Positions 1 to 64,000 of a stretch of 64,000 bases of DNA are shown piece after piece; position 1 is the stretch's first letter; each line of letters opens with the position of its first letter. Location: NCBI GenBank assembly GCA_944384995.1, contig CALWVN010000005.1:47176-111175 (forward strand), given 5' to 3'. Under the pieces are notes generated by a model. That model made no database searches and was not told where the DNA came from. It was given only the letters and a program-made list of their open reading frames with translations. The DNA is from an uncultured Clostridia bacterium. Its GTDB lineage: Bacteria > Bacillota > Clostridia > Oscillospirales > Acutalibacteraceae. The position numbers and the translations under genes were made by a program.

Positions 1-245
1 TCGGCGCGATCTTCATGGCGCCGGACTACACCACTTCGCCTGTCAATTTTAAGGGCAAGCTGCTGTATGCATTCGGCTGCGGGCTTATTACCGCGCTCAT
101 CCGCATCTTCGCTTCCCTGCCCGAGGGCGTTTCGTTCTCGATATTGCTGATGAATATCCTTGTGCCGCACTTGGATCGTCTCACGACGCCCAAGCCGTTC
201 GGTACGCGCAAAGAGAAAAAGCGCAAAAAGGAGGCGGCGTCATGA
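1..245 (+). CDS. rnfD: RnfD, C-terminal part (Rnf complex membrane subunit), truncated by window edge
   Basis: This is the last ~81 codons of a membrane subunit of the Rnf ferredoxin:NAD+ oxidoreductase; the start lies before the window. The visible segment reads ...FMAPDYTTSP... followed by two hydrophobic stretches (LLYAFGCGLITALIRIF and FSILLMNILVPHLD) and a short basic tail, the usual end of RnfD/NqrB-type proteins. The stop codon overlaps the ATG of the next gene (rnfG). The clostridial order D-G-E-A-B that follows makes the identity firm. RnfD normally carries flavin and spans the cytoplasmic membrane; the flavin site itself is not in the visible part. Confidence 0.9.
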   Translation, partial: GAIFMAPDYTTSPVNFKGKLLYAFGCGLITALIRIFASLPEGVSFSILLMNILVPHLDRLTTPKPFGTRKEKKRKKEAAS

Positions 246-820
246 AACAGAGCAAGATCAAAGAGATCGTGATCCCCGCACTGTCGCTGTTCGTCATCTG
301 TATCGTCGTTACCGCGCTTTTGGGGCTTACAAACGCTGTGACCGCCCCGAAGATCGAAGAACTGGCTGTGGAAACACAGGAGGCTGCAAAAAAAGAGGTG
401 CTTGCTGACGCGGCTTCGTTCGGGGAAGCCGAACAGACGCAGCTGAGCGGTACGACTTATACGTATTACAAAGGGCTCGCTGCCGACGGCAGCGTCATGG
501 GCTATGTCGTGGAGACCGTGTCGAAGGGCTACGGCGGTGATATCTCCTTGATGGTCGGCGTCGGTGCGGACGGTACGGTGCAGGGTGTGAGCATCCTATC
601 GATCAATGAGACAGCGGGTCTTGGCATGAACGCCGAAAACCCGGAATTTCTCGAGCAGTTCCTCGGAAAAAGCGGTACAATCGGCGTGCAGAAAAACGGC
701 TCGTCCGATACGGAGATTCAAGCGCTGACAGGCGCGACGATCACCTCGGAAGCCATGGCGGACGGGGTCAATCAGGCGCTTTTAGTTTGCGAACAGCTGG
801 GAGGTGGGGAGAATGGCTGA
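242..820 (+). CDS. rnfG: RnfG, FMN-binding subunit of the Rnf complex
   Basis: A 192-residue protein with one N-terminal membrane anchor (about residues 8-30) and an extracytoplasmic FMN-binding domain. Near residues 160-167 is LTGATITS, matching the S/TGAT motif whose threonine carries covalently bound FMN in RnfG/NqrC proteins. Upstream, the segment GLGMNAENPEF is also typical of the family. RnfG passes electrons within the ion-pumping Rnf complex, which couples reduced ferredoxin oxidation to NAD+ reduction. The start ATG overlaps the rnfD stop (ATGA type) after an AAAAAGGAGG site, so translation is likely coupled. Confidence 0.95.
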   Translation: MKQSKIKEIVIPALSLFVICIVVTALLGLTNAVTAPKIEELAVETQEAAKKEVLADAASFGEAEQTQLSGTTYTYYKGLAADGSVMGYVVETVSKGYGGDISLMVGVGADGTVQGVSILSINETAGLGMNAENPEFLEQFLGKSGTIGVQKNGSSDTEIQALTGATITSEAMADGVNQALLVCEQLGGGENG

Positions 821-1523
821 CAAAAAATCCCTCGGGCATGAGTTTACCAAAGGCATTTTGAAAGAAAACCCCGTGCTGCGGTTGGTCTTAGGCACCTGCC
901 CGACGCTTGCGACCACAACGTCTCTCGAAAGCGCTATCGGTATGGGGATCTCGGCGGCGATCGTGCTCGTGTGCTCGAATATCGTGATTTCCGCACTGCG
1001 CAGGGTGATTCCGCAGAAAGTGCGCATCCCCTGCTATATCGTCGTGATCGCGGGATTCGTCACGATCGTCCAGATGCTCGTGCAGGCGTTTTTGCCTGCG
1101 CTTGACGAGCAGCTCGGCGTATATCTGCCGCTGATCGTCGTCAACTGTATCATTTTGGGGCGTGCCGAAGCGTTTGCGGGCAAAAACCCCGTGCTCGCGT
1201 CCGCGCTGGACGGTCTCGGCATGGGCGTCGGCTTTACTGCGGCGCTCACGGTCATGGGCGGTGTCCGCGAGCTTTTGGGCTCCGGGACGCTTTTAGGCTT
1301 CCAGATTTTACCCGAAAGCATTCCCCCGATGACGATCTTCATCCTCGCGCCCGGCGGCTTTTTCGTGTTCGGGCTGCTGATGGCGTGTGCCAACCGCCTT
1401 GCCGAGCGCAAGGGCAAGCCGAAAGCGGAACTCGGCTGCGCGGGCTGCCCAATGGCAAAGCAGTGTACTGCCGCGCAGAAAGAAGCCTGCGATAAACCGA
1501 ACGGGGAGGGGGATAAACAGTGA
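813..1523 (+). CDS. rnfE: RnfE, integral membrane subunit of the Rnf complex
   Basis: A 236-residue protein with about six membrane helices, homologous to RnfA and to NqrD. The N-terminus (GILKENPVLRLVLGTCP) and ALGMGVGFT-type helices are family hallmarks. The ATG at 813 is chosen over an in-frame GTG at 804 because GGAGG at 799-803 then sits about 9 nt upstream. RnfE and RnfA form an inverted-topology pair through the membrane and hold an iron centre in known complexes. Unusual is a cysteine-rich cytosolic tail (CAGCPMAKQC...C) of about 25 residues. The 3' end overlaps rnfA by 4 nt. Confidence 0.94.
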   Translation: MADKKSLGHEFTKGILKENPVLRLVLGTCPTLATTTSLESAIGMGISAAIVLVCSNIVISALRRVIPQKVRIPCYIVVIAGFVTIVQMLVQAFLPALDEQLGVYLPLIVVNCIILGRAEAFAGKNPVLASALDGLGMGVGFTAALTVMGGVRELLGSGTLLGFQILPESIPPMTIFILAPGGFFVFGLLMACANRLAERKGKPKAELGCAGCPMAKQCTAAQKEACDKPNGEGDKQ

Positions 1524-2107
1524 AAGTCTATGTTGCGATCCTCCTGACCGCGATCTTAACGAATAACTACATCCTTTCCAAATTCCTTGGTATCTGCCCG
1601 TTCCTCGGCGTTTCCAAAAAGCTCAACACGGCGGTGGGCATGAGCCTTGCGGTGATTTTCGTCATGGTGCTCTCGAGCGCCGTGACCTATCCGCTTAACA
1701 CATTCTTAGACAACCACGGGCTCGGCTATTTGCAGACGATCGTGTTTATCCTCGTGATCGCCGCACTTGTGCAGCTTGTGGAGATCGTGCTGCGCAAATA
1801 CATTCCGGCGCTGTATAATTCGCTGGGGATCTACCTGCCGCTGATCACTACGAACTGTGCGGTGCTCGGCGTAACGATTTTGAACATCGACAGCGGCTAT
1901 ACCTTTGCGGAGTCCATGGTCAACTCATTCGGTTCCGGTGTCGGGTTCCTCGTCGCCATGGTGATGTTTGCGGGCGTGCGCTCGCGCATGGAATCGTGCG
2001 ACATCCCGAAGTTTTTGCAGGGTCTTCCGATCACGCTGATTGCTGCGAGCCTTGTTTCCCTTTCGTTTTTGGGATTCACCGGGCTTGTGGAAAACATGTT
2101 TGCATAA
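1520..2107 (+). CDS. rnfA: RnfA, integral membrane subunit of the Rnf complex
   Basis: A 195-residue protein with six predicted hydrophobic helices, at the usual family length. The segments LTNNYILSKFLGICPFLG near the N-terminus and TTNCAVLGV in the middle are strongly conserved in RnfA/NqrE. It starts with GTG overlapping the rnfE stop (GTGA), preceded by a purine-rich GGAGGGGG site. It pairs with RnfE in the membrane core. Nothing is missing or broken. Confidence 0.96.
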   Translation: MKVYVAILLTAILTNNYILSKFLGICPFLGVSKKLNTAVGMSLAVIFVMVLSSAVTYPLNTFLDNHGLGYLQTIVFILVIAALVQLVEIVLRKYIPALYNSLGIYLPLITTNCAVLGVTILNIDSGYTFAESMVNSFGSGVGFLVAMVMFAGVRSRMESCDIPKFLQGLPITLIAASLVSLSFLGFTGLVENMFA

Positions 2108-2122
2108 GAAGGGGGTAGCGCT

Positions 2123-2953
2123 GTGAATTCGATTTTATTGGCTGTACTCCTCGTTGCGGGCATCGGCTTGATCGCGGGCGTCGGGCTTTCCGTCGCGTCC
2201 GTTGTGATGGCGGTGCCGACCGACGAGACGGCAGACGCCATTCGCGAGTGCTTGCCCGGTGCGAACTGCGGCGCGTGCGGCTTTTCGGGCTGCGACGGCT
2301 ATGCGGCGGCGCTCTCAAGCGGGGAAACGAAAGAAACGAACCTTTGCGCGCCCGGCGGCAATGAGACGGCAAAAGCCGTAGCGGCGGTTTTGGGCGTGGA
2401 AGCGGGCAGCATCAAGCCCATGGCGGCGGTCGTCCACTGCAACGGTACGACCGAAAATTCTGCACAGAAGCTCACCTACCGGGGCGTGCAAAGCTGTGTG
2501 ATGGCAGCGCAGCTCTTCGGCGGGCAGAAAGCGTGCGTGTACGGCTGCCTCGGCTACGGCGACTGCGTGAACGCCTGCGAATACGATGCGATCTCGATCT
2601 GCGACGGCGTGGCACGAGTTAATCCGCTTGCCTGCCGCGCGTGCAAAAAGTGTATTTCCGCATGTCCCAAGGGGCTTATTGAGCTTTTGCCGCTGTATGA
2701 GACAAAAGCCGCCGTGCTTTGCAAAAACCACAACAAGGGCGCGTTTACGCGCAAGGAATGTAAAGTGGGCTGCATCGGCTGCATGAAATGCACAAAGGTG
2801 TGCGAAAGCGACGCGATCCGGGTCGAGAACAACACGGCGCACGTCGATTACGACAAATGCATCGCCTGTGGCAAGTGTGTTTCGGAGTGCCCCGTGGGGG
2901 CGATCCACCTGCTCACGCTTGCAGATGGGCAGAAAACTGCGGCGGCAGGATAA
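2123..2953 (+). CDS. rnfB: RnfB, multi-cluster iron-sulfur subunit of the Rnf complex
   Basis: A 276-residue protein: N-terminal membrane anchor (residues 1-30), a [4Fe-4S] domain with CLPGANCGACGFSGC at about residues 42-56, then four further cysteine groups: CVYGCLGYGDCVNAC, CRACKKCISAC, CIGCMKCTKVC and CIACGKCVSEC. RnfB is the likely entry point for electrons from reduced ferredoxin. The start is GTG at 2123 after AAGAAGGGGG. It is the last gene of the Rnf operon and is followed 22 nt later by a strong intrinsic terminator. Confidence 0.96.
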   Translation: MNSILLAVLLVAGIGLIAGVGLSVASVVMAVPTDETADAIRECLPGANCGACGFSGCDGYAAALSSGETKETNLCAPGGNETAKAVAAVLGVEAGSIKPMAAVVHCNGTTENSAQKLTYRGVQSCVMAAQLFGGQKACVYGCLGYGDCVNACEYDAISICDGVARVNPLACRACKKCISACPKGLIELLPLYETKAAVLCKNHNKGAFTRKECKVGCIGCMKCTKVCESDAIRVENNTAHVDYDKCIACGKCVSECPVGAIHLLTLADGQKTAAAG

Positions 2954-2974
2954 AAAAACAGATATATACAGACC

Positions 2975-3012
2975 GAAGCCGGAGGGAATTTTCCCTCCGG
3001 CTTCTTTTGGCT
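2975..3012 (+). terminator. Intrinsic terminator of the Rnf operon
   Basis: A perfect 14-bp inverted repeat (GAAGCCGGAGGGAA / TTCCCTCCGGCTTC, 2975-2988 and 2991-3004) with a T-rich tail, directly after rnfB. Confidence 0.9.
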
Positions 3013-3070
3013 TTCAAACATTCAGCCGTATGCGCCGCGCCCGCGCAGGGCCGCGGCAAAGCCTGCCTTG

Positions 3071-3205
3071 TCAGCAGCCGCAGCCACAGCCGCAGTTGTT
3101 ATCGTTCGAGAAGGTGCTGCCGCAGCCGCAACCGTTGCCCGAGAACAGGATGATGAGGATTACAAGGATCAGAAGACCGTTGTTGCCACACCCGCAGAAG
3201 TTCAT
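3071..3205 (-). CDS. 44-residue Cys/Gly-rich hydrophobic mini-protein
   Basis: A small reading frame on the minus strand, between rnfB and ctsR. It encodes 44 residues: an N-terminal MNFCGCGNNG, a hydrophobic run LLILVILIILF that could span or insert into the membrane, and a tail of CG repeats ending NNCGCGCGC. It has ten cysteines. A strong GAAAGGAGGAG ribosome site lies 6 nt before the ATG, which is the main reason to call it. The layout (short, Gly/Cys ends around one hydrophobic core) resembles the tiny YjcZ/spore-coat-like proteins of Firmicutes, but the exact family is not recognised. Function unknown. Confidence 0.7.
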   Translation of the reverse strand: MNFCGCGNNGLLILVILIILFSGNGCGCGSTFSNDNNCGCGCGC

Positions 3206-3437
3206 CGATGCTCCTCCTTTCTTCGGGGGCTAAAAGCGCGCGTTGCCTTGCGCTTTCAATACATCCTATGCCGCACTGCGGAATGTGTGCTTCGTGACCG
3301 AATGGCGTTTTCACCGGTTGGTGCGGTGGAATAGAAGTATAAAATCTTGACCAAAAGATTTTTCAAAAAAATCAAAATAATTAGAAAAAATGAGATTTCA
3401 ACGGGTTTTCATGGAAAATCAGAGGATTTTCAATAAA

Positions 3438-3454
3438 TTTGACCTTATTTGACC
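3438..3454 (-). promoter_or_regulatory. CtsR operator 1
   Basis: On the minus strand this reads GGTCAAA-TAA-GGTCAAA, the exact CtsR tandem heptad with 3-nt spacing. It abuts the -35 hexamer of the ctsR promoter. Confidence 0.9.
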
Positions 3455-3455
3455 T

Positions 3456-3483
3456 TTGACTTTCCCACGAAAACCCGTATAAT
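3456..3483 (+). promoter_or_regulatory. Sigma-A-type promoter of the ctsR-clpC operon
   Basis: TTGACT (3456-3461), 16-nt spacer, TATAAT (3478-3483). It is flanked by two CtsR operators, so heat-shock derepression is expected. Confidence 0.85.
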
Positions 3484-3493
3484 CCTACTTGAA

Positions 3494-3516
3494 AGTCAAA
3501 GATAGTCAAAGTCAAA
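3494..3516 (+). promoter_or_regulatory. CtsR operator 2
   Basis: AGTCAAA-GAT-AGTCAAA (3494-3510) followed directly by a third GTCAAA. This is a near-consensus CtsR heptad pair located over or just after the expected transcription start. Confidence 0.85.
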
Positions 3517-3561
3517 AACGACAGAAACAAGACGAAACAGGAAAGAAGGTGACGGATTTCG

Positions 3562-4011
3562 ATGAACTTAAGTAAAGAGATTGCCGATCTGCTTTTGCAG
3601 ATGCTGGGTGAGAACGGCACGGTGGAGATCCGGCGCAACGATTTAGCAGAACAGCTCGGCTGTGTGCCCAGCCAAATCAATTATGTGCTGTCCTCGCGCT
3701 TTACGCCCGAGCACGGCTACATCGTCGAAAGCCGCCGCGGCGGCGGGGGGTACATCAAGATCACCCGCGCCTCATACAATTACGAGACGCTGAAGATGCA
3801 CCTCGTCAATTCCATCGGCGACGAGATCGACGAAAAAACCTGCCGCGCAAATCTCGAGAATCTCTGCAGCAGCGGGGTGCTCACGCGAAAGGAGGCACGC
3901 CTGATCTTCTCTGCGCTGCGCGACCACGTCTACCGCGACGTGCCCAAAGAGCTGCGCGGGAAGCTGCGCGCCGCCATATTCAAGCAAATGCTTTTGGTGA
4001 CCATGCAATAG
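3562..4011 (+). CDS. ctsR: CtsR, class III heat-shock repressor
   Basis: A 149-residue winged-helix repressor. The N-terminal half holds the helix-turn-helix and the glycine-rich wing RRGGGGYIKI (about residues 58-67) that contacts DNA and acts as the thermosensor in characterised CtsR. The C-terminal half is the dimerisation domain, whose arginines are targets of McsB. First gene of the operon, after the operator-flanked promoter at 3438-3516. It represses its own operon and usually other clp genes. Length and start (ATG after a GAAAGAAGGTGA site) are normal. Confidence 0.96.
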   Translation: MNLSKEIADLLLQMLGENGTVEIRRNDLAEQLGCVPSQINYVLSSRFTPEHGYIVESRRGGGGYIKITRASYNYETLKMHLVNSIGDEIDEKTCRANLENLCSSGVLTRKEARLIFSALRDHVYRDVPKELRGKLRAAIFKQMLLVTMQ

Positions 4012-4046
4012 CTTTTGGTTGACCTGTAACAAAGGAGTGTTTTATT

Positions 4047-4553
4047 ATGCTGTGTCAAAATTGCGGAAAACATGAAGCGACTACCCATATCAAGCGCATC
4101 GTCAACGGCGCTGCCACCGAAGCGCATCTGTGCGCCGACTGCGCCAGGAGCCTCGGCTATCAGAACGCTTTTTCCGACTTTGGGTTCGGCTTTTCCGATA
4201 TGCTCAGTTCGTTCTTTGAGCCGGTCGGCATCGGGGCGCTGAGCAACAGCGTGCTGCGGTGCGAAAAATGCGGCTGCTCGTTCAACGACATCGTGAAAAG
4301 CGGCAAGATCGGCTGCGCCGACTGCTACGAAACGTTTTACGACAAGCTGATGCCCTCAATCGAGCGCATCCACGGGCGCACCCGCCACGAGGGCAAGATC
4401 GCAAACGGCTCACCCGTGCAGAAAAAGAACACCAAGCTTGAGGAGCTGAAGGAACAGCTGCAAGCGGCTGTCAACTTGCAGGATTACGAAACTGCCGCAA
4501 AACTGCGGGATGAGATCAAAGCACTCGAAGAGGAGGATAAGAACAATGGCTAA
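4047..4553 (+). CDS. mcsA: McsA, zinc-binding activator of the McsB arginine kinase
   Basis: A 168-residue protein with CxxC zinc pairs (CQNC at residues 3-6, CADC near 29-32, CEKC near 72-75, CADC near 90-93) and a C-terminal UVR motif (residues ~130-163, EELKEQLQAAVNLQDYETAA). McsA activates McsB and links it to ClpC. Ribosome site AAAGGAGTG precedes the ATG. Its last 8 nt overlap the start of mcsB, indicating coupled translation. Confidence 0.94.
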   Translation: MLCQNCGKHEATTHIKRIVNGAATEAHLCADCARSLGYQNAFSDFGFGFSDMLSSFFEPVGIGALSNSVLRCEKCGCSFNDIVKSGKIGCADCYETFYDKLMPSIERIHGRTRHEGKIANGSPVQKKNTKLEELKEQLQAAVNLQDYETAAKLRDEIKALEEEDKNNG

Positions 4554-5544
4554 ATGGTATCTCGGCGAAGGCGAGCAAAGCGATGTGGTTATCAGCACGC
4601 GCATCCGCCTGGCAAGAAACCTCAAACAGTACCCGTTCCCCGCACGGCTGGATACCAAAAGCCGCCTCGCGGTCAACGAGGTGATCCGAAAGGCGATACC
4701 CGCTGCGGCAAAGCTGCAATATATCGAAATGAAAACGCTTACCCAAGCGCAAATCGTCTCGCTTGCGGAAAAGCACATTATCAGCCCCGAATTCGCCTCG
4801 TCTGCGGACGGCCGCGCGCTGCTGCTGTCCGAGGATGAAGAGATCAGCATCATGCTCAACGAAGAGGATCACATCCGCTTACAGGTCATGCTGCCGGGGC
4901 TTGCGCTGGAAAGCGCCTATGACACCGCCGACAAGCTGGATACCGCGATCAACGAGCAGGTCGAGTTCGCCTTTGACGAACGGCTCGGCTATCTGACGCA
5001 GTGCCCGACCAATATCGGCACAGGGCTGCGCGCGTCGGTGATGCTGCACCTGCCTGCGCTCACAGCAGCGAACCGCATCGGCGCGCTCGGCTCGACGATC
5101 TCAAAGCTGGGGCTCACCATCCGCGGCGCATACGGCGAGGGCTCGGCGCCCATGGGCGACTTGTATCAGGTCAGCAACCAGGTGACACTGGGCATCTCCG
5201 AAAAGGCGGCGATCACGAATCTCAAGACCATCGTATTGCAGATTGCCGCACAGGAACGTGCTGTGCGCGCCGAAATGCTCAAGACCCCCGAAACGCAGGA
5301 TTCGGTTTTCCGGGCATACGGTATCCTCAAATCGGCAAGAATACTCAATACAAAAGAATTTATGGAGCTTATCTCCCGTGTGCGGCTCGGCGCAGTCGGC
5401 GGGCTTCTGCCCATCGACGCGAAGGTCGCGAACGAGCTGATGATCGCCATGCAGCCCGCGAACCTCAATGCACGCGCGGGCAAGAACCTTGATGCGCGCG
5501 AACGCGACGAACAGCGCGCAAAGCTGGTACGGGAAAGTCTGTAA
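4546..5544 (+). CDS. mcsB: McsB, protein arginine kinase
   Basis: A 332-residue phosphagen-kinase-like enzyme that phosphorylates arginines to mark proteins for ClpC-ClpP. Visible hallmarks are STRIRLARN near residue 20, HLPAL in the middle, RGAYGEGSAPMGDLYQVSNQ (about residues 195-214), and a C-terminal RDEQRA that fits the RDxxRA phospho-arginine-binding motif. The start at 4546 (MAKWYLG) is chosen over earlier in-frame codons because it follows AGGAGGA and gives the family's normal N-terminus. It overlaps mcsA by 8 nt. Confidence 0.95.
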   Translation: MAKWYLGEGEQSDVVISTRIRLARNLKQYPFPARLDTKSRLAVNEVIRKAIPAAAKLQYIEMKTLTQAQIVSLAEKHIISPEFASSADGRALLLSEDEEISIMLNEEDHIRLQVMLPGLALESAYDTADKLDTAINEQVEFAFDERLGYLTQCPTNIGTGLRASVMLHLPALTAANRIGALGSTISKLGLTIRGAYGEGSAPMGDLYQVSNQVTLGISEKAAITNLKTIVLQIAAQERAVRAEMLKTPETQDSVFRAYGILKSARILNTKEFMELISRVRLGAVGGLLPIDAKVANELMIAMQPANLNARAGKNLDARERDEQRAKLVRESL

Positions 5545-5581
5545 AACGGCTTTTCCGATCACGGGAAAGGACGGATGACAT

Positions 5582-8077
5582 ATGTTCAAATTTACGGGCT
5601 TTACGGAAAAAGCCAACCGCGCTTTAAACAAGGCGGTGCAGGCGGCGGAAAGCATGGGCCACACCTACATCGGCAGCGAGCATCTGCTTTTGGGGCTGCT
5701 GTCCGACAAGACCACAGTGGCGGGCGCAGTGCTCACCGCACGCCATATCCAATATGACAATATCGAAAATTATATCAAACAGGCGGTCGGCGTGGGCGTG
5801 CCCACCGAGCTTGTCCCCGACGATTTCACCCCGCGCAGCAAGCGCATCATCGAAACAGCGGTGCAGCTCGCGCGCGGCATGGGGCAGGCGCTTGTCGGCA
5901 CCGAGCACGTGCTGCTCGCCATCGTACGCGAACCGGACTGCATGGCGGCACAGATGCTCGCACAGTCGGGCGTGTCTTTGCAGGAGATCGTGAACGACGT
6001 CTCCAAAAGCGTCATGGGCGGCACGGCAGCACCTGCCAAAAACGGCGAGGAAGCGTCGGACGGCACGACCCTGTCACAGTTCGGCAGGGATCTGACGAAG
6101 CTTGCCAAAGAGGGGAAAATCGACCCCGTTATCGGCAGACAGAAAGAGATCGAGCGTGTTATCCAGATTCTGAGCCGCCGCACCAAGAACAACCCCTGCC
6201 TGATCGGTGAACCCGGCGTCGGCAAGACCGCTATCGCCGAGGGCTTGGCGCTTAAGATCGTGTCGGGCGAAGTCCCCGAAATGCTTAAAGACAAGCGGAT
6301 CATCTCGCTTGACCTGACCGGTATGGTCGCGGGTACAAAGTACCGCGGCGACTTTGAAGAACGCATCAAGAAAGTCATCGATGAAGTCAAAGCGGCAGAT
6401 GACATCATCCTGTTCATTGACGAGGTGCACACGCTTGTCGGTGCGGGCAGCGCAGAGGGTGCGGTGGATGCCGCGAATATCCTAAAGCCCTCGCTGGCAC
6501 GCGGCGAATTGCAGGTCATCGGCGCAACGACGCTCGAGGAATACCGCAAGAATATCGAAAAGGATGCCGCGCTGGAGCGCCGTTTCCAGCCCATCATCGT
6601 CGGCGAGCCGAGCGAAGAAGAGGCGGTCGAGATCCTCAAAGGCCTTCGCGATAAATACGAGGCGCACCACAAGGTGAAGATCACGGATGAGGCCATCAAC
6701 GCCGCAGTAAAGCTCTCTTCGCGCTACATCGGCGACCGGTACTTGCCGGATAAGGCGATCGACCTGATCGACGAAGCGGCATCGCGTGTAAAATTGCAAA
6801 CCTTTACAGCTCCGCCTGAGCTGAAAACGCTTGAAGAGCAGAAAAAAGAGATCGAAGCGGAAAAGCAGTCCGCCGTCAATGCGCAGGAATTCGAGCGCGC
6901 CGCCGAGCTTCGTGACCGTGAGAAGCAGATCGCCGCAGAACTCGCCGAAAAACAGGAGGCTTGGAAGAAGCAGACGGGCAAGAGCCGCGACGAGGTCGGC
7001 GAGGCCGAGGTCGCGCAGATCGTGGCGTCCTGGACGGGTATCCCCATGACCCAGCTGACCACCGAGGAAAGCGAACGGCTTTTGCATTTGGAGGAAGAGC
7101 TGCACCGCCGCATCATCGGGCAGGAGGAAGCCGTCAAGGCGGTCTCCCGTGCCATCCGCCGCGGTAGGGTGGGCTTAAAAGACCCGAAGAAGCCGATTGG
7201 CTCATTCATCTTCTTAGGCCCCACGGGCGTGGGCAAGACCGAGCTTTGCAAGGCGCTCGCCGCCGCGATGTTCGGCGACGAAAACGCCATGATCCGGCTC
7301 GACATGTCCGAGTATATGGAGAAGCACACCGTCTCGCGTCTGGTCGGTTCGCCGCCCGGCTATGTCGGGTACGAAGAAGGCGGCCAGCTGACGGAAAAGG
7401 TGCGCAGAAAGCCGTATTCGGTCGTCCTGTTCGACGAGATCGAAAAAGCGCACCCCGACGTGTTCAACATGCTGCTGCAAATTCTGGACGACGGCATTTT
7501 GACCGACGCCCAAGGTCGGCGCGTGGACTTCAAAAACTGCGTCATCATCATGACCTCCAACGTCGGCGCGCGGCTCATTACGGATAAGCAGACGGCGTTC
7601 GGCTTTGCCGACAGCAGCGAGGCGGGCGAACGCAACGACGAAAAGATCAAGGAAGCGGTCATGGGCGAGCTTCGCAATACGTTCCGCCCGGAATTCCTTA
7701 ACCGTGTGGACGACATCATCGTGTTCCACCGCTTGACGAAGCCCCAGATCAAGGAAATCGCCGCGCGCCTGCTTAGCAACCTGCAAAAGCGCATCGCCAC
7801 GATGGATATTCACGTCTCGTTTGCGGACGAAGCGATCGAAAAGATCGCGGACGCGGGCTTCGACGAGGTCTATGGGGCACGCCCCTTAAAGCGCGCCATC
7901 CAAAGCCGGATCGAGGATACGCTCTCCGAAGCGATGCTGCGCGGCGAAGTGAAAGCACAGCACAGCTATACCTGCCGCGTTGCGGGCGACGGCTTTGTGT
8001 TCGCGGAGGACGGCGCATCGCCCGAAACAACAGAATCGAATGAGGTCGTCGAGCTGTCCGAAAAAAATGAGGGATGA
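5582..8077 (+). CDS. clpC: ClpC, AAA+ unfoldase
   Basis: An 831-residue Hsp100 protein. Two Clp N-terminal repeats (residues 1-145), first ATPase with Walker A GEPGVGKT (~210) and [10 protein letters not shown], an M-domain with a UVR-like segment (~410-460), second ATPase with GPTGVGKTE (~540) and [15 protein letters not shown], then the D2-small domain. It unfolds substrates, including arginine-phosphorylated ones, for ClpP. Last gene of the CtsR operon. The C-terminal tail (~30 residues, acidic) is less conserved. Confidence 0.97.
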
Positions 8078-8081
8078 CCCC

Positions 8082-8109
8082 TTGACAAACCGGGGATTCT
8101 CCTTATAAT
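8082..8109 (+). promoter_or_regulatory. Near-perfect sigma-A promoter of the lysis cassette
   Basis: TTGACA (8082-8087), 16-nt spacer, TATAAT (8104-8109). Both hexamers are full consensus. It starts 4 nt after the clpC stop and is the strongest-looking promoter in the window, which suits one held off by a repressor. Confidence 0.88.
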
Positions 8110-8122
8110 AGAATATGCAAAG

Positions 8123-8136
8123 CGAACAAATGTTCG
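8123..8136. promoter_or_regulatory. LexA (SOS) box
   Basis: CGAAC-AAAT-GTTCG, a perfect palindrome matching the Gram-positive LexA operator CGAACN4GTTCG. It lies 14 nt after the -10 hexamer, over the expected early transcribed region, so LexA would block this promoter until DNA damage. Confidence 0.85.
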
Positions 8137-8146
8137 AAACAGAAAG

Positions 8147-8187
8147 CAACACCTTGCGCGTAATGCGTATAGGTGTTGTTTTCGTTT
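8147..8187 (+). terminator. Terminator-like hairpin in the cassette leader (possible attenuator or clpC terminator)
   Basis: CAACACCT (8147-8154) pairs with AGGTGTTG (8171-8178), with an inner TGCGC/GCGTA helix, followed by TTTTCGTTT. It sits about 30 nt after the predicted start site and 60 nt before the first gene. It could end clpC readthrough, attenuate the SOS transcript, or release a short RNA. Confidence 0.6.
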
Positions 8188-8237
8188 CGACCAAGGTAAA
8201 GGCTCTGATGTCCTTGCCTTCAAGAAAGGAGAATCCA

Positions 8238-8663
8238 ATGCCCATTTCTTATGTGACCGAACCTATGGTGCTCACCGAGGGCGAATACCTGTATTTGACC
8301 GAGGCGCTCGAACCGCTGACCGGCGAGCAGGTACACGACGGCGCTGTGGCACGCTTTGTGGTGCACAGCCGGCAAGAGGTGCTGCGCCAGATCGTGCAGT
8401 GCGTGCTCGAAGGGGAGCTGACCGATGAAGAGCGCATGGTGGCGAGGCTGCTGCTTATGGAGGGGGAAAGCGTGGTCGGCACGGCGCGCCGCTGCTCGCT
8501 TTCGCGCGGGCGGGTCTATACGCTTGCACAAGCGGCGGAAACGAAGCTGCGCATGTGCTTGAAGTACCCGTTTTTGTTAGACTTCAGCCTTGCCAAGCCT
8601 CAAAAGCCCATCGCGGAGCTTGTCAAACAATATGGAGGTGCCGTATGCAGCAAAATATCGTGA
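8238..8663 (+). CDS. Sigma-region-4-like helix-turn-helix protein, first gene of the SOS cassette
   Basis: A 141-residue protein. Residues ~75-120 (EERMVARLLLMEGESVVGTA followed by SRGRVYTLAQAAETKLR) have the spacing of a sigma-70 region 4 helix-turn-helix; the N-terminal part is not recognised and no clear region 2 is seen. It could be a small sigma-like activator of the downstream genes, comparable in logic to SOS-induced UviA-type sigma factors next to clostridial toxin or bacteriocin release genes, or a phage late-gene regulator. Start at 8238 follows AAAGGAGAA. Its 3' end overlaps the next gene by 19 nt. Function is inferred. Confidence 0.6.
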   Translation: MPISYVTEPMVLTEGEYLYLTEALEPLTGEQVHDGAVARFVVHSRQEVLRQIVQCVLEGELTDEERMVARLLLMEGESVVGTARRCSLSRGRVYTLAQAAETKLRMCLKYPFLLDFSLAKPQKPIAELVKQYGGAVCSKIS

Positions 8664-10273
8664 CCGTCGAAGTCCCCGCGTCGCTGCCCGAACCCGCGCA
8701 GGATATTACGGCGGGCAATATGTACGAGCACAACGCCACAGCGCTGGAATTTGTGCTCGATGAATTGCTTGTTTCGGCGGCTTACAAGTATTATCTTGAG
8801 TTTGTCACGCTCGGCGGCGTGTCGCGCACCGGATACCTTACGCCGGATGAGGCGGGAAAAATCCTGTTTCCCGTCCCGCAGGCGGTCACGGCGCAGATGA
8901 CCGCGCTGTGCGTGCTCAACATCGTGCAGGTGTCCGATGACGGCGTGACCGAGCAGCTTATAAAAGCGCAGACCGTGCGGCTGCATTTTTCGCCGCTCGA
9001 AAACACGGAAAAGCAGTTGTGCGCCGATTACGAATTTACGATCAACAGCCTGCTTGCCGCCATCGAGAACGACACGTTCAAGGGCGACAAGGGCGACAAG
9101 GGCGATGCCTATATCCTGACCGATGCGGACAAAACGGAGATTGCGTCTCATGTGGACGAGGCGTTTTACGGGCTGCCGCTGCAAAAACAGGCGGCGCTTG
9201 CCGGGTCGGGCGTTGTGACCGGTGCGGCGGGGAACGCCGAGGTGCACGGGCTGTCGGTGGTGCCGCGGGAAGCTTCTCTCGCCGGAGAGGCCTGCGCGAT
9301 GATCGCCGTCGGACACAACGAGATCGCCTGGCTGCTGGACAGCACGCAGCATACGCAGTTTGAGCAGACGACAGGTACTTACTGCCAGGCGACCTTGACG
9401 CTGGAGCCGAACACGGAATACGTGCTGCTCAAAGCGGATGCCAAACCATCTGCCGTGACCTATTCTTATCTGCAGGTCGGAAAGAGCAGCTATTGGTTCT
9501 GCCATAAGGAAATTGCGGCGCAGAACAAGGCGTATATGGAATTTACCACTTCGGAGGATGGGCTTTGTGTGTTGGTCTGTACCAACCTGTATATTTCCGC
9601 CGCCCTATACGAAACGGCCTTGAACAGCGACTGGAGAGGCCTCGGAATTTACAAAAAAGCGGACGTTCTGGCCCTGCAGCAAAGCTTTGACGACCCGCTT
9701 TATCGGCTGGACGCCGACTGTACGGATGCATTTGATTTTATCCGTGGGACGTGTACCCGCCGAACGGCCAAGCTGCGTCTGTCTGCGGATATGCTGACCG
9801 ACAGCCAGCCCCTCCAAAGAGGGTCCGCCGGTGAAGCGCCGGCGTATCGGTACACGTTTACGCCGCCGGCTTCTGCGCCGACCAAGCAGGAAGGATACGC
9901 CGGCGGGCTCTGCGCTTTGCTGCCGGTCATGGACGCCGATGTGACCGACGCCGAAGGGTATGCGCAGTACGTCGAGCAAACGGGACAGACTGGGGGCGTC
10001 TGGTTCGGCGGACACGGCATCGTCGTGCTGAGCACTACGCCGCCGGACGCGCTTGCCGCTTATCTTTCCGAAAACACGCTGGAGGTCCTGTATGCGGCGG
10101 TGAGCCGGACACAGACGTTGGCTGAACCGCGGGCATGTACGCTGCCTGTACAGGCGAGACAATATGTCGTTGCACCGGACACGGTCTGCGCGACGATGAA
10201 TTATCGAGCCGATCTTTCGGCGGTGGTGCAAGACTTGGAGTCAAGGCTCGCGGCTCTGGAGAATACACTGTAA
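8645..10273 (+). CDS. Phage fibre/baseplate-like structural protein
   Basis: A 542-residue protein starting at an ATG after TGGAGGTGCC. The N-terminal ~140 residues look like a BppU-type baseplate N-domain, followed by a short collagen-like GDKGDKGDA stretch (~residue 147), a beta-rich middle, and a C-terminus ending VVQDLESRLAALENTL, a coiled-coil end common in phage tail-tip proteins of gut Firmicutes. No secretion signal is visible. It is the only structural phage-like gene here: no tail tube, tape measure, capsid or terminase accompanies it. It may be a leftover fibre, or cargo set free when the cell lyses. Confidence 0.6.
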   Translation: MQQNIVTVEVPASLPEPAQDITAGNMYEHNATALEFVLDELLVSAAYKYYLEFVTLGGVSRTGYLTPDEAGKILFPVPQAVTAQMTALCVLNIVQVSDDGVTEQLIKAQTVRLHFSPLENTEKQLCADYEFTINSLLAAIENDTFKGDKGDKGDAYILTDADKTEIASHVDEAFYGLPLQKQAALAGSGVVTGAAGNAEVHGLSVVPREASLAGEACAMIAVGHNEIAWLLDSTQHTQFEQTTGTYCQATLTLEPNTEYVLLKADAKPSAVTYSYLQVGKSSYWFCHKEIAAQNKAYMEFTTSEDGLCVLVCTNLYISAALYETALNSDWRGLGIYKKADVLALQQSFDDPLYRLDADCTDAFDFIRGTCTRRTAKLRLSADMLTDSQPLQRGSAGEAPAYRYTFTPPASAPTKQEGYAGGLCALLPVMDADVTDAEGYAQYVEQTGQTGGVWFGGHGIVVLSTTPPDALAAYLSENTLEVLYAAVSRTQTLAEPRACTLPVQARQYVVAPDTVCATMNYRADLSAVVQDLESRLAALENTL

Positions 10274-10287
10274 CAGGAGGTTTTTCT

Positions 10288-11157
10288 ATGGAAATTTTAT
10301 TCAAAGGCATTGACGTGTCCAAATGGCAGGGCACGATTGATTGGAATAAAGTCAAAAATGCGGGCGTGCAGTTCGCCATGCTGCGCGCAGGCTACGGCCG
10401 CTACGAGGGCCAGGCCGACGAATATTTTGAAGAAAATTACAAAAACGCGACGGCCGCAGGACTGCCCGTCGGCGCTTACCACTTCAGCTATGCCAAAACC
10501 GTCGAACAGGCGAAAGCGGAGGCGGCGTACTGCAAAAAGCTGATCGCCGGCAAGACCTTTGCGTTCCCCATTGCCTACGACGTGGAAGACGACGGGCAGG
10601 CGTCGCTTTCCAAAGACCAGATCAGCGCCATCGTGGACGCCTTCTGCTCCGAAATGGAAGCGGCGGGATACTACGTCTGCGTGTATATGAACCTGTCGTG
10701 GCTCAACTCGAAGCTCACGGATGACATGTTCAAAAAGTACGACGTCTGGCTTGCGCATTGGACGAAAAGCACCAACTTTGCGCGCAGCTACGGGATGTGG
10801 CAGTACACCTCCGACGGCGCTGTGGACGGCATTACAGGCAGGGTAGACCTTGACTACGCCTACAAAAACTACCCGAACATCATGCGCGTCAACGGCCTCA
10901 ACGGGTTCAAAAAAGAAGGTGCGTCCGGCAGCGGCAGCGGCTTCACCGCGCGCATGATGGTCACGCTCGACAACACACCGCTGTATGTGTCCGCTACGGC
11001 GAAAACACCTGCGGCATATAAGTCGGGCACCTTCTACCTGTATGACGGCAAGGAAATGAGCGGCCGCTACCGCATCACCAATTCCCCCTCCCGCGCGGGC
11101 AAAACGCCGATCTCCGAAAACGTGACCGGCTATGTCAACAAAGCGGACTTGAGGTGA
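10288..11157 (+). CDS. GH25 lysozyme (endolysin-like)
   Basis: A 289-residue cell-wall hydrolase. Residues 1-~195 are a glycoside hydrolase 25 (muramidase) domain: KGIDVSKWQGTIDW at the start, AYHFSYA, YDVEDDG (catalytic acidic cluster) and WQYTSDGAVDGITGRVDLDY at the end. A Gly/Ser linker leads to a ~75-residue C-terminal domain that looks like an SH3-type wall binder. There is no signal peptide, so export would need the holin encoded two genes later. A perfect AGGAGG site precedes the ATG at 10288. Confidence 0.93.
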   Translation: MEILFKGIDVSKWQGTIDWNKVKNAGVQFAMLRAGYGRYEGQADEYFEENYKNATAAGLPVGAYHFSYAKTVEQAKAEAAYCKKLIAGKTFAFPIAYDVEDDGQASLSKDQISAIVDAFCSEMEAAGYYVCVYMNLSWLNSKLTDDMFKKYDVWLAHWTKSTNFARSYGMWQYTSDGAVDGITGRVDLDYAYKNYPNIMRVNGLNGFKKEGASGSGSGFTARMMVTLDNTPLYVSATAKTPAAYKSGTFYLYDGKEMSGRYRITNSPSRAGKTPISENVTGYVNKADLR

Positions 11158-11162
11158 TCGCT

Positions 11163-11429
11163 TTGGCGGAGCAGGACGTATATGCCCACAGGATCGCGAA
11201 GCTGGAGGAAGATGTCAAGCATCTGTATTCCAAAACGAACGGATTTGCGATCACAAGCGCCGAAATGAACACGAAGCTCGACAACGTGCTTGTCACGCTC
11301 GGGGAGCTCAAAGAGAGCATCAAAGCGGTGCGCGAGCGCCCGGCACGGCTTTGGGATAAGCTGATCCTCGCCGTGCTCGCGGCGGCGGGCACGGGCTTCG
11401 GTACGGCGCTCTGGATCGCGGTTCGCTGA
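11163..11429 (+). CDS. XhlA-like small coiled-coil membrane protein
   Basis: An 88-residue protein with an N-terminal alpha-helical coiled coil (KLEEDVKHLYSKTN ... ELKESIKAVRERP) and one C-terminal membrane helix (LILAVLAAAGTGFGTALWIAV). This is the plan of haemolysin XhlA/BhlA proteins, which act beside holins in phage lysis modules. The start is ambiguous: GTG at 11154 overlaps the lysozyme stop, but GAGGTGATC at 11151-11159 is an excellent anti-16S match placed correctly for the TTG at 11163, which is preferred here. Confidence 0.75.
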   Translation: MAEQDVYAHRIAKLEEDVKHLYSKTNGFAITSAEMNTKLDNVLVTLGELKESIKAVRERPARLWDKLILAVLAAAGTGFGTALWIAVR

Positions 11430-11442
11430 AAGGAGAGATAAA

Positions 11443-11754
11443 ATGGAGTTTCTGGATTTCATTATGGAGCACGCACTGATCCTGATTCCCGTGCTCAATA
11501 TACTCGGCCTGATTTTCAAAAAGACCGAAAAGATACCCGACAAATGGATCCCGCTCATCCTGCTTGTGTTCGGAATTGCGGGCGCGTTTGCGATCCTCGG
11601 TTTTTCCGCGGACGCGGCGGTGCAGGGCGTTCTCGTCACAGGCGTCGCCGTATACGGCGAACAGGTCGTCAAGCAACTCAAAAAGAGCTCAAAAAGCGGT
11701 GCGGCCGAAACGGCAGACCCTGCAAACGCAGCTGCCGAGCAAACCAAGCAATAG
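11443..11754 (+). CDS. Phage-type holin
   Basis: A 103-residue protein with two or three hydrophobic segments (ALILIPVLNILGLIF, WIPLILLVFGIAGAFAIL, and a weaker VQGVLVTGVAVYG) and a charged C-terminal tail. The form ...KTEKIPDKWIP... followed by the YGEQVVKQLKKSSKS tail matches small Firmicutes phage holins. It would form the membrane lesion that lets the signal-less lysozyme reach the wall. Last gene of the cassette, after AAAGGAGAG, followed by a strong terminator. Confidence 0.85.
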   Translation: MEFLDFIMEHALILIPVLNILGLIFKKTEKIPDKWIPLILLVFGIAGAFAILGFSADAAVQGVLVTGVAVYGEQVVKQLKKSSKSGAAETADPANAAAEQTKQ

Positions 11755-11764
11755 GATTCACCCG

Positions 11765-11802
11765 GCGCCCGGGAAGACCGCGGTCTTCCCGGGCGCGTTT
11801 TT
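11765..11802 (+). terminator. Intrinsic terminator of the SOS cassette
   Basis: Perfect 16-bp palindrome (GCGCCCGGGAAGACCG / CGGTCTTCCCGGGCGC, 11765-11796) followed by GTTTTT. It closes the cassette and separates it from the polysaccharide operon. Confidence 0.9.
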
Positions 11803-11867
11803 GGAAATTTTATGCACTATGTTCAAAATTTATAGGCCTGTTTCGGCGTGGAGTTGGCTTGATTTTA

Positions 11868-11896
11868 TTGACTTTTCCACAGAAAAACAGTATTAT
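11868..11896 (+). promoter_or_regulatory. Promoter of the polysaccharide operon
   Basis: TTGACT (11868-11873), 17-nt spacer, TATTAT (11891-11896), in an AT-rich stretch just before the first gene. Confidence 0.7.
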
Positions 11897-11929
11897 TTAT
11901 ATATATATACGCTTAAGGGGGATACAGGA

Positions 11930-12565
11930 TTGTATAAGCGTTTCAAACGGGCTATGGATGTGTTGGCAGCGCTGCTGGCACTTGTGTTGCTGTCCCCGCT
12001 TTTGCTGGTGACGGCAATTTTGGTGCGCTCGACTTCCAAGGGCCCTGTGATCTTTAAGCAGGCGCGCATCGGAAGGGACGGCAAGGTTTTTGAAATCTAT
12101 AAATTCCGTTCCATGTGCGTCGGCGCCGAGCAGAAGGGCAGCGGTGTGTACTCCGGCAAGGGGGATCCCCGCGTTACCAAAGTCGGCAAATTCCTGCGTG
12201 CGACCAGCATCGACGAGCTCCCCCAGCTTATCAATATCCTCAAAGGCGATATGAGCTTTATCGGGCCGCGGCCGCCTCTGACATACCACCCGTGGCCGTA
12301 CGGCGAATACACTCCCGAACAGCGCCGGATGTTTGAAGTCCGGCCCGGTATGACCGGCTGGGCGCAGGTCAACGGACGCAAGGGCGTCGAATGGAACCAC
12401 CGCATCGAGCTCAACGTCTGGTATGTGGATCATATGTCCTTGTGGCTCGATATCAAAATTTTATTCCTGACGGCGGCCAAGGTGTTTTCGAACGCGGATA
12501 ATGAAAACACGGCGGCGACGGTGCAGCCGGCCGAAAAAGAGCCTGCGGAAAGTGTGAAACGATAA
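11930..12565 (+). CDS. Initiating sugar-phosphate transferase (polyprenyl phosphate)
   Basis: A 211-residue bacterial sugar transferase. It begins (TTG)YKRFKRAMDVLAALL, then a membrane helix, followed by KQARIGRDGKVFEIYKFRSM, the DELPQL segment, SFIGPRPPL and RPGMTGWAQVNGR, all hallmarks of the family. It starts the repeat unit by moving a sugar-1-phosphate onto undecaprenyl phosphate at the membrane. The TTG at 11930 is chosen because AAGGGGGAT lies 7 nt upstream and the family almost always begins with this short basic segment. First gene of the operon. Confidence 0.93.
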   Translation: MYKRFKRAMDVLAALLALVLLSPLLLVTAILVRSTSKGPVIFKQARIGRDGKVFEIYKFRSMCVGAEQKGSGVYSGKGDPRVTKVGKFLRATSIDELPQLINILKGDMSFIGPRPPLTYHPWPYGEYTPEQRRMFEVRPGMTGWAQVNGRKGVEWNHRIELNVWYVDHMSLWLDIKILFLTAAKVFSNADNENTAATVQPAEKEPAESVKR

Positions 12566-13398
12566 TGCCGTTAAAATTGATGTATCTGACCAATGACCCG
12601 TCTGTCGCCGCCCTTGCGCAGGACGCCGGGGTCGACCGTATTTTTTTGGACTTGGAGCTGCGCGGGAAAGAGGCGCGGCAGAAAAACATGGACACGGTCA
12701 TTTCCCACAACAGCTTCGAGGATGTTGGGAAACTGCGCGCGGTCCTGACCTCGTCCGAGCTGCTCGTGCGCGTCAACAGCATGTATGAAGACTCCCGCGC
12801 AGAAGTGAACCGTGTCATCGAAGACGGCGTCGATGTCGTCATGCTGCCGTACTTCAAAACGGTCCGCGAGGTAGCCGACTTCGTGTCGATTTGTGCGGGG
12901 CGCGTGAGGACCTGTCTGCTGTTCGAAACGCCGCAGGCCGTCGAGCAAATCGACGAGATTTTGGCTCTCCCCGGCATCGATGAAGTCCATATCGGCATCA
13001 ACGACCTGCACCTCGGCTACCACAAGACGTTCATGTTTGAGCTGCTTGCGGACGGTACGGTGGAACGCATTTGCCGCAAATTTGCCGAAAAGGGGCTTCC
13101 CTACGGCTTCGGCGGCGTCGGTCGTCCGGGCGCGAAGGTCGCGCTTCCGGCTGAACGCATTTTGGCGGAGCACTACCGGCTCGGGTCTCGGCAGGTCATT
13201 TTGTCGCGCGCATTTTGCGATGTTTCGAAGCTTGCCGACCGCAGCCACCTTGCGGAAGATTTCAAAGACGGCGTTGCGGCCATCCGCGCCTGCGAAGAAG
13301 CGTGCGCGAAGCTTTCTCCGCTCGAACAGCGCGAGAACCACGAGACCGTACAGGAGATCGTGCGGCAGATCGTCGCGGCGGCGAACGTCAGATCCTAA
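12565..13398 (+). CDS. HpcH/HpaI-type aldolase family protein
   Basis: A 277-residue TIM-barrel-like protein of the 2-keto-acid aldolase/citrate lyase beta family: AGVDRIFLDLE near residue 20, LLVRVNSMYED, EDGVDVVMLPYFKTVRE, LLFETPQAVEQ (a metal-binding Glu is expected here) and DEVHIGINDLHLGYH. These enzymes form or cleave C-C bonds using pyruvate- or acetyl-type carbonyl partners. Its place as gene two of a polysaccharide operon, one nt from the sugar transferase and just before a D-2-hydroxyacid dehydrogenase, suggests it supplies a keto-acid for a substituent. The substrate cannot be told from sequence. Confidence 0.75.
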   Translation: MPLKLMYLTNDPSVAALAQDAGVDRIFLDLELRGKEARQKNMDTVISHNSFEDVGKLRAVLTSSELLVRVNSMYEDSRAEVNRVIEDGVDVVMLPYFKTVREVADFVSICAGRVRTCLLFETPQAVEQIDEILALPGIDEVHIGINDLHLGYHKTFMFELLADGTVERICRKFAEKGLPYGFGGVGRPGAKVALPAERILAEHYRLGSRQVILSRAFCDVSKLADRSHLAEDFKDGVAAIRACEEACAKLSPLEQRENHETVQEIVRQIVAAANVRS

Positions 13399-13434
13399 GA
13401 CCATCCGCAGGATGGAAAAAGGGGATGCTTGCAA

Positions 13435-14352
13435 ATGATAGCCCTTTTGACCGGCGCATATCAATATACGAAACCTCAGCTCGCGGCGCTTCGCGCACTG
13501 GGGCTGGAGGTCGTTTGGATGCGGGAGGAAAGCGGTGACCTCCCGGAACACGCCGATCAAGCGGAGGTCGCGGTCTGCAACGGTCTCTTCCTGCACCACA
13601 AGCTGACTGAATTTCCCCGCCTTCGCTGCGTGCAGCTGACAAGCGCGGGGCTTGACCGCGTGCCGGTTACGGAATTGCGGGAAAAGGGGATCGCGCTTTA
13701 CAATGCGCGCGGTGTCTATAGCGTACCGATGGCGGAGTTCGTGCTTTGGGGCGTTTTGTCCCTCTGCAAGCACGCGAACGTTTTTTATGCGAACCAAAAA
13801 GCCCGCGTTTGGGAAAAGGACCGCACGCTTTCGGAGCTGGCGGGAAAGAAAGTTTTGGTGGTTGGCTTCGGCAGCGTCGGCGCGGCGTGCGCAAAACGCT
13901 TTCGAGCGTTCGACGCGACTGTTTTGGCGGCCGACCTGCAAAAGCCGAGCGGCGGGTTCGATGTGTTTTATTCGATGGAACGGCTGCCCGAAGCCCTTTC
14001 CCATGCGGACGTCGTTGTGCTCACCTTGCCGCTGACGGAAGAAACACGCGGGATGTTCGGCGAAACGCTGCTGAAGTCTTGCAAGAAAGGCGCGGTGCTC
14101 GTCAATGTTGCCCGCGGGGCGCTGGTCGACGCGGCGGCGCTTTCAAAGGCTTTGCAGAGCGGGGATTTGGGCGGCGCGGTGCTCGATGTGTTCGAAACGG
14201 AGCCGCTGCCCGCCGAAAGCCCGCTTTGGGACCTGCCCAATGTGCTTATCACGCCGCATAATTCGTTCGTGTCGGAACAGAACCGCGACCGGTTATTCTC
14301 GGTCATTTTTGAAAATTTGCAGGCGTTTTTAAAGGGGGCAAACGAAATATGA
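13435..14352 (+). CDS. D-2-hydroxyacid dehydrogenase
   Basis: A 305-residue NAD(P)-dependent dehydrogenase. The Rossmann motif VVGFGSVG is at ~residue 139; the catalytic triad is visible as Arg in VNVARGALVD, Glu in DVFETEPLP and His in LITPHNS. It interconverts a 2-keto acid and a D-2-hydroxy acid. ATG 13435 is chosen; a TTG six nt earlier is possible. Together with the preceding aldolase it forms a plausible two-step route to a short hydroxy acid used as polysaccharide decoration. It overlaps the next gene by 4 nt (ATGA). Confidence 0.85.
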   Translation: MIALLTGAYQYTKPQLAALRALGLEVVWMREESGDLPEHADQAEVAVCNGLFLHHKLTEFPRLRCVQLTSAGLDRVPVTELREKGIALYNARGVYSVPMAEFVLWGVLSLCKHANVFYANQKARVWEKDRTLSELAGKKVLVVGFGSVGAACAKRFRAFDATVLAADLQKPSGGFDVFYSMERLPEALSHADVVVLTLPLTEETRGMFGETLLKSCKKGAVLVNVARGALVDAAALSKALQSGDLGGAVLDVFETEPLPAESPLWDLPNVLITPHNSFVSEQNRDRLFSVIFENLQAFLKGANEI

Positions 14353-15461
14353 AGCTGATTTTGGTCTCCCCGAAGAACCGGACCGCCTACAATTTCCGCG
14401 GCGACCTTGTGCGGGAGATCATCGACCGCGGGTACGAGGTTGTCGTGACCGGCCCGAACCGCGACCATGTGGACAAGATCGAGGCGCTCGGCGCGCGGTT
14501 CGTGGAAATCCCGATGAACAAAAACGGCGTGGACCCGTTTGCGGACCTGCGGTACCGGAAGGCGCTTTGCGAGCTGTTTCGCAAAGAGAAGCCGGATGTG
14601 GTGTTCGGCTATACGAGCAAACCTGTTATCTACGGGTCCATCGCCGCCAAAAAGGCCGGCGTGCCGCATATTGCCGCCATGGTGACCGGCGCGGGCTACG
14701 CCTTTACCGCGCAGACGGCAAAGGCAAAGGTCATCCGCGTCATTCAGTCGGTGCTTTATAAAAGAGCATTCCGCTGTGCGGACGTGGCCATCTTCCAAAA
14801 CGACGACGACCGCGCGCAGTTCGTCGGGCTGCATTTGGTCGACGATCCGAAATGCCGCGTGGTCAACGGCTCGGGCGTCAATACGGAAAAATTTGCCGTC
14901 GCGCCCCTGCCGGAAAAACCGACCTTCTTTATGCTGTCGCGCGTGATGTATTCCAAAGGCATCCGCGAATACCTTGCCGCCTGCAGGCGTGTCAAGCAAA
15001 AATATCCGGATGTCCGGTGCATGCTGCTCGGCGCGTGTGAGAACATTCAGGATTCGCTCTCCTGGGAAGACCTGCGGCCCTATATCGATGACGGCATCAT
15101 CGAGTATTTCGGCGAAACGGACGATGTGACCGCCTACTATAAGCAGTGTTCGGTCTTTGTGCTGCCGTCCTACCGCGAGGGCACACCGCGCACGGTGCTT
15201 GAGGCGATGTCGATGGGCCGTGCCGTCATCACGACCGACGCGCCCGGCTGCCGAGAAACAGTCGTGGACGGTGAGACCGGCTTTTTGGTGCCGGTGCAGG
15301 ACGCCGAAGCGCTCGCAGAGCGCATGTGTCGGTTATTGGAGACGCCGGAACAGATCGAAAAGATGGGACAAGCCGGCGCCGCGTATTGCAGACAAAAATT
15401 TGACGTGCGCAAAGTCAATGCTGCTATGCGCCGCTATTTGAATATTAAGGAGCAAGCATGA
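14349..15461 (+). CDS. Glycosyltransferase, family 4 type
   Basis: A 370-residue GT-B glycosyltransferase. The C-terminal half shows SRVMYSKGIREYLAACRRV, LPSYREGTPRTVLEAMSMG (the EGxxxxxLEA nucleotide-sugar motif) and TTDAPGCRETVVDGETGFLV. The N-terminal half (FRGDLVREIIDRGYEVVVTG, TSKPVIYGSIAAKKAG) resembles CapM/WbpH-like transferases that add the second sugar to lipid-linked intermediates. Acts at the inner membrane face. Specificity is not determined by sequence alone. Confidence 0.88.
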   Translation: MKLILVSPKNRTAYNFRGDLVREIIDRGYEVVVTGPNRDHVDKIEALGARFVEIPMNKNGVDPFADLRYRKALCELFRKEKPDVVFGYTSKPVIYGSIAAKKAGVPHIAAMVTGAGYAFTAQTAKAKVIRVIQSVLYKRAFRCADVAIFQNDDDRAQFVGLHLVDDPKCRVVNGSGVNTEKFAVAPLPEKPTFFMLSRVMYSKGIREYLAACRRVKQKYPDVRCMLLGACENIQDSLSWEDLRPYIDDGIIEYFGETDDVTAYYKQCSVFVLPSYREGTPRTVLEAMSMGRAVITTDAPGCRETVVDGETGFLVPVQDAEALAERMCRLLETPEQIEKMGQAGAAYCRQKFDVRKVNAAMRRYLNIKEQA

Positions 15462-16780
15462 TGGGACTGTATGAAAAGATTGTAAACGGAGAAGAAAAGA
15501 TCGCGCTTGTAGGCCTCGGCTACGTCGGGATGCCCATCGCAGTGGCCTTTTCAAAAAAGGTCAAGGTCATCGGATACGACCTGAACGCCAAGAAGATCGA
15601 GCAATATAAAAACGGCATCGACCCGACCAACGAAGTCGGCGGCGACGCGGTCAAGGCGTGCAGCGTCGAATTCACGGCGGACGAAACGAAGCTGCGCGAA
15701 GCGAAATTCCACATCGTTGCGGTCCCCACGCCGGTAAACGGCGATCACACGCCGGATCTTACGCCTGTAGAAGGCGCGTCTGAGACCGTCGGGCGCAACC
15801 TGACGAAAGGTTCCGTTGTCGTCTATGAATCCACCGTATATCCCGGCGTGACCGAGGACATCTGCGTGCCGATTCTGGAGCGCGAATCCGGCTTGAAGTG
15901 CGGGGTGGATTTCAAGGTCGGCTATTCACCCGAGCGCATCAACCCCGGCGATAAGGTCCATCGCTTGGAAACGATCACCAAGATCGTCAGCGGCATGGAC
16001 GAGGAAACGCTCGACACCGTCGCCAAGGTTTATGAGCTGGTCGTCGAAGCGGGCGTCCACCGCGCCGAGAGCATCAAGGTCGCAGAGGCCGCCAAGGTCA
16101 TCGAAAACAGCCAGCGCGACATCAACATTGCGTTTATGAACGAACTGTCCATTATCTTCAACAAAATGGGCATCGATACCCAGTCCGTCTTAAAGGCTGC
16201 GGGCACCAAGTGGAATTTCCTTAAATTCTATCCCGGCCTTGTCGGCGGGCACTGCATCGGCGTTGATCCGTACTATTTGACCTATAAGGCGGAAGAACTC
16301 GGCTACCATAGCCAGATCATCCTCTCCGGGCGGCGCATCAACGACGATATGGGCAAATACGTCGCCGAAAATGTCGTGAAAAAGCTGATCGCGGCGGACG
16401 TTTCCATCAAGAACGCCAAAGTCGCGATTTTGGGCTTTACCTTTAAGGAGAATTGCCCCGACACGCGCAACACCAAGATTATCGATATCTACAAAGAGCT
16501 GAAAGAATACGGCATCACAGCCGCTATCGCCGACCCGACGGCGGACAGCGACGAGGCAAAGCGGCTTTACGGCGTGGAATTTGCCGATATGGCATCCATT
16601 ACCGGCTGTGACGCTGTGGTGCTTGCCGTGGCGCACGACGCATTCCAAAACCTCTCGCAGGCGGATTTCGACAAGATGTTCAAGCCCGGAGACAACGGCC
16701 AGAAGGTGCTTGTGGACATCAAAGGCCTTTTAGACCGCAAGCAGTACGAGGCAGCGGGCTATAAATATTGGAGGCTGTAA
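15461..16780 (+). CDS. UDP-N-acetyl-hexosamine dehydrogenase (likely UDP-GalNAcA forming)
   Basis: A 439-residue nucleotide-sugar dehydrogenase of the WbpO/TviB group. N-terminal Rossmann motif GLGYVGMPIAVAFSKK; catalytic cysteine in GLVGGHCIGVDPYYLTYKAEELG (the segment's GGHCIGVDP); C-terminal NAD/UDP-sugar domain with LGFTFKENCPDTRNTK. It oxidises C6 of a UDP-HexNAc to the uronic acid. With the downstream 4-epimerase (21091) the expected product is UDP-N-acetyl-galactosaminuronate. An in-frame ATG at 15458 is equally possible as start. Confidence 0.92.
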   Translation: MGLYEKIVNGEEKIALVGLGYVGMPIAVAFSKKVKVIGYDLNAKKIEQYKNGIDPTNEVGGDAVKACSVEFTADETKLREAKFHIVAVPTPVNGDHTPDLTPVEGASETVGRNLTKGSVVVYESTVYPGVTEDICVPILERESGLKCGVDFKVGYSPERINPGDKVHRLETITKIVSGMDEETLDTVAKVYELVVEAGVHRAESIKVAEAAKVIENSQRDINIAFMNELSIIFNKMGIDTQSVLKAAGTKWNFLKFYPGLVGGHCIGVDPYYLTYKAEELGYHSQIILSGRRINDDMGKYVAENVVKKLIAADVSIKNAKVAILGFTFKENCPDTRNTKIIDIYKELKEYGITAAIADPTADSDEAKRLYGVEFADMASITGCDAVVLAVAHDAFQNLSQADFDKMFKPGDNGQKVLVDIKGLLDRKQYEAAGYKYWRL

Positions 16781-16783
16781 GCG

Positions 16784-18373
16784 ATGACGCACGGCGAGTT
16801 GGAACAACTTTTGGATCGCCGGCAGGAATTGCGCTCCCTTGTGTTTCCGAGAGGGTTCCTGATGACGAACGATCCGTACATTGAAGCGCAGGCCTATCCG
16901 TTTTACGGCGCGTGGAAGCGCACCGTATGCTTTGGATATACATTTTATGTTCATCCCAAACAGAATTTGTTTGCCCTAAACGACGGCAGCAACGGGTTTG
17001 TTTTGATTGGGCATGCCTTTGATCCGGTGTCAGAGCAAGGGGAAAGCCAAGAAGAACGGCTTTTGGAGCAAATCTCCGCTGCTTTTGCGCAGAGTGCCGA
17101 CGCTTTTACGGGATATTTAAATCGTTGGACCGGCTTGTTTGTTCTGTTTGTTTTCGATACAAATGGAGTGCGCATTTACGGAGATGCCGCGGGGATGTAT
17201 ACCGTTTTTTATGGTATGCATGACGGCAAGCTATATTGCGCGTCCCATACGGCTCTGCTGGGGGATGTGTGCGGTCTGCAATTCGACCCTTATATTGAGC
17301 GGCTGATCCAGTATCCATTTTATTCGTTGTTCGGGAAATCTCTTCCCGGAGATCTTTCCCCATATAAAGACTTTAAGCGCTTGATTCCCAACCATTTTGC
17401 GCAGTATCAAGACGGGACGTGGTCCGTTTCACGCTTTTTCCCGACAGCGGATCATGCGTTAAGCACATTGCCGTATGACAGCTTGGTGGATAATGCTGCC
17501 GAAATCCTTTCTAAAAGTATGCACATCATTTATAAAAAATGGGATCGCTGTGCCATTTCGCTGACAGGCGGATGTGACAGCAAAACGACCCTTGCTTGCA
17601 CGAACGGTGTGTATGATAAATACAGCTATTTCAGCTATATTTCTTCGGACAGCGAGGCAGTGGACGCTGAAGCAGCTTCGAACATTTGCAAGCTGTTGGA
17701 TCTGCCGCACAAAATTTATAAGATCTCCGATTCCGACACGGATTATAAGGATTTGCCGGCCCTGATAAGCATTCTGGCACATAACAGCGGGGATATTGGC
17801 AAAAGCAATGCGAACGATGTGCGCAAGCGAGCTTTTTTCCTGGAGCGGGACGATTTCGACGTGGAAGTAAAATCCTGGGTGTCGGAAGTGGCTCGTTCTT
17901 ACTATCGTAAGCGCTTTGCCAATCCTCGGTTCCCGAAGACTTTGACGCCGAGATATGCCACGTCGCTTTATAAAGTATTCTTGCATGATCGAAAGCTGGT
18001 CCGGGAAACGGATCGTGTTTTTGCGGCGTTTTTACAGAAATATTACGTTCCGGAGGATTTCGAGCGAATTCCGTGGGAGGACTTGTTCTTCTGGGAGTTT
18101 CGCATGAGCAGCTGGAACGGTTTGGTTATTACCGGCGAACAGCAGATTGCATATGACATTGTCATTCCATACAACAACCGTGTCTTATTACAGCTGATGC
18201 TTTCGGCACCGGTCCAAAAGCGTGTTGCGGATGATTTGCATAAAGATATTATGCGAAAAATGAACCCGCTTGTCGCAGATTGTGGGGTTTCAGTGGTGAA
18301 TGTTAAGCATACGGAAAACAGAGCAAAGTTGGAGCGGCTGTATCTGGCGGTTTCTTCAAAACTACCTTTTTAA
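16784..18373 (+). CDS. Asparagine-synthase-like ATP-dependent ligase without visible glutaminase cysteine
   Basis: A 529-residue protein related to asparagine synthetase B. Around residue 260 is AISLTGGCDSKTTLAC, the ATP-pyrophosphatase loop (SGGxDS type, here TGGCDS). The N-terminal half keeps the Ntn-like feature GDAAGMYTVFYG, like the end of a class II glutaminase domain, but the protein begins MTHGELEQ and no Cys follows the initiator, so glutamine hydrolysis is not expected. Such proteins (compare beta-lactam synthetase) activate a carboxylate and join it to another amine. Possible target: the uronic acid carboxyl. Lower GC than its neighbours, suggesting transfer. Start after GGAGG at 16771. 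Confidence 0.72.
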   Translation: MTHGELEQLLDRRQELRSLVFPRGFLMTNDPYIEAQAYPFYGAWKRTVCFGYTFYVHPKQNLFALNDGSNGFVLIGHAFDPVSEQGESQEERLLEQISAAFAQSADAFTGYLNRWTGLFVLFVFDTNGVRIYGDAAGMYTVFYGMHDGKLYCASHTALLGDVCGLQFDPYIERLIQYPFYSLFGKSLPGDLSPYKDFKRLIPNHFAQYQDGTWSVSRFFPTADHALSTLPYDSLVDNAAEILSKSMHIIYKKWDRCAISLTGGCDSKTTLACTNGVYDKYSYFSYISSDSEAVDAEAASNICKLLDLPHKIYKISDSDTDYKDLPALISILAHNSGDIGKSNANDVRKRAFFLERDDFDVEVKSWVSEVARSYYRKRFANPRFPKTLTPRYATSLYKVFLHDRKLVRETDRVFAAFLQKYYVPEDFERIPWEDLFFWEFRMSSWNGLVITGEQQIAYDIVIPYNNRVLLQLMLSAPVQKRVADDLHKDIMRKMNPLVADCGVSVVNVKHTENRAKLERLYLAVSSKLPF

Positions 18374-18384
18374 GGGGGGATAGT

Positions 18385-19392
18385 ATGCGTGTCGTAAACA
18401 AGATCAAAAGTGTTTATGCCGAAACACGAAAAAACGCGTCTGCAATTTCGGATAAAACAGGTAAAAACCGTTGGATGCTGGAATTGGATATTTTGCGTTG
18501 CCTTTTCAAATACAAAGCGAGTCCGAATAATTATTTAAAATTTGAGTTTTATAATTTGACGGCAGCGCAGCGTGCAACGTATGTTACATACGGTGTGAGC
18601 CAGCAAATGATTCGGAAATTCAATAATCCGAAGGATATTGATGTTTTTGAGAATAAGCTGAAATTCGCCGAAGTGTTTCAAGATATGTTCGGCAGAGCGT
18701 ATTTAGATACTTCTAAAATGACGTTTCAGGATTTTGAAGTGTTCTGCAAGGGTAAGGAAAAGTTTGTCTGCAAGCCGACAGGCGGTTCGCAGGGCACAGA
18801 TATTCGGGTCTTTCATATTGCACAGGATGATCTTACGAACATCTATGCCGAAATTATGGAAAAATATGTTTCCGGCTTTATGCTGGAAGAATGGATTGAA
18901 CAGCACAGTGTTTTGTCGGATATTTATCCGGATGCTGTGAATTGCCTGCGGATTATAACCGTTTATGATGGGAAAACAACGGATTTCTTGACCGGCGGCG
19001 TCACGTTTTCCTTACATTCGGAGATCGCAAACGGCAGCCAGCCCTCTATCGTTGCACCCGTCGACCTTGAAACCGGAATTCTTTATAAGCCGGCGGCAAC
19101 CTTCGGAAGCAAACTATATGTAAACCATCCGACGACCGGCAAAAGAATTTTGGGCGTCCAGCTTCCGTTTTGGCAGGAAACGATAGCTTTGCTTATGCGT
19201 GCGAGTCAGCGTGTGCCAACAGTCGGGTATGTCGGCTGGGATGTGGCGCTGACCCCGTCAGGTCCGATTTTGATCGAGGGCAATACAACGCCGGGATACA
19301 AATATTACCAGATCCCTGCGCACCTTTCGGACGGGATCGGCAATTTGGCCGTGTATCAGCGCGCGCTCTGCAGAGGAAAAGCTGAAGCGTGA
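18385..19392 (+). CDS. ATP-grasp ligase of the sugar-transfer-associated type
   Basis: A 335-residue ATP-grasp protein. Visible features are KFVCKPTGGSQGTDIRVF (nucleotide-binding strand and glycine loop), MLEEWIEQHSVLSDIYPDAVN, LRIITVYDGKTTDF and a C-terminal ILIEGNTTPGY (metal-binding Glu/Asn). This matches the 'sugar-transfer associated ATP-grasp' proteins found in capsule loci, which are thought to form amide or ester links to acid groups of surface glycans. Notably AT-rich. Sits between AsnB-like and MurF-like genes, giving three consecutive carboxylate-activating enzymes. Confidence 0.8.
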   Translation: MRVVNKIKSVYAETRKNASAISDKTGKNRWMLELDILRCLFKYKASPNNYLKFEFYNLTAAQRATYVTYGVSQQMIRKFNNPKDIDVFENKLKFAEVFQDMFGRAYLDTSKMTFQDFEVFCKGKEKFVCKPTGGSQGTDIRVFHIAQDDLTNIYAEIMEKYVSGFMLEEWIEQHSVLSDIYPDAVNCLRIITVYDGKTTDFLTGGVTFSLHSEIANGSQPSIVAPVDLETGILYKPAATFGSKLYVNHPTTGKRILGVQLPFWQETIALLMRASQRVPTVGYVGWDVALTPSGPILIEGNTTPGYKYYQIPAHLSDGIGNLAVYQRALCRGKAEA

Positions 19393-20981
19393 GCGTTTGG
19401 CGGACGCACGGTCATTCTACGAACGAAGAGAAAGATGGGAAGAACATGCGCTTACGAATCATGGAATGGTTTTGGCGGATAAGCCGCTGGTTTGCGAATC
19501 GGACTTTTGCGAAGAAATTGCGAAAAACGCCGGAAAAGGTCCTGACTTTGCTGCAGCTTTGCGAAAAGGTCGGTATTCCAACGGACGCGCTCGCCGAGGA
19601 TGTGCAACGCCGGTTGGATGAGCCCGTTTCGCAAATCGCCCGATTCGGCGGGTATCTGGTCCGCAATGCCATTTGCCTGCAACTCTACGGTGATGAGGAT
19701 TTTCGGATGCGCAAAGCCATGCAGGCGGGCGCGCTGGTCTGCATGTCGGATCACGACATTGAAAATGTGCCTTGCCTTGTGGTGAAAGATGTGCCCGCGA
19801 CGTATGCCGCCATGTGCGCTGTGTACCGGGATATGGCGCCTGCACGGGGAACAGCCGTGACCGGCAGCATTGGGAAAACGACGGTCAAGCGGATGATCGA
19901 TTCCGTTTATGCACAGGACTTTACCACGTTCTGCGACCCCGAAAACGATAATCTGCTCAACAGCATCGGTTCGGTCTGCCAGCGTATCCCGGATACGGTG
20001 CAGCAATATATTGCCGAGCTTTCGGAGGACACGCCGGGGCTTTTGGCGCTGATGACCGAAATCGTCCGGCCGGATATTCTGGTGTATACCGCGATCGACA
20101 AATCGCACATCGAGGCGTTCGGTACGCAGGAACGCATCATCGAGGAATTCGCCACAGCCGCGCGGTATCTGCGCAAAGGCGGCGTGTGCATCATGAGCCG
20201 GGATGAGTTGAATCCGGCACATCTGCTGCCCGATGTTCGCATGCAGTTCGTTTCGCAGAAAGACCGTGATGCAGATTATTTTGCCGACGATGTCCGGGTG
20301 GATCCGCAGGGCCTTACTTTTACCGTGCATGTCCGGGCGACCGGTAAAGCATACCCGGTTCGCTTACACAATATTTTTGCCGTGCACAACGTCACGTCGG
20401 CGCTGTTGGCTTTTGCGGCGGGCGTTGCTTCGGGAATGGAGCCGGAGCAGATCGTCTGTGGGCTCAATGCGTTCCGCACGTCGGGCATCCGGCAGAATAT
20501 TTATAAGTCCGGCGCGACGACTGTCTATGCGGACTGCTTTAACGCGGTCGCAAAATCGGTCCGCGCCGCCGTGGAAACCGCCTCTAAAATCCCGGTACGT
20601 TCCGGCTGCAAACGGATCGCCGTGTTGGGAGACATTGCAGAAACCGGCGAGTATACGCAAGAGGTGCACCGTGAGCTCGTGGAGATCGTTGACAACTCTG
20701 ACTTCGCTGCGCTTTTGACCTGCGGGGAAAACTTACGCCGAGCGCTTGAACAAAATGCGGTGCGCGATGACTTGCAGGTCTACACTTTTGAAAATCAAAA
20801 GGCGATGAACCGACAGCTCAAAAAGCTGGTACGAAACGGCGACCTGGTGCTGTTCAAGGCCAGCCACAGTGGCAGGCTGAAGACTTCCATCCGCGCGGTG
20901 TTTCCGCTGGCGTATCTGCGCGAATCGATCAAATACTATACACCCCGTATCAAGTGGTATTTCCGTGTCATCCTGAACTGA
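19389..20981 (+). CDS. Mur ligase family protein (MurF-like) in a capsule locus
   Basis: A 530-residue ATP-dependent amide ligase of the Mur family. Walker A AVTGSIGKTTVKRM is at ~residue 155; the middle domain shows DILVYTAIDKSHIEAFGT and HNVTSALLAFAAG; the C-terminal domain has DCFNAVAKSVRAAVE and RIAVLGDIAETGEYTQEVH, close to the MurF DAYNANP / GDM.ELG pattern. The GTG at 19389 overlaps the previous stop; ATG at 19446 is an alternative. True murF lies in the dcw cluster, so this copy probably adds an amino or hydroxy acid to a UDP-sugar or glycan precursor. Confidence 0.8.
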   Translation: MSVWRTHGHSTNEEKDGKNMRLRIMEWFWRISRWFANRTFAKKLRKTPEKVLTLLQLCEKVGIPTDALAEDVQRRLDEPVSQIARFGGYLVRNAICLQLYGDEDFRMRKAMQAGALVCMSDHDIENVPCLVVKDVPATYAAMCAVYRDMAPARGTAVTGSIGKTTVKRMIDSVYAQDFTTFCDPENDNLLNSIGSVCQRIPDTVQQYIAELSEDTPGLLALMTEIVRPDILVYTAIDKSHIEAFGTQERIIEEFATAARYLRKGGVCIMSRDELNPAHLLPDVRMQFVSQKDRDADYFADDVRVDPQGLTFTVHVRATGKAYPVRLHNIFAVHNVTSALLAFAAGVASGMEPEQIVCGLNAFRTSGIRQNIYKSGATTVYADCFNAVAKSVRAAVETASKIPVRSGCKRIAVLGDIAETGEYTQEVHRELVEIVDNSDFAALLTCGENLRRALEQNAVRDDLQVYTFENQKAMNRQLKKLVRNGDLVLFKASHSGRLKTSIRAVFPLAYLRESIKYYTPRIKWYFRVILN

Positions 20982-21090
20982 CCGCTGTACCGAAAATCCG
21001 AGCTGCCGTTTGCTTGGCGTACACACAAGCCGCGGCTTTTCACGGGGACACACAGCATATACTGAAATTGTTAAGACAGAGGCAATCAAA

Positions 21091-22065
21091 ATGGGTTATC
21101 AGGAGATAAAATTCCCGGAAAATACAACATTCCTGGTCACAGGCGCGGCGGGCTTTATCGGCTCGAATCTGTGCGAGGCGCTGCTCCAAAAGGGCTGTAA
21201 AGTCAAAGCGCTTGACGACCTTTCCACCGGCAAGCAGCAAAACGTGGACCTGTTTGTGAACGATCCGAATTACACCTTTATCAAGGGCGACATCAAAGAC
21301 CCGCAGGTGTGCATGGACGCGTGCGAAGGCGTCGATTACGTGCTGCACCAGGCGGCGTGGGGCAGCGTGCCGCGCTCTCTCGAAATGCCGCTCTTTTACA
21401 ACAAAAACAATATCGAAGGCACTTTGAATATGCTGGAAGCCGCGCGGCAGAAGGGCGTGAAGAAGTTTGTGTACGCTTCGAGCTCTTCTGTTTACGGCGA
21501 CGAGCCGAACCTCCCGAAAACCGAGGGCCGCGAGGGCAATCTGCTCTCGCCCTATGCGCTGACCAAGCGCTGCGACGAGGAATGGGCTAAGCTCTACACC
21601 CGGTTTTATGGGCTCGACACCTACGGGATGCGGTATTTCAACGTGTTCGGCCGTCGGCAGGACCCGGACGGCGCATATGCCGCGGTCATTCCGAAATTCT
21701 TAAAGCAGCTGATGCACGGCGAGACGCCGACCATCAACGGCGACGGGAAGCAGAGCCGCGATTTCACCTATATCGACAACGTCATTGAAGCGAACCTCAA
21801 GGCCTGCCTTGCCCCGCACGAAGCGGCGGGCGAGGCGTTCAACATCGCCTACGGCGGGCGCGAATACCTCATCGACATTTACTATGGGCTCACAAAGGCG
21901 CTGGGCGTCGATATCGAGCCGAACTTCGGCCCCGACCGCAAGGGCGACATCAAGCACTCGAATGCCGACATCTCCAAGGCACGCAAACTCCTTGGCTATG
22001 ACCCCGATTACAGCTTTCAGGACGGCATCAAGCTTGCAATCGATTGGTATAAAGAGAATTTGTGA
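21091..22065 (+). CDS. UDP-GlcNAc/GalNAc 4-epimerase (WbpP/TviC-like)
   Basis: A 324-residue extended SDR: TGAAGFIGSNL NAD-binding motif at residue ~16, KALDDLSTGKQQNVD, ASSSSVYGDEPNLPK, YALTKRCDEEW (catalytic YxxxK) and RYFNVFGRRQDPDGAYAAVI. The WbpP/TviC-like sequence favours N-acetylated UDP-sugars. Together with the dehydrogenase at 15461 it would yield UDP-GalNAcA. Start ATG 21091 with AGAGG just upstream; an upstream 110-nt gap separates it from the MurF-like gene. Confidence 0.9.
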   Translation: MGYQEIKFPENTTFLVTGAAGFIGSNLCEALLQKGCKVKALDDLSTGKQQNVDLFVNDPNYTFIKGDIKDPQVCMDACEGVDYVLHQAAWGSVPRSLEMPLFYNKNNIEGTLNMLEAARQKGVKKFVYASSSSVYGDEPNLPKTEGREGNLLSPYALTKRCDEEWAKLYTRFYGLDTYGMRYFNVFGRRQDPDGAYAAVIPKFLKQLMHGETPTINGDGKQSRDFTYIDNVIEANLKACLAPHEAAGEAFNIAYGGREYLIDIYYGLTKALGVDIEPNFGPDRKGDIKHSNADISKARKLLGYDPDYSFQDGIKLAIDWYKENL

Positions 22066-22155
22066 GGCGCGGTATGGCACAAAGAGGACGAGACAAAAGC
22101 TAAAAGTCGAAACCATTACTTCACAGTAGGCTTATAGAGTAGAAGGGTGCGTTTT

Positions 22156-23442
22156 ATGCGGATTTTGGTAATCTTGCGCTCAGCATGGCGTAACGATAAC
22201 AATAGCGGTAACACGATGACGGATCTGTTTTCCGGCATGTCGGACTGCACATTTTACAGCTTTTCCATGCGAGAACAGCTTCCCGACAACCCCATAGCGC
22301 AGCGCAATTTTGCCGTTTCCGAACAGCAGATTCTGCACGAGTTACTGCACCCGTCACGCATCGGCGGGGAAACGAAATGCATACAGGCAAGCGAAGAAAC
22401 ACAGGTGCGTGCTGCACAGGAGAAAAAAATGTATACGCTTGCCAAGCAAACACATTCTATGTTGCTGGCGATCTTACGCGAATGCATATGGATGCCTGGC
22501 ATATGGAAAAATGAGAATTTGCGCACGTATTTGCGTGAGGTACAGCCGGATATTATTTTTATGCCGACGTTTTGCTGCCTATATCCGTATAAAATTCTGA
22601 GCTATATCCGGCGTCTGACGGATGCAAAGGTAGTGTTGTTCCATGTGGACGACAACTATACGTTACGGCAGTTTTCTCTGAATCCGTTGTATTGGCTGTA
22701 TCGCTTTCGGCTGCGCCATCACGTGCGAAAGGCTGTCAAGAGCGCGGCAATCAACTATGTGATCTCCGACGTGCAAAAGCACGATTATGAAAAAGCGTTC
22801 GGTGTGCCCTGCAAGGTGTTGACCAAATCGGCGGATTTTTCGGGCGAGCCGCCCGTGAAAACGCAGTACAACACGCCCTTGCAGCTTATCTTTACGGGCA
22901 ACATCGGCACGAACCGCTGGAAGTCGCTTGCCATCATCGCAAAGGCCTTGCAAACCGTCAACCAAAACGGTGTGCGCGCGCAGCTGCGTATTTACACCGG
23001 CACGCTCCTGACGGATCAAATGAAAGCGGCGCTGGAGATCCCCGAAACCTCATTTTTGATGGGCAGCGCGCCCGCAAGTGAGATCCCGAAGATCCAAGCC
23101 GATGCGGATATGCTTGTGCATGTCGAGGCGTTCGATCTCAAAAACCGCCTGTTGGTGCGGCAGTCCTTTTCCACAAAGCTGGTGGATTACTTCAGGGCCG
23201 CGCGTCCGATTCTGGCGGTTGGTCCGCACGACGTCGCCTCGATCCGGCACCTTGTGGAAAACGACTGCGCCGTGACTGCCAAAGATGCCGAGACACTCGC
23301 ACAGCGGCTCGACGCGATCGTGGGTGATCCCGGTGCGCTCGACCAGCTCGCAAGGCGGGCGTATGCTTGCGGAAAGCGGCACCACGACAAGGCGGTCATG
23401 GGGAAAATGCTGCAAACGGATTTTCTGTCCCTGCGGCAGTAA
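22156..23442 (+). CDS. Glycosyltransferase (GT-B fold)
   Basis: A 428-residue putative glycosyltransferase. The N-terminus MRILVILRSAWRNDNNSGNT fits a GT-B nucleotide fold; the C-terminal half has LIFTGNIGTNRWKSLAIIAK, ADMLVHVEAFD and FSTKLVDYFRAARPILAVGP, typical of GT4-like enzymes. ATG 22156 preferred over a GTG nine nt earlier. Acceptor and donor unknown. Base composition is lower in GC than the flanking nucleotide-sugar genes. Confidence 0.78.
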   Translation: MRILVILRSAWRNDNNSGNTMTDLFSGMSDCTFYSFSMREQLPDNPIAQRNFAVSEQQILHELLHPSRIGGETKCIQASEETQVRAAQEKKMYTLAKQTHSMLLAILRECIWMPGIWKNENLRTYLREVQPDIIFMPTFCCLYPYKILSYIRRLTDAKVVLFHVDDNYTLRQFSLNPLYWLYRFRLRHHVRKAVKSAAINYVISDVQKHDYEKAFGVPCKVLTKSADFSGEPPVKTQYNTPLQLIFTGNIGTNRWKSLAIIAKALQTVNQNGVRAQLRIYTGTLLTDQMKAALEIPETSFLMGSAPASEIPKIQADADMLVHVEAFDLKNRLLVRQSFSTKLVDYFRAARPILAVGPHDVASIRHLVENDCAVTAKDAETLAQRLDAIVGDPGALDQLARRAYACGKRHHDKAVMGKMLQTDFLSLRQ

Positions 23443-23489
23443 CGGCAGGCCCGGGCCGCTGAAAAAAGACTGTGAAAGGAGGTCCTGCG

Positions 23490-24554
23490 GTGACCATCTA
23501 TCTGCTCAATATAGCGCTGTTCCTTGTTTGGGGCTTTTTCCTGCTCTGCGTCAATCCTACGCAAAGAAAGCGGAAATGGTTTTGCGCGATCGCTGCACTG
23601 CAGTGGATCCTGCTCTCCGGCCTTCGTGCGGAAACCGTCGGCGCGGATACGGAAAACTATGCGCGCTCCTTCAACAGCTTTAAAAGCGTGAGCTTGGGAA
23701 GCCAGCTGGATTTGTGCTGGGATTACCTATTCCACGGCGCAGATGTCAAGGACCCCGGGTACGGGGTGCTGGTCAAACTTTTTCAATATGTGTGCGACGA
23801 TTACCGGGTATTCCTGTTTTTTGTTGCGGCTGTATTTATGATTGCGATGGCGGTTTGGATTTATCGAAATTCCGCTATGCCGTGTTTAAGCTTTGTCATC
23901 TACTCCATCTTGTTCTATTCCTTCTTTTCGGTTACGGGACATCGGCAGACCATCGCCACGGCGCTGATCGTTTTTATAGGCTATAAATATGTGAAAGAGC
24001 GAAAACTCGGCAGGTTCCTGATCATAGCTTTTCTAGCCTTTATGATTCACAAATCCTCCATTGTGTTCGTACCGTATTATTTCATCGCGAACTTTGAGCT
24101 CAAACCCGTGTATGTTTCGTGCGTTGCGGCCGTGATTGCTGCAGTCACGGTGCTCGGCAGACGGCTTTATGCGCCGGCGGCTCGGCTTTTGGGCTTCGGG
24201 GATGAGTTGTTTGAAAACACCATCGGCGGGACGGGTACCTTTGTTGTGCTGATGCTTGCCGTTTGCATACTGGCTTTTGTTCTGTATCCGTTTATTCGTA
24301 AGCACAGGCCGGATACCCGCTTTTTATACAATCTGCTGTTCCTGACCACGCTTGCAACGCTTTTGGTTGTGCAGCAGCAAAGCTTTATGCGTATCCAGCA
24401 ATACTATTCGCTGGTCATCATGCTGATCATCCCCGAGTTTGTGCTGTGTATCCAGAAACGATATCGTCCGCTTGTCTATGCAGCGGGTGTCTGTGTCATG
24501 CTGGCGTTCTTCGTCAGCACATCCCCGGAATATCAGTTTTTCTGGCAAACTTGA
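23490..24554 (+). CDS. Wzy-like polysaccharide polymerase (EpsG family)
   Basis: A 354-residue membrane protein with about ten hydrophobic helices. The segment SGLRAETVGADTENYARSF after the first helices and SVTGHRQTIATALIVFIGYKY in the middle are characteristic of the EpsG group of polymerases, which join repeat units on the outer side of the membrane. Start is GTG 23490, placed 7 nt after AAAGGAGG; a GTG 18 nt earlier lies before the ribosome site. Confidence 0.88.
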   Translation: MTIYLLNIALFLVWGFFLLCVNPTQRKRKWFCAIAALQWILLSGLRAETVGADTENYARSFNSFKSVSLGSQLDLCWDYLFHGADVKDPGYGVLVKLFQYVCDDYRVFLFFVAAVFMIAMAVWIYRNSAMPCLSFVIYSILFYSFFSVTGHRQTIATALIVFIGYKYVKERKLGRFLIIAFLAFMIHKSSIVFVPYYFIANFELKPVYVSCVAAVIAAVTVLGRRLYAPAARLLGFGDELFENTIGGTGTFVVLMLAVCILAFVLYPFIRKHRPDTRFLYNLLFLTTLATLLVVQQQSFMRIQQYYSLVIMLIIPEFVLCIQKRYRPLVYAAGVCVMLAFFVSTSPEYQFFWQT

Positions 24555-24570
24555 CCGAAGAGGTAATGTG

Positions 24571-25833
24571 ATGAAGGTTTTATGGATCGTCAATATGGTT
24601 TTCCCCGCCGTCGCGGCGAAAATCGGGTTGCAAACCTCCGCGAGCGGCGGCTGGCTGTTGGATCTGGCGCGCGGCGTTGCGGATGACCCCGAGGTGGAGC
24701 TGGCTGTGATGACGTATTATTCCGGCTCGTCGTTTCAGGATATCCGGGTGGACGGTATACGGCATCTCCTGTTCCCCGGCGGCGGCAAGCGTCTGCTTTA
24801 CAACAATCCCAAAACTGCGGAAGACTGCAAAAAGGCGGTTGCGCTTGTAGAGCCGGATCTCATCCATATCCATGGAACGGAATATGCGCCGGGCTATGAA
24901 ATGCTGCGGGCCTGCCCGAACATTCCGACCCTGCTGACCATCCAGGGGATCATTCGGCGCATTGTCGAAGAGTACTACGGCGGGTTGTCGCTCGGAGAAA
25001 TCCTGAAAATATCAACGCTCCGCGACTGGGTCAAGCTCAAAACGCCGCTTTTCTACAAGATGCTTTATAAGCACAACGCCAAGCGCGAAGAACAGGTGCT
25101 CAAAACCGTAAAATATGTGACGGGCCGCACGGATTGGGACAAATCGACGATGCTTGCCGTCAATCCCGAGCTGCGCTATTTTCGCTGCAATTATAACCTC
25201 CGTGACGCGTTTTACAGCAGCGAAAAGTGGTCGGCTGAGACTATGACGCGCCACACGATTATGACAGGCGCGGCACTGTATTCGCTCAAAGGGCTGCACA
25301 TTTTGATTCGGGCGCTGGCGATTGTCAAACGGCGTTACCCGGACGTACATTTGTATATTCCCGGCGGCAGGGCGGAGAATGGGCGCATTGTCAACCCGCC
25401 AAGCTATATCCGGTACATCGAGCGGCTGATCCGTGAAAACGGGCTGGAGGGCAACGTAACCTTTACAGGCAAGCTGCCGCCCGATGAAGTCGCCGCGCAT
25501 CTGCGCAAGGCCAATGTGTGTGTTGTACCGTCCGCTGTAGAGGGCGCTTCCGCAACGCTGTGCGAGGCGATGATGATCGGCACCCCCTCCATCTGCGCAT
25601 ACCGCGGGGGAATGACTGATCTTTTAACCGACAAGGTAAACGGCTTTACATACGATTTCCCGGAATATCCGCAGCTGGCCTTGCGGATTATGGAACTGTT
25701 TGCTGACGACGCGCTTGCATCGGCATTTTCCGAGCGCACCATTGCGCTTGCAAACGAACGCCACGACCGCGAGCGCAATCCGCGGGAAATGGTGGAGGTA
25801 TACAAGGAGGTTTTGCATGGCGGAGATTCGTAA
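24571..25833 (+). CDS. Glycosyltransferase, family 4
   Basis: A 420-residue GT-B enzyme. N-terminus MKVLWIVNMVFPAVAAKIG and SGGWLLDLARG; HIHGTEYAPGYEML; C-terminal catalytic part SLKGLHILIRALAIVKRRYP, VVPSAVEGASATLCEAMMIG (EGxSxxxxEA donor motif) and TDLLTDKVNGFTYDF. ATG 24571 follows AAGAGG. Overlaps the next gene by 17 nt. Third glycosyltransferase of the operon; with the initiating transferase this suggests a repeat of about four sugars. Confidence 0.9.
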   Translation: MKVLWIVNMVFPAVAAKIGLQTSASGGWLLDLARGVADDPEVELAVMTYYSGSSFQDIRVDGIRHLLFPGGGKRLLYNNPKTAEDCKKAVALVEPDLIHIHGTEYAPGYEMLRACPNIPTLLTIQGIIRRIVEEYYGGLSLGEILKISTLRDWVKLKTPLFYKMLYKHNAKREEQVLKTVKYVTGRTDWDKSTMLAVNPELRYFRCNYNLRDAFYSSEKWSAETMTRHTIMTGAALYSLKGLHILIRALAIVKRRYPDVHLYIPGGRAENGRIVNPPSYIRYIERLIRENGLEGNVTFTGKLPPDEVAAHLRKANVCVVPSAVEGASATLCEAMMIGTPSICAYRGGMTDLLTDKVNGFTYDFPEYPQLALRIMELFADDALASAFSERTIALANERHDRERNPREMVEVYKEVLHGGDS

Positions 25834-26863
25834 GCAGTACCATAGCCTGGATCTCGCAAAGTTTATCAGCGCCGTGCTGATCATTGTCCTGCACACGGGC
25901 CCGCTGTCCTCGTACAGCTCCGTTTTGCATTACGGGCTGCGCAATATCGTAACCGTGGTGGCGGTTCCGTTCTTTTTTATGGCAAGCGGCTTCTTGCTGT
26001 TCGTCAAGCTCAACCGGCTGCCTGCTGAGGAGGGAAGCGCGTATTTTAAGCGGTACATCGGCCGCCTTGTGCTGATGTATGTGCTTTGGTCGGCGGTATA
26101 CTTCCCGTTTGTGCTGACCGACTGGCTGCGAAACGGGTGTACGGTCATGGATGTTTTGCAGTATATCAAGCGATTCTTTTTTGAAGGCAGTTACGAGACG
26201 ATCTGGTTTCTGCCCGCGCTGATTACGGCGTCGGCCTTGGTTTATTTTGTGCACAAAAGGCTTTCCTTCCGTAACATAGTTCTGGTTGCCCTGCCGTTTT
26301 ATATTTTCGCTTGTCTCGGCAGCTCTTATTATGGGCTTACGGAACAGATCCCCGTTTTGCGTGCGGTTTTTCACGCCTATTTTTCCTTTTTTGATACCAT
26401 CAAAAACGGTGTGTTGTTCGGCTTTTTGTTTGTTGCGCTCGGCGCCGCTTTTACCGAGTCCCGCAAGCCTGTTCGGCAGGGGCGCGCGTTTCTTTTCAGT
26501 GCGGTCTTCTTTGTCCTGATGGCAGGCGAGACTGTGGCACAGACGGTTTTGCACTGGTCTACAAACGGGGTGGATACAAAGCTTTTGCTGGCTCCGCTGA
26601 GCATCTGCCTGTTTGCTTGGGTCTTGTCCCTGCAGCTCCCCGATACGCACCCAGAAGCCTATGTTTGGATACGGAAGCTGAGCTTGCTTATGTTCTTAAG
26701 CCAGCGGATCTTTTTAACGCTGTTTGACCGATATTTGTCGGACAGTGTGTGGGTAACGAATTCCCTTTTGTATTTCGTTTCTATTTTCGCGCTGACGCTG
26801 GCGTTTTCCGCGCTCTTTATTTTGCTCTCTCAAAAGCTGAAAGTGCTGCGCCGTTTCTACTGA
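25817..26863 (+). CDS. Acyltransferase 3 family membrane protein
   Basis: A 348-residue integral membrane O-acyltransferase with about ten helices. Family signatures: HSLDLAKFISAVLIIVLHTG near the N-terminus, VAVPFFFMASGFLLF, and TIWFLPALITASALVYF. Such enzymes transfer acetyl or succinyl groups to sugars across the membrane and probably decorate the polymer. Strong AAGGAGG site before ATG 25817; overlaps the preceding glycosyltransferase. Confidence 0.88.
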   Translation: MAEIRKQYHSLDLAKFISAVLIIVLHTGPLSSYSSVLHYGLRNIVTVVAVPFFFMASGFLLFVKLNRLPAEEGSAYFKRYIGRLVLMYVLWSAVYFPFVLTDWLRNGCTVMDVLQYIKRFFFEGSYETIWFLPALITASALVYFVHKRLSFRNIVLVALPFYIFACLGSSYYGLTEQIPVLRAVFHAYFSFFDTIKNGVLFGFLFVALGAAFTESRKPVRQGRAFLFSAVFFVLMAGETVAQTVLHWSTNGVDTKLLLAPLSICLFAWVLSLQLPDTHPEAYVWIRKLSLLMFLSQRIFLTLFDRYLSDSVWVTNSLLYFVSIFALTLAFSALFILLSQKLKVLRRFY

Positions 26864-26990
26864 AAATATGGGCTTTCGGGATGACCGGGCAGGCAATTGT
26901 CCGCGCCGAAAACGCAAGTGAATCAGCCGTCTCGGTTATGCCCGAAACATTTTCCCGCGCAAGTGCAGATTATCCAAAGAAGGACACAAT

Positions 26991-28529
26991 ATGAACAGAA
27001 AAATCGGTGTGATTTATTCTTATGTTTTGATGTTTGTCGAGGTGTTTTCGGCAACGCTGTTTACGCCCTACATCATTCGGATGCTGGGCCCTTCGGAATA
27101 CGGCATTTATCAGCTGGTTTCCTCGATCACCTCTTATTTGCTTCTGCTCGACCTCGGTATCGGGAATGCAATCGTCCGCTATATGGCGAAATTCCGTACG
27201 GAGAACAACAAGCAAAAGCAGGAGGAATTCCTCGGCATCGCAACGATTTATTATTTTATTATAGCGATCATTGTTTTAATTATCGGCGTCGTGCTTTTGG
27301 TGATTTTTCCGACCGCCTTTGCAAAGGGCTTGAGCGTCGAAGAAATCGCGATCGGCAGGCGGCTGCTGTCGATCACTATGATTTCCGCCGCCATTACGCT
27401 TGGCACATCGGCCTTTGCAAACACACTGGTTGCAAATGAGCGTTTTTCGTTTTCAAAGGGCATGACCATTGTGTTTACCCTGCTCAAGGTGCTGATTTCC
27501 TTAATCGCCCTGCAGCTCGGTATGAGCAGTGTAGGCGTGGTGATGTCTTTTACGATCACCAATGCGCTGACACGCTTTTCGTACGTGGCCTATGTTCTAT
27601 TCAAACTGAAATTGGTGCCGAAATTCAAAAACATCAATTTTGGCTTTATCAAGGAAGTTGTCTCTTATTCCTCCTTTGTTCTTCTGCAGATGGTGGCAAC
27701 GCAGATCAACGCGATGACGGACTCCGTGCTTTTGGGGATGCTGGCAAAGGACGCCGCCGTCATTATTGCCGTTTACGGTGTGGGCGCGCAGATCATACAA
27801 TACTTTAAAACGATCGGCACCCATTTCAACAGCGTTCTGATGGCGGGCGTTGTAAGGCTGGTCGAAAACGGCGCGGGCACAAAGGCCTTGCAGGACGAAA
27901 TGGTGCGTATCGGCAGGATCATATTCATGATGCTCGGCCTGATCTTTACGGTTTATGCCGTGTTCGGAAAGCACTTTATGGTCTTGTGGGCAGGCGCGGA
28001 TTACGAGCAGGGGTATTTAGTTGCCGTGGCGATTATGGTGCCTACCATGTTCAAGCTTGTGCAGACGATCGGCAACCAGATCCTTTGGGCAATGGAAAAA
28101 CACCGTACGCAAGCGATGATTCAGATCATTTCAGCGGTTCTCAATATCTTGCTTACGGCGATTCTAATTAAATGGAATCCGTTGATTGGCGCAGTGGTCG
28201 GTACGGTGATCGCGCTTACCGTCGGCGATGTTATTTGCATGAACGTTATGTTTAAAAGCAAGATCGGGATTTGTCTGACACAGTATTATAAGGGATTGTG
28301 CAAGGGCATTCTGCCGTCTTTGCTGATTTCCGCCGGGGCAGGTGTTGCTCTCAAGCTGCTGAATTTGGAACGGTACGGTTGGTTAGGCCTGATCGTGAAC
28401 TGCGCCGTTATGGTTGTGGCTTACGGTATTTGTATGCTGACGTTCGGCATGAATCGTTCGGAAAAAAACATGGTGCAGGGGATATGCCGAAAAATATTGG
28501 TTTTCCTGCATCTCAAAAAGCGCGCATAA
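26991..28529 (+). CDS. Wzx-type flippase (oligosaccharide translocase)
   Basis: A 512-residue polytopic protein of the MATE/MOP superfamily with 12-14 helices. The start (YVLMFVEVFSATLFTPYIIRMLGPSEYGIYQLVSSITSYL, read in parts) is the polysaccharide_synt flippase signature, and LDLGIGNAIVRYMAKFR follows. It moves lipid-linked repeat units to the outer membrane face for the Wzy polymerase. AGAAGGA site upstream; the 127 nt before it carry nothing recognisable. Confidence 0.92.
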   Translation: MNRKIGVIYSYVLMFVEVFSATLFTPYIIRMLGPSEYGIYQLVSSITSYLLLLDLGIGNAIVRYMAKFRTENNKQKQEEFLGIATIYYFIIAIIVLIIGVVLLVIFPTAFAKGLSVEEIAIGRRLLSITMISAAITLGTSAFANTLVANERFSFSKGMTIVFTLLKVLISLIALQLGMSSVGVVMSFTITNALTRFSYVAYVLFKLKLVPKFKNINFGFIKEVVSYSSFVLLQMVATQINAMTDSVLLGMLAKDAAVIIAVYGVGAQIIQYFKTIGTHFNSVLMAGVVRLVENGAGTKALQDEMVRIGRIIFMMLGLIFTVYAVFGKHFMVLWAGADYEQGYLVAVAIMVPTMFKLVQTIGNQILWAMEKHRTQAMIQIISAVLNILLTAILIKWNPLIGAVVGTVIALTVGDVICMNVMFKSKIGICLTQYYKGLCKGILPSLLISAGAGVALKLLNLERYGWLGLIVNCAVMVVAYGICMLTFGMNRSEKNMVQGICRKILVFLHLKKRA

Positions 28530-28633
28530 AGGCACGAAAGGCAGCCGACGCCGCCGGAATGCTTTGCGTTCGGGATAAATGAATTGCGAAAAAAGAATTT
28601 GTTTTTCGGGCTAAAAAATATGTCGTAAAATAA

Positions 28634-28668
28634 AAAAAGACCGCAACGCTTTGAGGCGGTTTTTCAAG
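28634..28668 (+). terminator. Weak internal terminator-like hairpin after wzx
   Basis: ACCGC and GCGGT flank a 12-nt loop, followed by TTTTT. Short stem, so at most partial termination before the CapE-F-G block. Confidence 0.4.
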
Positions 28669-28693
28669 CTTTTGGACAAGGAGACGATGCGAG

Positions 28694-29743
28694 ATGTCTA
28701 TGTTTACAAACAAAACGCTGTTAATCACCGGCGGCACAGGTTCTTTCGGCAATGCGGTACTCAACCGCTTTATTATGTCGGACATCGGGGAGATCCGTAT
28801 TTTTTCACGAGATGAAAAAAAGCAGGATGATATGCGCCATGCTTTTCAGGCGCGGCATCCCGAAACGAGCGGCAAGCTGAAATTCTATATCGGAGACGTG
28901 CGCGACATTGATTCGGTGCGCAACGCGATGCACGGGGTGGACTTCATTTTCCATGCCGCAGCGCTCAAGCAGGTGCCTTCCTGTGAGTTTTTCCCCATTG
29001 AAGCGGTGAAGACCAATGTGCTCGGGACGGAAAATGTGCTGACTGCCGCGATCGACGCGGGCGTAAAAAGCATCATCTGTCTGTCTACCGACAAGGCGGC
29101 GTACCCCGTCAACGCCATGGGGACCTCCAAAGCGATGATGGAAAAGGTCATCGTCGCAAAGGCGCGCACCGTAAGCCCCGAAAAAACCAAGATCTGCTGC
29201 ACACGCTACGGCAACGTGCTGTGCTCGCGCGGGTCGGTCGTGCCGCTGTGGATCGAGCAGATCAAGGCGGGCAACCCCATCACTGTGACCGAACCGGATA
29301 TGACGCGCTTTGTCATGAGCCTTGAGGAAGCGGTGGAGCTGGTGCTGTTCGCCTTCGAGCACGGCGAGAGCGGCGATATTCTCGTGCAAAAGGCGCCCGC
29401 ATGCACCATCGGCGTGCTTGCCGAAGCGGTGCGGGAGCTTTTTGCACCGCAGGCGGAGATCCGCACCATCGGCATCCGCCACGGCGAAAAAATGTATGAG
29501 ACGCTCTTGACAAACGAGGAGTGCGCACACGCTATTGATATGGGCGCGTTTTACCGCGTACCTGCGGACAAGCGCGATCTCAACTATGACAAATATTTCA
29601 AGGACGGGGATATAAAGCGAAATCCCTTAACAGAGTTTGATTCCAACAACACCGAGCTGATGACCGTGGATCAGGTCAAGGAAAAGCTGAAAACACTGCC
29701 TTACATCCAAAACGCTTTGCACGAGATGGAGGAAGGCAGATGA
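28694..29743 (+). CDS. capE: CapE-like UDP-GlcNAc 4,6-dehydratase/5-epimerase
   Basis: A 349-residue short-form FlaA1/CapE family enzyme. LLITGGTGSFGNAVLNRF gives the NAD-binding motif; FSRDEKKQDDMRH and HAAALKQVPSCEFFPIEAVK are family signatures, and the active-site region reads STDKAAYPVNAMGTSK, where methionine replaces the usual SDR tyrosine (MxxxK), as in characterised CapE. First step of UDP-N-acetyl-L-fucosamine synthesis. AAGGAGA site 9 nt before ATG. Confidence 0.93.
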   Translation: MSMFTNKTLLITGGTGSFGNAVLNRFIMSDIGEIRIFSRDEKKQDDMRHAFQARHPETSGKLKFYIGDVRDIDSVRNAMHGVDFIFHAAALKQVPSCEFFPIEAVKTNVLGTENVLTAAIDAGVKSIICLSTDKAAYPVNAMGTSKAMMEKVIVAKARTVSPEKTKICCTRYGNVLCSRGSVVPLWIEQIKAGNPITVTEPDMTRFVMSLEEAVELVLFAFEHGESGDILVQKAPACTIGVLAEAVRELFAPQAEIRTIGIRHGEKMYETLLTNEECAHAIDMGAFYRVPADKRDLNYDKYFKDGDIKRNPLTEFDSNNTELMTVDQVKEKLKTLPYIQNALHEMEEGR

Positions 29744-30885
29744 AGATCCTTGTGACCGGCGCAAACGGCTTTGTCGGCAGAAATCTGACCTGGCAGCTCC
29801 GAAATATCCGCGACGGCAAGGACAAGACCTCGCCGCTTAAAGCGGATCTGGAAATTTATGCTTACGACGTAGACTCGGATGCATCGCTTTTGGATACCTA
29901 TTGCGCGGATTGTGATATGGTATTCAATCTTGCCGGCGTAAACCGCCCCGAAAACACCGAGGACTTTATGAAAGGCAACTTCGGCTTTGCCTCTACGCTG
30001 CTCGACACGCTGAAAAAGCACAAAAACACCTGCCCGGTGATGCTCTCCTCTTCCACGCAGGCGGCGTTGGACAACCCCTACGGCAAAAGCAAAAAAGCGG
30101 GTGAGGACCTGTTTTTCGCCTACAGCCGGGAAACGGGCGCCGACGTCCTTGTATATCGATTCCCGAATGTGTTCGGCAAGTGGTGCCGCCCGAATTACAA
30201 CAGCGCGGTGGCGACCTTTTGCTATAATATCGCCCGCGACCTGCCTATCACGGTCAACGACCGCGCGCATGCGATGACGCTTGTGTACATCGACGACGTG
30301 GTGCAAGAGCTCATTTCGGCGGCGGCGGGGAAGCCTACGCGCGACGGCGATTTTTGCCGCGTACCCGTAGAACATAAGACTACGCTTGGCGCGATCGTCG
30401 ATCTGCTGTACGCATTCCGCGAAAGCCGAAAGACTTTACAGGTACCGGACCTCACCGACGGCAGCTTTTCCAAGAAGCTATACAGCACGTACCTTTCCTA
30501 TCTGCCTACGGACGGTTTTTCCTACCCGCTCACGATGCACACGGACGCGCGCGGCTCGTTTACGGAAATACTGCGCACCGCGAACCAGGGGCAGTTCTCG
30601 GTCAATATTTCCAAGCCGGGCATCACGAAAGGACAGCATTGGCACAACACCAAAAACGAAAAGTTCTTAGTCGTCAGCGGCAAGGGTGTCATCCGCTTTC
30701 GCAAGCCGGGGGAGACAGAAGTATATTCCTACTTTGTCTCAGGCGAGAAATTAGAGGTCGTGGATATCCCCACAGGGTATACGCACAGCATTGAAAACTT
30801 AGGTGACAGCGATCTTGTTACCTTCATGTGGTGCAACGAGTGCTTTGACCCTGCGCACCCCGACACTTACGCTTTGGAAGTGTAA
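29740..30885 (+). CDS. capF: CapF-like bifunctional reductase/epimerase (UDP-FucNAc pathway)
   Basis: A 381-residue two-domain enzyme. Residues 1-~245 are an SDR (TGANGFVGRNL, NPYGKSKKAGEDL with the YxxxK pair); the rest is a cupin with metal-binding HWHNTKNEKF and a later His in GYTHSIENLG. CapF epimerises C3 and reduces C4 of the CapE product to UDP-N-acetyl-L-talosamine. ATGA overlap with capE. Confidence 0.93.
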   Translation: MKILVTGANGFVGRNLTWQLRNIRDGKDKTSPLKADLEIYAYDVDSDASLLDTYCADCDMVFNLAGVNRPENTEDFMKGNFGFASTLLDTLKKHKNTCPVMLSSSTQAALDNPYGKSKKAGEDLFFAYSRETGADVLVYRFPNVFGKWCRPNYNSAVATFCYNIARDLPITVNDRAHAMTLVYIDDVVQELISAAAGKPTRDGDFCRVPVEHKTTLGAIVDLLYAFRESRKTLQVPDLTDGSFSKKLYSTYLSYLPTDGFSYPLTMHTDARGSFTEILRTANQGQFSVNISKPGITKGQHWHNTKNEKFLVVSGKGVIRFRKPGETEVYSYFVSGEKLEVVDIPTGYTHSIENLGDSDLVTFMWCNECFDPAHPDTYALEV

Positions 30886-31385
30886 TGCTTGTGAAAATGA
30901 AAGTGGCAAGGGCGGCCTGTCTGCTTGCCGTACTGCTGACGGTCGCCTTTATCTTTTATAACTCCGCCCAGCCCGTCCCCGACTCCATAGAGGCGTCCGC
31001 CAATGTCGCGGAGCAAATCGCGGCGGTCGTCCCCGTGCAGGATACGGCAGAGGACGGCACGAATTTCGTACAGCTGGTGCGAAAGGCGGCGCACGCCGTG
31101 GAATTTTTTGCGCTGGGTGCGGAGCTTTCCGTACTGTTTTATCTGCTGCACAAAAGACTGCACATCCAGACGCTTTGGAATACGATTTCTACGGCGCTCG
31201 GCATAGCCGTTGCGGATGAAGCGATCCAAATCCTGTCGGGCCGGGGTCCGCGGGTGCAGGACGTGCTGCTGGATCTCTGCGGCGCGCTTGCGGCGACGGC
31301 GCTGTGCTGGCTGCTGTTCGGCGTTATATATGCGGTACGCCGCCGAAAAGACAAAGAAAAGAGGCATAAACGATGGGTAAATTGA
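30885..31385 (+). CDS. VanZ-like membrane protein
   Basis: A 166-residue protein with four hydrophobic helices and the VanZ family pattern: FYNSAQP after the first helix, RKAAHAVEFFALGAE, ADEAIQILSGRGPRVQDVLLD near the third. VanZ proteins have no fixed reaction; some give low-level teicoplanin resistance, others sit in envelope-glycan loci. It is inserted between capF and capG, with overlap at both ends, so it is co-expressed with the UDP-FucNAc enzymes. Basic C-terminal tail. Confidence 0.85.
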   Translation: MLVKMKVARAACLLAVLLTVAFIFYNSAQPVPDSIEASANVAEQIAAVVPVQDTAEDGTNFVQLVRKAAHAVEFFALGAELSVLFYLLHKRLHIQTLWNTISTALGIAVADEAIQILSGRGPRVQDVLLDLCGALAATALCWLLFGVIYAVRRRKDKEKRHKRWVN

Positions 31386-32503
31386 AGCTGATGACGATCC
31401 TCGGCACACGCCCGGAGATCATCCGCCTGTCGGCGGTCATCAAATGCGCGGACAAATATTTCGATCACATCCTCGTGCACACGGGGCAGAATTACGATTA
31501 CACGCTCAACGAGGTGTTTTTTAACGACCTCGAGCTTCGCGCGCCCGATTATTATCTGGACAGCGTCGGCGACAACCTCGGGCAGACGATGGGCAATATC
31601 CTTGCAAAATCCTATGAGGTCTTGCAGAAGGAACAGCCCGATGCGCTTTTGATTCTGGGCGATACGAATTCCGCGCTGTCCGCGATCTCGGCGAAGCGGC
31701 TGAAAATCCCGATCTTCCACATGGAGGCGGGCAACCGCTGCTGGGACTGGAACGTCCCCGAAATGACGAACCGCACCATCGTCGACCACATTTCCGACAT
31801 CAACCTGCCCTATACCGAGCACAGCCGCCGCTATCTGTTGAGCGAGGGCATCGACGGCAAGACCATGTTCGTTACGGGCTCACCCATGCGCGAAGTGCTG
31901 CGCGACCATGCCGAAAAGATCGAACAAAGCCGCGTGCTCGAAACGCTTCGGCTCGAACCGCGCAAATATATCCTGCTTTCGGCGCACCGCGAGGAGAATA
32001 TCGACAACGAAGCGCATTTCCTTTCTTTAATGAACGCGGTCAACGAGATCGCCGAAAGCTACAAAATGCCCGTGATCTATTCCACCCACCCGCGCAGCCG
32101 CAACATCATCGAAAAGCGCGGCTTCCGTTTCCACCCGCTGGTGCAGAGCCTCAAGCCGTTCGGCTTTATGGATTACAACAAGCTGCAAAAGAACGCCTAT
32201 TGTGTGCTTTCCGACAGCGGCACGCTTTCCGAGGAATCCGCGATGCTCGGGTTCCCCGCCGTGCTTGTGCGCACCTCCACCGAGCGCCCTGAAGTGCTTG
32301 ATAAGGGCACGGTCGTCATCGGCGGCATCCGCGGCGAGGATGTGCGGCAGGCGATGGACCTGGCGGTCGCCATGTATGAAAATAAAGAAGAAACGGTCAT
32401 GGCGGAGGATTACGCCGACACGAACATTTCCGTGAAAGTCTGCAAGATTATCCAAAGCTATGCCAAGATCGTGAACCTCACGACCTGGCACAAAGGCGAA
32501 TGA
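31373..32503 (+). CDS. capG: CapG-like UDP-N-acetyl-L-talosamine 2-epimerase
   Basis: A 376-residue non-hydrolysing UDP-sugar 2-epimerase. TILGTRPEIIRLSAVIK, HTGQNYDYTLNEVFF, HMEAGNRCWDWNVPEMTNR and SDSGTLSEESAMLGFPAVL are the family motifs. In the CapE-F-G order it makes UDP-N-acetyl-L-fucosamine. Last gene of the polysaccharide operon; its first 13 nt overlap the VanZ gene. Confidence 0.93.
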   Translation: MGKLKLMTILGTRPEIIRLSAVIKCADKYFDHILVHTGQNYDYTLNEVFFNDLELRAPDYYLDSVGDNLGQTMGNILAKSYEVLQKEQPDALLILGDTNSALSAISAKRLKIPIFHMEAGNRCWDWNVPEMTNRTIVDHISDINLPYTEHSRRYLLSEGIDGKTMFVTGSPMREVLRDHAEKIEQSRVLETLRLEPRKYILLSAHREENIDNEAHFLSLMNAVNEIAESYKMPVIYSTHPRSRNIIEKRGFRFHPLVQSLKPFGFMDYNKLQKNAYCVLSDSGTLSEESAMLGFPAVLVRTSTERPEVLDKGTVVIGGIRGEDVRQAMDLAVAMYENKEETVMAEDYADTNISVKVCKIIQSYAKIVNLTTWHKGE

Positions 32504-32516
32504 TCCTATAAACAAT

Positions 32517-32550
32517 GCGCCCGCAGCATTTTGCTGCGGGCGCTTATCTT
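32517..32550. terminator. Terminator at the end of the polysaccharide operon
   Basis: 12-bp perfect stem GCGCCCGCAGCA / TGCTGCGGGCGC (32517-32528, 32532-32543), then TTATCTT. Lies between convergent transcripts. Confidence 0.8.
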
Positions 32551-32562
32551 AAAGTGCTTAGC

Positions 32563-32931
32563 CTACTCGTGCGCATGGATGTGCGCCTGCAAGGCGGCAA
32601 AGGTCTCGTCGCTGATGATGTGTTCCATTTTGCACGCATCTGCAGCGGCGATGTCCTCCGGCACACCGAGCGACGTGAGGACTTTCGTGAGCACCGTATG
32701 GCGTGTGTAGATCTTTTCGGCGACCTCGCGGCCCGTGTCCGTTAAGCGAATGTGCCCATCCTTGTCCACGGTGATAAATCCGCCGTTTTTGAGAAGCCCC
32801 ATGGCGCGGCTGACGCTGGGCTTGCTGAACTGCATATATTCCACAATGTCAATGGCACGCACGGCGGGCTTTTGGCGCGAGAGGATCAGAATGGTTTCCA
32901 AATACATCTCGCCGGATTCCTGTAACTGCAT
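32563..32931 (-). CDS. DtxR/MntR-family metal-dependent repressor
   Basis: A 122-residue repressor: N-terminal winged helix (YLETILILSRQKPAVRAIDI, FSKPSVSRAMGLLKNGGF) and dimerisation/metal-binding part (TRHTVLTKVLTSLGV, ADACKMEHIISDETF with the usual Cys/His/Glu ligands). No SH3-like C-terminal domain, as in MntR-sized members. Two ATGs lie 6 nt apart; AAAGGAGG sits only 2-3 nt before the first, so the second (32931) is preferred. Divergent from the feo operon, whose promoters carry matching palindromes, so it is the likely Fe2+ (or Mn2+) regulator of that operon. Confidence 0.9.
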   Translation of the reverse strand: MQLQESGEMYLETILILSRQKPAVRAIDIVEYMQFSKPSVSRAMGLLKNGGFITVDKDGHIRLTDTGREVAEKIYTRHTVLTKVLTSLGVPEDIAAADACKMEHIISDETFAALQAHIHAHE

Positions 32932-33087
32932 CTGCATGCCCTCCTTTTTTGATGCTGCGAAACAGTCTATCATATTTTCTCGTAAAACGCAACCGCCCGG
33001 CGAGTTGTCGCTTTTTTACGAAGCCTTTTTTGCAGCAATCCAATTTTTAACCAAATTGACGAAAACCGAAAAAATGCAAAATGGGAC

Positions 33088-33116
33088 TTGACAAATTCCT
33101 ACCGATTCGCTATTCT
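33088..33116 (+). promoter_or_regulatory. Promoter of the feo operon
   Basis: TTGACA (33088-33093), 17-nt spacer, TATTCT (33111-33116). The expected start site falls at the edge of the palindrome at 33124. Confidence 0.8.
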
Positions 33117-33123
33117 ATTAGTG

Positions 33124-33139
33124 GTTAGCGAATGCTAAC
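33124..33139. promoter_or_regulatory. Metal-repressor operator 1 (feoA)
   Basis: GTTAGC-GAAT-GCTAAC, a perfect 6+6 palindrome just after the -10 hexamer. Repeated almost exactly before feoB at 33720. Confidence 0.8.
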
Positions 33140-33195
33140 TGCTGCGACGTGCGTCTTTTGCCGTCGAACAGGGCAAGGAAAGGAACGATGCGCCC

Positions 33196-33408
33196 ATGAT
33201 GCCGTTGAGTTTTGCCGCAAACGGCGAGGAAAACATCATCCGCAAGGTCGGCGGCAGTACCGACGTGCGGCAGCACCTTTGCGATCTCGGCTTCGTGCCG
33301 GGGGGCAGTGTGACGGTCGTCTCCGCAAACGGCGGGAACCTGATTGTCAGCGTCAAAGGCTGCCGGATCGCTGTCAGCCGTGAAATGGCAAATAAAATTT
33401 ATATTTGA
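33196..33408 (+). CDS. feoA: FeoA-domain protein 1
   Basis: A 70-residue SH3-like FeoA protein: LCDLGFVPGGSVTVVSANGGNLIVS is the core (read in parts), and it ends in SREMANKIYI as FeoA proteins do. FeoA assists FeoB in ferrous iron uptake, in the cytoplasm. First gene after the palindromic operator. ATG 33196 or 33199. Confidence 0.88.
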   Translation: MMPLSFAANGEENIIRKVGGSTDVRQHLCDLGFVPGGSVTVVSANGGNLIVSVKGCRIAVSREMANKIYI

Positions 33409-33458
33409 TCTGTTACAAACTTACACGCTGAGTTAATTCAACCGAAAGGGGAAACGAT

Positions 33459-33680
33459 ATGAAAACACTTCGTGAAGTGCCTATAGGCGGCGACTGCAAG
33501 GTCGTCAAGCTGCACGGCGAGGGCGCGGTGAAACGGCGCATTATGGATATGGGCATCACCAAAGGCGTGGACATCCATGTGCGTAAGGTCGCGCCGTTCG
33601 GCGATCCCGTGGAGGTCACGGTGCGCGGCTATGAGCTGTCTTTACGCAAGGCGGACGCGGAAATGATCGAGGTCGAGTAA
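33459..33680 (+). CDS. feoA: FeoA-domain protein 2
   Basis: A 73-residue second FeoA: KRRIMDMGITKGVDIHVRKV and PVEVTVRGYELSLRKADAEMI match the family. AAAGGGGAAA ribosome site before ATG. Tandem FeoA genes before feoB are common in Clostridia. Confidence 0.9.
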   Translation: MKTLREVPIGGDCKVVKLHGEGAVKRRIMDMGITKGVDIHVRKVAPFGDPVEVTVRGYELSLRKADAEMIEVE

Positions 33681-33719
33681 CAGACCTCTCTCGCTTTCGC
33701 GTATATTTTTTGGCAATAC

Positions 33720-33735
33720 GTTAGCCTATGCTAAC
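33720..33735. promoter_or_regulatory. Metal-repressor operator 2 (feoB)
   Basis: GTTAGC-CTAT-GCTAAC, the same arms as operator 1, 20 nt before the feoB start. It suggests a second, internal point of metal control. Confidence 0.75.
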
Positions 33736-33754
33736 TACAGAAAGGAAGACGGAA

Positions 33755-36217
33755 ATGGAAATTCGCATTGCGCTGGCGGGCAACCCCAACAGCGGCAAGA
33801 CGACGCTGTTCAACGCCCTGACCGGTTCCAACCAATTTGTCGGCAACTGGCCCGGCGTTACGGTGGAGAAAAAAGAGGGAAAGCTCAAAAAGCACAGCGA
33901 TGTTAAGATCGTGGACTTACCCGGCATTTACTCCCTGTCGCCGTACACGCTTGAAGAGGTCGTGGCGCGCAACTTCCTGCTGGAGGAGCGTCCCGACGCG
34001 ATCCTCAATATCATCGACGGCACGAACCTCGAGCGCAACCTCTACCTGACCACGCAGCTCACGGAACTGGGGATCCCGGTCGTCGTTGCGGTCAACATGA
34101 TGGACGTCGTCAAGAAAAACGGCGACCGCATCGATATTGAAGCGCTTTCAACCGCGCTCGGCTGCAAGGTCGTGGAGATCTCGGCGCTCAAGGGTACAGG
34201 GGTCAAAGAGGCTGCCGAAGCCGCGATCGAAGCGGCGAAGGGCGCGGTGACCGTGCCGCAGCACAGCTTTTCGGGCGCGGTGGAGCACGCGCTCGCACAC
34301 ATTGAAGAAGCCGCCGTACACGACCTGCCCGCCGAACAGCAGCGCTGGTATGCGATCAAAATTTTCGAGCGCGATGAAAAGGTGCTCGAAAAATTAAAGC
34401 TTCCCGCCGACGTTGCGGCGCATATCGAGCAGGATATTCAGGATGCGGAAAAAGAGCTTGACGACGACGCCGAAAGCATCATCACCAATGAGCGCTATGT
34501 GTATATCGCATCCGTCATCAAATCCTGCTATCAGAAAAAGAGCAAGGCAAAGCTCACCACCTCCGACAAGATCGACCGCGTTGTCACCAACCGGTGGCTT
34601 GCGCTCCCGATCTTTGCCGTGGTCATGTTCATCGTGTATTATGTCTCGGTCACGACGGTCGGCACCTGGGCGACCGACTGGGCGAACGACGGCGTGTTCG
34701 GCGACGGCTGGCACCTTTGGGGCGGCGCAGCATATGAAGAAGCCGCGGAGGACTATGTGATCCCCGGCGCCGAAACAGAAGCCTTCTTGGAAGCTGCCGC
34801 CGAAGCCGGCGCTGTGGATGAAGCCGCGTCTACCGAAGAGGAGACCGTGCTCATCCCCGAAATCGCCCAAAACGTCACCGCAACGGCCGTGCTGTATGAC
34901 GACGAGGGCAACGTCACCGACGAGATCCCCGTGGATTACGCTACATATCTCGAGGCCTCGCAGGTCGAAGAGCCCGACCCCGCCGACTACGGCGTATGGG
35001 TGCCCGGCATCCCGGTGCTTGTGGAATCGGGCTTGACGGCAATAAACTGTGCCGACTGGCTGCAGGGGCTGATCTTGGACGGCATCGTCGGCGGCGTCGG
35101 CGCGGTGCTCGGCTTCGTGCCGCAGATGCTCGTGCTGTTCATCTTTCTGGCATTCTTGGAGAGCTGCGGCTACATGGCGCGCGTGGCGTTCGTCATGGAC
35201 CGTATTTTCCGCAAATTCGGCCTTTCGGGCAAATCCTTCATCCCGATGCTCATCGGCACGGGCTGCGGCGTGCCCGGTATCATGGCGTCGCGTACCATTG
35301 AAAACGAACGCGACCGCCGCATGACCATTATGACCACCACCTTTATCCCCTGCGGGGCAAAGCTCCCGATCATTGCACTGATCGCCGGCGCGCTGTTTGA
35401 CGGCGCGTGGTGGGTCTCGCCGAGCGCCTATTTTATCGGCGTGGCTGCGATCATCGTCTCGGGTATCATGCTCAAAAAGACCAAGCTGTTTTCGGGCGAT
35501 CCTGCCCCGTTCGTTATGGAGCTGCCCGCTTACCACTGGCCGACTGTCGGCAATGTGCTGCGCTCCATGTGGGAACGCGCCTGGTCATTCATCAAAAAAG
35601 CGGGGACGGTCATCCTGCTTTCGTCCATCGTGCTGTGGTTCTTACAGGCGTTCGGCGTTGAAAACGGCAGCTTCGGCATGGTTGAAGACCTCAACAACTC
35701 CGTGCTTGCCGTGATCGGCAGCGGCATCGCTTGGATCTTCGCACCACTCGGCTGGGGCAACTGGCAGAGCGCGGTGGCGACCATCACGGGTCTGATTGCC
35801 AAAGAAAATGTAGTCGGTACGTTCGGTGTTCTGTTCGGCGGCTTCGACGAGGTTGCCGAGAACGGCTGGCAGATCTGGGCGAATATGCGTCAGGTCTACA
35901 CGCCCTTGTCCGCATATTCCTTCCTGATTTTCAACCTGCTCTGCGCGCCGTGCTTTGCGGCGATGGGCGCGATCAAGCGTGAGATGAACAACGGCAAATG
36001 GACGGCTTTCGCCATAGCCTATCAATGCGTGTTCGCATATGCGATCTCCCTCATTGTCTACCAGCTCGGTATGCTCTTCACAGGGCAGGGCCATGTCGTC
36101 GGCGCGATCGCCGCGTTTATTCTGCTGGGGCTCATCTGCTTCATGCTGTTCCGTCCAGATCCCGAAAAGAAAAGACGCGCCCGGTTGCATGCGGCCGCCG
36201 CTGCTGCAACCAAATAA
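33755..36217 (+). CDS. feoB: FeoB, ferrous iron transporter
   Basis: An 820-residue membrane GTPase. G-domain: GNPNSGKTT (G1), NWPGVTVEKKEG, DLPGIYSLSPYT (G3), NMMD (G4). Gate/Nramp-like core: GFVPQMLVLFIFLAFLESCG, IGTGCGVPGIMASRTIENER, FIPCGAKLPI, and GLIAKENVVGTFGVLFG. Between the first and second transmembrane segments is an unusually long acidic loop of ~100 residues (about 325-430). ATG 33755 is preferred because AAAGGAAG precedes it; an ATG at 33728 lies inside the operator. Imports Fe2+ under anoxic conditions. Confidence 0.96.
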   Translation: MEIRIALAGNPNSGKTTLFNALTGSNQFVGNWPGVTVEKKEGKLKKHSDVKIVDLPGIYSLSPYTLEEVVARNFLLEERPDAILNIIDGTNLERNLYLTTQLTELGIPVVVAVNMMDVVKKNGDRIDIEALSTALGCKVVEISALKGTGVKEAAEAAIEAAKGAVTVPQHSFSGAVEHALAHIEEAAVHDLPAEQQRWYAIKIFERDEKVLEKLKLPADVAAHIEQDIQDAEKELDDDAESIITNERYVYIASVIKSCYQKKSKAKLTTSDKIDRVVTNRWLALPIFAVVMFIVYYVSVTTVGTWATDWANDGVFGDGWHLWGGAAYEEAAEDYVIPGAETEAFLEAAAEAGAVDEAASTEEETVLIPEIAQNVTATAVLYDDEGNVTDEIPVDYATYLEASQVEEPDPADYGVWVPGIPVLVESGLTAINCADWLQGLILDGIVGGVGAVLGFVPQMLVLFIFLAFLESCGYMARVAFVMDRIFRKFGLSGKSFIPMLIGTGCGVPGIMASRTIENERDRRMTIMTTTFIPCGAKLPIIALIAGALFDGAWWVSPSAYFIGVAAIIVSGIMLKKTKLFSGDPAPFVMELPAYHWPTVGNVLRSMWERAWSFIKKAGTVILLSSIVLWFLQAFGVENGSFGMVEDLNNSVLAVIGSGIAWIFAPLGWGNWQSAVATITGLIAKENVVGTFGVLFGGFDEVAENGWQIWANMRQVYTPLSAYSFLIFNLLCAPCFAAMGAIKREMNNGKWTAFAIAYQCVFAYAISLIVYQLGMLFTGQGHVVGAIAAFILLGLICFMLFRPDPEKKRRARLHAAAAAATK

Positions 36218-36262
36218 AATCATCAAAACAAAACCTGTATTTGCCGTAAAGGAGGCTTTCCC

Positions 36263-36460
36263 GTGCTCACATTCCTTTCTCAAAACCTCGCAACGATCCT
36301 GATTTCGCTTGCGCTGTTCGCCGTGGTGGCGCTTGTGATCGTCCACCTTGTGCGCAACCGCCGAAAGGGAAAGTCCTCCTGCGGCTGCAACTGTGCAGGC
36401 TGCCCGATGTCGGGCGCGTGCCACGCAGGGAAGCCGCAGGCAGATCCACATCATTCCTGA
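36263..36460 (+). CDS. FeoB-associated Cys-rich membrane protein
   Basis: A 65-residue protein with one membrane helix (residues ~8-30), a basic RNRRKGK stretch, then CGCNCAGCPMSGACH. This is the small FeoB-associated Cys-rich protein common downstream of clostridial feoB; its role may be metal handling at the membrane. AAAGGAGG site before the GTG start at 36263. Confidence 0.9.
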   Translation: MLTFLSQNLATILISLALFAVVALVIVHLVRNRRKGKSSCGCNCAGCPMSGACHAGKPQADPHHS

Positions 36461-36485
36461 CATTCTCCCCTCATGATATTTCCTT

Positions 36486-36686
36486 TAAGGTAAGGGGAGT
36501 CGAACCCGATATGGTTTCAAACGGAATCTTTCCGTTTGAAACTGCTGTGCACCGAAAACGACGGGAGTGCGGATGGATTTTTTCTTTTGAGACGGCAGGC
36601 AGGCTGCCGCCTGTCAACGTCGAAAAAGGGAAAAGCCGCCGCAGAACCGAATTTTCGGCATATGGGGTTTGGCTCTCCTTACCTTA
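36486..36686 (+). ncRNA. Candidate structured RNA (or MITE-like element) with 22-bp closing stem
   Basis: 36486-36507 pairs with 36665-36686 over 22 consecutive positions; the only three non-Watson-Crick pairs are G-U wobbles when read as RNA from the plus strand. Inside lie a perfect 13-bp hairpin (36514-36526 with 36530-36542), a nested pair CGACG/CGTCG (36559-36563, 36618-36622) around CGGCAG/CTGCCG, and CCGAA-TT-TTCGG (36647-36658). No convincing reading frame. A strong terminator follows at 36696. Alternative: a small non-autonomous element with terminal inverted repeats. Confidence 0.55.
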
Positions 36687-36695
36687 TACAGGGTT

Positions 36696-36734
36696 GGACC
36701 GTTCCGCTTTAAGCGGGGCGGTCCTGCCTTTTTG
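36696..36734 (+). terminator. Intrinsic terminator after the structured element
   Basis: GGACCGTTCCGC (36696-36707) pairs with GCGGGGCGGTCC (36713-36724), 12 bp with two G-U pairs, followed by TGCCTTTTTG. Ends the feo operon and/or the element. Confidence 0.8.
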
Positions 36735-36780
36735 TCCCCAAGGCTTGTGCCGGCAATATGTGACGAGACTGCACTTTTTG

Positions 36781-36808
36781 TTGACAAAGAATAGAAATAT
36801 GATATAAT
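36781..36808 (+). promoter_or_regulatory. Promoter of the secreted dockerin protein gene
   Basis: TTGACA (36781-36786), 16-nt spacer, TATAAT (36803-36808), both full consensus. Confidence 0.85.
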
Positions 36809-36865
36809 TTTTACAAGAAATATTGATATTTTTTATTCAAAAAAACAAAAGAGGGAGTATAAATT

Positions 36866-37882
36866 ATGAAAAGGAAACGATCTGTTTTGTTGGCTGCACT
36901 GCTTGTGCTGTTTTGCCTCGTGCCCGTGTCTGCCGCGGAACCGACGGATGCGCCCGGCGTCAATGAGGTGTATTTAGGGGACCTCGGCACGGACGGCGTG
37001 GATGCTACGGACGCGCGCTATATCTTGCAGGTCGCTGCGGGGTTGCGCACCGCCGATGCAAATCAGGCGAATTTGCTGGATATCGACCGCCAAAACGGCG
37101 TTACGGCGGTGGATGCGCGCTGGGCGCTGCAAATTGCTGCAGGACTGCGCGGTGCGCGTATTTATAACACGGTGACAAGCGAGATCCGCGATTTGGAGAT
37201 CGTTCGCCCCGTCACCGCGGCGGAAGTCGCGGCGGCGATCAACAGCGCTACGGCATCGGCGGTGAACGGCGGTGCGGGCTACACGTGGACGCGTGAAAGC
37301 CACATTACCGAGCCCATTGACCTCGGGGAAAACACGAGCGCGATCAACGATATTATCAAAAGAATTGATCCCAACGCCGGCATAGATTCCGTGGTCGGCG
37401 GCTTTATCGGTGTCGGTGAGCACCGCGCGACGGTTGGAAAAGGGCAGGACGCGGCGAGCGCCATCGGCTATCACGGCGAAAACTATCGGCTGAAAGCGAC
37501 CGCGCTGCGCGCGGAGGACATTCAGAACCTGCAAGCGGATGGCAATACCTATACGTTCACCCTGCCTGACGCCCATTCCCCGCAAAAGAACGGAGATACG
37601 GCGCTTTCCCGCTTGACGGATGACATCCTGACGCAAGCGGAAATCTCCGCCGAGCTCCGGGAACAGCTTGGCGGTTTGGCATTCTTAGTCAGCGTGACAA
37701 ATCTGGATATTGTGTATTCCGATATCCGTGTTACGGCGGTCATCGAAAACGGCGAACTGCAAGAACTGCGCTATTCGTTCAGCGCCGATGTGCAGGAGCT
37801 TGGGCTGACTACTTCGATCATTCCGATCACAGGCACGGGCGCCATGACGACTTCGGCGTCGTATACCAATTTCGTCTATTGA
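36866..37882 (+). CDS. Secreted protein with N-terminal dockerin-like module
   Basis: A 338-residue exported protein. Signal peptide 1-23 (KRKRSVLLAALLVLFCLV, cleavage near VSAAE). Residues ~38-95 form a dockerin type I-like pair of calcium loops: GDLGTDGVDATDARYILQVA and DIDRQNGVTAVDARWALQIA. The remaining ~240 residues are an unrecognised domain with KSTLTDD-like helices and a beta-rich end. Dockerins bind cohesins on scaffolds or cell surface; no cohesin is present in the window. GAGGGAG site before ATG. Single-gene unit between its own promoter and terminator. Confidence 0.75.
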   Translation: MKRKRSVLLAALLVLFCLVPVSAAEPTDAPGVNEVYLGDLGTDGVDATDARYILQVAAGLRTADANQANLLDIDRQNGVTAVDARWALQIAAGLRGARIYNTVTSEIRDLEIVRPVTAAEVAAAINSATASAVNGGAGYTWTRESHITEPIDLGENTSAINDIIKRIDPNAGIDSVVGGFIGVGEHRATVGKGQDAASAIGYHGENYRLKATALRAEDIQNLQADGNTYTFTLPDAHSPQKNGDTALSRLTDDILTQAEISAELREQLGGLAFLVSVTNLDIVYSDIRVTAVIENGELQELRYSFSADVQELGLTTSIIPITGTGAMTTSASYTNFVY

Positions 37883-37898
37883 GCTTCATGCAATAAAA

Positions 37899-37934
37899 CA
37901 GGGCTTCGGTTTTTGCCGAAGCCCTGCCTTTTTG
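37899..37934. terminator. Bidirectional terminator between dockerin gene and prfB
   Basis: 11-bp stem CAGGGCTTCGG / CCGAAGCCCTG (37899-37909, 37916-37926) followed by CCTTTTTG; T-rich on both sides of convergent genes. Confidence 0.85.
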
Positions 37935-37951
37935 TACGATTTGTCTGCTGC

Positions 37952-39073
37952 TTATGCCTGCCCTAAATTTTTCTGCGACTCCATTTTGAGATAAGCGTGG
38001 ATGAAGCCGTCCAGGTCTCCGTCCATAACGCCGTTGATGTTGCCCGTTTCGTAGTTGGTGCGGTGATCCTTCACGAGCTGATAGGGCATGAACACATACG
38101 AACGGATCTGGCTGCCCCAGGCGATCTCCTTTTGGTCGCCCTTGATGTCGGAGATCTTCTCCAGATGCTCGCGCTCCTTGATTTCCACGAGCTTCGACTT
38201 GAGCATGCGCATGGCGACCTCGCGGTTCTGGTGCTGGCTGCGCTCCACCTGGCAGGCGACGACGATCCCCGTGGGGATGTGCGTCAGCCGCACGGCGGAG
38301 GAGGTCTTGTTGACCTTCTGCCCGCCCGCGCCGCTGGAACGGTACACGTCCATTTTGATGTCCTCGGGCGCGATCTCGACCTCGATCGTGTCGTCGATCT
38401 CGGGCATGACCTCCAAGGAGGCGAACGATGTGTGCCGCCGCCCTTCGGAATCAAACGGGGACACGCGCACCAGGCGGTGGATGCCCGTTTCGCTTTTTAA
38501 GTAGCCGTAGGCGTTTTCGCCCTCAATGAGGATGCTTGCGGACTTGAGCCCCGCCTCGTCCCCGTCAAGATAGTCGAGCGTCGAGACCTTGTAGCCGTGG
38601 CGCTCGCCCCAGCGGGTATACATGCGAAACAGCATCTGTGCCCAATCCTGCGCCTCGGTGCCGCCCGCACCCGCGTGAAAGGTGAGGATGGCGTTTTTGC
38701 TGTCATATTCGCCCGTCAGCAGGGTGGTGAGCGTCATCGTGTCTAAGTCCTGCTCAAATTTGCGCACGTTCTCAGTACATTCGGGAAGCAGCGATTCGTC
38801 CTCTTCTTCATCGGCAAGCTCGATCATGACCAGCGCGTCGTCATAGTCGCCGCGCAGCTTTTCATAGGCCGAAACCTTGGATTTCAGCGTGCTTGTGCGC
38901 TTGAGCACGGCTTGGGATCTTTGCAGATCATCCCAAAAGCCGTCTTGGGCGGCCTGTGCTTCCAAATCTGCGATCTCCGCCTTCATCTTTTCCAGCCCCA
39001 GCGCCTCAGCCAGCTCGTCGAGCGCATTTTTGTGGGACAAAAGCTGCCCGCGCAGCTCTTCATATTGCAGCAT
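37952..39073 (-). CDS. prfB: Peptide chain release factor 2
   Basis: A 373-residue class I release factor recognising UGA/UAA. FHAGAGGTEAQDWAQML, the anticodon-like tripeptide SPF in RVSPFDSEGRRHTSF, and the GGQ motif in SSGAGGQKVNKTSSAVR are all present. Reading is continuous from MLQYEELRGQLL: the internal UGA that forces a programmed +1 frameshift in most prfB genes is absent. Monocistronic on the minus strand. Confidence 0.96.
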   Translation of the reverse strand: MLQYEELRGQLLSHKNALDELAEALGLEKMKAEIADLEAQAAQDGFWDDLQRSQAVLKRTSTLKSKVSAYEKLRGDYDDALVMIELADEEEDESLLPECTENVRKFEQDLDTMTLTTLLTGEYDSKNAILTFHAGAGGTEAQDWAQMLFRMYTRWGERHGYKVSTLDYLDGDEAGLKSASILIEGENAYGYLKSETGIHRLVRVSPFDSEGRRHTSFASLEVMPEIDDTIEVEIAPEDIKMDVYRSSGAGGQKVNKTSSAVRLTHIPTGIVVACQVERSQHQNREVAMRMLKSKLVEIKEREHLEKISDIKGDQKEIAWGSQIRSYVFMPYQLVKDHRTNYETGNINGVMDGDLDGFIHAYLKMESQKNLGQA

Positions 39074-39288
39074 ACAGATAGTTTCCTTTTCTTCAAAAAT
39101 TTTACAGCCTTATTATTTTACTATACTCCGGCGGAATATGCAACAGTTTTGCGGGCGCTTCGGCGTAGAAGCGGCGCCGCACGACGAAATTTTATTACAA
39201 TTCACCAAACAAAAAGACAGGTCGCCGGCGAAATACATCGACAATATATTAAGGAAAAGTAAAATATTGCTGTCTGTGTATATTTTTG

Positions 39289-39317
39289 TTGCATCCTGCT
39301 TGCGAATTTGTTACAAT
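39289..39317 (+). promoter_or_regulatory. Promoter of the giant Ig-like/dockerin gene
   Basis: TTGCAT (39289-39294), 17-nt spacer, TACAAT (39312-39317). Confidence 0.65.
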
Positions 39318-39360
39318 AAAACCATATTCGGGCATTTTGCCCGTCAGGAGCTGATAACAA

Positions 39361-42300
39361 GTGCAAAAGAGAGGAAACAAGGCATTAAGCATCGTGCTTT
39401 GCGCGCTGCTGATGCTGACCATGGCGATGCCCGCGCTCGTCGCAGCCGCGGCGGACGCGCAGCTCGTCATCACGGATGAAGACGGTGCCGAGGTCACCGA
39501 ACGGCTGGAGGTACAGGAGTACCGTGACATACAGCTGGGTTATACGACCTCCGGCGACGTACCCGAAGGTGCGTATGTCACCTGGGAAAGTAATCTGCCC
39601 TTGCTTGCAGGTGTCGATGAAAACGGCAAAGTAACGGGGTATGATTACTCGAAAGAAGCGATTATCACCCAGTGGATCGACGAAAACATCCGTTCCCTGC
39701 CGCTTGTCGGCGATTCTCTGGCGGATTCCATCATGTCGGATATCGAAGCGACCTGCGAGGAGATGGGCGTGGATCTTGCGGATCTGAACAACGACATGAT
39801 CGTTTTCATTGTCCGTGAATTGGCGGGCGATACGCTTGCCGACAGCCTGCAAGCGGCGCTTGACAATATGAATGTCGAGATCACCGCCACGCTGCATGCG
39901 GCGGACGGCTCGGTACTTGCGACCGATACGATAGAGGTCGTTGTCACAAAGAGCCTGATCGCGGATATCGCGCCCACGGGCGTGCATATCACGAATAAGA
40001 ATTCCGTACCGACTACCGTTGCCGTCGGCGCAACAGTGCAGCTGTACGGCGTGTGCACGCCCGTACGCCTCGAGCAGGGCATCAAATGGACGATGGGCGC
40101 CACGATTTTTGATACCACCTCGGACGATCGTGCGAATGTCTCCGAAGACGGCCTTGTGACCTTTACCGCGCCGGGTGAGACGACGGTGCGGCTCAATCCG
40201 GAAAGCGCGCTGTATGCTGCGTTTACCGACACCATCACCTTTACGGTCGTCGATCCCTTCGAACTGCCGGTCGAGAGCTTTGATATCGTCGGCGAGACCA
40301 CGATCGACGAGGGCGAGACCACGCAGCTTTCCATCGATAACCTGCTGCCTGCGGGCGCGTATACGGGCGACCTTGTTTGGGAAAGCTCCGATCCGACCGT
40401 AGCCGTGGTTGACCAAACCGGTCTTGTTACGGGCCTGGACGGCGGCAGCGGTGTGTTTGAACTGAACCGTAAAACCAATATTACCGCATCTATTGACGGG
40501 GTTTCCCGCTCTGTGGAGGTGCAGGTCAATAAAAATATCCTCAACGCGGTCATTTCCGGCGTGGAGATCGTGGGCAATGCCAATATCCCGAACAATACCA
40601 CGACGAACTATACGATGAAGATCACCCCCGACCGCTTGAACAACAGCAGCGATGTGCAGCGCGAATGGGGTATCACTGACCCGATGACCGGCGAGGTCGT
40701 TTGGGCGACGGCAGACGTACCGGCGAATACCAATGTTGCTACCCTGACCGCCGACGGCGCGCTGACCCCCAAATCCAGCAGTATTATGACCATTCACGCC
40801 CGTGCCACGCAGGGAGAAACGGTGCTGGAAACGAGCATGACCGTCAGCGCAGGCACGCCAATCGAAAGCTTTACGCTCGAAATGGGTAAGGGGTTTGTCG
40901 ATCTTTTGATCGGTTTCAACATGGAGCGCTGCCTGGAGGAAGGTAAATCCGGGCAATTGGATATCACCAATATTCTACCGGCGGAATATGACTCCGATCT
41001 TTTGAACAACGTGATTTGGAGCAGTTCCGATCCGAGTGTCGCGACTGTGGATGAAAACGGTCGTGTGTTTGGCATGAACTCCGGCGGGTTGACCATTTAC
41101 CACAGCAAATCCGTTACGATCACGGCGAGCATTGGCGGCGTGTCCGCGTCGATCACCTTCAACGTCCGCGGTGCGAGCGTGGAAAATTTGGTCGCTGCCT
41201 CTATTTCGGGCAATGATTATGTCATCAAGGATTTTCCCCTCTCGTATTCGGCGACCTTTGCCCCGCCGCGTATCAGCGTAAATAACCAGCACTGGGGCGT
41301 CTCGTATGACGACGGCTCCCGTCCGTGGGAACCCGACTGGGACAGCACCAGCGGTAATCAACAGAACAGCATAGCGAGCGTGGACAACAACGGCATGGTT
41401 ACGGGTCTTGCCGCGGGCAGCACAACGGTGTGGTACTTTGCCCATGAGGGCCTGACCTCTGTGGACGGTTCTTATGCGGAAGCAACCAAGGACATCACCG
41501 TCGTCGAGCTCGAACCCGAAAGCATCACGATCACCGCACCCACGCGCACGAATTACGTCGAGGGCGAGACCGAGCTTGACCTTACAGGGCTGAAAGTAGA
41601 GCTCAATTACAGCCGCGAGACGATCAGCCAATATTACGATACGACCGGCTGGTCGGACAGCGATTTTACCGTGGAAGTCACGGATTACACGGTCGGCGAG
41701 ATCAACCAGAGCATATTGGATACCGAGCAGCATATCCTTGTGACTGTCACGCGCGCGGGCAAAAGTTACCGCGGTGTGTTCACCATCACGCTCGAATCCA
41801 AAAAACTGACGGACATCACACTTGAAAATCCGCGCTATCCCTACAACGAAGGCGAATATCAGCTTGACTTGGAGGGGCTGACTGTCACGGCAAATTACAG
41901 CAACGCCGCTTCCGAGCAGGTCACGGACTACACAGTGGATTACAGCGCCTTTAACCCGACGCTCCTTGATGTGGAGCAGCAAATCCCCGTTACCTATACG
42001 CACGCGGGGCTTTCTGCTACGGCATACTTCCCGGTCATCGTGTACGGCTACCCGGTCGTCACGGTAGACGCGGGCGAATATGCCGGCGGCTGGACGACGG
42101 GCGATGTGACCCTGTCGCTTTCCGCCACACACCCGATGGGCGGCTTAACGTATTCCTACTATACGGATTCCGACCCCACCTGGCGGACAATCGAGGGCGA
42201 CGCGCTCGTTATCAACACCAACGGCAGCGATACCTATTACTTTAAGGCGGTCAACTCCGTCGGCATGGAAAGTGCGGTCACCGAGCCCATTACCGTGCAG

Positions 42301-44985
42301 CGCGACGACGTCACACCGTCGTTCACCCTCACCCCCGCCGTGCAGGAGCTTACGAATATGAGCTACCTTGTCAGCGTGGAAAACGTCAATGTCGGTCCCT
42401 CCGGCATCCAAAGCGTTACGCTCAACGGCGAGTCTGTCACGGATTCCTATGCCACCTTCCGGGTGGATCAAAACGGCGAATACACGGTCGTTGTGACCGC
42501 GAACAACGGGCTTTCCTCTTCGCAGACGCTTACCGTCGAGAATATCGATAAGGAAGTTCCCACCGTTACCGAGGTCACCGTAGAGCATAAAAACAGCGGC
42601 GGCTTTGCGCGTTTCCTTAACGACCTGACCTTCGGGCTGTTCTTCAACGAAGAGGTGGAGCTGACCGCCGCAGCCGAAGACACGGGCGTGGCGGGACTTG
42701 ACCGTATTGAATACCGCTTCTATAACGACGAAACCGAGACCTATTCCGAGTGGCAGGTCTACGATGACGCGAGTAAGCCCACGCAGCTGCCTGATTTCCG
42801 CGGCTATGCCGTGGTGCGCGCCTATGACCGCGCAGGCAACGTGTCGGCAGTATATACCTCCGACGGCTATGTGGTCGACGGTACTGCACCGACCGATCTG
42901 CAGGTGACCGCCTTATTCGATGACGAAATTTATGCGGACAGCACCTGGGTCGCGGACGACGTGGAGATCACGCTCGAAAGCACGGCGTTCTCCGGCATTT
43001 ACGAATACCAGTACCGCATCGACGGCGGCGATTGGCAGTCGATCACGGGCAACACCATAGCCGCAACAGAGGAAGGCACGCACCTTTACGAGTTCAAGGC
43101 AATCAGCAACGCAGCGCTGGAAAGCCCCGTCGCGTCGCTGACGGTCTGCATCGACCGCCAGCAGCCGGTCATCCGTGTCGAATTTGACGGCACCTTCGGG
43201 CGCTGGACCGCCGACGGTGCGCACTTCAGCTTTTCGACAGAAGCAGAGAGCCTTTCCGGCATCACCTATTACTATTCCGACGGCACCGGCTGGTATGCGT
43301 TTGACGGCGCCGACCTACATCTGGAGGAAAACACCAACGCCGTCTACGCCTTTAAGGCGGTCAACGGCGCGGGCACGGAAAGCATCGTGTCTGACAGCTA
43401 CCGCGTGATGATCGATACTACTGAGCCGGACGTGATACTCACACCTACCGTTACGGATCCGACCTGCGTCCCGTATGCGGTCAAGATCGAGACTGTGACG
43501 GGCGAATCGGGTATAGAATCGCTTGAAATGGACGGTGCGGACATCACAGGGCAGTCGGCTGTGACGGTTGCCGAGAACGGCAATTATCTGTTCACTGTGA
43601 CCGGCGGCAACGGGCTGCAAAAAACAGTCCTTTTAGTCATTGATAATTTCTATGACCCGGTTCTGGAGATCTCAGACATTGATATCGCCCAAAGTGTTTC
43701 CGGCGGTGTTGCCGCAGAGGACGATTCCGAATTCGGCAGTTATTACAAAGAAGACGCCGTCGTGACGATCAACGTCAACAATACAGGCGCGGGCGAGATC
43801 GAAGCGATCCGCTATCGCCTGCTGGACGCGGACGGCACACCGACAACCGATTGGCTCGTGTATGACGAGACGCAAAAGCCGCAGCTTACCACCGGCTTTA
43901 AGGGCTACGTGGAAGCGCAGGCGTTCGACACCACGGGCCTTGTCTCCGAGGTGTACGTTTCTGAAGGCGTCACCGTGGATACGGTCGCGCCCACTGTGCC
44001 TACCGTCACGGCAATGAACGGCGACGCGGTCTATGAAGACGGCGAATGGGCAAACGGCAGCGTAACGCTGACGGTAGAGAGCTCCGCGTTCTCCGGCATT
44101 TCCGGGTACCTGTACCGTGTGGATGGCGGCGATTGGCAGCCCCTTTCGGGCAACACGCTGACGGTGACTGCGGACGGCACGCACACCTATGCGTTCAAGG
44201 CGGTCTCCAACGCCACGCTGGAAAGCGAAATATCCGAAGAATTTACGGTGCAAATTGACAGCGAAACCCCGATCCTGCAAGTCGGTGTGGACGGTGCAGT
44301 CGGCACAAAGACCGAGGACCCGATCACCTTTACGCTGTACACGCCCAACTGCTTGTCCGACGTGACCTATTACTACAACTGCGGCGACGGCTGGGTGCGT
44401 CTGGAGGGCAACACGCTCACGCTGACCGAGGAAACGCAGGCCGAATACCGCTTCAAGGCGGTCAACGCTGCGGGCAAGGAAAGCTATGAGAGCCCCGTGT
44501 ACGCGGTGCATATCGAAAAAGAAGAGCTGAAGCTGATCGTGCCGAAAGACGACGGCTCCACCACTATTACAGTGGATCGCTCCGGCACAACGGCGTATCT
44601 TACCGGCATGACGGCGGACACCACCGTAGACGCCCTGCGCGCACAGCTCCAAAACGAGGAAACGCAGATCCGCGTATTGCGTAACGGCGTCGAGCTTTCG
44701 GACGACGAACTGGTCGGTACAGGCTGTGTTGTGCAGTGCGTGTCCGTAGCGGACCCGCAAACCGTGTACGAAAGCGTTACAGTGCTGCTCATGGGTGACG
44801 TGGACGGCGACGGCGCGGTCACGCAAGCCGACTACAGCGCAGTCGCGAAAGCCATGTTCAATCCTTCCGCTATAGCGGAAGGCGTATACAGCCTTGCAGC
44901 CGACCTCAACGGCGACACCGTGATCGACGGCTTCGATTTGGCGCAATTTGATTTGGTGCGCAGTATGTCCGCGGTGCAAGCATAA
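39361..44985 (+). CDS. 1874-residue secreted protein with Ig-like modules and C-terminal dockerin
   Basis: GTG start 10 nt after CAGGAG. Signal peptide 1-29 (ALSIVLCALLMLTMAMPALV). Residues ~35-700 hold several BIG2-like Ig modules (ATVDENGRVFGM and VAVVDQTGLVTGL type repeats); ~720-900 hold two bacterial Ig-like modules of the YVEGETELDLTGLKV type. From ~900 on there are tandem ~370-residue units (see repeat entry). The last ~70 residues are a dockerin: GDVDGDGAVTQADYSAVAKA and DLNGDTVIDGFDLAQFDLVR. No catalytic domain is evident. Likely a surface or extracellular adhesin/structural protein. No sortase signal, so attachment may go through a cohesin. Confidence 0.8.
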   Translation: MQKRGNKALSIVLCALLMLTMAMPALVAAAADAQLVITDEDGAEVTERLEVQEYRDIQLGYTTSGDVPEGAYVTWESNLPLLAGVDENGKVTGYDYSKEAIITQWIDENIRSLPLVGDSLADSIMSDIEATCEEMGVDLADLNNDMIVFIVRELAGDTLADSLQAALDNMNVEITATLHAADGSVLATDTIEVVVTKSLIADIAPTGVHITNKNSVPTTVAVGATVQLYGVCTPVRLEQGIKWTMGATIFDTTSDDRANVSEDGLVTFTAPGETTVRLNPESALYAAFTDTITFTVVDPFELPVESFDIVGETTIDEGETTQLSIDNLLPAGAYTGDLVWESSDPTVAVVDQTGLVTGLDGGSGVFELNRKTNITASIDGVSRSVEVQVNKNILNAVISGVEIVGNANIPNNTTTNYTMKITPDRLNNSSDVQREWGITDPMTGEVVWATADVPANTNVATLTADGALTPKSSSIMTIHARATQGETVLETSMTVSAGTPIESFTLEMGKGFVDLLIGFNMERCLEEGKSGQLDITNILPAEYDSDLLNNVIWSSSDPSVATVDENGRVFGMNSGGLTIYHSKSVTITASIGGVSASITFNVRGASVENLVAASISGNDYVIKDFPLSYSATFAPPRISVNNQHWGVSYDDGSRPWEPDWDSTSGNQQNSIASVDNNGMVTGLAAGSTTVWYFAHEGLTSVDGSYAEATKDITVVELEPESITITAPTRTNYVEGETELDLTGLKVELNYSRETISQYYDTTGWSDSDFTVEVTDYTVGEINQSILDTEQHILVTVTRAGKSYRGVFTITLESKKLTDITLENPRYPYNEGEYQLDLEGLTVTANYSNAASEQVTDYTVDYSAFNPTLLDVEQQIPVTYTHAGLSATAYFPVIVYGYPVVTVDAGEYAGGWTTGDVTLSLSATHPMGGLTYSYYTDSDPTWRTIEGDALVINTNGSDTYYFKAVNSVGMESAVTEPITVQRDDVTPSFTLTPAVQELTNMSYLVSVENVNVGPSGIQSVTLNGESVTDSYATFRVDQNGEYTVVVTANNGLSSSQTLTVENIDKEVPTVTEVTVEHKNSGGFARFLNDLTFGLFFNEEVELTAAAEDTGVAGLDRIEYRFYNDETETYSEWQVYDDASKPTQLPDFRGYAVVRAYDRAGNVSAVYTSDGYVVDGTAPTDLQVTALFDDEIYADSTWVADDVEITLESTAFSGIYEYQYRIDGGDWQSITGNTIAATEEGTHLYEFKAISNAALESPVASLTVCIDRQQPVIRVEFDGTFGRWTADGAHFSFSTEAESLSGITYYYSDGTGWYAFDGADLHLEENTNAVYAFKAVNGAGTESIVSDSYRVMIDTTEPDVILTPTVTDPTCVPYAVKIETVTGESGIESLEMDGADITGQSAVTVAENGNYLFTVTGGNGLQKTVLLVIDNFYDPVLEISDIDIAQSVSGGVAAEDDSEFGSYYKEDAVVTINVNNTGAGEIEAIRYRLLDADGTPTTDWLVYDETQKPQLTTGFKGYVEAQAFDTTGLVSEVYVSEGVTVDTVAPTVPTVTAMNGDAVYEDGEWANGSVTLTVESSAFSGISGYLYRVDGGDWQPLSGNTLTVTADGTHTYAFKAVSNATLESEISEEFTVQIDSETPILQVGVDGAVGTKTEDPITFTLYTPNCLSDVTYYYNCGDGWVRLEGNTLTLTEETQAEYRFKAVNAAGKESYESPVYAVHIEKEELKLIVPKDDGSTTITVDRSGTTAYLTGMTADTTVDALRAQLQNEETQIRVLRNGVELSDDELVGTGCVVQCVSVADPQTVYESVTVLLMGDVDGDGAVTQADYSAVAKAMFNPSAIAEGVYSLAADLNGDTVIDGFDLAQFDLVRSMSAVQA
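42060..44520 (+). repeat. Tandem ~1.1-kb coding repeats inside the giant protein
   Basis: Three diverged copies, about 42060-43170, 43171-44270 and a partial 44271-44520. Matching landmarks recur: 'FKAVNSVGMES', 'FKAVNGAGTES' and 'FKAVNAAGKES'; and 'YRIDGGDWQSITGNT' versus 'YRVDGGDWQPLSGNT'. Internal duplication of Ig-like module groups. Confidence 0.8.
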
Positions 44986-45004
44986 CAGCGAGGAGAACTA
45001 TTCC

Positions 45005-45532
45005 ATGCAGAGTGAAAAACAGGCACAGTGGGTGCAAGGGTATTGCGAAGCCGTAGGCGACCTGCTCACACACGAAAAGGTGCAGCAGATGCGCCGGTAC
45101 CCGCACCATAAGCCTGTGGATACACTGTATCACAGCGTATATGTGTCGTTTTTGACCTATCGTATTTGCACAGCGATGCACTGGCGCGCGCGCGAAGCGA
45201 CGCGCGCCGCATTGCTGCACGACTTTTACCTATATAATTGGTATGTCGATAAGCACGAGGAAGGACACGCGTGGTACCACCCGAAAGAAGCGGCCAAAAA
45301 CGCCGAATACTATTTCGGTCCGCTTACACCCATGCAGCGCGACATGATCTTGAGCCACATGTGGCCGCTGCACCTTATGCCGCCGCGTTCGCGCGAAGGC
45401 ATGGCGCTCACGTTTGCCGATAAAGTCGGTGCGGTGCGTGATTTCCTGCGCCTTTCCAAACGATTTGAACCCGTTTACACCTGCATAGAAACGGAGATGA
45501 AACGGTATGCACGTCCTGCGGATCCTTGCTGA
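45005..45532 (+). CDS. HD-domain protein (putative metal-dependent phosphohydrolase)
   Basis: A 175-residue HD-superfamily protein: HHKPVDTLYHSVYVSFL supplies the first His, AALLHDFYLYNW the HD pair, and LSHMWPLHLMPPRSREG and ADKVGAVRDF the later metal ligands. The substrate is not evident. ATG 45005 after GAGGAGAAC. The 3' end overlaps the next gene by 26 nt, and HD genes of this kind commonly precede CmpB-type membrane genes in Clostridia. Confidence 0.85.
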   Translation: MQSEKQAQWVQGYCEAVGDLLTHEKVQQMRRYPHHKPVDTLYHSVYVSFLTYRICTAMHWRAREATRAALLHDFYLYNWYVDKHEEGHAWYHPKEAAKNAEYYFGPLTPMQRDMILSHMWPLHLMPPRSREGMALTFADKVGAVRDFLRLSKRFEPVYTCIETEMKRYARPADPC

Positions 45533-46316
45533 AGGGTTTCTCTGGTTCCTGCTTTACAGCGTTTGCGGCTGGATCATGGAAACGCTGCTTTATATCATTG
45601 TGCAAAAAAAGGTCGTCAAGCGCGGTTTCCTGTTCGGTCCCTTGTGCCCGATCTACGGTGTAGGCGCCGTTTTGAGCACCGTCCTTTTTTACGGGCGTAT
45701 TGAAAATATCTTCCTGCTGTTTTTGGCAGGTTCGGCAGTCTGCACAGTGCTTGAATTTGTGACGCATCTGGTGCTCGAAAAGCTGTTCCACGCTACCTGG
45801 TGGGATTATTCCGAACGACGCTTCAATATCCAAGGGCGCATCTGCCTGCGCAACAGCCTGCTGTTCGGTGTGGGCATCGTGCTCATCGTGCGTGTGTTCC
45901 AGCCGTATGTGATGGGATTTACCGCCGGGCTTTCGGATGCGGTAGTATATTCCGTAGCGCTGGTGCTGTACTCCGTTTTCCTTTTGGATCTTGCCACAAC
46001 GGTGGCGGGGCTTAAAAACACAGTGGCGCTTTTGAAAAATTTGCAGGAGATCATCGGCGAGCATGTGCAAAAGGGCGTGGACACGACCGATGAATATATG
46101 AACGCCCTTGCCGAGCGTATCCGTACAAACCCCAACCTTGCGCGTTTGGCACAGACGGCGCGCGGCAGGTTCTCTCCGGTGGAACGGCTAAAAAACGCCT
46201 ATCCGAAATTCACCATGAAGCGCTACAAGGACGCGCTGCATGTTTTATTTGACCGCTCGGAGGAAGATAAGCACCGGGATGACGGCGCGCAGGATCCAAG
46301 CGAACCGAAGGACTGA
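45507..46316 (+). CDS. CmpB/DUF1113-type membrane protein ('putative ABC transporter permease')
   Basis: A 269-residue membrane protein with five or six helices in the first 175 residues: LLYSVCGWIMETLLYIIVQK, KRGFLFGPLCPIYGVGAV and TWWDYSERRFNIQGRICLRN are conserved signatures. The C-terminal 90 residues are soluble and charged. The family's 'ABC permease' label is traditional; no ATPase is nearby, so the function is open. Translationally coupled to the HD gene. Confidence 0.85.
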   Translation: MHVLRILAEGFLWFLLYSVCGWIMETLLYIIVQKKVVKRGFLFGPLCPIYGVGAVLSTVLFYGRIENIFLLFLAGSAVCTVLEFVTHLVLEKLFHATWWDYSERRFNIQGRICLRNSLLFGVGIVLIVRVFQPYVMGFTAGLSDAVVYSVALVLYSVFLLDLATTVAGLKNTVALLKNLQEIIGEHVQKGVDTTDEYMNALAERIRTNPNLARLAQTARGRFSPVERLKNAYPKFTMKRYKDALHVLFDRSEEDKHRDDGAQDPSEPKD

Positions 46317-46331
46317 CAACAAACGTATTTC

Positions 46332-46365
46332 GCGGCGCACAGCAAATGCTGTGCGCCGCCTTTTT
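46332..46365 (+). terminator. Terminator after the HD/CmpB pair
   Basis: 13-bp perfect stem GCGGCGCACAGCA / TGCTGTGCGCCGC (46332-46344, 46347-46359) with AA loop and TTTTT tail. Confidence 0.9.
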
Positions 46366-46486
46366 ATGCTGCTTTTGAAAACGATCCGTCACATAAAACG
46401 CAGACGCTCATACTATGATAGTGAAGTTGTCAAACTTACAATATCCGCATCGGGTTCGCCCGGTGCAGCTTTCAGGAGGAATCTGT

Positions 46487-47341
46487 ATGGCAGAAAACAG
46501 GGCCTGCTGTCCAAACGACAAAGGGCTTCCGAAGATCCGCGAGGCGGTCTGCATCGATACGAACCGCGTGTATGATTCATGCGCCGATAAGGATTGCCTT
46601 GCCGACCTGCGCGTGTACTTCCCGCCGCAGTGTCAGGAAATCGTGGAGCGCGCCACCAATGTGCGCTGCCGCGGCACCGAGATACTTAACGTGTTTATGG
46701 ATGTGGAAAAAGTGCCGTTCAACCGCGGCTGCTACAGCGTGGACATCACCTTTTTCTTCAAGGTGACGGTGGAGGCATACTCCGTGGCGTCCGCACCGCC
46801 CACAACGCTTTGCGGTTTTGCGACCTTCTCGAAAAAGTGCATCCTGTACGGCAGCGACGGCAATGTGCACGTCTATTCGTCCGAATACCGCGCCGATGCC
46901 GACGACAACCAGCTCATCCCGACCAATACGAATCCGCGCGCCAAGATCCAGGTCGCCGATCCGATTTGTCTCGACGCGAAGCTGTGCCGTCCGTGCGACT
47001 GCTGCAACAACCTCAGTGACAGCTGTATGCCCATCCCCAAGTGTGTGCGCCGTGCGTTCTCCGAAGAATTCCCTGCGGATTTCGGTGCGTCGCGCAATGC
47101 GGAAAAGGTCGTTGCCGTGACCATCGGTATTTTTACGATCGTCCAGCTCGAGCGCGATGTGCAGATGCTCATCCCCGCATACGACTTCTGCATCCCGCAA
47201 AAGGAATGCAGCTGTGACACCGACGACCCGTGTGAAGCGTTCCGCAAGATCAACTTCCCCGTGGATGCGTTCTTCCCGCCCAACGAAGCCGGCAGCAGCT
47301 GCTGCAATACGGCAGGTCCGTTCTGCCCCTGCGGCGACTGA
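46487..47341 (+). CDS. Cys-rich conserved hypothetical protein (possible spore-coat-type)
   Basis: A 284-residue protein with more than 25 cysteines but no signal peptide or membrane segment. It begins MAENRACCPNDKGLPKIREA, has a central beta-rich part (VPFNRGCYSVDITFFFKVTV) and ends with GSSCCNTAGPFCPCGD. High cysteine content without export signal suits an intracellularly assembled, cross-linked layer such as a spore coat, or a metal-binding role; this is inference. AGGAGG site before ATG 46487. Monocistronic between two terminators. Confidence 0.65.
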   Translation: MAENRACCPNDKGLPKIREAVCIDTNRVYDSCADKDCLADLRVYFPPQCQEIVERATNVRCRGTEILNVFMDVEKVPFNRGCYSVDITFFFKVTVEAYSVASAPPTTLCGFATFSKKCILYGSDGNVHVYSSEYRADADDNQLIPTNTNPRAKIQVADPICLDAKLCRPCDCCNNLSDSCMPIPKCVRRAFSEEFPADFGASRNAEKVVAVTIGIFTIVQLERDVQMLIPAYDFCIPQKECSCDTDDPCEAFRKINFPVDAFFPPNEAGSSCCNTAGPFCPCGD

Positions 47342-47353
47342 ACGTGCATTTAA

Positions 47354-47393
47354 GCTGCGGCGCGTCAAGGTTCCTTGGCGCGCCGAGCTTTTG
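47354..47393 (+). terminator. Terminator after the Cys-rich protein gene
   Basis: CGGCGCGTCAAGG / CCTTGGCGCGCCG (47358-47370, 47373-47385), then AGCTTTT. Confidence 0.85.
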
Positions 47394-47401
47394 TCTTTCG
47401 C

Positions 47402-47430
47402 TTGCAAGTGCACCCAAAATCCTGTATACT
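47402..47430 (+). promoter_or_regulatory. Promoter of pflA
   Basis: TTGCAA (47402-47407), 17-nt spacer, TATACT (47425-47430). Confidence 0.7.
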
Positions 47431-47460
47431 GATAGGGTAAATCATAAAGGAGGCGGCGCT

Positions 47461-48174
47461 ATGCGCGGCAGAGTGCATTCGTTCCAAAGTCTCGGCACGG
47501 TAGACGGCCCCGGCGTGCGCAGCGTCGTGTTTGTGCAGGGCTGCGGTCTTCGCTGCCCGTACTGCCACAATCCCGACACGTGGGACATGCACGGCGGTGA
47601 AGAAGTGACGGCGCAGGATATATTCCAAAAGATCTGCCGCTACCGCGCCTATTTCGGCAAAAAGGGCGGTGTGACCGTCTCGGGCGGCGAGCCGCTTTTG
47701 CAGGCGGAATTCGTGACCGAGCTGTTCACGCTTTGCCGCGAAGCGGGCATTTCCACCGCGCTCGATACGTCAGGCGTGCGGCTGGATAACACGGTGCGGC
47801 GGCTTTTGGATGTGACGGACATCGTGCTGTTGGATATCAAATTTTCCGACGATGCAAAATACAGAAAGTATATCGGTATCCCTTTGGTGCAGATCCTCGA
47901 CTTCCTGCGCGAAGCGGACAAGCTTCAAAAGCACATCATCCTGCGGCAGGTCATCGTACCCGGCGTCAACGACACACCCGAGGACGTACACGCGCTCGGT
48001 GAGATCGCAAAACTGTTTCCGCGCGTTCGAAAAATCGAGCTGCTGCCGTTTATGAAGCTGTGCGCGGAAAAGTATGAAGCCTTAAAAATTTCTTTCCCGT
48101 TCGGCGACAAGCCCGAAGCGACCGGGGAACTGATCGAACGGCTCTGTGCCGAATTGCCGAAACTACCCTTGTAA
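47461..48174 (+). CDS. pflA: Pyruvate formate-lyase activating enzyme (radical SAM)
   Basis: A 237-residue radical SAM enzyme: VDGPGVRSVVFVQGCGLRCP then YCHNP gives the CxxxCxxC cluster motif, and VTVSGGEPLLQ and DTSGVRL follow the family. It installs the glycyl radical on pyruvate formate-lyase. No pflB is adjacent, so its partner is elsewhere; activation of another glycyl radical enzyme cannot be excluded. AAAGGAGG site before ATG 47461. Confidence 0.9.
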   Translation: MRGRVHSFQSLGTVDGPGVRSVVFVQGCGLRCPYCHNPDTWDMHGGEEVTAQDIFQKICRYRAYFGKKGGVTVSGGEPLLQAEFVTELFTLCREAGISTALDTSGVRLDNTVRRLLDVTDIVLLDIKFSDDAKYRKYIGIPLVQILDFLREADKLQKHIILRQVIVPGVNDTPEDVHALGEIAKLFPRVRKIELLPFMKLCAEKYEALKISFPFGDKPEATGELIERLCAELPKLPL

Positions 48175-48208
48175 CTTTTACAATTCCATTTCATAAAGGA
48201 GAATCATC

Positions 48209-48811
48209 ATGTTCCAAACCGAATCCCCCAAGCGCGGCGAAGAGATCGCCGTCATGAAAACCAATATGGGTGCAATCAAACTCCGCCTGTTCCCTGAGCA
48301 CGCGCCGAAGGCCGTGGAAAACTTCAAGACCCACGCGAAAAACGGCTATTACAACGGGCTTACCTTTCATCGCGTTATTAACGATTTTATGATCCAAGGC
48401 GGCGACCCGACGGGTTCCGGCATGGGCGGCGAGAGCATCTGGGGCGAGAGCTTCGAGGATGAATTTACCCCGGAGCTGCACAACCTGCGCGGCGCGCTCT
48501 CTATGGCGAACGCAGGGCCGAACACCAACGGCAGCCAATTCTTTATCGTGCAGGCGAAGGAGGTCTCCTCCGACATGCTCGATCAGCTCGAAGCTGCCTC
48601 GGAGGAAGCCTTCCCGACCGAATGCGTGCGCGCCTATGAAGAACGCGGCGGTACGCCGTGGCTCGATTATAAGCACACCGTGTTCGGGCAGGTGTTCGAG
48701 GGGATGGATGTGGTGGATAAGATCGCCGAAGTCCCGGTAGATTTTTTTATGAATAAGCCCATGCACGATGTGGTAATGGAGTCCGTTACGATCGAACCGT
48801 ATCAAGGCTGA
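48209..48811 (+). CDS. Cyclophilin-type peptidyl-prolyl isomerase
   Basis: A 200-residue cytoplasmic cyclophilin: [30 protein letters not shown] and [15 protein letters not shown] are the signature strands, including the catalytic Arg in FHRV. A ~35-residue insertion ([20 protein letters not shown]) occurs before the last strands, as in many Firmicutes members. AAAGGAG site. Confidence 0.94.
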
Positions 48812-48855
48812 ATATGTGCGACGGGCGAACGCCCGACCGCTTTGCGGAGGAAAGT

Positions 48856-50157
48856 ATGCTTTTTGAAAACATTGCCGTGTTGAACCGCGATTTTACCGTT
48901 TCCGAGCACCAATATGTCGCCGTCAAGGACACACATATTGCCTATGTCGGCGCGCAGCGTCCGCAGGAGGATTTCGGCGAAAGCTATAACGGTGCGGGAA
49001 AGCTTTTGATGAGTGGCTTTGTCAATGCCCACACCCACACGCCCATGACGCTTCTGCGCGGCTATGCCGAGAATCTGCCGCTGGATCGGTGGCTCAACGA
49101 GCGCGTATTCCCGTTTGAAGATCAAATTCACGGCGAGGACGCCTATTATGCCGCCCTGCTTGCGATCGCCGAAATGATCCGTACCGGAACGACCTCGTTT
49201 TCCGACATGTATTTTTTTTCGGAGGACGTCATCCGTGCGGTGGAGGAAAGCGGCGTGAAATGCAATTTCAGCCGTGCCATCACGAGCTTTCAGGACGGCG
49301 ATATCCATGATATTGCGAGCTTTCAGGAGAGCGAAAAAATCTTAGGCGAGTGGCATAACGCCTTTGACGGCAGGCTGAAGATCGACATGAGCCTGCACGC
49401 CGAATATACCAACCGCCGCACGATCATCGAGCAATTTGCAGATGCTGCGGTATCGCACGGCGTGCGCGCGCACATCCACCTGTCCGAGACCGAAAAGGAG
49501 CACGAGGAATGCAAACAGCGCCACGGCGGGATGACGCCCGCCGAGTTGTTCAACGCCTGCGGGGTATTTCGCGTACCGACCACGGCGGCGCACTGTGTCT
49601 GGGCGGAGGACAAGGATATTGAGATCTTCCGCGAAAAGGGCGTGACGGTGGCGACCAACCCTGCCAGCAATCTGAAGCTCGGCAGCGGCGTGTGCAACAC
49701 CTATAAGCTCTTACAAAACGGTGTAAACGTCGCCATCGGTACGGACTCCGTCGCATCGAACAATAACCTGGATATGTTCAAGGAAATGTACCTTTGCGCG
49801 CTGCTGCCCAAGGGCTTTTACCGCCGTCCCGACATCGTGACAGAGCGCGATGTGCTGAAAATGGCGACCGTCAACGGCTATATGGCGCAGGGGCGCGACG
49901 ACTGCGGACGCGTGGAGGCGGGATGCCGCGCCGATTTACAGGTTGTGGACATCGACACCGTGCACATGACGCCGCACCACGATACGGTCAACAATCTGGT
50001 CTATGCCGCAAGCGGCTCGGACGTCCTGTTGACCATGGTGGACGGCAAAGTGCTGTATCGGGACGGTGCATTTTTGACCATGGATATTGAAAAAGTGAAA
50101 TATGAAACGGAAAAGCGCGCCGCGCGCATCCAAGCGGAGGTGGCACAAAATGCGTGA
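48856..50157 (+). CDS. mtaD: MTA/SAH deaminase (amidohydrolase)
   Basis: A 433-residue amidohydrolase. Metal ligands: GFVNAHTHTPMTLLRGYAEN (HxH), HIHLSETEKEHE, TAAHCVWAED and GTDSVASNNNLD. This set, with LPLDRWLNERVFP, marks 5'-methylthioadenosine/S-adenosylhomocysteine deaminases. It deaminates MTA or SAH to the inosine forms. The gene overlaps a purine nucleoside phosphorylase gene and is followed by mtnA, which supports an MTA salvage role. GGAGGAAAG site before ATG 48856. Confidence 0.88.
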   Translation: MLFENIAVLNRDFTVSEHQYVAVKDTHIAYVGAQRPQEDFGESYNGAGKLLMSGFVNAHTHTPMTLLRGYAENLPLDRWLNERVFPFEDQIHGEDAYYAALLAIAEMIRTGTTSFSDMYFFSEDVIRAVEESGVKCNFSRAITSFQDGDIHDIASFQESEKILGEWHNAFDGRLKIDMSLHAEYTNRRTIIEQFADAAVSHGVRAHIHLSETEKEHEECKQRHGGMTPAELFNACGVFRVPTTAAHCVWAEDKDIEIFREKGVTVATNPASNLKLGSGVCNTYKLLQNGVNVAIGTDSVASNNNLDMFKEMYLCALLPKGFYRRPDIVTERDVLKMATVNGYMAQGRDDCGRVEAGCRADLQVVDIDTVHMTPHHDTVNNLVYAASGSDVLLTMVDGKVLYRDGAFLTMDIEKVKYETEKRAARIQAEVAQNA

Positions 50158-50962
50158 TACACCCCAAGGCTACGCCGCGTTGATTCGCGAAAAGTGTCCG
50201 TTCGTCCCTGAAGCTGCGATCATCCTCGGCTCAGGACTCGGGGAGCTCGGCGAACAAATCGAAAACGCGGTTGCTGTCGATTACGGTACGCTGCCCGGCT
50301 TTCCCGTCTCCACCGCGCCGGGGCATAAGGGTCGTTTCCTGCTCGGCACGCTCGGCGGCAAGGCGGTCGTTTGCATGCAGGGGCGGCTGCATTATTACGA
50401 AGGGCACAGCATGGCGGATGTCATCCTGCCCGTGCGCGTCATGCGCATGCTCGGCGCGAAGACCCTGATCGCCACCAATGCGGCGGGCGGCATCAATACG
50501 TCCTTTTCCGTCGGGGATATTATGCTGATCGAAGATCATATCAACTTCATGGGCAAAAATCCGCTGGTCGGCGCGAACGACGAGACGCTCGGCTGCCGTT
50601 TTCCTGACATGAGCTTTGCCTATGCGCCGGAACTTCGCGCCCTCGCGGAACGCTGTGCAGGGGAAATCGGCACGCAACTTTGTAAAGGCGTTTACCTTGC
50701 CTGTTCAGGCCCGAGCTATGAGACGCCGGCGGAGATCCGCGCGTTTCGAACGCTCGGTGCGGACGCGGTAGGCATGTCCACCGTGCCGGAGATCATTGCC
50801 GCGAACCACTGCGGGATGCGGGTTTTGGCGTTTTCCCTGATCTCCAATATGGCGGCGGGCATTTTGCGGCAGCCGCTTACGGAAGAAGAAGTGCTCGAAG
50901 CGGGCAGGCAAAAGGGCGTGGAAATGCAGCGCCTGATCGTGGAAATCTTGCGGAATCTGTAA
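50150..50962 (+). CDS. Purine nucleoside phosphorylase
   Basis: A 270-residue trimeric-type (PNP/MTAP family) phosphorylase: ILGSGLGELGEQIE phosphate-binding segment, QGRLHYYEGHSM, TNAAGGIN, GPSYETPAEIRAFRTLGADA then VGMSTVPEIIAANHCGMRV. It splits purine nucleosides with phosphate; in this operon it could cleave 5'-methylthioinosine to methylthioribose-1-phosphate and hypoxanthine. Overlaps mtaD by 8 nt. Confidence 0.92.
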   Translation: MRDTPQGYAALIREKCPFVPEAAIILGSGLGELGEQIENAVAVDYGTLPGFPVSTAPGHKGRFLLGTLGGKAVVCMQGRLHYYEGHSMADVILPVRVMRMLGAKTLIATNAAGGINTSFSVGDIMLIEDHINFMGKNPLVGANDETLGCRFPDMSFAYAPELRALAERCAGEIGTQLCKGVYLACSGPSYETPAEIRAFRTLGADAVGMSTVPEIIAANHCGMRVLAFSLISNMAAGILRQPLTEEEVLEAGRQKGVEMQRLIVEILRNL

Positions 50963-50995
50963 AGACATATAACTTTACACACAAAAGGAGACCCT

Positions 50996-52036
50996 ATGTA
51001 CGACCTGCACGGCGAGACCGTTCATTTTGATGTCGAACACAACCGTCTTTTGGCGCTCGATCAGACCAAGCTGCCGCAAAAAACGGTAGTTTTGGCGCTG
51101 CAAACGCGCGAAGAACTGTTTGAAGCCATCCAAAGCCTTCGCGTGCGCGGCGCACCTGCCATCGGCGTGGCGGCGGCGATCGGGCTTGCCGTGTTTGCAA
51201 ACGAGAGTCGCCAAACCGAGGTGCCCGCATTTTGCGCCGAGGTGCGTGAAAACGCCGCGTATCTGAAAGCCGCCCGTCCCACGGCGGTCAACCTCCCGTG
51301 GGCGCTCGGCGAAATGGAAAAGGTACTCGAAAGCGGCGCGCAAACCGTAGAGAAACTGAAAGCTGCGTTCACTTCGCGCGCGCTGGAGCTGCACGCGGCG
51401 GATATAGAGGTTTGCCGCAGGATCGGCGAAAACGGTGCGCCGCTTTTGAAAAACTGCCGTGCGGTGCTCACGCATTGCAATGCGGGCCGCCTTGCCGCCG
51501 TCAAATACGGCACGGCGCTCGCGCCCATTTACATGGCAAAGGAACAGGGACACAGCATCGCCGTCTATGCCGATGAGACGCGCCCGCTTTTGCAGGGCGC
51601 GCGGCTTACCGCCTACGAATTGCACGAGGCCGGTATTGACGTCACCGTCCTCTGCGACAGCGCCGCATCTTATGTGCTCGGCAGCGGAAAAGTGCAGGCG
51701 GTGCTGGTCGGCTGTGACCGCGTGGCGGCAAACGGCGATACGGCGAATAAGGTCGGCACAAGCGGCGTAGCCGTGCTCGCGCAGCATTACGGCATACCGT
51801 TTTATGTTTGCGCGCCGTTTTCCACGATCGATTTTTCCTGTGCAAGCGGTGTGGATATCCCTATTGAGCTGCGCGATGACCGGGAGATCGGCACGCTCTG
51901 GTATCAGAAAAAGATGCTGCCCGACGGCGTGCGCGCGCTCAACCCCGCGTTCGATGTAACAAGCGCAGACCTCATCACCGCGTTCATTACGGAAAAGGGC
52001 GTTATAGAGCCGAAAGCTCTTGCGCAGTATCGTTAA
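50996..52036 (+). CDS. mtnA: S-methyl-5-thioribose-1-phosphate isomerase
   Basis: A 346-residue member of the eIF2B-like isomerase family: LRVRGAPAIGVAAAIGLAVF, THCNAGRLAAVKYGTALAPI, ADETRPLLQGARLTAYEL and VGCDRVAANGDTANKVGT carry the substrate-binding RGAP and the catalytic Cys and Asp. It converts MTR-1-P to MTRu-1-P. AAAAGGAGACC site. Completes a three-gene salvage set; later mtn enzymes are not seen here. Confidence 0.93.
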   Translation: MYDLHGETVHFDVEHNRLLALDQTKLPQKTVVLALQTREELFEAIQSLRVRGAPAIGVAAAIGLAVFANESRQTEVPAFCAEVRENAAYLKAARPTAVNLPWALGEMEKVLESGAQTVEKLKAAFTSRALELHAADIEVCRRIGENGAPLLKNCRAVLTHCNAGRLAAVKYGTALAPIYMAKEQGHSIAVYADETRPLLQGARLTAYELHEAGIDVTVLCDSAASYVLGSGKVQAVLVGCDRVAANGDTANKVGTSGVAVLAQHYGIPFYVCAPFSTIDFSCASGVDIPIELRDDREIGTLWYQKKMLPDGVRALNPAFDVTSADLITAFITEKGVIEPKALAQYR

Positions 52037-52184
52037 ATGACCGCAACCGTAGGGCAGCCCTTGCGGCGGGCCGTTTTAGATGTTAGACGTGGGGCAGGGA
52101 GGTTTGTGTGAAACCAAAAGTCCGATCAAACGCGCAGCGGCAGACTTCCATGCCTGCTTGCAAAAATTTTCTGCTTCAAACACA

Positions 52185-52211
52185 AAAAGCCCGAGAATTT
52201 CTCGGGCTTTT
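52185..52211. terminator. Bidirectional terminator between mtnA and the M14 peptidase
   Basis: AAAAGCCCGAGA / TCTCGGGCTTTT (52185-52196, 52200-52211), perfect 12-bp stem with its own A/T tails on both sides. Confidence 0.88.
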
Positions 52212-52223
52212 CTGTATTTGCGT

Positions 52224-53501
52224 TTAGATCTGCGTCATGCCGCCGACCAAAATGCCGAGGTTATCCCGGTAAATCTCCGGGAATTGCGACACGGGCAGCG
52301 GGTTCTGCCCGATACCGATCTCGATCGTGTAGCCCGGGCGGTTGTAGGTCTCAATGAACCAGTCCTTGTAGCCCGCTAAGCCCGAAGCAAACGGCGTTTC
52401 CTCCACCGAATAGCCGCTTACCTCGCCGAAGTGTTCCGCAATCTGCCGCGAGCGCGGCGGCTCGTAGTCGAGGTATTTCCAATAGATGATCTGCCCTTGG
52501 CTGTGGTAGGAGAGCGTCAGCAAAAAGTTGTGCCGCCGCGTGAAGTTGTAGACCGCGTAGCTTTCGGGCGCAACGAGAGGCGCACTGCCCACGAAATCCC
52601 GTGGGGCGGGGGAGGTGAAGCCCTGCTCGTATTTGATGCGCTTGGCTTCCTCCCAATTCGCGGGATATTGCAGATTCAAATCGACGCCGGCGATATTCGC
52701 TTTCCACCCGTCGGGGAACGGGATCTGCGGGAAGTTCTGTGCGATGCGCAGTGCGTTGTTGTAATAGCCGCCTGCGTGCAGTACGCCCGTGACCAGATCC
52801 ACGCCGTCTGGATCGACCATCGGCAGCAGATACAGCGAATACGAATTGAACAGCTGCGCCGCTACCGCACCGCCGATCTCGCCGCCCGAAGCGTAGCTTT
52901 CGGCGTACTCTTCCGCGAATTGCAAAAGTACGGGCGTTGTTAGCCACTCGTTCGCATGGTGCGCGGCATTGTAAAAGATCTCCTTGGGGCCGCGCCCGAA
53001 GCGCAGGACATAAAGCGGCTTTCCCATGACGCTGCGCCCGACCGTAGAGCTTTCCAAAAACGGATAGCGCACGGTCAGCCCCTCGATGATAAAGGCATTC
53101 AAAACCGACGAATAGGGGATGGTCGTGGGCACGAGCGAATAGTCAAACGGCACATACACGACCGTGCCAACCTGCAAATTGCGCGGGTCAAGCGTAGGGT
53201 TTGCAAGCATGATGCGCCGCAGGCTCGTGTTGTATTGCTGCGCAAGCGAAAAAAATGTGTCGCCCGGCCGGATTTTGTGCGTCGTGTAACCTTTCAAATA
53301 CGGGATGAGCAGCGCCCATGTAGCTCTTCCGACCACACCGTCGGCGGAAAGACCGTTTTTTTGCTGAAAGTCGCGCACCGCGTCGAGCGTGCGCGCGCCG
53401 AAAATACCGTCTAATGTGAGCGCCGTGTAACCCGCGCGCCGCAGGGCGAGCTGCAAATACAGCACCATCGTGCCGCGGCTGCCGTACCGCAAGGTCTCCA
53501 T
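52224..53501 (-). CDS. M14 zinc carboxypeptidase-type wall endopeptidase with PG-binding and LysM modules
   Basis: A 425-residue gamma-D-glutamyl-meso-diaminopimelate-type endopeptidase. Residues ~1-70 are a peptidoglycan-binding-1 module (SRGTMVLYLQLALRRAGY, FQQKNGLSADGVVGRATW), ~75-120 a LysM (IRPGDTFFSLAQQYNTSL), and the rest an M14 domain with HHANEWLTT (HxxE), LSYHSQGQ (third zinc His) and YTIEIG (catalytic Glu). No signal peptide, like spore-associated ENP1 enzymes. The second of two ATGs (53501) is chosen because GGAGG abuts the first. Confidence 0.9.
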   Translation of the reverse strand: METLRYGSRGTMVLYLQLALRRAGYTALTLDGIFGARTLDAVRDFQQKNGLSADGVVGRATWALLIPYLKGYTTHKIRPGDTFFSLAQQYNTSLRRIMLANPTLDPRNLQVGTVVYVPFDYSLVPTTIPYSSVLNAFIIEGLTVRYPFLESSTVGRSVMGKPLYVLRFGRGPKEIFYNAAHHANEWLTTPVLLQFAEEYAESYASGGEIGGAVAAQLFNSYSLYLLPMVDPDGVDLVTGVLHAGGYYNNALRIAQNFPQIPFPDGWKANIAGVDLNLQYPANWEEAKRIKYEQGFTSPAPRDFVGSAPLVAPESYAVYNFTRRHNFLLTLSYHSQGQIIYWKYLDYEPPRSRQIAEHFGEVSGYSVEETPFASGLAGYKDWFIETYNRPGYTIEIGIGQNPLPVSQFPEIYRDNLGILVGGMTQI

Positions 53502-53645
53502 ATGCATACCTCCGAAAGTTCCATTGGTTTCCTTTTTTTATATATGGCGGCGTGCGGGAAAAAAGACCGCGGACAGGTTGATTTTTCGATTGGCTTTCGA
53601 TACAATGGGTTTGAAGGCAATTTTAAATCTGAGGGAGTGATACAG

Positions 53646-54047
53646 ATGACGCCGCAGGAATTGGTCGTCTGCGCGCTGGACGCGCAAGCACACGCCTACG
53701 CGCCGTATTCGGGCTTTCAGGTGGGCGCGGCGCTTTTAACACGCGGGGGCAGGGTCTATCTCGGCTGTAATATTGAAAACAAGAGCTTTTCCCCGACCGT
53801 CTGCGCCGAGCGCGTGGCACTGTTTAAGGCGGTCAGCGAGGGCGAAACGGATTTTGAAGCGATCGCCGTGGTCGGGCGCGACAAAAACGGGGCTTACAAG
53901 CATTTCTGCACGCCGTGCGGCGTGTGCCGACAGGCGCTTTCGGAATTCTGCGCGCCGGATTTTAGGATCATCTTCGGTGACGATACGGGTGAATGTGAGG
54001 TGCACACGTTAGCCGAGCTCTTACCGTATTCCTTTTCGATGGAGTGA
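53646..54047 (+). CDS. cdd: Cytidine deaminase
   Basis: A 133-residue tetrameric-type enzyme: AYAPYSGFQVGAALL, GCNIENKSFSPTVCAERVAL (zinc Cys with catalytic Glu in CAE) and FCTPCGVCRQALSEF (PCxxC). Deaminates cytidine and deoxycytidine. Divergent from the M14 gene; GAGGGAGTGA site. Confidence 0.95.
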   Translation: MTPQELVVCALDAQAHAYAPYSGFQVGAALLTRGGRVYLGCNIENKSFSPTVCAERVALFKAVSEGETDFEAIAVVGRDKNGAYKHFCTPCGVCRQALSEFCAPDFRIIFGDDTGECEVHTLAELLPYSFSME

Positions 54048-54124
54048 ACGCAACGCGCCGAATCCGCCAACAGACTTGTATCTATACGCTGAAAAACAAA
54101 TGAAAATTTATAAAATTTAGGGGA

Positions 54125-54153
54125 TTGCTATAATTTTTACCGTTTGCTATACT
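54125..54153 (+). promoter_or_regulatory. Promoter of the lipoprotein gene
   Basis: TTGCTA (54125-54130), 17-nt spacer, TATACT (54148-54153), in an AT-rich region. Confidence 0.6.
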
Positions 54154-54222
54154 GATGAGGGGATGCCAATGGGTCATGAAAATATCCAAACCATAAAATG
54201 ACGCATTTTTGGGGAGAAGACT

Positions 54223-54558
54223 ATGGGTAAAAAGCGAATTTTTGCGGTTGTTGCTCTTTTGGCAGCCTGCACGATCACACTGTTCACCGGCTGCGTGCGG
54301 CCGTATGACGCGCAGATCTTTCTGACGTATTCCGAAAATACGAAAGCCTTTATCAGCGTTTCGGTGCCGTGGAATATCCGCACTGAGCGTTCGCCGTCAT
54401 ATTCCGAGCAATACGGCAGGAACGGCGAGTTTATGTCCACGGAGCCTTTTTCCGAGATCGTTGCGGCGCTAAAAGCCGAAAATCCCGACGTCACGTTCCA
54501 AAAAATCCTCGATGACCGCTGTTTGCTGACCGATACGGCGGGCACACGTGTATGCTAA
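54223..54558 (+). CDS. Putative lipoprotein, N-terminal part of a possibly split gene
   Basis: 111 residues: signal peptide ending in a lipobox (LFTGC, Cys at residue 24), then a short beta-rich domain. It ends abruptly after LLTDTAGTRVC, where the next frame takes over with 7 nt overlap. Together with the following frame it would give a ~255-residue lipoprotein, so a frameshift is suspected. Not recognised as a known family. Confidence 0.6.
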   Translation: MGKKRIFAVVALLAACTITLFTGCVRPYDAQIFLTYSENTKAFISVSVPWNIRTERSPSYSEQYGRNGEFMSTEPFSEIVAALKAENPDVTFQKILDDRCLLTDTAGTRVC

Positions 54559-54998
54559 AAGTCGAGCAGATCGGCGAAACGGCGGGGCCCGGGGAGGAAA
54601 TTCCCGATTACGTATTCCCGAATGGGCTCACGGAGGGAGAATGCGAAACGGACGGCAGCAAAAGTATCCGATTTTATCAGCTGAAAAGCGGCTGCAGGGT
54701 CGGCGACGTCTCGGAGAATTTCCTCTGCCCGCTGCACCTGTTCACATCGGAAGAACTTGGGCTGATCCAGCATATCGCGTTCGGCGACGCGCAGCCGGGC
54801 TCTACGTATCTTGCGGTCGGAACGCAAGAGGATTTCCAAAACTTCTATACGGACTTCGGCTTGCAGCCCGAACCGACTGAAAACGGCTTTTCTGTGCAGT
54901 GCACGGGGTCGGGCGGTTCGCAGCTCCTTGTGACGTTCACATTCGGTACGGATGAAAACGGTGCTGCGACCGTGTCTTTTGGAGCACAGGCTGTATAA
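54552..54998 (+). CDS. Continuation frame of the putative lipoprotein (148 residues, no signal peptide)
   Basis: Starts at an ATG inside the previous gene's last codons, in the -1 frame, with no clear ribosome site. It has no export signal, but its content (acidic, Gly/Ser-rich, with CLY-poor beta strands such as SQLLVTFTFGTDENG) looks like the rest of a surface lipoprotein domain. Either translationally coupled or the result of a one-base change. Confidence 0.5.
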   Translation: MLKVEQIGETAGPGEEIPDYVFPNGLTEGECETDGSKSIRFYQLKSGCRVGDVSENFLCPLHLFTSEELGLIQHIAFGDAQPGSTYLAVGTQEDFQNFYTDFGLQPEPTENGFSVQCTGSGGSQLLVTFTFGTDENGAATVSFGAQAV

Positions 54999-55064
54999 AT
55001 CCAACCAGCAGATTGCGGCTATAGAACCATAATAAAAAGAGGCGGATAAAACCGCCTCTTTTTC

Positions 55065-55688
55065 TCAACTGATTCCATATTGTGCTTTTAACGCAGCTAT
55101 ATCTTTTTCATACTGCGCATCCAAATTATCAATCTGTTTTTGCAATTCCTGTGATAGTTTTTCCGCTTCTGCGTTCTTCTGTACTTGTTGTTCATACCGA
55201 ACACTTTCGCTTTCCCATTCAGCAAGATACTGTTCGTATTCTGCAAGTGCTTTTTTCCGGTCATCTGGACTGGCTCCTACTGGTAGAACTGGCTCTCCGG
55301 GTTCTGGTGAAAGATATATATCAACCAATGTTGGAATTTGAGCGTTTAATTCTTCCCTCTTTGCTTCATATTCCTCCGTGATTCGATTATACTCGGCGAG
55401 ATATTCCAGCGCACGGTCTCCTGCAGGTTCGTTATTTGCGGCTTGAACAGGTGCGGTGGTATCGTTCCCCTCCGTAACGGAAACGCCCTCTGTGGCGCTC
55501 TCCGTCTGCGTCAGCGTGGCGGTCTGTTCGTTTAGACTCTCTAAAGCCGTATCCAGCTTTTGGTTATTGTTGTGTACGATCACGACCGTTGTTATAACGG
55601 CAACCCCGCACACGACCGCCGAAGCCACGGCAATGTAAATGGACTTACTCAATTTCCCCGTAAAGAACTGCAAAAACTTTTCTTTCAT
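55065..55688 (-). CDS. Single-span membrane protein with coiled coil
   Basis: 207 residues: cytosolic MKEKFLQFFTGKLSKS, one membrane helix (IYIAVASAVVCGVAVITTVVIV), a Thr/Glu-rich linker (~45-90) and a C-terminal coiled coil (residues ~95-205; YNRITEEYEAKREELNAQIP and EKLSQELQKQIDNLDAQYEK). No family recognised. Base composition is clearly more AT-rich than the neighbourhood. ATG 55688 after GGGAGGGCGGAG. Confidence 0.6.
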   Translation of the reverse strand: MKEKFLQFFTGKLSKSIYIAVASAVVCGVAVITTVVIVHNNNQKLDTALESLNEQTATLTQTESATEGVSVTEGNDTTAPVQAANNEPAGDRALEYLAEYNRITEEYEAKREELNAQIPTLVDIYLSPEPGEPVLPVGASPDDRKKALAEYEQYLAEWESESVRYEQQVQKNAEAEKLSQELQKQIDNLDAQYEKDIAALKAQYGIS

Positions 55689-55850
55689 GCTCCGCCCTCC
55701 CGTTTCATAACATGGCATAGCACAAACCATGCTTCTTTGCAACCATACGGTATTTGACAAAATTCGACCGCTTACGGAGTTCTTTGCAAACAGCGGCTGT
55801 TTAGCACGGCGCTTCCGGCGGTTTATGCTTTCGATTGTGCAGGTCGCCGC

Positions 55851-55890
55851 ATGGAAAACAAAAAACGCACCCCGCAAAAACGAGGTGCGT
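55851..55890 (-). terminator. Second terminator downstream of tRNA-Arg (minus strand)
   Basis: AACGCACC / GGTGCGTT (55863-55870, 55883-55890); read on the minus strand the stem is followed by TTTTTTGTTTT. Confidence 0.75.
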
Positions 55891-55953
55891 TCTCGAAAGC
55901 GGCGCTTGCCGCTTGGCGCGCTGAAAAAATACCCACTGCAAAAACTTCAAAAT

Positions 55954-55988
55954 AAAAAACCTGCGGTCGCAAATTGCTGACCGCAGGT
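55954..55988 (-). terminator. Terminator of tRNA-Arg (minus strand)
   Basis: CCTGCGGTC / GACCGCAGG (55960-55968, 55979-55987), followed on the minus strand by TTTTTTATTTT. Lies directly after the tRNA. Confidence 0.85.
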
Positions 55989-55989
55989 C

Positions 55990-56066
55990 TGGCGCGCTGC
56001 GAGGGATTCGAACCCCCGACCTTTTGGTTCGTAGCCAAACACTCTATCCAACTGAGCTAGCAGCGC
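55990..56066 (-). tRNA. tRNA-Arg (anticodon ACG)
   Basis: 77 nt including an encoded CCA end. Acceptor arms GCGCTGC and GCAGCGC pair; D arm TAGCTCAGTTGGATAGA, anticodon stem TTTGG/CCAAA around loop CTACGAA (anticodon ACG), and T arm GGGGGTTCGAATCCC are all present. Confidence 0.96.
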
Positions 56067-56164
56067 AAATGCGGGTTCAAGCTATTGCTTTTAACCGCCC
56101 GAATATAATACCACCGAACGAAACAAATGTCAACAAATTTTTGCATGATTTTTTTAAAAGCAAA

Positions 56165-56863
56165 TCATTTTACGCAGGATTCGTTTGCGGTTGGGTACGT
56201 AACGGTTAGATCGACGCCCCCAATATCAGCGGATGCGGGAAAATTCTCATCCTCGCTCTCCTCCCGCTTCGAGAAAATGCACCCGCAGTCCGTCTGCCGA
56301 TACAGATCGTAGGCTTTGGAAAGTGCAATGGAACGCTTGTAGCCCTCTTTTTTCTTGAAATCCGAGGGCAAAAACCGCACGCCGACCGCTTCGCCGATCG
56401 CTTTCCCCAATTCGTTGAGGATCGCCGCATTCTTGTGGGGGCTTACGGTCAACGTCGTCGTAAAAAAGTCGAATCCGAGCGCGCGCGCTTTTTCGGCCGT
56501 GGCGCGCAGGCGAAGCCGAAAGCATTCCGCACAGCGCGCGCCGCCCTCGGGCTCTGCTTCCAAGCCCCTGACCGCATCAAAGAATTCGGCGGGGTCGTAG
56601 TCGGCGCGGATCTGCTGCACGCCTTTTGCAAACGGCGCGGCGGGTAAAAGTTTGTCAAATTGGCTTAAACGCTTTTCGTATTCCGCGCGCGGGTGGATGT
56701 TCGGGTTGTAAAAATATATGGAAACGTCAAAATGCGCGCATAAGACTTCGAGCACCGCGCTCGAGCACGGCGCGCAGCAGCATTGCAGCAAAAGCGAAGG
56801 CCGTGTTTTTTCGGGCAGCGCCGCGATCACCGCTTCCATTTCCTTTTGATAATTGACCTTCAA
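56165..56863 (-). CDS. queH: Epoxyqueuosine reductase QueH
   Basis: A 232-residue iron-sulfur/iron enzyme for the last step of queuosine synthesis. LLLQCCCAPCSSAVLE near the N-terminus (the CC..C metal-binding cluster), FYNPNIHPRAEYEKR, GARCAECFRLRL, TTLTVSPHKN and DCGCIFSKRE are the QueH (DUF208) hallmarks. The TTG at 56863 is preferred because CGGAGATGATCG lies just before it; an in-frame TTG at 56914 is possible. Minus strand, upstream of tRNA-Arg. Confidence 0.93.
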   Translation of the reverse strand: MKVNYQKEMEAVIAALPEKTRPSLLLQCCCAPCSSAVLEVLCAHFDVSIYFYNPNIHPRAEYEKRLSQFDKLLPAAPFAKGVQQIRADYDPAEFFDAVRGLEAEPEGGARCAECFRLRLRATAEKARALGFDFFTTTLTVSPHKNAAILNELGKAIGEAVGVRFLPSDFKKKEGYKRSIALSKAYDLYRQTDCGCIFSKREESEDENFPASADIGGVDLTVTYPTANESCVK

Positions 56864-57002
56864 ACGATCATCTCCGAAAGGGGTTCTGTTTACATAGTAC
56901 CCGCCCTGCGGCAAAATGTCAAGCGCTGTGCGAAGGCACTGCCGTCGTTCGCGCGGCGGTCAGACATTTTGACAAGCTGTGAACAAAGTGTAACATTTTC
57001 GG

Positions 57003-57031
57003 TTGAAATTCCCAAAAACTTGTGCTATACT
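57003..57031 (+). promoter_or_regulatory. Promoter of the SDR gene at 57102
   Basis: TTGAAA (57003-57008), 17-nt spacer, TATACT (57026-57031). Confidence 0.65.
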
Positions 57032-57101
57032 ATTCACAATCCCGCAGAAGCGATTCGGCATTACCGTACCGTTTTTTCTGCCAAAATTCGGAGGTATGTG
57101 T

Positions 57102-58121
57102 ATGAAAGTCTTTATGATCGGCGGCACGGGGCTTTTGGGCTGCGAAGCTGCCAAGATCCTGATCGAAAAGGGGCATGAAGTCAAGAGCGTCGCTCTGCCG
57201 CCGCTGCCCGAAGGGGCGCCCATCCCGCAGGAGATGGAGATCATTTTCGGCGACATCAACAAAAAGTCCGATGACGAGATCAAGGAGATGCTGAAAGGCT
57301 GCGACACCTTCATTTTCGCCGCCGGCGTGGACGAGCGTGTGGAATTCCCCGCGCCCGTGTATGACGCATATTACAAGTTCAACATCGCGCCCTTAGAGCG
57401 CATCCTGCCGCTGTGCAAGGAAATGGGTCTCAAGCGCGCGGTCGTGCTCGGCTCGTATTTCAGCTGGCTTGCCAAAGAGCGCCCGGATATGCCGATTGCT
57501 GAAAAGAACCCCTACATCCGTAGCCGTCTTGAGCAGGAAAAGGTCTGCGAGAGCTTTGCGGATGAGAACTTTGATGTGTCTGTTTTGGAGCTTCCCTACA
57601 TATTCGGTACGCAGCCCGGCAGACGTCCCGTGTGGGTTATCCTCATTGAACAGATCGCCTTTATGGATAAGTGGCCCTTTACCCTGTACCCGAAGGGCGG
57701 CACGACGATGCTCACCGTCCATCAGGTCGGTCAGGTCATCGCAGGCGCTGCCGAAAAGCATGTCGGCGGATTCCGCGCTTGGAAGATCGGTATGTACAAC
57801 CTTACCTGGCAGGAGTTCCTTGCTATCGTCTATGAAGCCCGCGGCATGAAGGGCAGAAAGGTCATCGGCGTTGCGCCCTGGATGATGAAGATGGGCATGG
57901 GCAAGGTCGTCAAGGACTACAAGGAACGCGGTATCGACAGCGGTATGGATCCGCTGTACCTGCCCTATATCATGGACGTCAACCTGTTCACCGAGCAGAA
58001 AGACGCGATCGAGCTCGGCGCGACCGAGGACGATATCCGTGCGGCGATCTTTGATTCGATCAAGGTCAGCGAGGACGCCTACAACGGCAAGGTCAAGCTT
58101 TTGGAAATGAAAGGCGAATAA
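57102..58121 (+). CDS. NAD(P)-dependent epimerase/dehydratase family protein
   Basis: A 339-residue extended SDR. MIGGTGLLGCEAAKILIEKG gives the Rossmann motif, FIFAAGVDERVEF follows, and LGSYFSWLAKERP marks the active-site strand. The catalytic tyrosine region reads NPYIRSRLEQEKV, i.e. YxxxR rather than YxxxK, so the mechanism may be altered. Substrate unknown. Monocistronic with own promoter, GGAGG site and terminator. Confidence 0.78.
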   Translation: MKVFMIGGTGLLGCEAAKILIEKGHEVKSVALPPLPEGAPIPQEMEIIFGDINKKSDDEIKEMLKGCDTFIFAAGVDERVEFPAPVYDAYYKFNIAPLERILPLCKEMGLKRAVVLGSYFSWLAKERPDMPIAEKNPYIRSRLEQEKVCESFADENFDVSVLELPYIFGTQPGRRPVWVILIEQIAFMDKWPFTLYPKGGTTMLTVHQVGQVIAGAAEKHVGGFRAWKIGMYNLTWQEFLAIVYEARGMKGRKVIGVAPWMMKMGMGKVVKDYKERGIDSGMDPLYLPYIMDVNLFTEQKDAIELGATEDDIRAAIFDSIKVSEDAYNGKVKLLEMKGE

Positions 58122-58141
58122 GGCGGGCTTTCCGCCGGCAT

Positions 58142-58178
58142 CAGGCATCCGCATACCCTGCGGGTGCCTGTATTTTTC
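58142..58178 (+). terminator. Terminator after the SDR gene
   Basis: CAGGCATCCGCA / TGCGGGTGCCTG (58142-58153, 58159-58170), 12 bp with one G-U, then TATTTTTC. Confidence 0.88.
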
Positions 58179-58297
58179 ATCCGATATGCACAACTGTGAT
58201 TTTGTCACGGAAATTTCGGCGGCTTTGCGGTATACTGTGAATATCGAAAGCGGAATTTTGCTTTTGTTATTCTTTTACCGTACAGGAGGAAACAAAA

Positions 58298-58606
58298 ATG
58301 TCAGTTTTGCATATCGAAGCAGAGAATTTTGAAACAGAGGTTTTGCACAGCGAAAAACCCGTGCTGTTGGATTTCTGGGCGTCCTGGTGCGGCCCTTGCC
58401 GCATGGTGGCGCCCGTGCTGGACGAGATCGCCGAAGAACGGCCCGATATCAAGGTCTGCAAGGTCAACGTCGACGAGCAGGCCGAGCTTGCATCCGCCTT
58501 CGGTATCATGAGTATCCCGACGCTGATGGCCGTGAAAGACGGCAAGATTGTCCGGCAATCGGTGGGCGCACTGCCCAAAGCGCAGATTTTGGAAATGCTG
58601 GAATAA
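58298..58606 (+). CDS. trxA: Thioredoxin
   Basis: A 102-residue thioredoxin fold: [20 protein letters not shown] with the WCGPC active site (~residues 28-36), [20 protein letters not shown] with the cis-proline. AGGAGGAAAC site. Stands 55 nt before a CoA-disulfide-reductase-like gene, suggesting shared thiol/sulfur duty. Confidence 0.95.
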
Positions 58607-58661
58607 GCGAAACGTTTATTCCGGCGGGCTCGGCTTTCGGGAAATTCGGAGAGGTGAACGT

Positions 58662-60353
58662 ATGAAGGTTGTCATTGTCGGCGGCGTCGCGGGCGGCGCA
58701 ACCGCTGCCGCGCGGCTGCGGCGCTTGGATGAAGCGGCACAGATCATTGTGTTTGAGCGCACGGGCTTTGTTTCGTATGCGAACTGCGGGCTGCCCTATT
58801 ATGTCGGCGGCGTGATCGAGGATGAAGCGGAACTGACCCTGCAAACGCCGGAGAGCTTCCGGGCACGCTTCAATGTGGATGTGCGTGTGCACCACGAGGT
58901 GACGGGGATCGACCCGAAGGGCAAGTCTGTGACCGTGCGCAACTTGGAAACGGACCAAACGTTTACGGAAACCTACGACAAGCTGGTGCTTTCCCCCGGG
59001 GCGAGACCCGTCCGGCTGGGGCTGCCGGATCCGTTGCCCCAGCGGGTATTTACGCTTCGCACCGTAGAGGATACACTGCGTGTCTACGAGTATGTACGAA
59101 AAAATGCTCCGGGCTCCGTGGTGATCGCGGGCGGCGGATATATTGGTCTGGAGCTTGCAGAGAACCTGAAGCGGCAAGGACTTCAAGTGACGCTTGTGCA
59201 GCGCGGGCATCAGCTTTTGACACCGTTGGATGCGGATATGGCGGCATTTGTGCACGCGCGTATGCGCCGTGCAGGCGTTCGCCTTCTCTTCGGGCATGCG
59301 GTGCGGGATGTGCAACCGAGCGAAACCGGTGTTCGCGTGCTGTCGGATAACGCCCCCGCGCTTTCGGCGGACATGGCGGTGATTGCCGTCGGCGTTGTAC
59401 CGGATACAAACCTTGCCGCCGAAGCGGGACTTGCGCTCGGCGAAAAGGGGAGCATCGTTGTAGATGACCATATGCGTACAAGCGAGCCTGACATTTATGC
59501 CGTCGGCGACGCGGTGCAGGTGCAAAACGGCGTGACGGGCGAGGCGGCATGTATCCCGCTGGCGGGACCTGCCAATCGGCAGGGGCGCATCGCGGCGGAC
59601 AACATCTGCGGCGGGGACAGCGTGTATCGCGGTTCGTTCGGTTCCAGCGTGGTGCAGATTTTTGATATGACCGCCGCGTCTACGGGGCTCAATGCCCGCG
59701 CAGCAAAGGCTGCGGGTATTCACTATGACCGCATTTATCTCGCGCCTATGAACCATGCCTCTTATTATCCCGGCGGCAAGGTCATGAGCATGAAGGTCCT
59801 GTTCGAAAAAGGGACCTACCGTCTGCTTGGCGCGCAGATTGTGGGCTTTGACGGCGTGGATAAGCGTATCGACGTGCTCGCGACCGCCATGCAGGCGGGG
59901 CTGACCGTGCGGCAGCTCAAAGATTTGGATCTCGCCTATGCGCCGCCGTATGCTTCCGCCAAAGACCCTGTAAACTTAGTCGGCTATATCGCGGACAATA
60001 TAGCGTCAGGTAAGCTGCAACAGTTTTTCTGGGATGAGGTCGAAGCCCTGCCGCGTGACGGCAGCGTGACGCTTTTGGATGTGCGCACACCGGGCGAATA
60101 TGCCCGCGGGCATATCGAGGGCTTCCGAAATATCGAGCTTGACGCACTGCGGGACCGACTTGCGGAGCTGCCCAAAGGAAAACCGGTCTATGTCCATTGC
60201 CAAAGCGGACTGCGCAGCTACGTCGCCTGCCGCATCCTGTCGCAAAACGGCTTTGCTTGCTTCAATCTTTCGGGCGGGTACCGGCAGTATGCGGCTACCG
60301 TGACCGAACGCGAAGCCGCCGCAGAAGCGACGCTTTGCGGTATGGAAAAGTAA
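58662..60353 (+). CDS. CoA-disulfide reductase-like flavoprotein fused to rhodanese
   Basis: A 563-residue enzyme. FAD domain VIVGGVAGGATAAARLRR; redox cysteine in FVSYANCGLPYYVGG (~residue 43); NAD domain VIAGGGYIGLELAENL; FAD-binding DIYAVGDAV; dimerisation domain; then a C-terminal rhodanese (residues ~465-555) with LLDVRTPGEYARGHIEG and catalytic Cys in HCQSGLRSY. CoADR-Rhd fusions reduce CoA-disulfide, CoA-persulfide or polysulfide with NAD(P)H. GGAGAGGTGA site before ATG 58662. Confidence 0.92.
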   Translation: MKVVIVGGVAGGATAAARLRRLDEAAQIIVFERTGFVSYANCGLPYYVGGVIEDEAELTLQTPESFRARFNVDVRVHHEVTGIDPKGKSVTVRNLETDQTFTETYDKLVLSPGARPVRLGLPDPLPQRVFTLRTVEDTLRVYEYVRKNAPGSVVIAGGGYIGLELAENLKRQGLQVTLVQRGHQLLTPLDADMAAFVHARMRRAGVRLLFGHAVRDVQPSETGVRVLSDNAPALSADMAVIAVGVVPDTNLAAEAGLALGEKGSIVVDDHMRTSEPDIYAVGDAVQVQNGVTGEAACIPLAGPANRQGRIAADNICGGDSVYRGSFGSSVVQIFDMTAASTGLNARAAKAAGIHYDRIYLAPMNHASYYPGGKVMSMKVLFEKGTYRLLGAQIVGFDGVDKRIDVLATAMQAGLTVRQLKDLDLAYAPPYASAKDPVNLVGYIADNIASGKLQQFFWDEVEALPRDGSVTLLDVRTPGEYARGHIEGFRNIELDALRDRLAELPKGKPVYVHCQSGLRSYVACRILSQNGFACFNLSGGYRQYAATVTEREAAAEATLCGMEK

Positions 60354-60378
60354 AGGCAGACTCTGCCGAACAGCATAC

Positions 60379-60420
60379 AAACGGCGCGGGAAGCATTTGA
60401 CTTCCCGCGCCGTTTCTTTG
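60379..60420. terminator. Bidirectional terminator between the flavoprotein and Crp/Fnr genes
   Basis: AACGGCGCGGGAAG / CTTCCCGCGCCGTT (60380-60393, 60401-60414), then TCTTTGGTTTT. Confidence 0.85.
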
Positions 60421-60427
60421 GTTTTGT

Positions 60428-61087
60428 CTACTGTGCGCTAAGCGCCCGCAGCCGCTTTTCGTCTGTGAGCTCTACCGTCCCGCGCGACAGGCGGATCAGC
60501 CCCTCGTTTTGCATATCCCGCAAAACGCGTGTCACGACCTCGCGTGCGGTGCCCAGATGATTGGCGATCTTTTCGTGCGTGATATGCAGCGTGCCGCTGC
60601 CCTCGAGCGCGGCTTCCTCCAGCAAAAAGCCCGCCAGGCGTTTGTCCATGCTTTTCCACAAAAGCTGTTCTACCCGCCACATGACCTCGGAAAAGCGGCT
60701 TGCCATGATCTGGTTGGTGTAATTGGCAAGCGCGGCGCAGCTTTCGGCAGCGTTTTGATAGACCTTTGCAGGGATGACCCACACCTCCGACGCTTTTTCC
60801 GCCTCTACCGTGATATCGAATTGCAGGCTTTGGATCATACACGATGCGGAAAGCAGGCACACATCCCGCTCAAACAGGCGATACAGCGTGATCTCGCGCC
60901 CCTCCGGGGAGACGATATAAGCGCGCAGCTGCCCCGAGGCTACAAGCAGAAGCCCCGTGCAGCCGGCGGCTCCGTCATGCAGCACCGTCCCGGCCGGTAC
61001 GCGGCGGCACACGGCGGCATCGGCAAGCTTTGTGCGTTCGGCTTCGGGCAGGTTCCCGAGCATCGGAAAAAATGCAGCAAGCTCCAT
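60428..61087 (-). CDS. Crp/Fnr-family transcription regulator
   Basis: A 219-residue regulator: cyclic-nucleotide-binding-like beta roll (GTVLHDGAAGCTGLLLVASG, EGREITLYRLFERDVCLLSA) and C-terminal winged helix (ITHEKIANHLGTAREVVTRV, LRDMQNEGLIRLSRGTVEL). Cysteines at 27, 43, 77 and 83 (CLLSASC) could form a redox switch; no Fnr N-terminal CxxC cluster. Convergent to the thioredoxin/CoADR-rhodanese pair and probably their regulator. Confidence 0.9.
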   Translation of the reverse strand: MELAAFFPMLGNLPEAERTKLADAAVCRRVPAGTVLHDGAAGCTGLLLVASGQLRAYIVSPEGREITLYRLFERDVCLLSASCMIQSLQFDITVEAEKASEVWVIPAKVYQNAAESCAALANYTNQIMASRFSEVMWRVEQLLWKSMDKRLAGFLLEEAALEGSGTLHITHEKIANHLGTAREVVTRVLRDMQNEGLIRLSRGTVELTDEKRLRALSAQ

Positions 61088-61117
61088 GTAACGACTCCCT
61101 TGCGGTGAAAAACGCGG

Positions 61118-61732
61118 TCACTCCAAATCGATCTTGCGATCCTTGTAGTAATAGATGCGGTCGTGTTCGCCGATCTCGCGCAGCACGCGGCAGGGATTCC
61201 CGACCGCCACACAGTTTGCGGGGATGTCCTTCGTGACCACGCTGCCCGCGCCGATGACGCTGTTGTCGCCGATCGTCACGCCCGGCAGAATCACCGCGCC
61301 CGCGCCGACCCAAACGTTTTTGCCGATATGCACGGGCAGGTTGAACTGCAAGCCACGGCTGCGCAGCTTCGGCTCTACGGGGTGCCCTGCGGTGGCGACG
61401 GTGACGTTCGGCCCGAACATGCAGCGATCGCCGATGTAAATGTCGCCGTCGTCTACCAGCGTCAAATTGAAATTGCCGTAAACGCCGTTCCCGGCATGCA
61501 CGTGTCTGCCGCCCCAGTTTGTATGCAGCGGCGGCTCAAAATAGCAGCCCTCGCCGATCTCGGCAAACATCTTTTGCAGCAGCGCCTGCCGTTTTCCCTG
61601 CTCGTTTGGGCGTGTGGCGTTGTAATCGTATAAAAGCTCCAGACAGGCAAGCTGCTCGCGCATCAGATCCTCATCGTCCGGCGGGTAGATGCGTCCTTCG
61701 TCCATCCGTCTGCGTGCTTCTTCAGGTGTCAT
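61118..61732 (-). CDS. Maltose/galactoside O-acetyltransferase-type hexapeptide enzyme
   Basis: A 204-residue left-handed beta-helix acetyltransferase: TPEEARRRMDEGRIYPPDDE N-terminal helix pair (Mac domain), NFNLTLVDDGDIYIGDRCMF, TAGHPVEP with catalytic His, and VGAGAVILPGVTIGDNSVIG repeats. Uses acetyl-CoA to acetylate sugars. GGAGGAA site; its start overlaps the stop of the zinc peptidase upstream by 11 nt. Confidence 0.93.
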   Translation of the reverse strand: MTPEEARRRMDEGRIYPPDDEDLMREQLACLELLYDYNATRPNEQGKRQALLQKMFAEIGEGCYFEPPLHTNWGGRHVHAGNGVYGNFNLTLVDDGDIYIGDRCMFGPNVTVATAGHPVEPKLRSRGLQFNLPVHIGKNVWVGAGAVILPGVTIGDNSVIGAGSVVTKDIPANCVAVGNPCRVLREIGEHDRIYYYKDRKIDLE

Positions 61733-62267
61733 TTGGGGTTCCTCCTTGTGAAGGTATATCTCTTAACAGCGCCGCGCGCCGCTTATAGTCGGGCAGCACG
61801 TCAGCAACCACTTTATAAAAGGCGGGGGAATGGTTCTTTTCGCGGATGTGCGCAAGCTCGTGCACCACCACATAGTCCACCGCCTCGTTCGGATAGAGCA
61901 TCAGCCGCCACGAAAAGCAAAGATGGTTTGTCCCGCTGCACGAGCCGAACCGTTTTTTGGCTGAGGTGATGCGTATCCCGGCAGGCTGTACACCCATGAT
62001 CGCCGCAAAATGCGCCACGCGCGGCGGGATCTCGCGCTTGGCGCGCGCACGAAGCGCGGCAATGCGCGCAGAATCCAGTGCTTCGTCCAGCGCGCGCCGC
62101 TTTGCCTGCCGTTCTGCAGCAGCGGCGAGCCACGCCCCGTGTCGCTCCAAAAAGCGTTCGATCTCCGCTTTCGGCAGCCCTATGGGCGCTTTTACAAGCG
62201 GTACGCCGTCGTCGTCAACGGAGAGGGAAAGCGTTTTGCGCCGGCTGTAAAGGAGTTTATATTGCAT
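61722..62267 (-). CDS. M48/YgjP-like zinc metallopeptidase (DUF45)
   Basis: A 181-residue protein: YSRRKTLSLSVDDDG N-terminal strands, RKRFGSCS-like segment AKKRFGSCSGTNHLCFSWRL, then VVHELAHIREKNHSPAFYKV with the HELAH zinc motif and third ligand in NHS. YgjP-type peptidases are of unclear role. ATG 62267 after GGGAGAT. Co-transcribed with the acetyltransferase. Confidence 0.9.
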   Translation of the reverse strand: MQYKLLYSRRKTLSLSVDDDGVPLVKAPIGLPKAEIERFLERHGAWLAAAAERQAKRRALDEALDSARIAALRARAKREIPPRVAHFAAIMGVQPAGIRITSAKKRFGSCSGTNHLCFSWRLMLYPNEAVDYVVVHELAHIREKNHSPAFYKVVADVLPDYKRRAALLRDIPSQGGTPNDT

Positions 62268-62401
62268 GGTATCTCCCGAAAAAGGCAGGGTGCCGTTTTG
62301 GCGAATGCGTCGTTTATCATGAAAGAGCATAGCACCCGCACCGCGCAAATGTCAAGAGCGTGTGCGAAAAAAGAACCGTTCGTCTCAAACATAAAAAGGG
62401 C

Positions 62402-62430
62402 TTGAAAAACCCCCGAAATTGCGCTACAAT
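62402..62430 (+). promoter_or_regulatory. Promoter of the SDR gene at 62467
   Basis: TTGAAA (62402-62407), 17-nt spacer, TACAAT (62425-62430). Confidence 0.7.
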
Positions 62431-62466
62431 AAGCATTGAAAATCGGAAAAATAAGGAGAGAGTTCC

Positions 62467-63303
62467 ATGGATAAGAATTGGCTGAATTTCAAAACCGTTA
62501 TCGTCACGGGCGCTTCCAGCGGCATGGGCAAGGGCATTGCCGAAAAGCTCATCAAGGTGCATGGGTGCAACGTCATCGGTATCGCCAGAAGCGAAAAGAA
62601 GATGAAGACCTTCGTCGAGGAGCTCGGCGAATATGCCGACCGCTTCTCCTATCAGCTTTTTGACGTTTCGTCGCTTGAAAATTGGGTGGATTTCCGCCAA
62701 TATCTCGAGGACAACCATATCAAGCCCGACATTCTCATCAACAACGCGGGTATTTTGCCGAAATTCGATAAGTTCCAGCACTACACGATCGAAGAGATCG
62801 AAAGCGCCATGAACATCAACTTCTATTCGGCGGTGTATTCCATGCACACCCTGCTGCCGCTGCTGTTAAAATCCCCCTCGGCGGCGATCATCAATGTCGA
62901 CTCCTCCGCGGCTCTCATGTCCCTTGCGGGTACGTCGGTGTATTCCGCCAGCAAATCGGCGCTCAAGGCGCTGACCGAATCCATGCGCGAGGAGCTGCGC
63001 GGCAAGTGCTATGTCGGCATCGTCTGCCCGGGCTTTACAAAGACCGATATTTTCCGCAATCAGGGCTCCTCCGACGAAAAGGCGCAGAAGATGCTCAACA
63101 TGGTCAGCACTTCCTGCGACAAGATGGTCAAGCTCATTATGAACGGCATCGGCAAACAGCATGAGCTCATGGTGTTCGGCAAGGACGCCGCGTTTATGAA
63201 CTACTTCGGGCGCATGATGCCGGTCCTCGGCGGCAGACTGTTCAGCGCCGTGATGAAGATGTCCAAGCTGCCGCTGTTCGACGGCGTCTTCAAGGAAGAC
63301 TGA
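62467..63303 (+). CDS. Short-chain dehydrogenase/reductase
   Basis: A 278-residue classical SDR: TGASSGMGKGIAEKL cofactor motif at ~residue 16, NNAGILP, VDSSAALMSLAGTSVYSASK with catalytic Ser and YxxxK, and CPGFTKTDIF. C-terminal ~60 residues hydrophobic (MMPVLGGRLFSAVMKM), as in SDRs acting on lipophilic or bulky substrates. GGAGAG site. Substrate unknown. Last chromosomal gene before the integrated element. Confidence 0.88.
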   Translation: MDKNWLNFKTVIVTGASSGMGKGIAEKLIKVHGCNVIGIARSEKKMKTFVEELGEYADRFSYQLFDVSSLENWVDFRQYLEDNHIKPDILINNAGILPKFDKFQHYTIEEIESAMNINFYSAVYSMHTLLPLLLKSPSAAIINVDSSAALMSLAGTSVYSASKSALKALTESMREELRGKCYVGIVCPGFTKTDIFRNQGSSDEKAQKMLNMVSTSCDKMVKLIMNGIGKQHELMVFGKDAAFMNYFGRMMPVLGGRLFSAVMKMSKLPLFDGVFKED

Positions 63304-63372
63304 ACCAATCATGCATAACAAGCAAAAAGCGGGAGACCTTAAGCCGAGGTGCGATAACGAAGGAAATATGTA

Positions 63373-63412
63373 GGGCGGCGGTGCAGCCGAAAGGCTGTGC
63401 CGCCGCTTTGCG
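63373..63412. terminator. Hairpin at the end of the recombinase gene
   Basis: GCGGCGGTGCAGCC-like left arm (63375-63388) and GGCTGTGCCGCCGC (63393-63406) around GAAA, then TTTGCG. Two mismatches; lies between the SDR and recombinase, convergent. Confidence 0.5.
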
Positions 63413-63415
63413 TTG

Positions 63416-64000
63416 TCAGGCTGTTGCCTTTTGCCAGCGTTCCTGTCTGCCGTCGAGAGCAACGCAGTCCTCATCGGCAATGTTGATAATACCCGCAGCC
63501 TTGTAGTAAATCTCAATCTTCTGCTTTCTGTGGCCGCTGCTTTTGTCCGGAGCGTGTACCACAATCTTGTCAACCAGATCATTCAGGATTTCCGCTGTAA
63601 GTTCCTCTGGATCGGTATATTTGCGAACATTCTTCAGAAACCGCTGAAGGTCGTGCTGTTCCTGTTCGCCGCTGTCAATCAGCTCCTGCAAATCAAGAAT
63701 CGCCGCTTTGACATCCTTCTGCTCTGTTTCGTACTCGGAAGAAAGCTTGTCAAACCGTTCCGCCGACAGCCTGCCCGACACCATATCCTCATAAATCCGC
63801 TTGAAAAGCGTGTCCAAGTCTTCATCACGGCGCTTCAGCGTCACAATGTCAACCTGTGCCTTTTCAACGGATAATTTTCGTTCTGCATTGGCTTTTTCCA
63901 TTTCCTTTTTGACAAAGGACGCCTCAAACTGCTGGATATAGGACAACACGCCCTGAATATGCCGAAACACAAGCCGGTTCAGGGTAACTGCCCGGATATA
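63416..64000 (-). CDS. Large serine recombinase, C-terminal part, truncated by window edge
   Basis: The minus-strand frame is open to the window edge (upstream residues read YIRAVTLNRLVFRHIQ), so only the last ~194 residues are visible. They show the long coiled-coil region of large serine recombinases (EMEKANAERKLSVEKAQVDI), RIYEDMVSGRLSAERFDKLS and LIDKIVVHAPDKSSGHRKQ, typical of TnpX/Tn4451-type or ICE recombinases of Clostridia. The catalytic domain lies outside. The recombinase gene is usually the terminal gene of such elements, so an attachment site is expected between 63304 and 63415. Confidence 0.88.
   Translation of the reverse strand, partial: YIRAVTLNRLVFRHIQGVLSYIQQFEASFVKKEMEKANAERKLSVEKAQVDIVTLKRRDEDLDTLFKRIYEDMVSGRLSAERFDKLSSEYETEQKDVKAAILDLQELIDSGEQEQHDLQRFLKNVRKYTDPEELTAEILNDLVDKIVVHAPDKSSGHRKQKIEIYYKAAGIINIADEDCVALDGRQERWQKATA

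What the first reader, a model, noticed from the sequence alone, without database searches (positions are those of the whole stretch)
8082..11802. SOS-controlled stand-alone lysis cassette with a sigma-like first gene
Seen: full-consensus promoter, perfect CGAACN4GTTCG LexA box after the -10, five tightly packed genes (sigma-region-4-like, fibre-like, GH25 lysozyme, XhlA-like, holin), strong terminator. No capsid, tail, terminase or integrase. Known: LexA boxes control SOS genes; UviA-type sigma factors with holin-like partners release clostridial bacteriocins or toxins after DNA damage. Inference: a domesticated altruistic-lysis or release system, placed next to a capsule operon. A remnant prophage would be expected to show decay, but all frames are intact.
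Basis: partly seen in the sequence, partly recalled or inferred. Interest (0 to 1): 0.75.

Follow-up and report, generated by a model that had tools for sequence, protein, structure and literature searches.

The report
Genus-wide SOS-triggered self-lysis gene cassette
A small set of phage-derived genes that should burst the bacterial cell after DNA damage appears to have become a stable, inherited part of a whole genus of uncultured clostridia-like bacteria, and often carries a phage-fibre-like protein that would be set free when the cell bursts.

Summary
In detail: perfect promoter (8082-8109), LexA-type box (8123-8136), five packed intact genes (8238-11754), terminator (11765-11796).

A prophage remnant is unlikely. 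The first gene is found, once each, in 38 of 39 genomes of the genus. All 38 loci carry the regulator, a GH25 lysozyme (frame cut short in one), an XhlA-type membrane protein and a holin; 28 also carry the fibre-like gene. Chromosomal sites differ but follow the RecA tree. A box with at most 1 mismatch precedes 31 of 38; in the window's genome the strict box occurs only here and at lexA. Of three particle families searched, none is conserved in the genus.

Most likely this is a domesticated, LexA-controlled lysis module that bursts damaged cells and releases cytoplasm plus, usually, the signal-less fibre. Its logic resembles type 10 secretion systems and UviA/UviB bacteriocin release; membership is not shown. 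Function is inferred; nothing was tested at the bench, and structure prediction could not be run.

The parts
8082..8109 (+). promoter, TTGACA-16-TATAAT
   Evidence: 12 of 12; a promoter pattern followed by the box 5-16 nt downstream in 28 of 38 loci
8123..8136 (+). LexA (SOS) box CGAACAAATGTTCG
   Evidence: <=1 mismatch in 31 of 38 loci; lexA 34 of 36 with <=2 and recA 37 of 37 with <=1; strict form only here and at lexA in this genome
8144..8181 (+). leader terminator-like hairpin followed by a U-rich run (putative attenuator) between the box and the first gene
   Evidence: -20.6 kcal/mol here; 38 of 38 loci at -9 or below vs 28 of 190 dinucleotide shuffles, lexA 4 of 34, recA 0 of 37
8238..8663 (+). 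sigma-region-4-like regulator, 141 aa ('SIG')
   Evidence: TIGR02937 2.4e-4, below cut-off; profile of 38 members matches sigma factors and YlxM-type (UPF0122) proteins in the PDB; phage sigma family phrog_1740 in 29 of 38 members (the window member itself has none)
8645..10273 (+). phage-tail-fibre-type protein, 542 aa: conserved ~150-aa N-terminal domain, collagen-like linker, variable tip; no signal-peptide-like stretch ('FIB')
   Evidence: N-domain relative beside terminase, portal and head genes in another genus
10288..11157 (+). GH25 lysozyme-type endolysin, 289 aa; GIDVS and DxE motifs in 38 of 38 relatives
11154..11429 (+). XhlA-like coiled-coil protein with one membrane segment, 91 aa (GTG start)
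   Evidence: (phrog_937 4.2e-6)
11443..11754 (+). Hol44-type (superfamily V) holin, 103 aa
   Evidence: PF16079 1.1e-19; phrog_1129
11765..11796 (+). operon terminator

Best explanation
A domesticated, vertically inherited, LexA-controlled lysis module. Shown from sequence: a strong promoter with a LexA-type box just downstream, a terminator-like hairpin in the leader, and an operon of a sigma-4-like regulator, usually a phage-fibre-type protein, an endolysin, an XhlA-type membrane protein and a holin. Inferred: LexA blocks the promoter in healthy cells; the leader hairpin stops leaky and read-through transcripts (in the window only 4 bases lie between clpC and the promoter), so two locks guard lethal genes. 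After DNA damage RecA-driven LexA cleavage opens the promoter; the regulator then boosts transcription of its own operon, by activation or antitermination, giving an all-or-none switch in some cells. Holin and XhlA-type protein let the lysozyme reach the wall, the cell bursts, and cytoplasm (DNA, vesicles, proteins, the fibre where present) is released to the kin population. Lysis is the constant function; the fibre is a frequent cargo.
For:: regulator in 38 of 39 genus genomes, one match each (27 of 27 of the good ones); regulator + GH25 + one holin (36 Hol44, 2 phiLC3-type) + one XhlA-type protein (29 XHL, 9 c28) in 38 of 38; fibre in 28. Exchange of holin and XhlA types with the function kept points to selection for lysis; sites follow the RecA tree; distances correlate with RecA distances at 0.76 (regulator), 0.82 (GH25), 0.66 (holin), 0 of 2000 permutations as high; dN/dS of GH25 0.03-0.25, XHL 0.04-0.10, holin 0.03-0.17 in 9 of 10 pairs, regulator 0.06-0.28, fibre 0.14-0.44. 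SOS box at the cassette, lexA and recA; leader hairpin in 38 of 38. Dit in 1, capsid in 7, sheath in 2 of 39 genomes; no head, tail or packaging family among the displayed PHROG matches of the flanks; no relative of fibre or regulator found in viral contigs, while the GH25 query found viral contigs; the only phage-record hit is an unverified metagenome scaffold collinear with the chromosome stretch L053.
Against: No expression, lysis or release was measured. 7 of 38 loci lack the box, so SOS control is not universal. In L053 the GH25 frame ends at 146 aa; whether real or an assembly error is unknown (a closely related intact copy exists in L230). The regulator family and the fibre's N-domain also occur in phage-like loci (L128 by eye; L314 with terminase, portal and head), so phage origin is plain and a link in trans to some particle cannot be wholly excluded. 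One holin pair (L054-L056) gives dN/dS 1.92 on a dS of 0.02; many other dS values are near 1 or above, so ratios are rough. Antitermination by the regulator is a guess: Q-like matches are weak and few (4 of 38 members, best 9.5e-4). Outside the genus the leader hairpin is not general.
Confidence: 0.72

Rival explanations
1. A holin-dependent secretion module of type 10 kind whose main job is to export the fibre-type protein (adhesin or bacteriocin-like cargo); lysis is only the means, or export is not lytic.
For: In 28 of 38 loci the fibre gene sits between regulator and lysis genes; it has no signal-peptide-like stretch and a variable tip. Passages of PMC10847048 define T10SS as holin/endolysin/spanin clusters outside phages that release coupled cargo, and passages of PMC9527704 describe UviA-UviB-endolysin-bacteriocin sets.
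Against: 10 of 38 loci have no fibre gene in the cassette yet keep the whole lysis set.
Confidence: 0.15
2. Lysis-and-fibre locus of a dispersed gene transfer agent or tailocin whose particle genes lie elsewhere, as separate lysis and fibre loci serve some known GTAs (recalled).
For: A tail-fibre-type protein makes most sense with a particle; a relative of the N-domain lies in a prophage-like locus with head and portal genes.
Against: Dit in 1, HK97-type capsid in 7 (6 over the cut-off) and sheath in 2 of 39 genus genomes, none in the window's genome, against 38 of 39 for the cassette. Not exhaustive: portal, terminase, tape measure and unknown folds were not searched.
Confidence: 0.06
3. Remnant prophage kept by chance.
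For: The lysis genes, the fibre domain and the regulator type all have phage relatives; one GH25 copy of 38 has a broken frame.
Against: All 38 copies keep the lysis set, with low dN/dS in nearly all pairs, a conserved hairpin, a mostly conserved box, and descent along the RecA tree.
Confidence: 0.02
4. Anti-phage device: infection or prophage induction triggers SOS, early lysis aborts phage production, and the freed fibre occupies receptors on neighbouring kin.
For: SOS-type box, lysis set, receptor-binding-type fibre with a variable tip.
Against: No direct evidence; PADLOC was not searched; fibre absent in 10 of 38.
Confidence: 0.05

Closest known systems
Type 10 secretion system (Serratia ChiWXYZ, Yersinia entomophaga YenLC)
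   Same: Phage-type holin and endolysin outside a phage, host-controlled, co-expressed with a cytoplasmic cargo; lysis releases it (passages of PMC10847048).
   Different: The two named are Gram-negative and use spanins; the Yersinia one is described as SOS-insensitive. This one has no recognised spanin, has a LexA-type box and a leader hairpin, and its fibre cargo is missing in 10 of 38 species.
UviA/UviB/endolysin/Bcn5 bacteriocin sets of Clostridium perfringens
   Same: Sigma-type regulator, holin, endolysin and a leaderless cargo together (passages of PMC9527704).
   Different: UviB is a BhlA-family holin and the endolysin an amidase (same passages); UviA is placed in the TcdR subgroup of sigma factors (passage of PMC10467148). 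Here only a region-4-like part is recognised, the endolysin is GH25, the holin Hol44-type, and the system is a near-constant chromosomal trait of a genus.
SOS-induced explosive lysis by the pyocin endolysin Lys of Pseudomonas aeruginosa
   Same: RecA/SOS-driven endolysin from a cryptic prophage cluster lyses some cells and frees DNA and vesicles; lys was found in all complete genomes checked there (passages of PMC4834629).
   Different: There the gene lies in a tailocin cluster; here no tail genes were recognised beside it.
Late end of temperate Firmicutes phage genomes (fibre, XhlA, holin, endolysin, late regulator; order recalled)
   Same: Gene types; a fibre N-domain relative in a prophage-like locus.
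   Different: No head, tail or packaging genes recognised; near-fixed in the genus; SOS box (31 of 38) and leader hairpin (38 of 38) conserved.

Membership tests
Type 10 secretion system | holin plus peptidoglycan hydrolase cluster outside a prophage | tested here: met
Type 10 secretion system | spanins (Gram-negative form) | tested here: not met
   no spanin family matched among the five window genes; XhlA-type protein instead
Type 10 secretion system | release of a co-expressed cargo | not testable with these tools
   needs an isolate; fibre is the candidate cargo in 28 of 38
UviA/TcdR group sigma factors | membership of the TcdR-type sigma subgroup | tested here: inconclusive
   only general sigma-70 region-4 matches; no TcdR-specific model was listed
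LexA regulon | box of the genus's own lexA and recA type at the promoter, conserved | tested here: met
   31 of 38, missing in 7
LexA regulon | induction after DNA damage and LexA binding | not testable with these tools
   no expression data
Prophage | capsid, tail or packaging genes beside the lysis genes | tested here: not met
   PHROG scan of 73 distinct proteins from the 3 nearest genes on each side of 38 loci: none among the 25 of 73 families displayed; no capsid, Dit or sheath in the window's genome; integrase not profiled
Gene transfer agent or tailocin | conserved particle genes elsewhere in the genome | tested here: inconclusive
   three families searched in 39 genomes, rare; others not searched
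Phage baseplate/tail-fibre adaptor (BppU-like) | matching N-terminal fold | not tested
   structure prediction never started, machine busy at all 24 requests; sequence searches of Pfam and PDB gave no meaningful match

The most novel reading that the evidence does not exclude
A particle-free phage-fibre system: a double-locked (LexA plus leader terminator) suicide switch in which the regulator is a lambda-Q-like antiterminator of its own operon, and lysing cells release a receptor-binding fibre with a fast-changing tip that acts on neighbours by itself, as a decoy, adhesin or lectin-like bacteriocin, without any tail or capsid. SOS-boxed regulator-c6 loci, some with lysis genes, recur in other genera of the family, so this would be a general layer of social lysis in these bacteria.
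Probability: 0.15. Interest if true: 0.9.

Novelty: new variant of a known kind. Interest (0 to 1): 0.74.

Why it matters
If true, a whole genus of uncultured clostridia-like bacteria carries a near-fixed DNA-damage suicide-and-release switch that may be mistaken for phage in databases (MT835647.1 is filed as one). It would give a clear case for asking why lysis is kept by selection in single-celled bacteria, and what an orphan phage fibre does without a phage. DNA-damaging drugs would then lyse such bacteria by programme.

Tried and rejected
Whole-genome LexA search with CGAACN4GTTCG: not informative, backwards control higher. Viral scan with the regulator alignment: too diverged to seed; single-protein scans used instead and found nothing (fibre alignment); these seed only close relatives, so distant phage homologues could be missed. 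Order-wide search with c6: 25 of 394, strong (below 1e-15) only in the genus and one genome of g19; weaker hits are other regulator-c6 pairs or solitary c6 genes. Rfam on the leader: one chance match at 17.2 bits (riboswitch cut-off 65.9), rejected. BppU label: recalled, dropped because Pfam and PDB gave nothing and no fold could be predicted. PHROG tail-fibre matches of the fibre (up to 15 of 28 members for one family) are probably due to the collagen-like linker (judged from matched ranges of another protein). Remnant prophage: see rivals. First GH25 motif pattern was too narrow (19 of 38), widened to 38 of 38. For L057 the script picked a hairpin that is not the terminator-like one; the latter folds at -9.5, so the count stands.
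Full report
Observation. The regulator is 141 aa (8238-8663); the fibre-like gene overlaps it by 19 bases; gaps of 14 and 13 bases and one overlap of 4 bases separate the rest. clpC ends at 8077 and the -35 hexamer begins at 8082, so transcripts of the ctsR-mcsA-mcsB-clpC genes would run into the cassette unless stopped. Gene names of the flanks (rnf, ctsR, mcsA, mcsB, clpC, wbaP, rimP, nusA) are my reading of the sequences and come from no family call of the window genes.

Distribution. In 39 genomes of the genus (own included) the regulator is found in 38, one match each; 27 of 27 genomes that are at least 90% complete and at most 5% contaminated have it. With the same single sequence only 7 of 150 genomes drawn from the family matched, among them the own genome and one more of the genus; the other five were weak (3.2e-5 to 3.3e-4). 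I fetched 37 loci besides the window; the shortest contig is 4.6 kb. In all 38 the order is regulator, then optional c6 (15) and fibre (28), then the lysis genes. GH25 is present in 38 of 38 with GIDVS and DxE motifs, but in L053 its frame ends at 146 aa; a closely related intact copy exists in L230. Holin: 36 Hol44-type and 2 phiLC3-type (PF04531 9.2e-19 for the one scanned). XhlA-type protein: 29 of one form and 9 of another (c28; one member scanned matches phrog_1863 at 1.7e-13 and XhlA weakly).

Flanks. From the three nearest called genes on each side of the 38 loci (204 genes), 73 distinct clusters of 50 aa or more were scanned once each against PHROGs. 73 families matched; of the 25 displayed none is a head, tail or packaging family, one is a transposase, the named others are host-type functions such as glycosyltransferases, an ATP-dependent protease and ABC transporters. 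The 48 weaker families were not displayed.

Sites and descent. 11 loci lie downstream of clpC, 13 in the rimP-nusA-type neighbourhood, 3 at contig ends, 11 elsewhere; a wbaP-type capsule gene lies just downstream in 12. On a RecA tree of 37 genomes the sites are clade-consistent: all 11 clpC loci form one clade; 12 rimP-nusA loci, the 3 contig-end loci and the one genome without a hit (G175, 85% complete) form another (G156 and G177 have no recA in the assembly and are not on the tree). Distances of regulator, GH25 and holin correlate with RecA distances (0.76, 0.82, 0.66; 36, 36 and 34 genomes; 0 of 2000 permutations as high). So the cassette most likely descended vertically and moved a few times within chromosomes.

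Selection. dN/dS between close pairs (ten pairs tried, 5 to 10 usable per gene): GH25 0.03-0.25, XhlA-like 0.04-0.10, holin 0.03-0.17 apart from one pair with almost no synonymous change (1.92 at dS 0.02), regulator 0.06-0.28, fibre 0.14-0.44; clpC 0.03-0.07. Many dS values are near or above 1, so the ratios are rough. The fibre's N-terminal 150 aa are conserved while tips differ; two tips look like SGNH esterases and one like a phosphodiester glycosidase with a LamG part (recalled, no call).

SOS control. A CGAACN4GTTCG box with 0 mismatches lies upstream in 26 of 38 and with 1 in 5 (in single-base shuffles 0.05% and 0.7%). 7 have none: six fall in one RecA clade of seven, and the seventh (G156, not on the tree) has a cassette nearly identical to that of clade member G170. 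The remaining clade member, L070 (G171), has a 1-mismatch box inside the promoter spacer. As an independent check, 34 of 36 lexA genes have such a box with at most 2 mismatches and 37 of 37 recA genes with at most 1. The pattern CRAACAWWTGTTYG occurs in the window's genome only at the cassette and at lexA, and 0-3 times per genome in the genus (backwards control 0-1). LexA itself is found in 36 of 39 genomes.

Leader hairpin. Between the box (or promoter) and the regulator each of 38 leaders can form a hairpin of -9 kcal/mol or better followed by a U-rich run; dinucleotide-shuffled leaders do so in 28 of 190, lexA leaders in 4 of 34, recA leaders in 0 of 37 (L057 checked). The arms differ widely in sequence yet pair in 96% of outer positions, against 57% when arms are dealt anew among species (the hairpins were chosen as best-folding, so this figure leans towards pairing). 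It is present where the gene before it is divergent (for example L055, L058, L062), so it is not merely the neighbour's terminator. I read it as a second lock; what lets polymerase through is unknown. The regulator is the natural candidate, but the evidence is only position and weak Q-like matches (4 of 38).

Origin and wider family. The profile of the regulator matches nearly every genome of the family, mostly weakly, as a sigma-4 domain would (397 of 398). Of the 45 best listed matches outside the genus I fetched 40: 30 have c6 directly downstream, 14 have at least one downstream gene matching my GH25, XhlA, c28 or holin profiles, and 18 have an SOS box with at most 1 mismatch in the 220 bases upstream. 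Of 126 downstream proteins listed 86 were pooled for Pfam and PHROGs: GH25 (4), M15 (5), NlpC/P60 (4), Amidase_3 (3), Hol44 (6), SPP1-type (3) and LLH (1) holins, with 25 of 35 and 25 of 96 families displayed. At least six regulator-c6 pairs have no recognised lysis gene next to them (L117, L119, L122, L124, L135, L147), and one regulator (L128) sits in a phage-like stretch by eye, so the regulator family is not confined to lysis cassettes. In some genera a divergent XRE-S24 repressor stands beside the regulator (PF00717 1.8e-30 in L116; others by reading). The fibre N-domain was found in 30 of 398 family genomes at 1e-6 (five of them of the genus); in L314 it lies beside terminase, portal and major head genes. 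So the parts are phage-derived, but the cassette lives without a recognised phage.

Phage collections. Fibre N-domain and regulator each hit one record among 50,697 phage records, MT835647.1, an unverified faecal scaffold without annotation. Its first ten called genes are collinear with L053 and most of the rest read as bacterial (by blast to my loci and by eye, not profiled). Scans of viral contigs with fibre and regulator queries gave no relative, while the GH25 query found six viral contigs, 53% identical in the best long match. The seeds used reach close relatives only.

Function. Shown: anatomy, conservation, box and hairpin. Inferred: SOS-triggered lysis with release of cytoplasm and fibre. 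The 10 loci without a fibre keep the whole lysis set, so lysis is the constant part. Closest in working are type 10 secretion systems (passages of PMC10847048), UviA/UviB bacteriocin sets (passages of PMC9527704 and PMC10467148) and pyocin-endolysin lysis (passages of PMC4834629). I saw no paper on such a cassette in the listings; the library lacks most subscription journals and preprints, so absence is weak evidence.

Limits. All relatives in the genus are unnamed assemblies, many incomplete. Genes were called by my own simple caller. The host's name is unknown; a contig of the same genus is titled 'uncultured Eubacteriales bacterium'. Structure prediction could not be run.

Noticed in passing
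L246 (own genome), L303-L307, L309: Solitary c6-like small coiled-coil genes stand directly behind SOS boxes (CGAACAWWTGTTCG exactly in L303-L307, one base off in L309 and in the own genome); a possible unknown SOS gene family, related to the c6 gene of the cassette.
   Followed up: partly
L297, L298, L300, L301: A 56-aa ORF lies close to perfect SOS boxes in four species whose cassette lacks the box.
   Followed up: no
L230 (MT835647.1): Record filed as bacteriophage appears to be bacterial chromosome carrying this cassette.
   Followed up: partly
L054, L055, L056, L059, L062, L064, L068 upstream of the regulator: Loci without the SOS box share a (TT)GACAAGTAACA promoter start and keep the leader hairpin; their control is unknown.
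   Followed up: no
L116, L121, L132, L138, L139, L145, L146: Divergent XRE-S24-type repressor next to the regulator in other genera; some promoters carry an SOS-like box in the -35/-10 spacer.
   Followed up: partly
L117, L119, L122, L124, L135, L147: SOS-boxed regulator-c6 pairs without recognised adjacent lysis genes; target genes unknown (the box has 1 mismatch in L119 and 2 in L147).
   Followed up: no
L116:8886-9509: Regulator in another genus is 208 aa: sigma-4-like part plus a Cro/CI-type HTH at the C-terminus, not seen in the 141-aa window protein.
   Followed up: no
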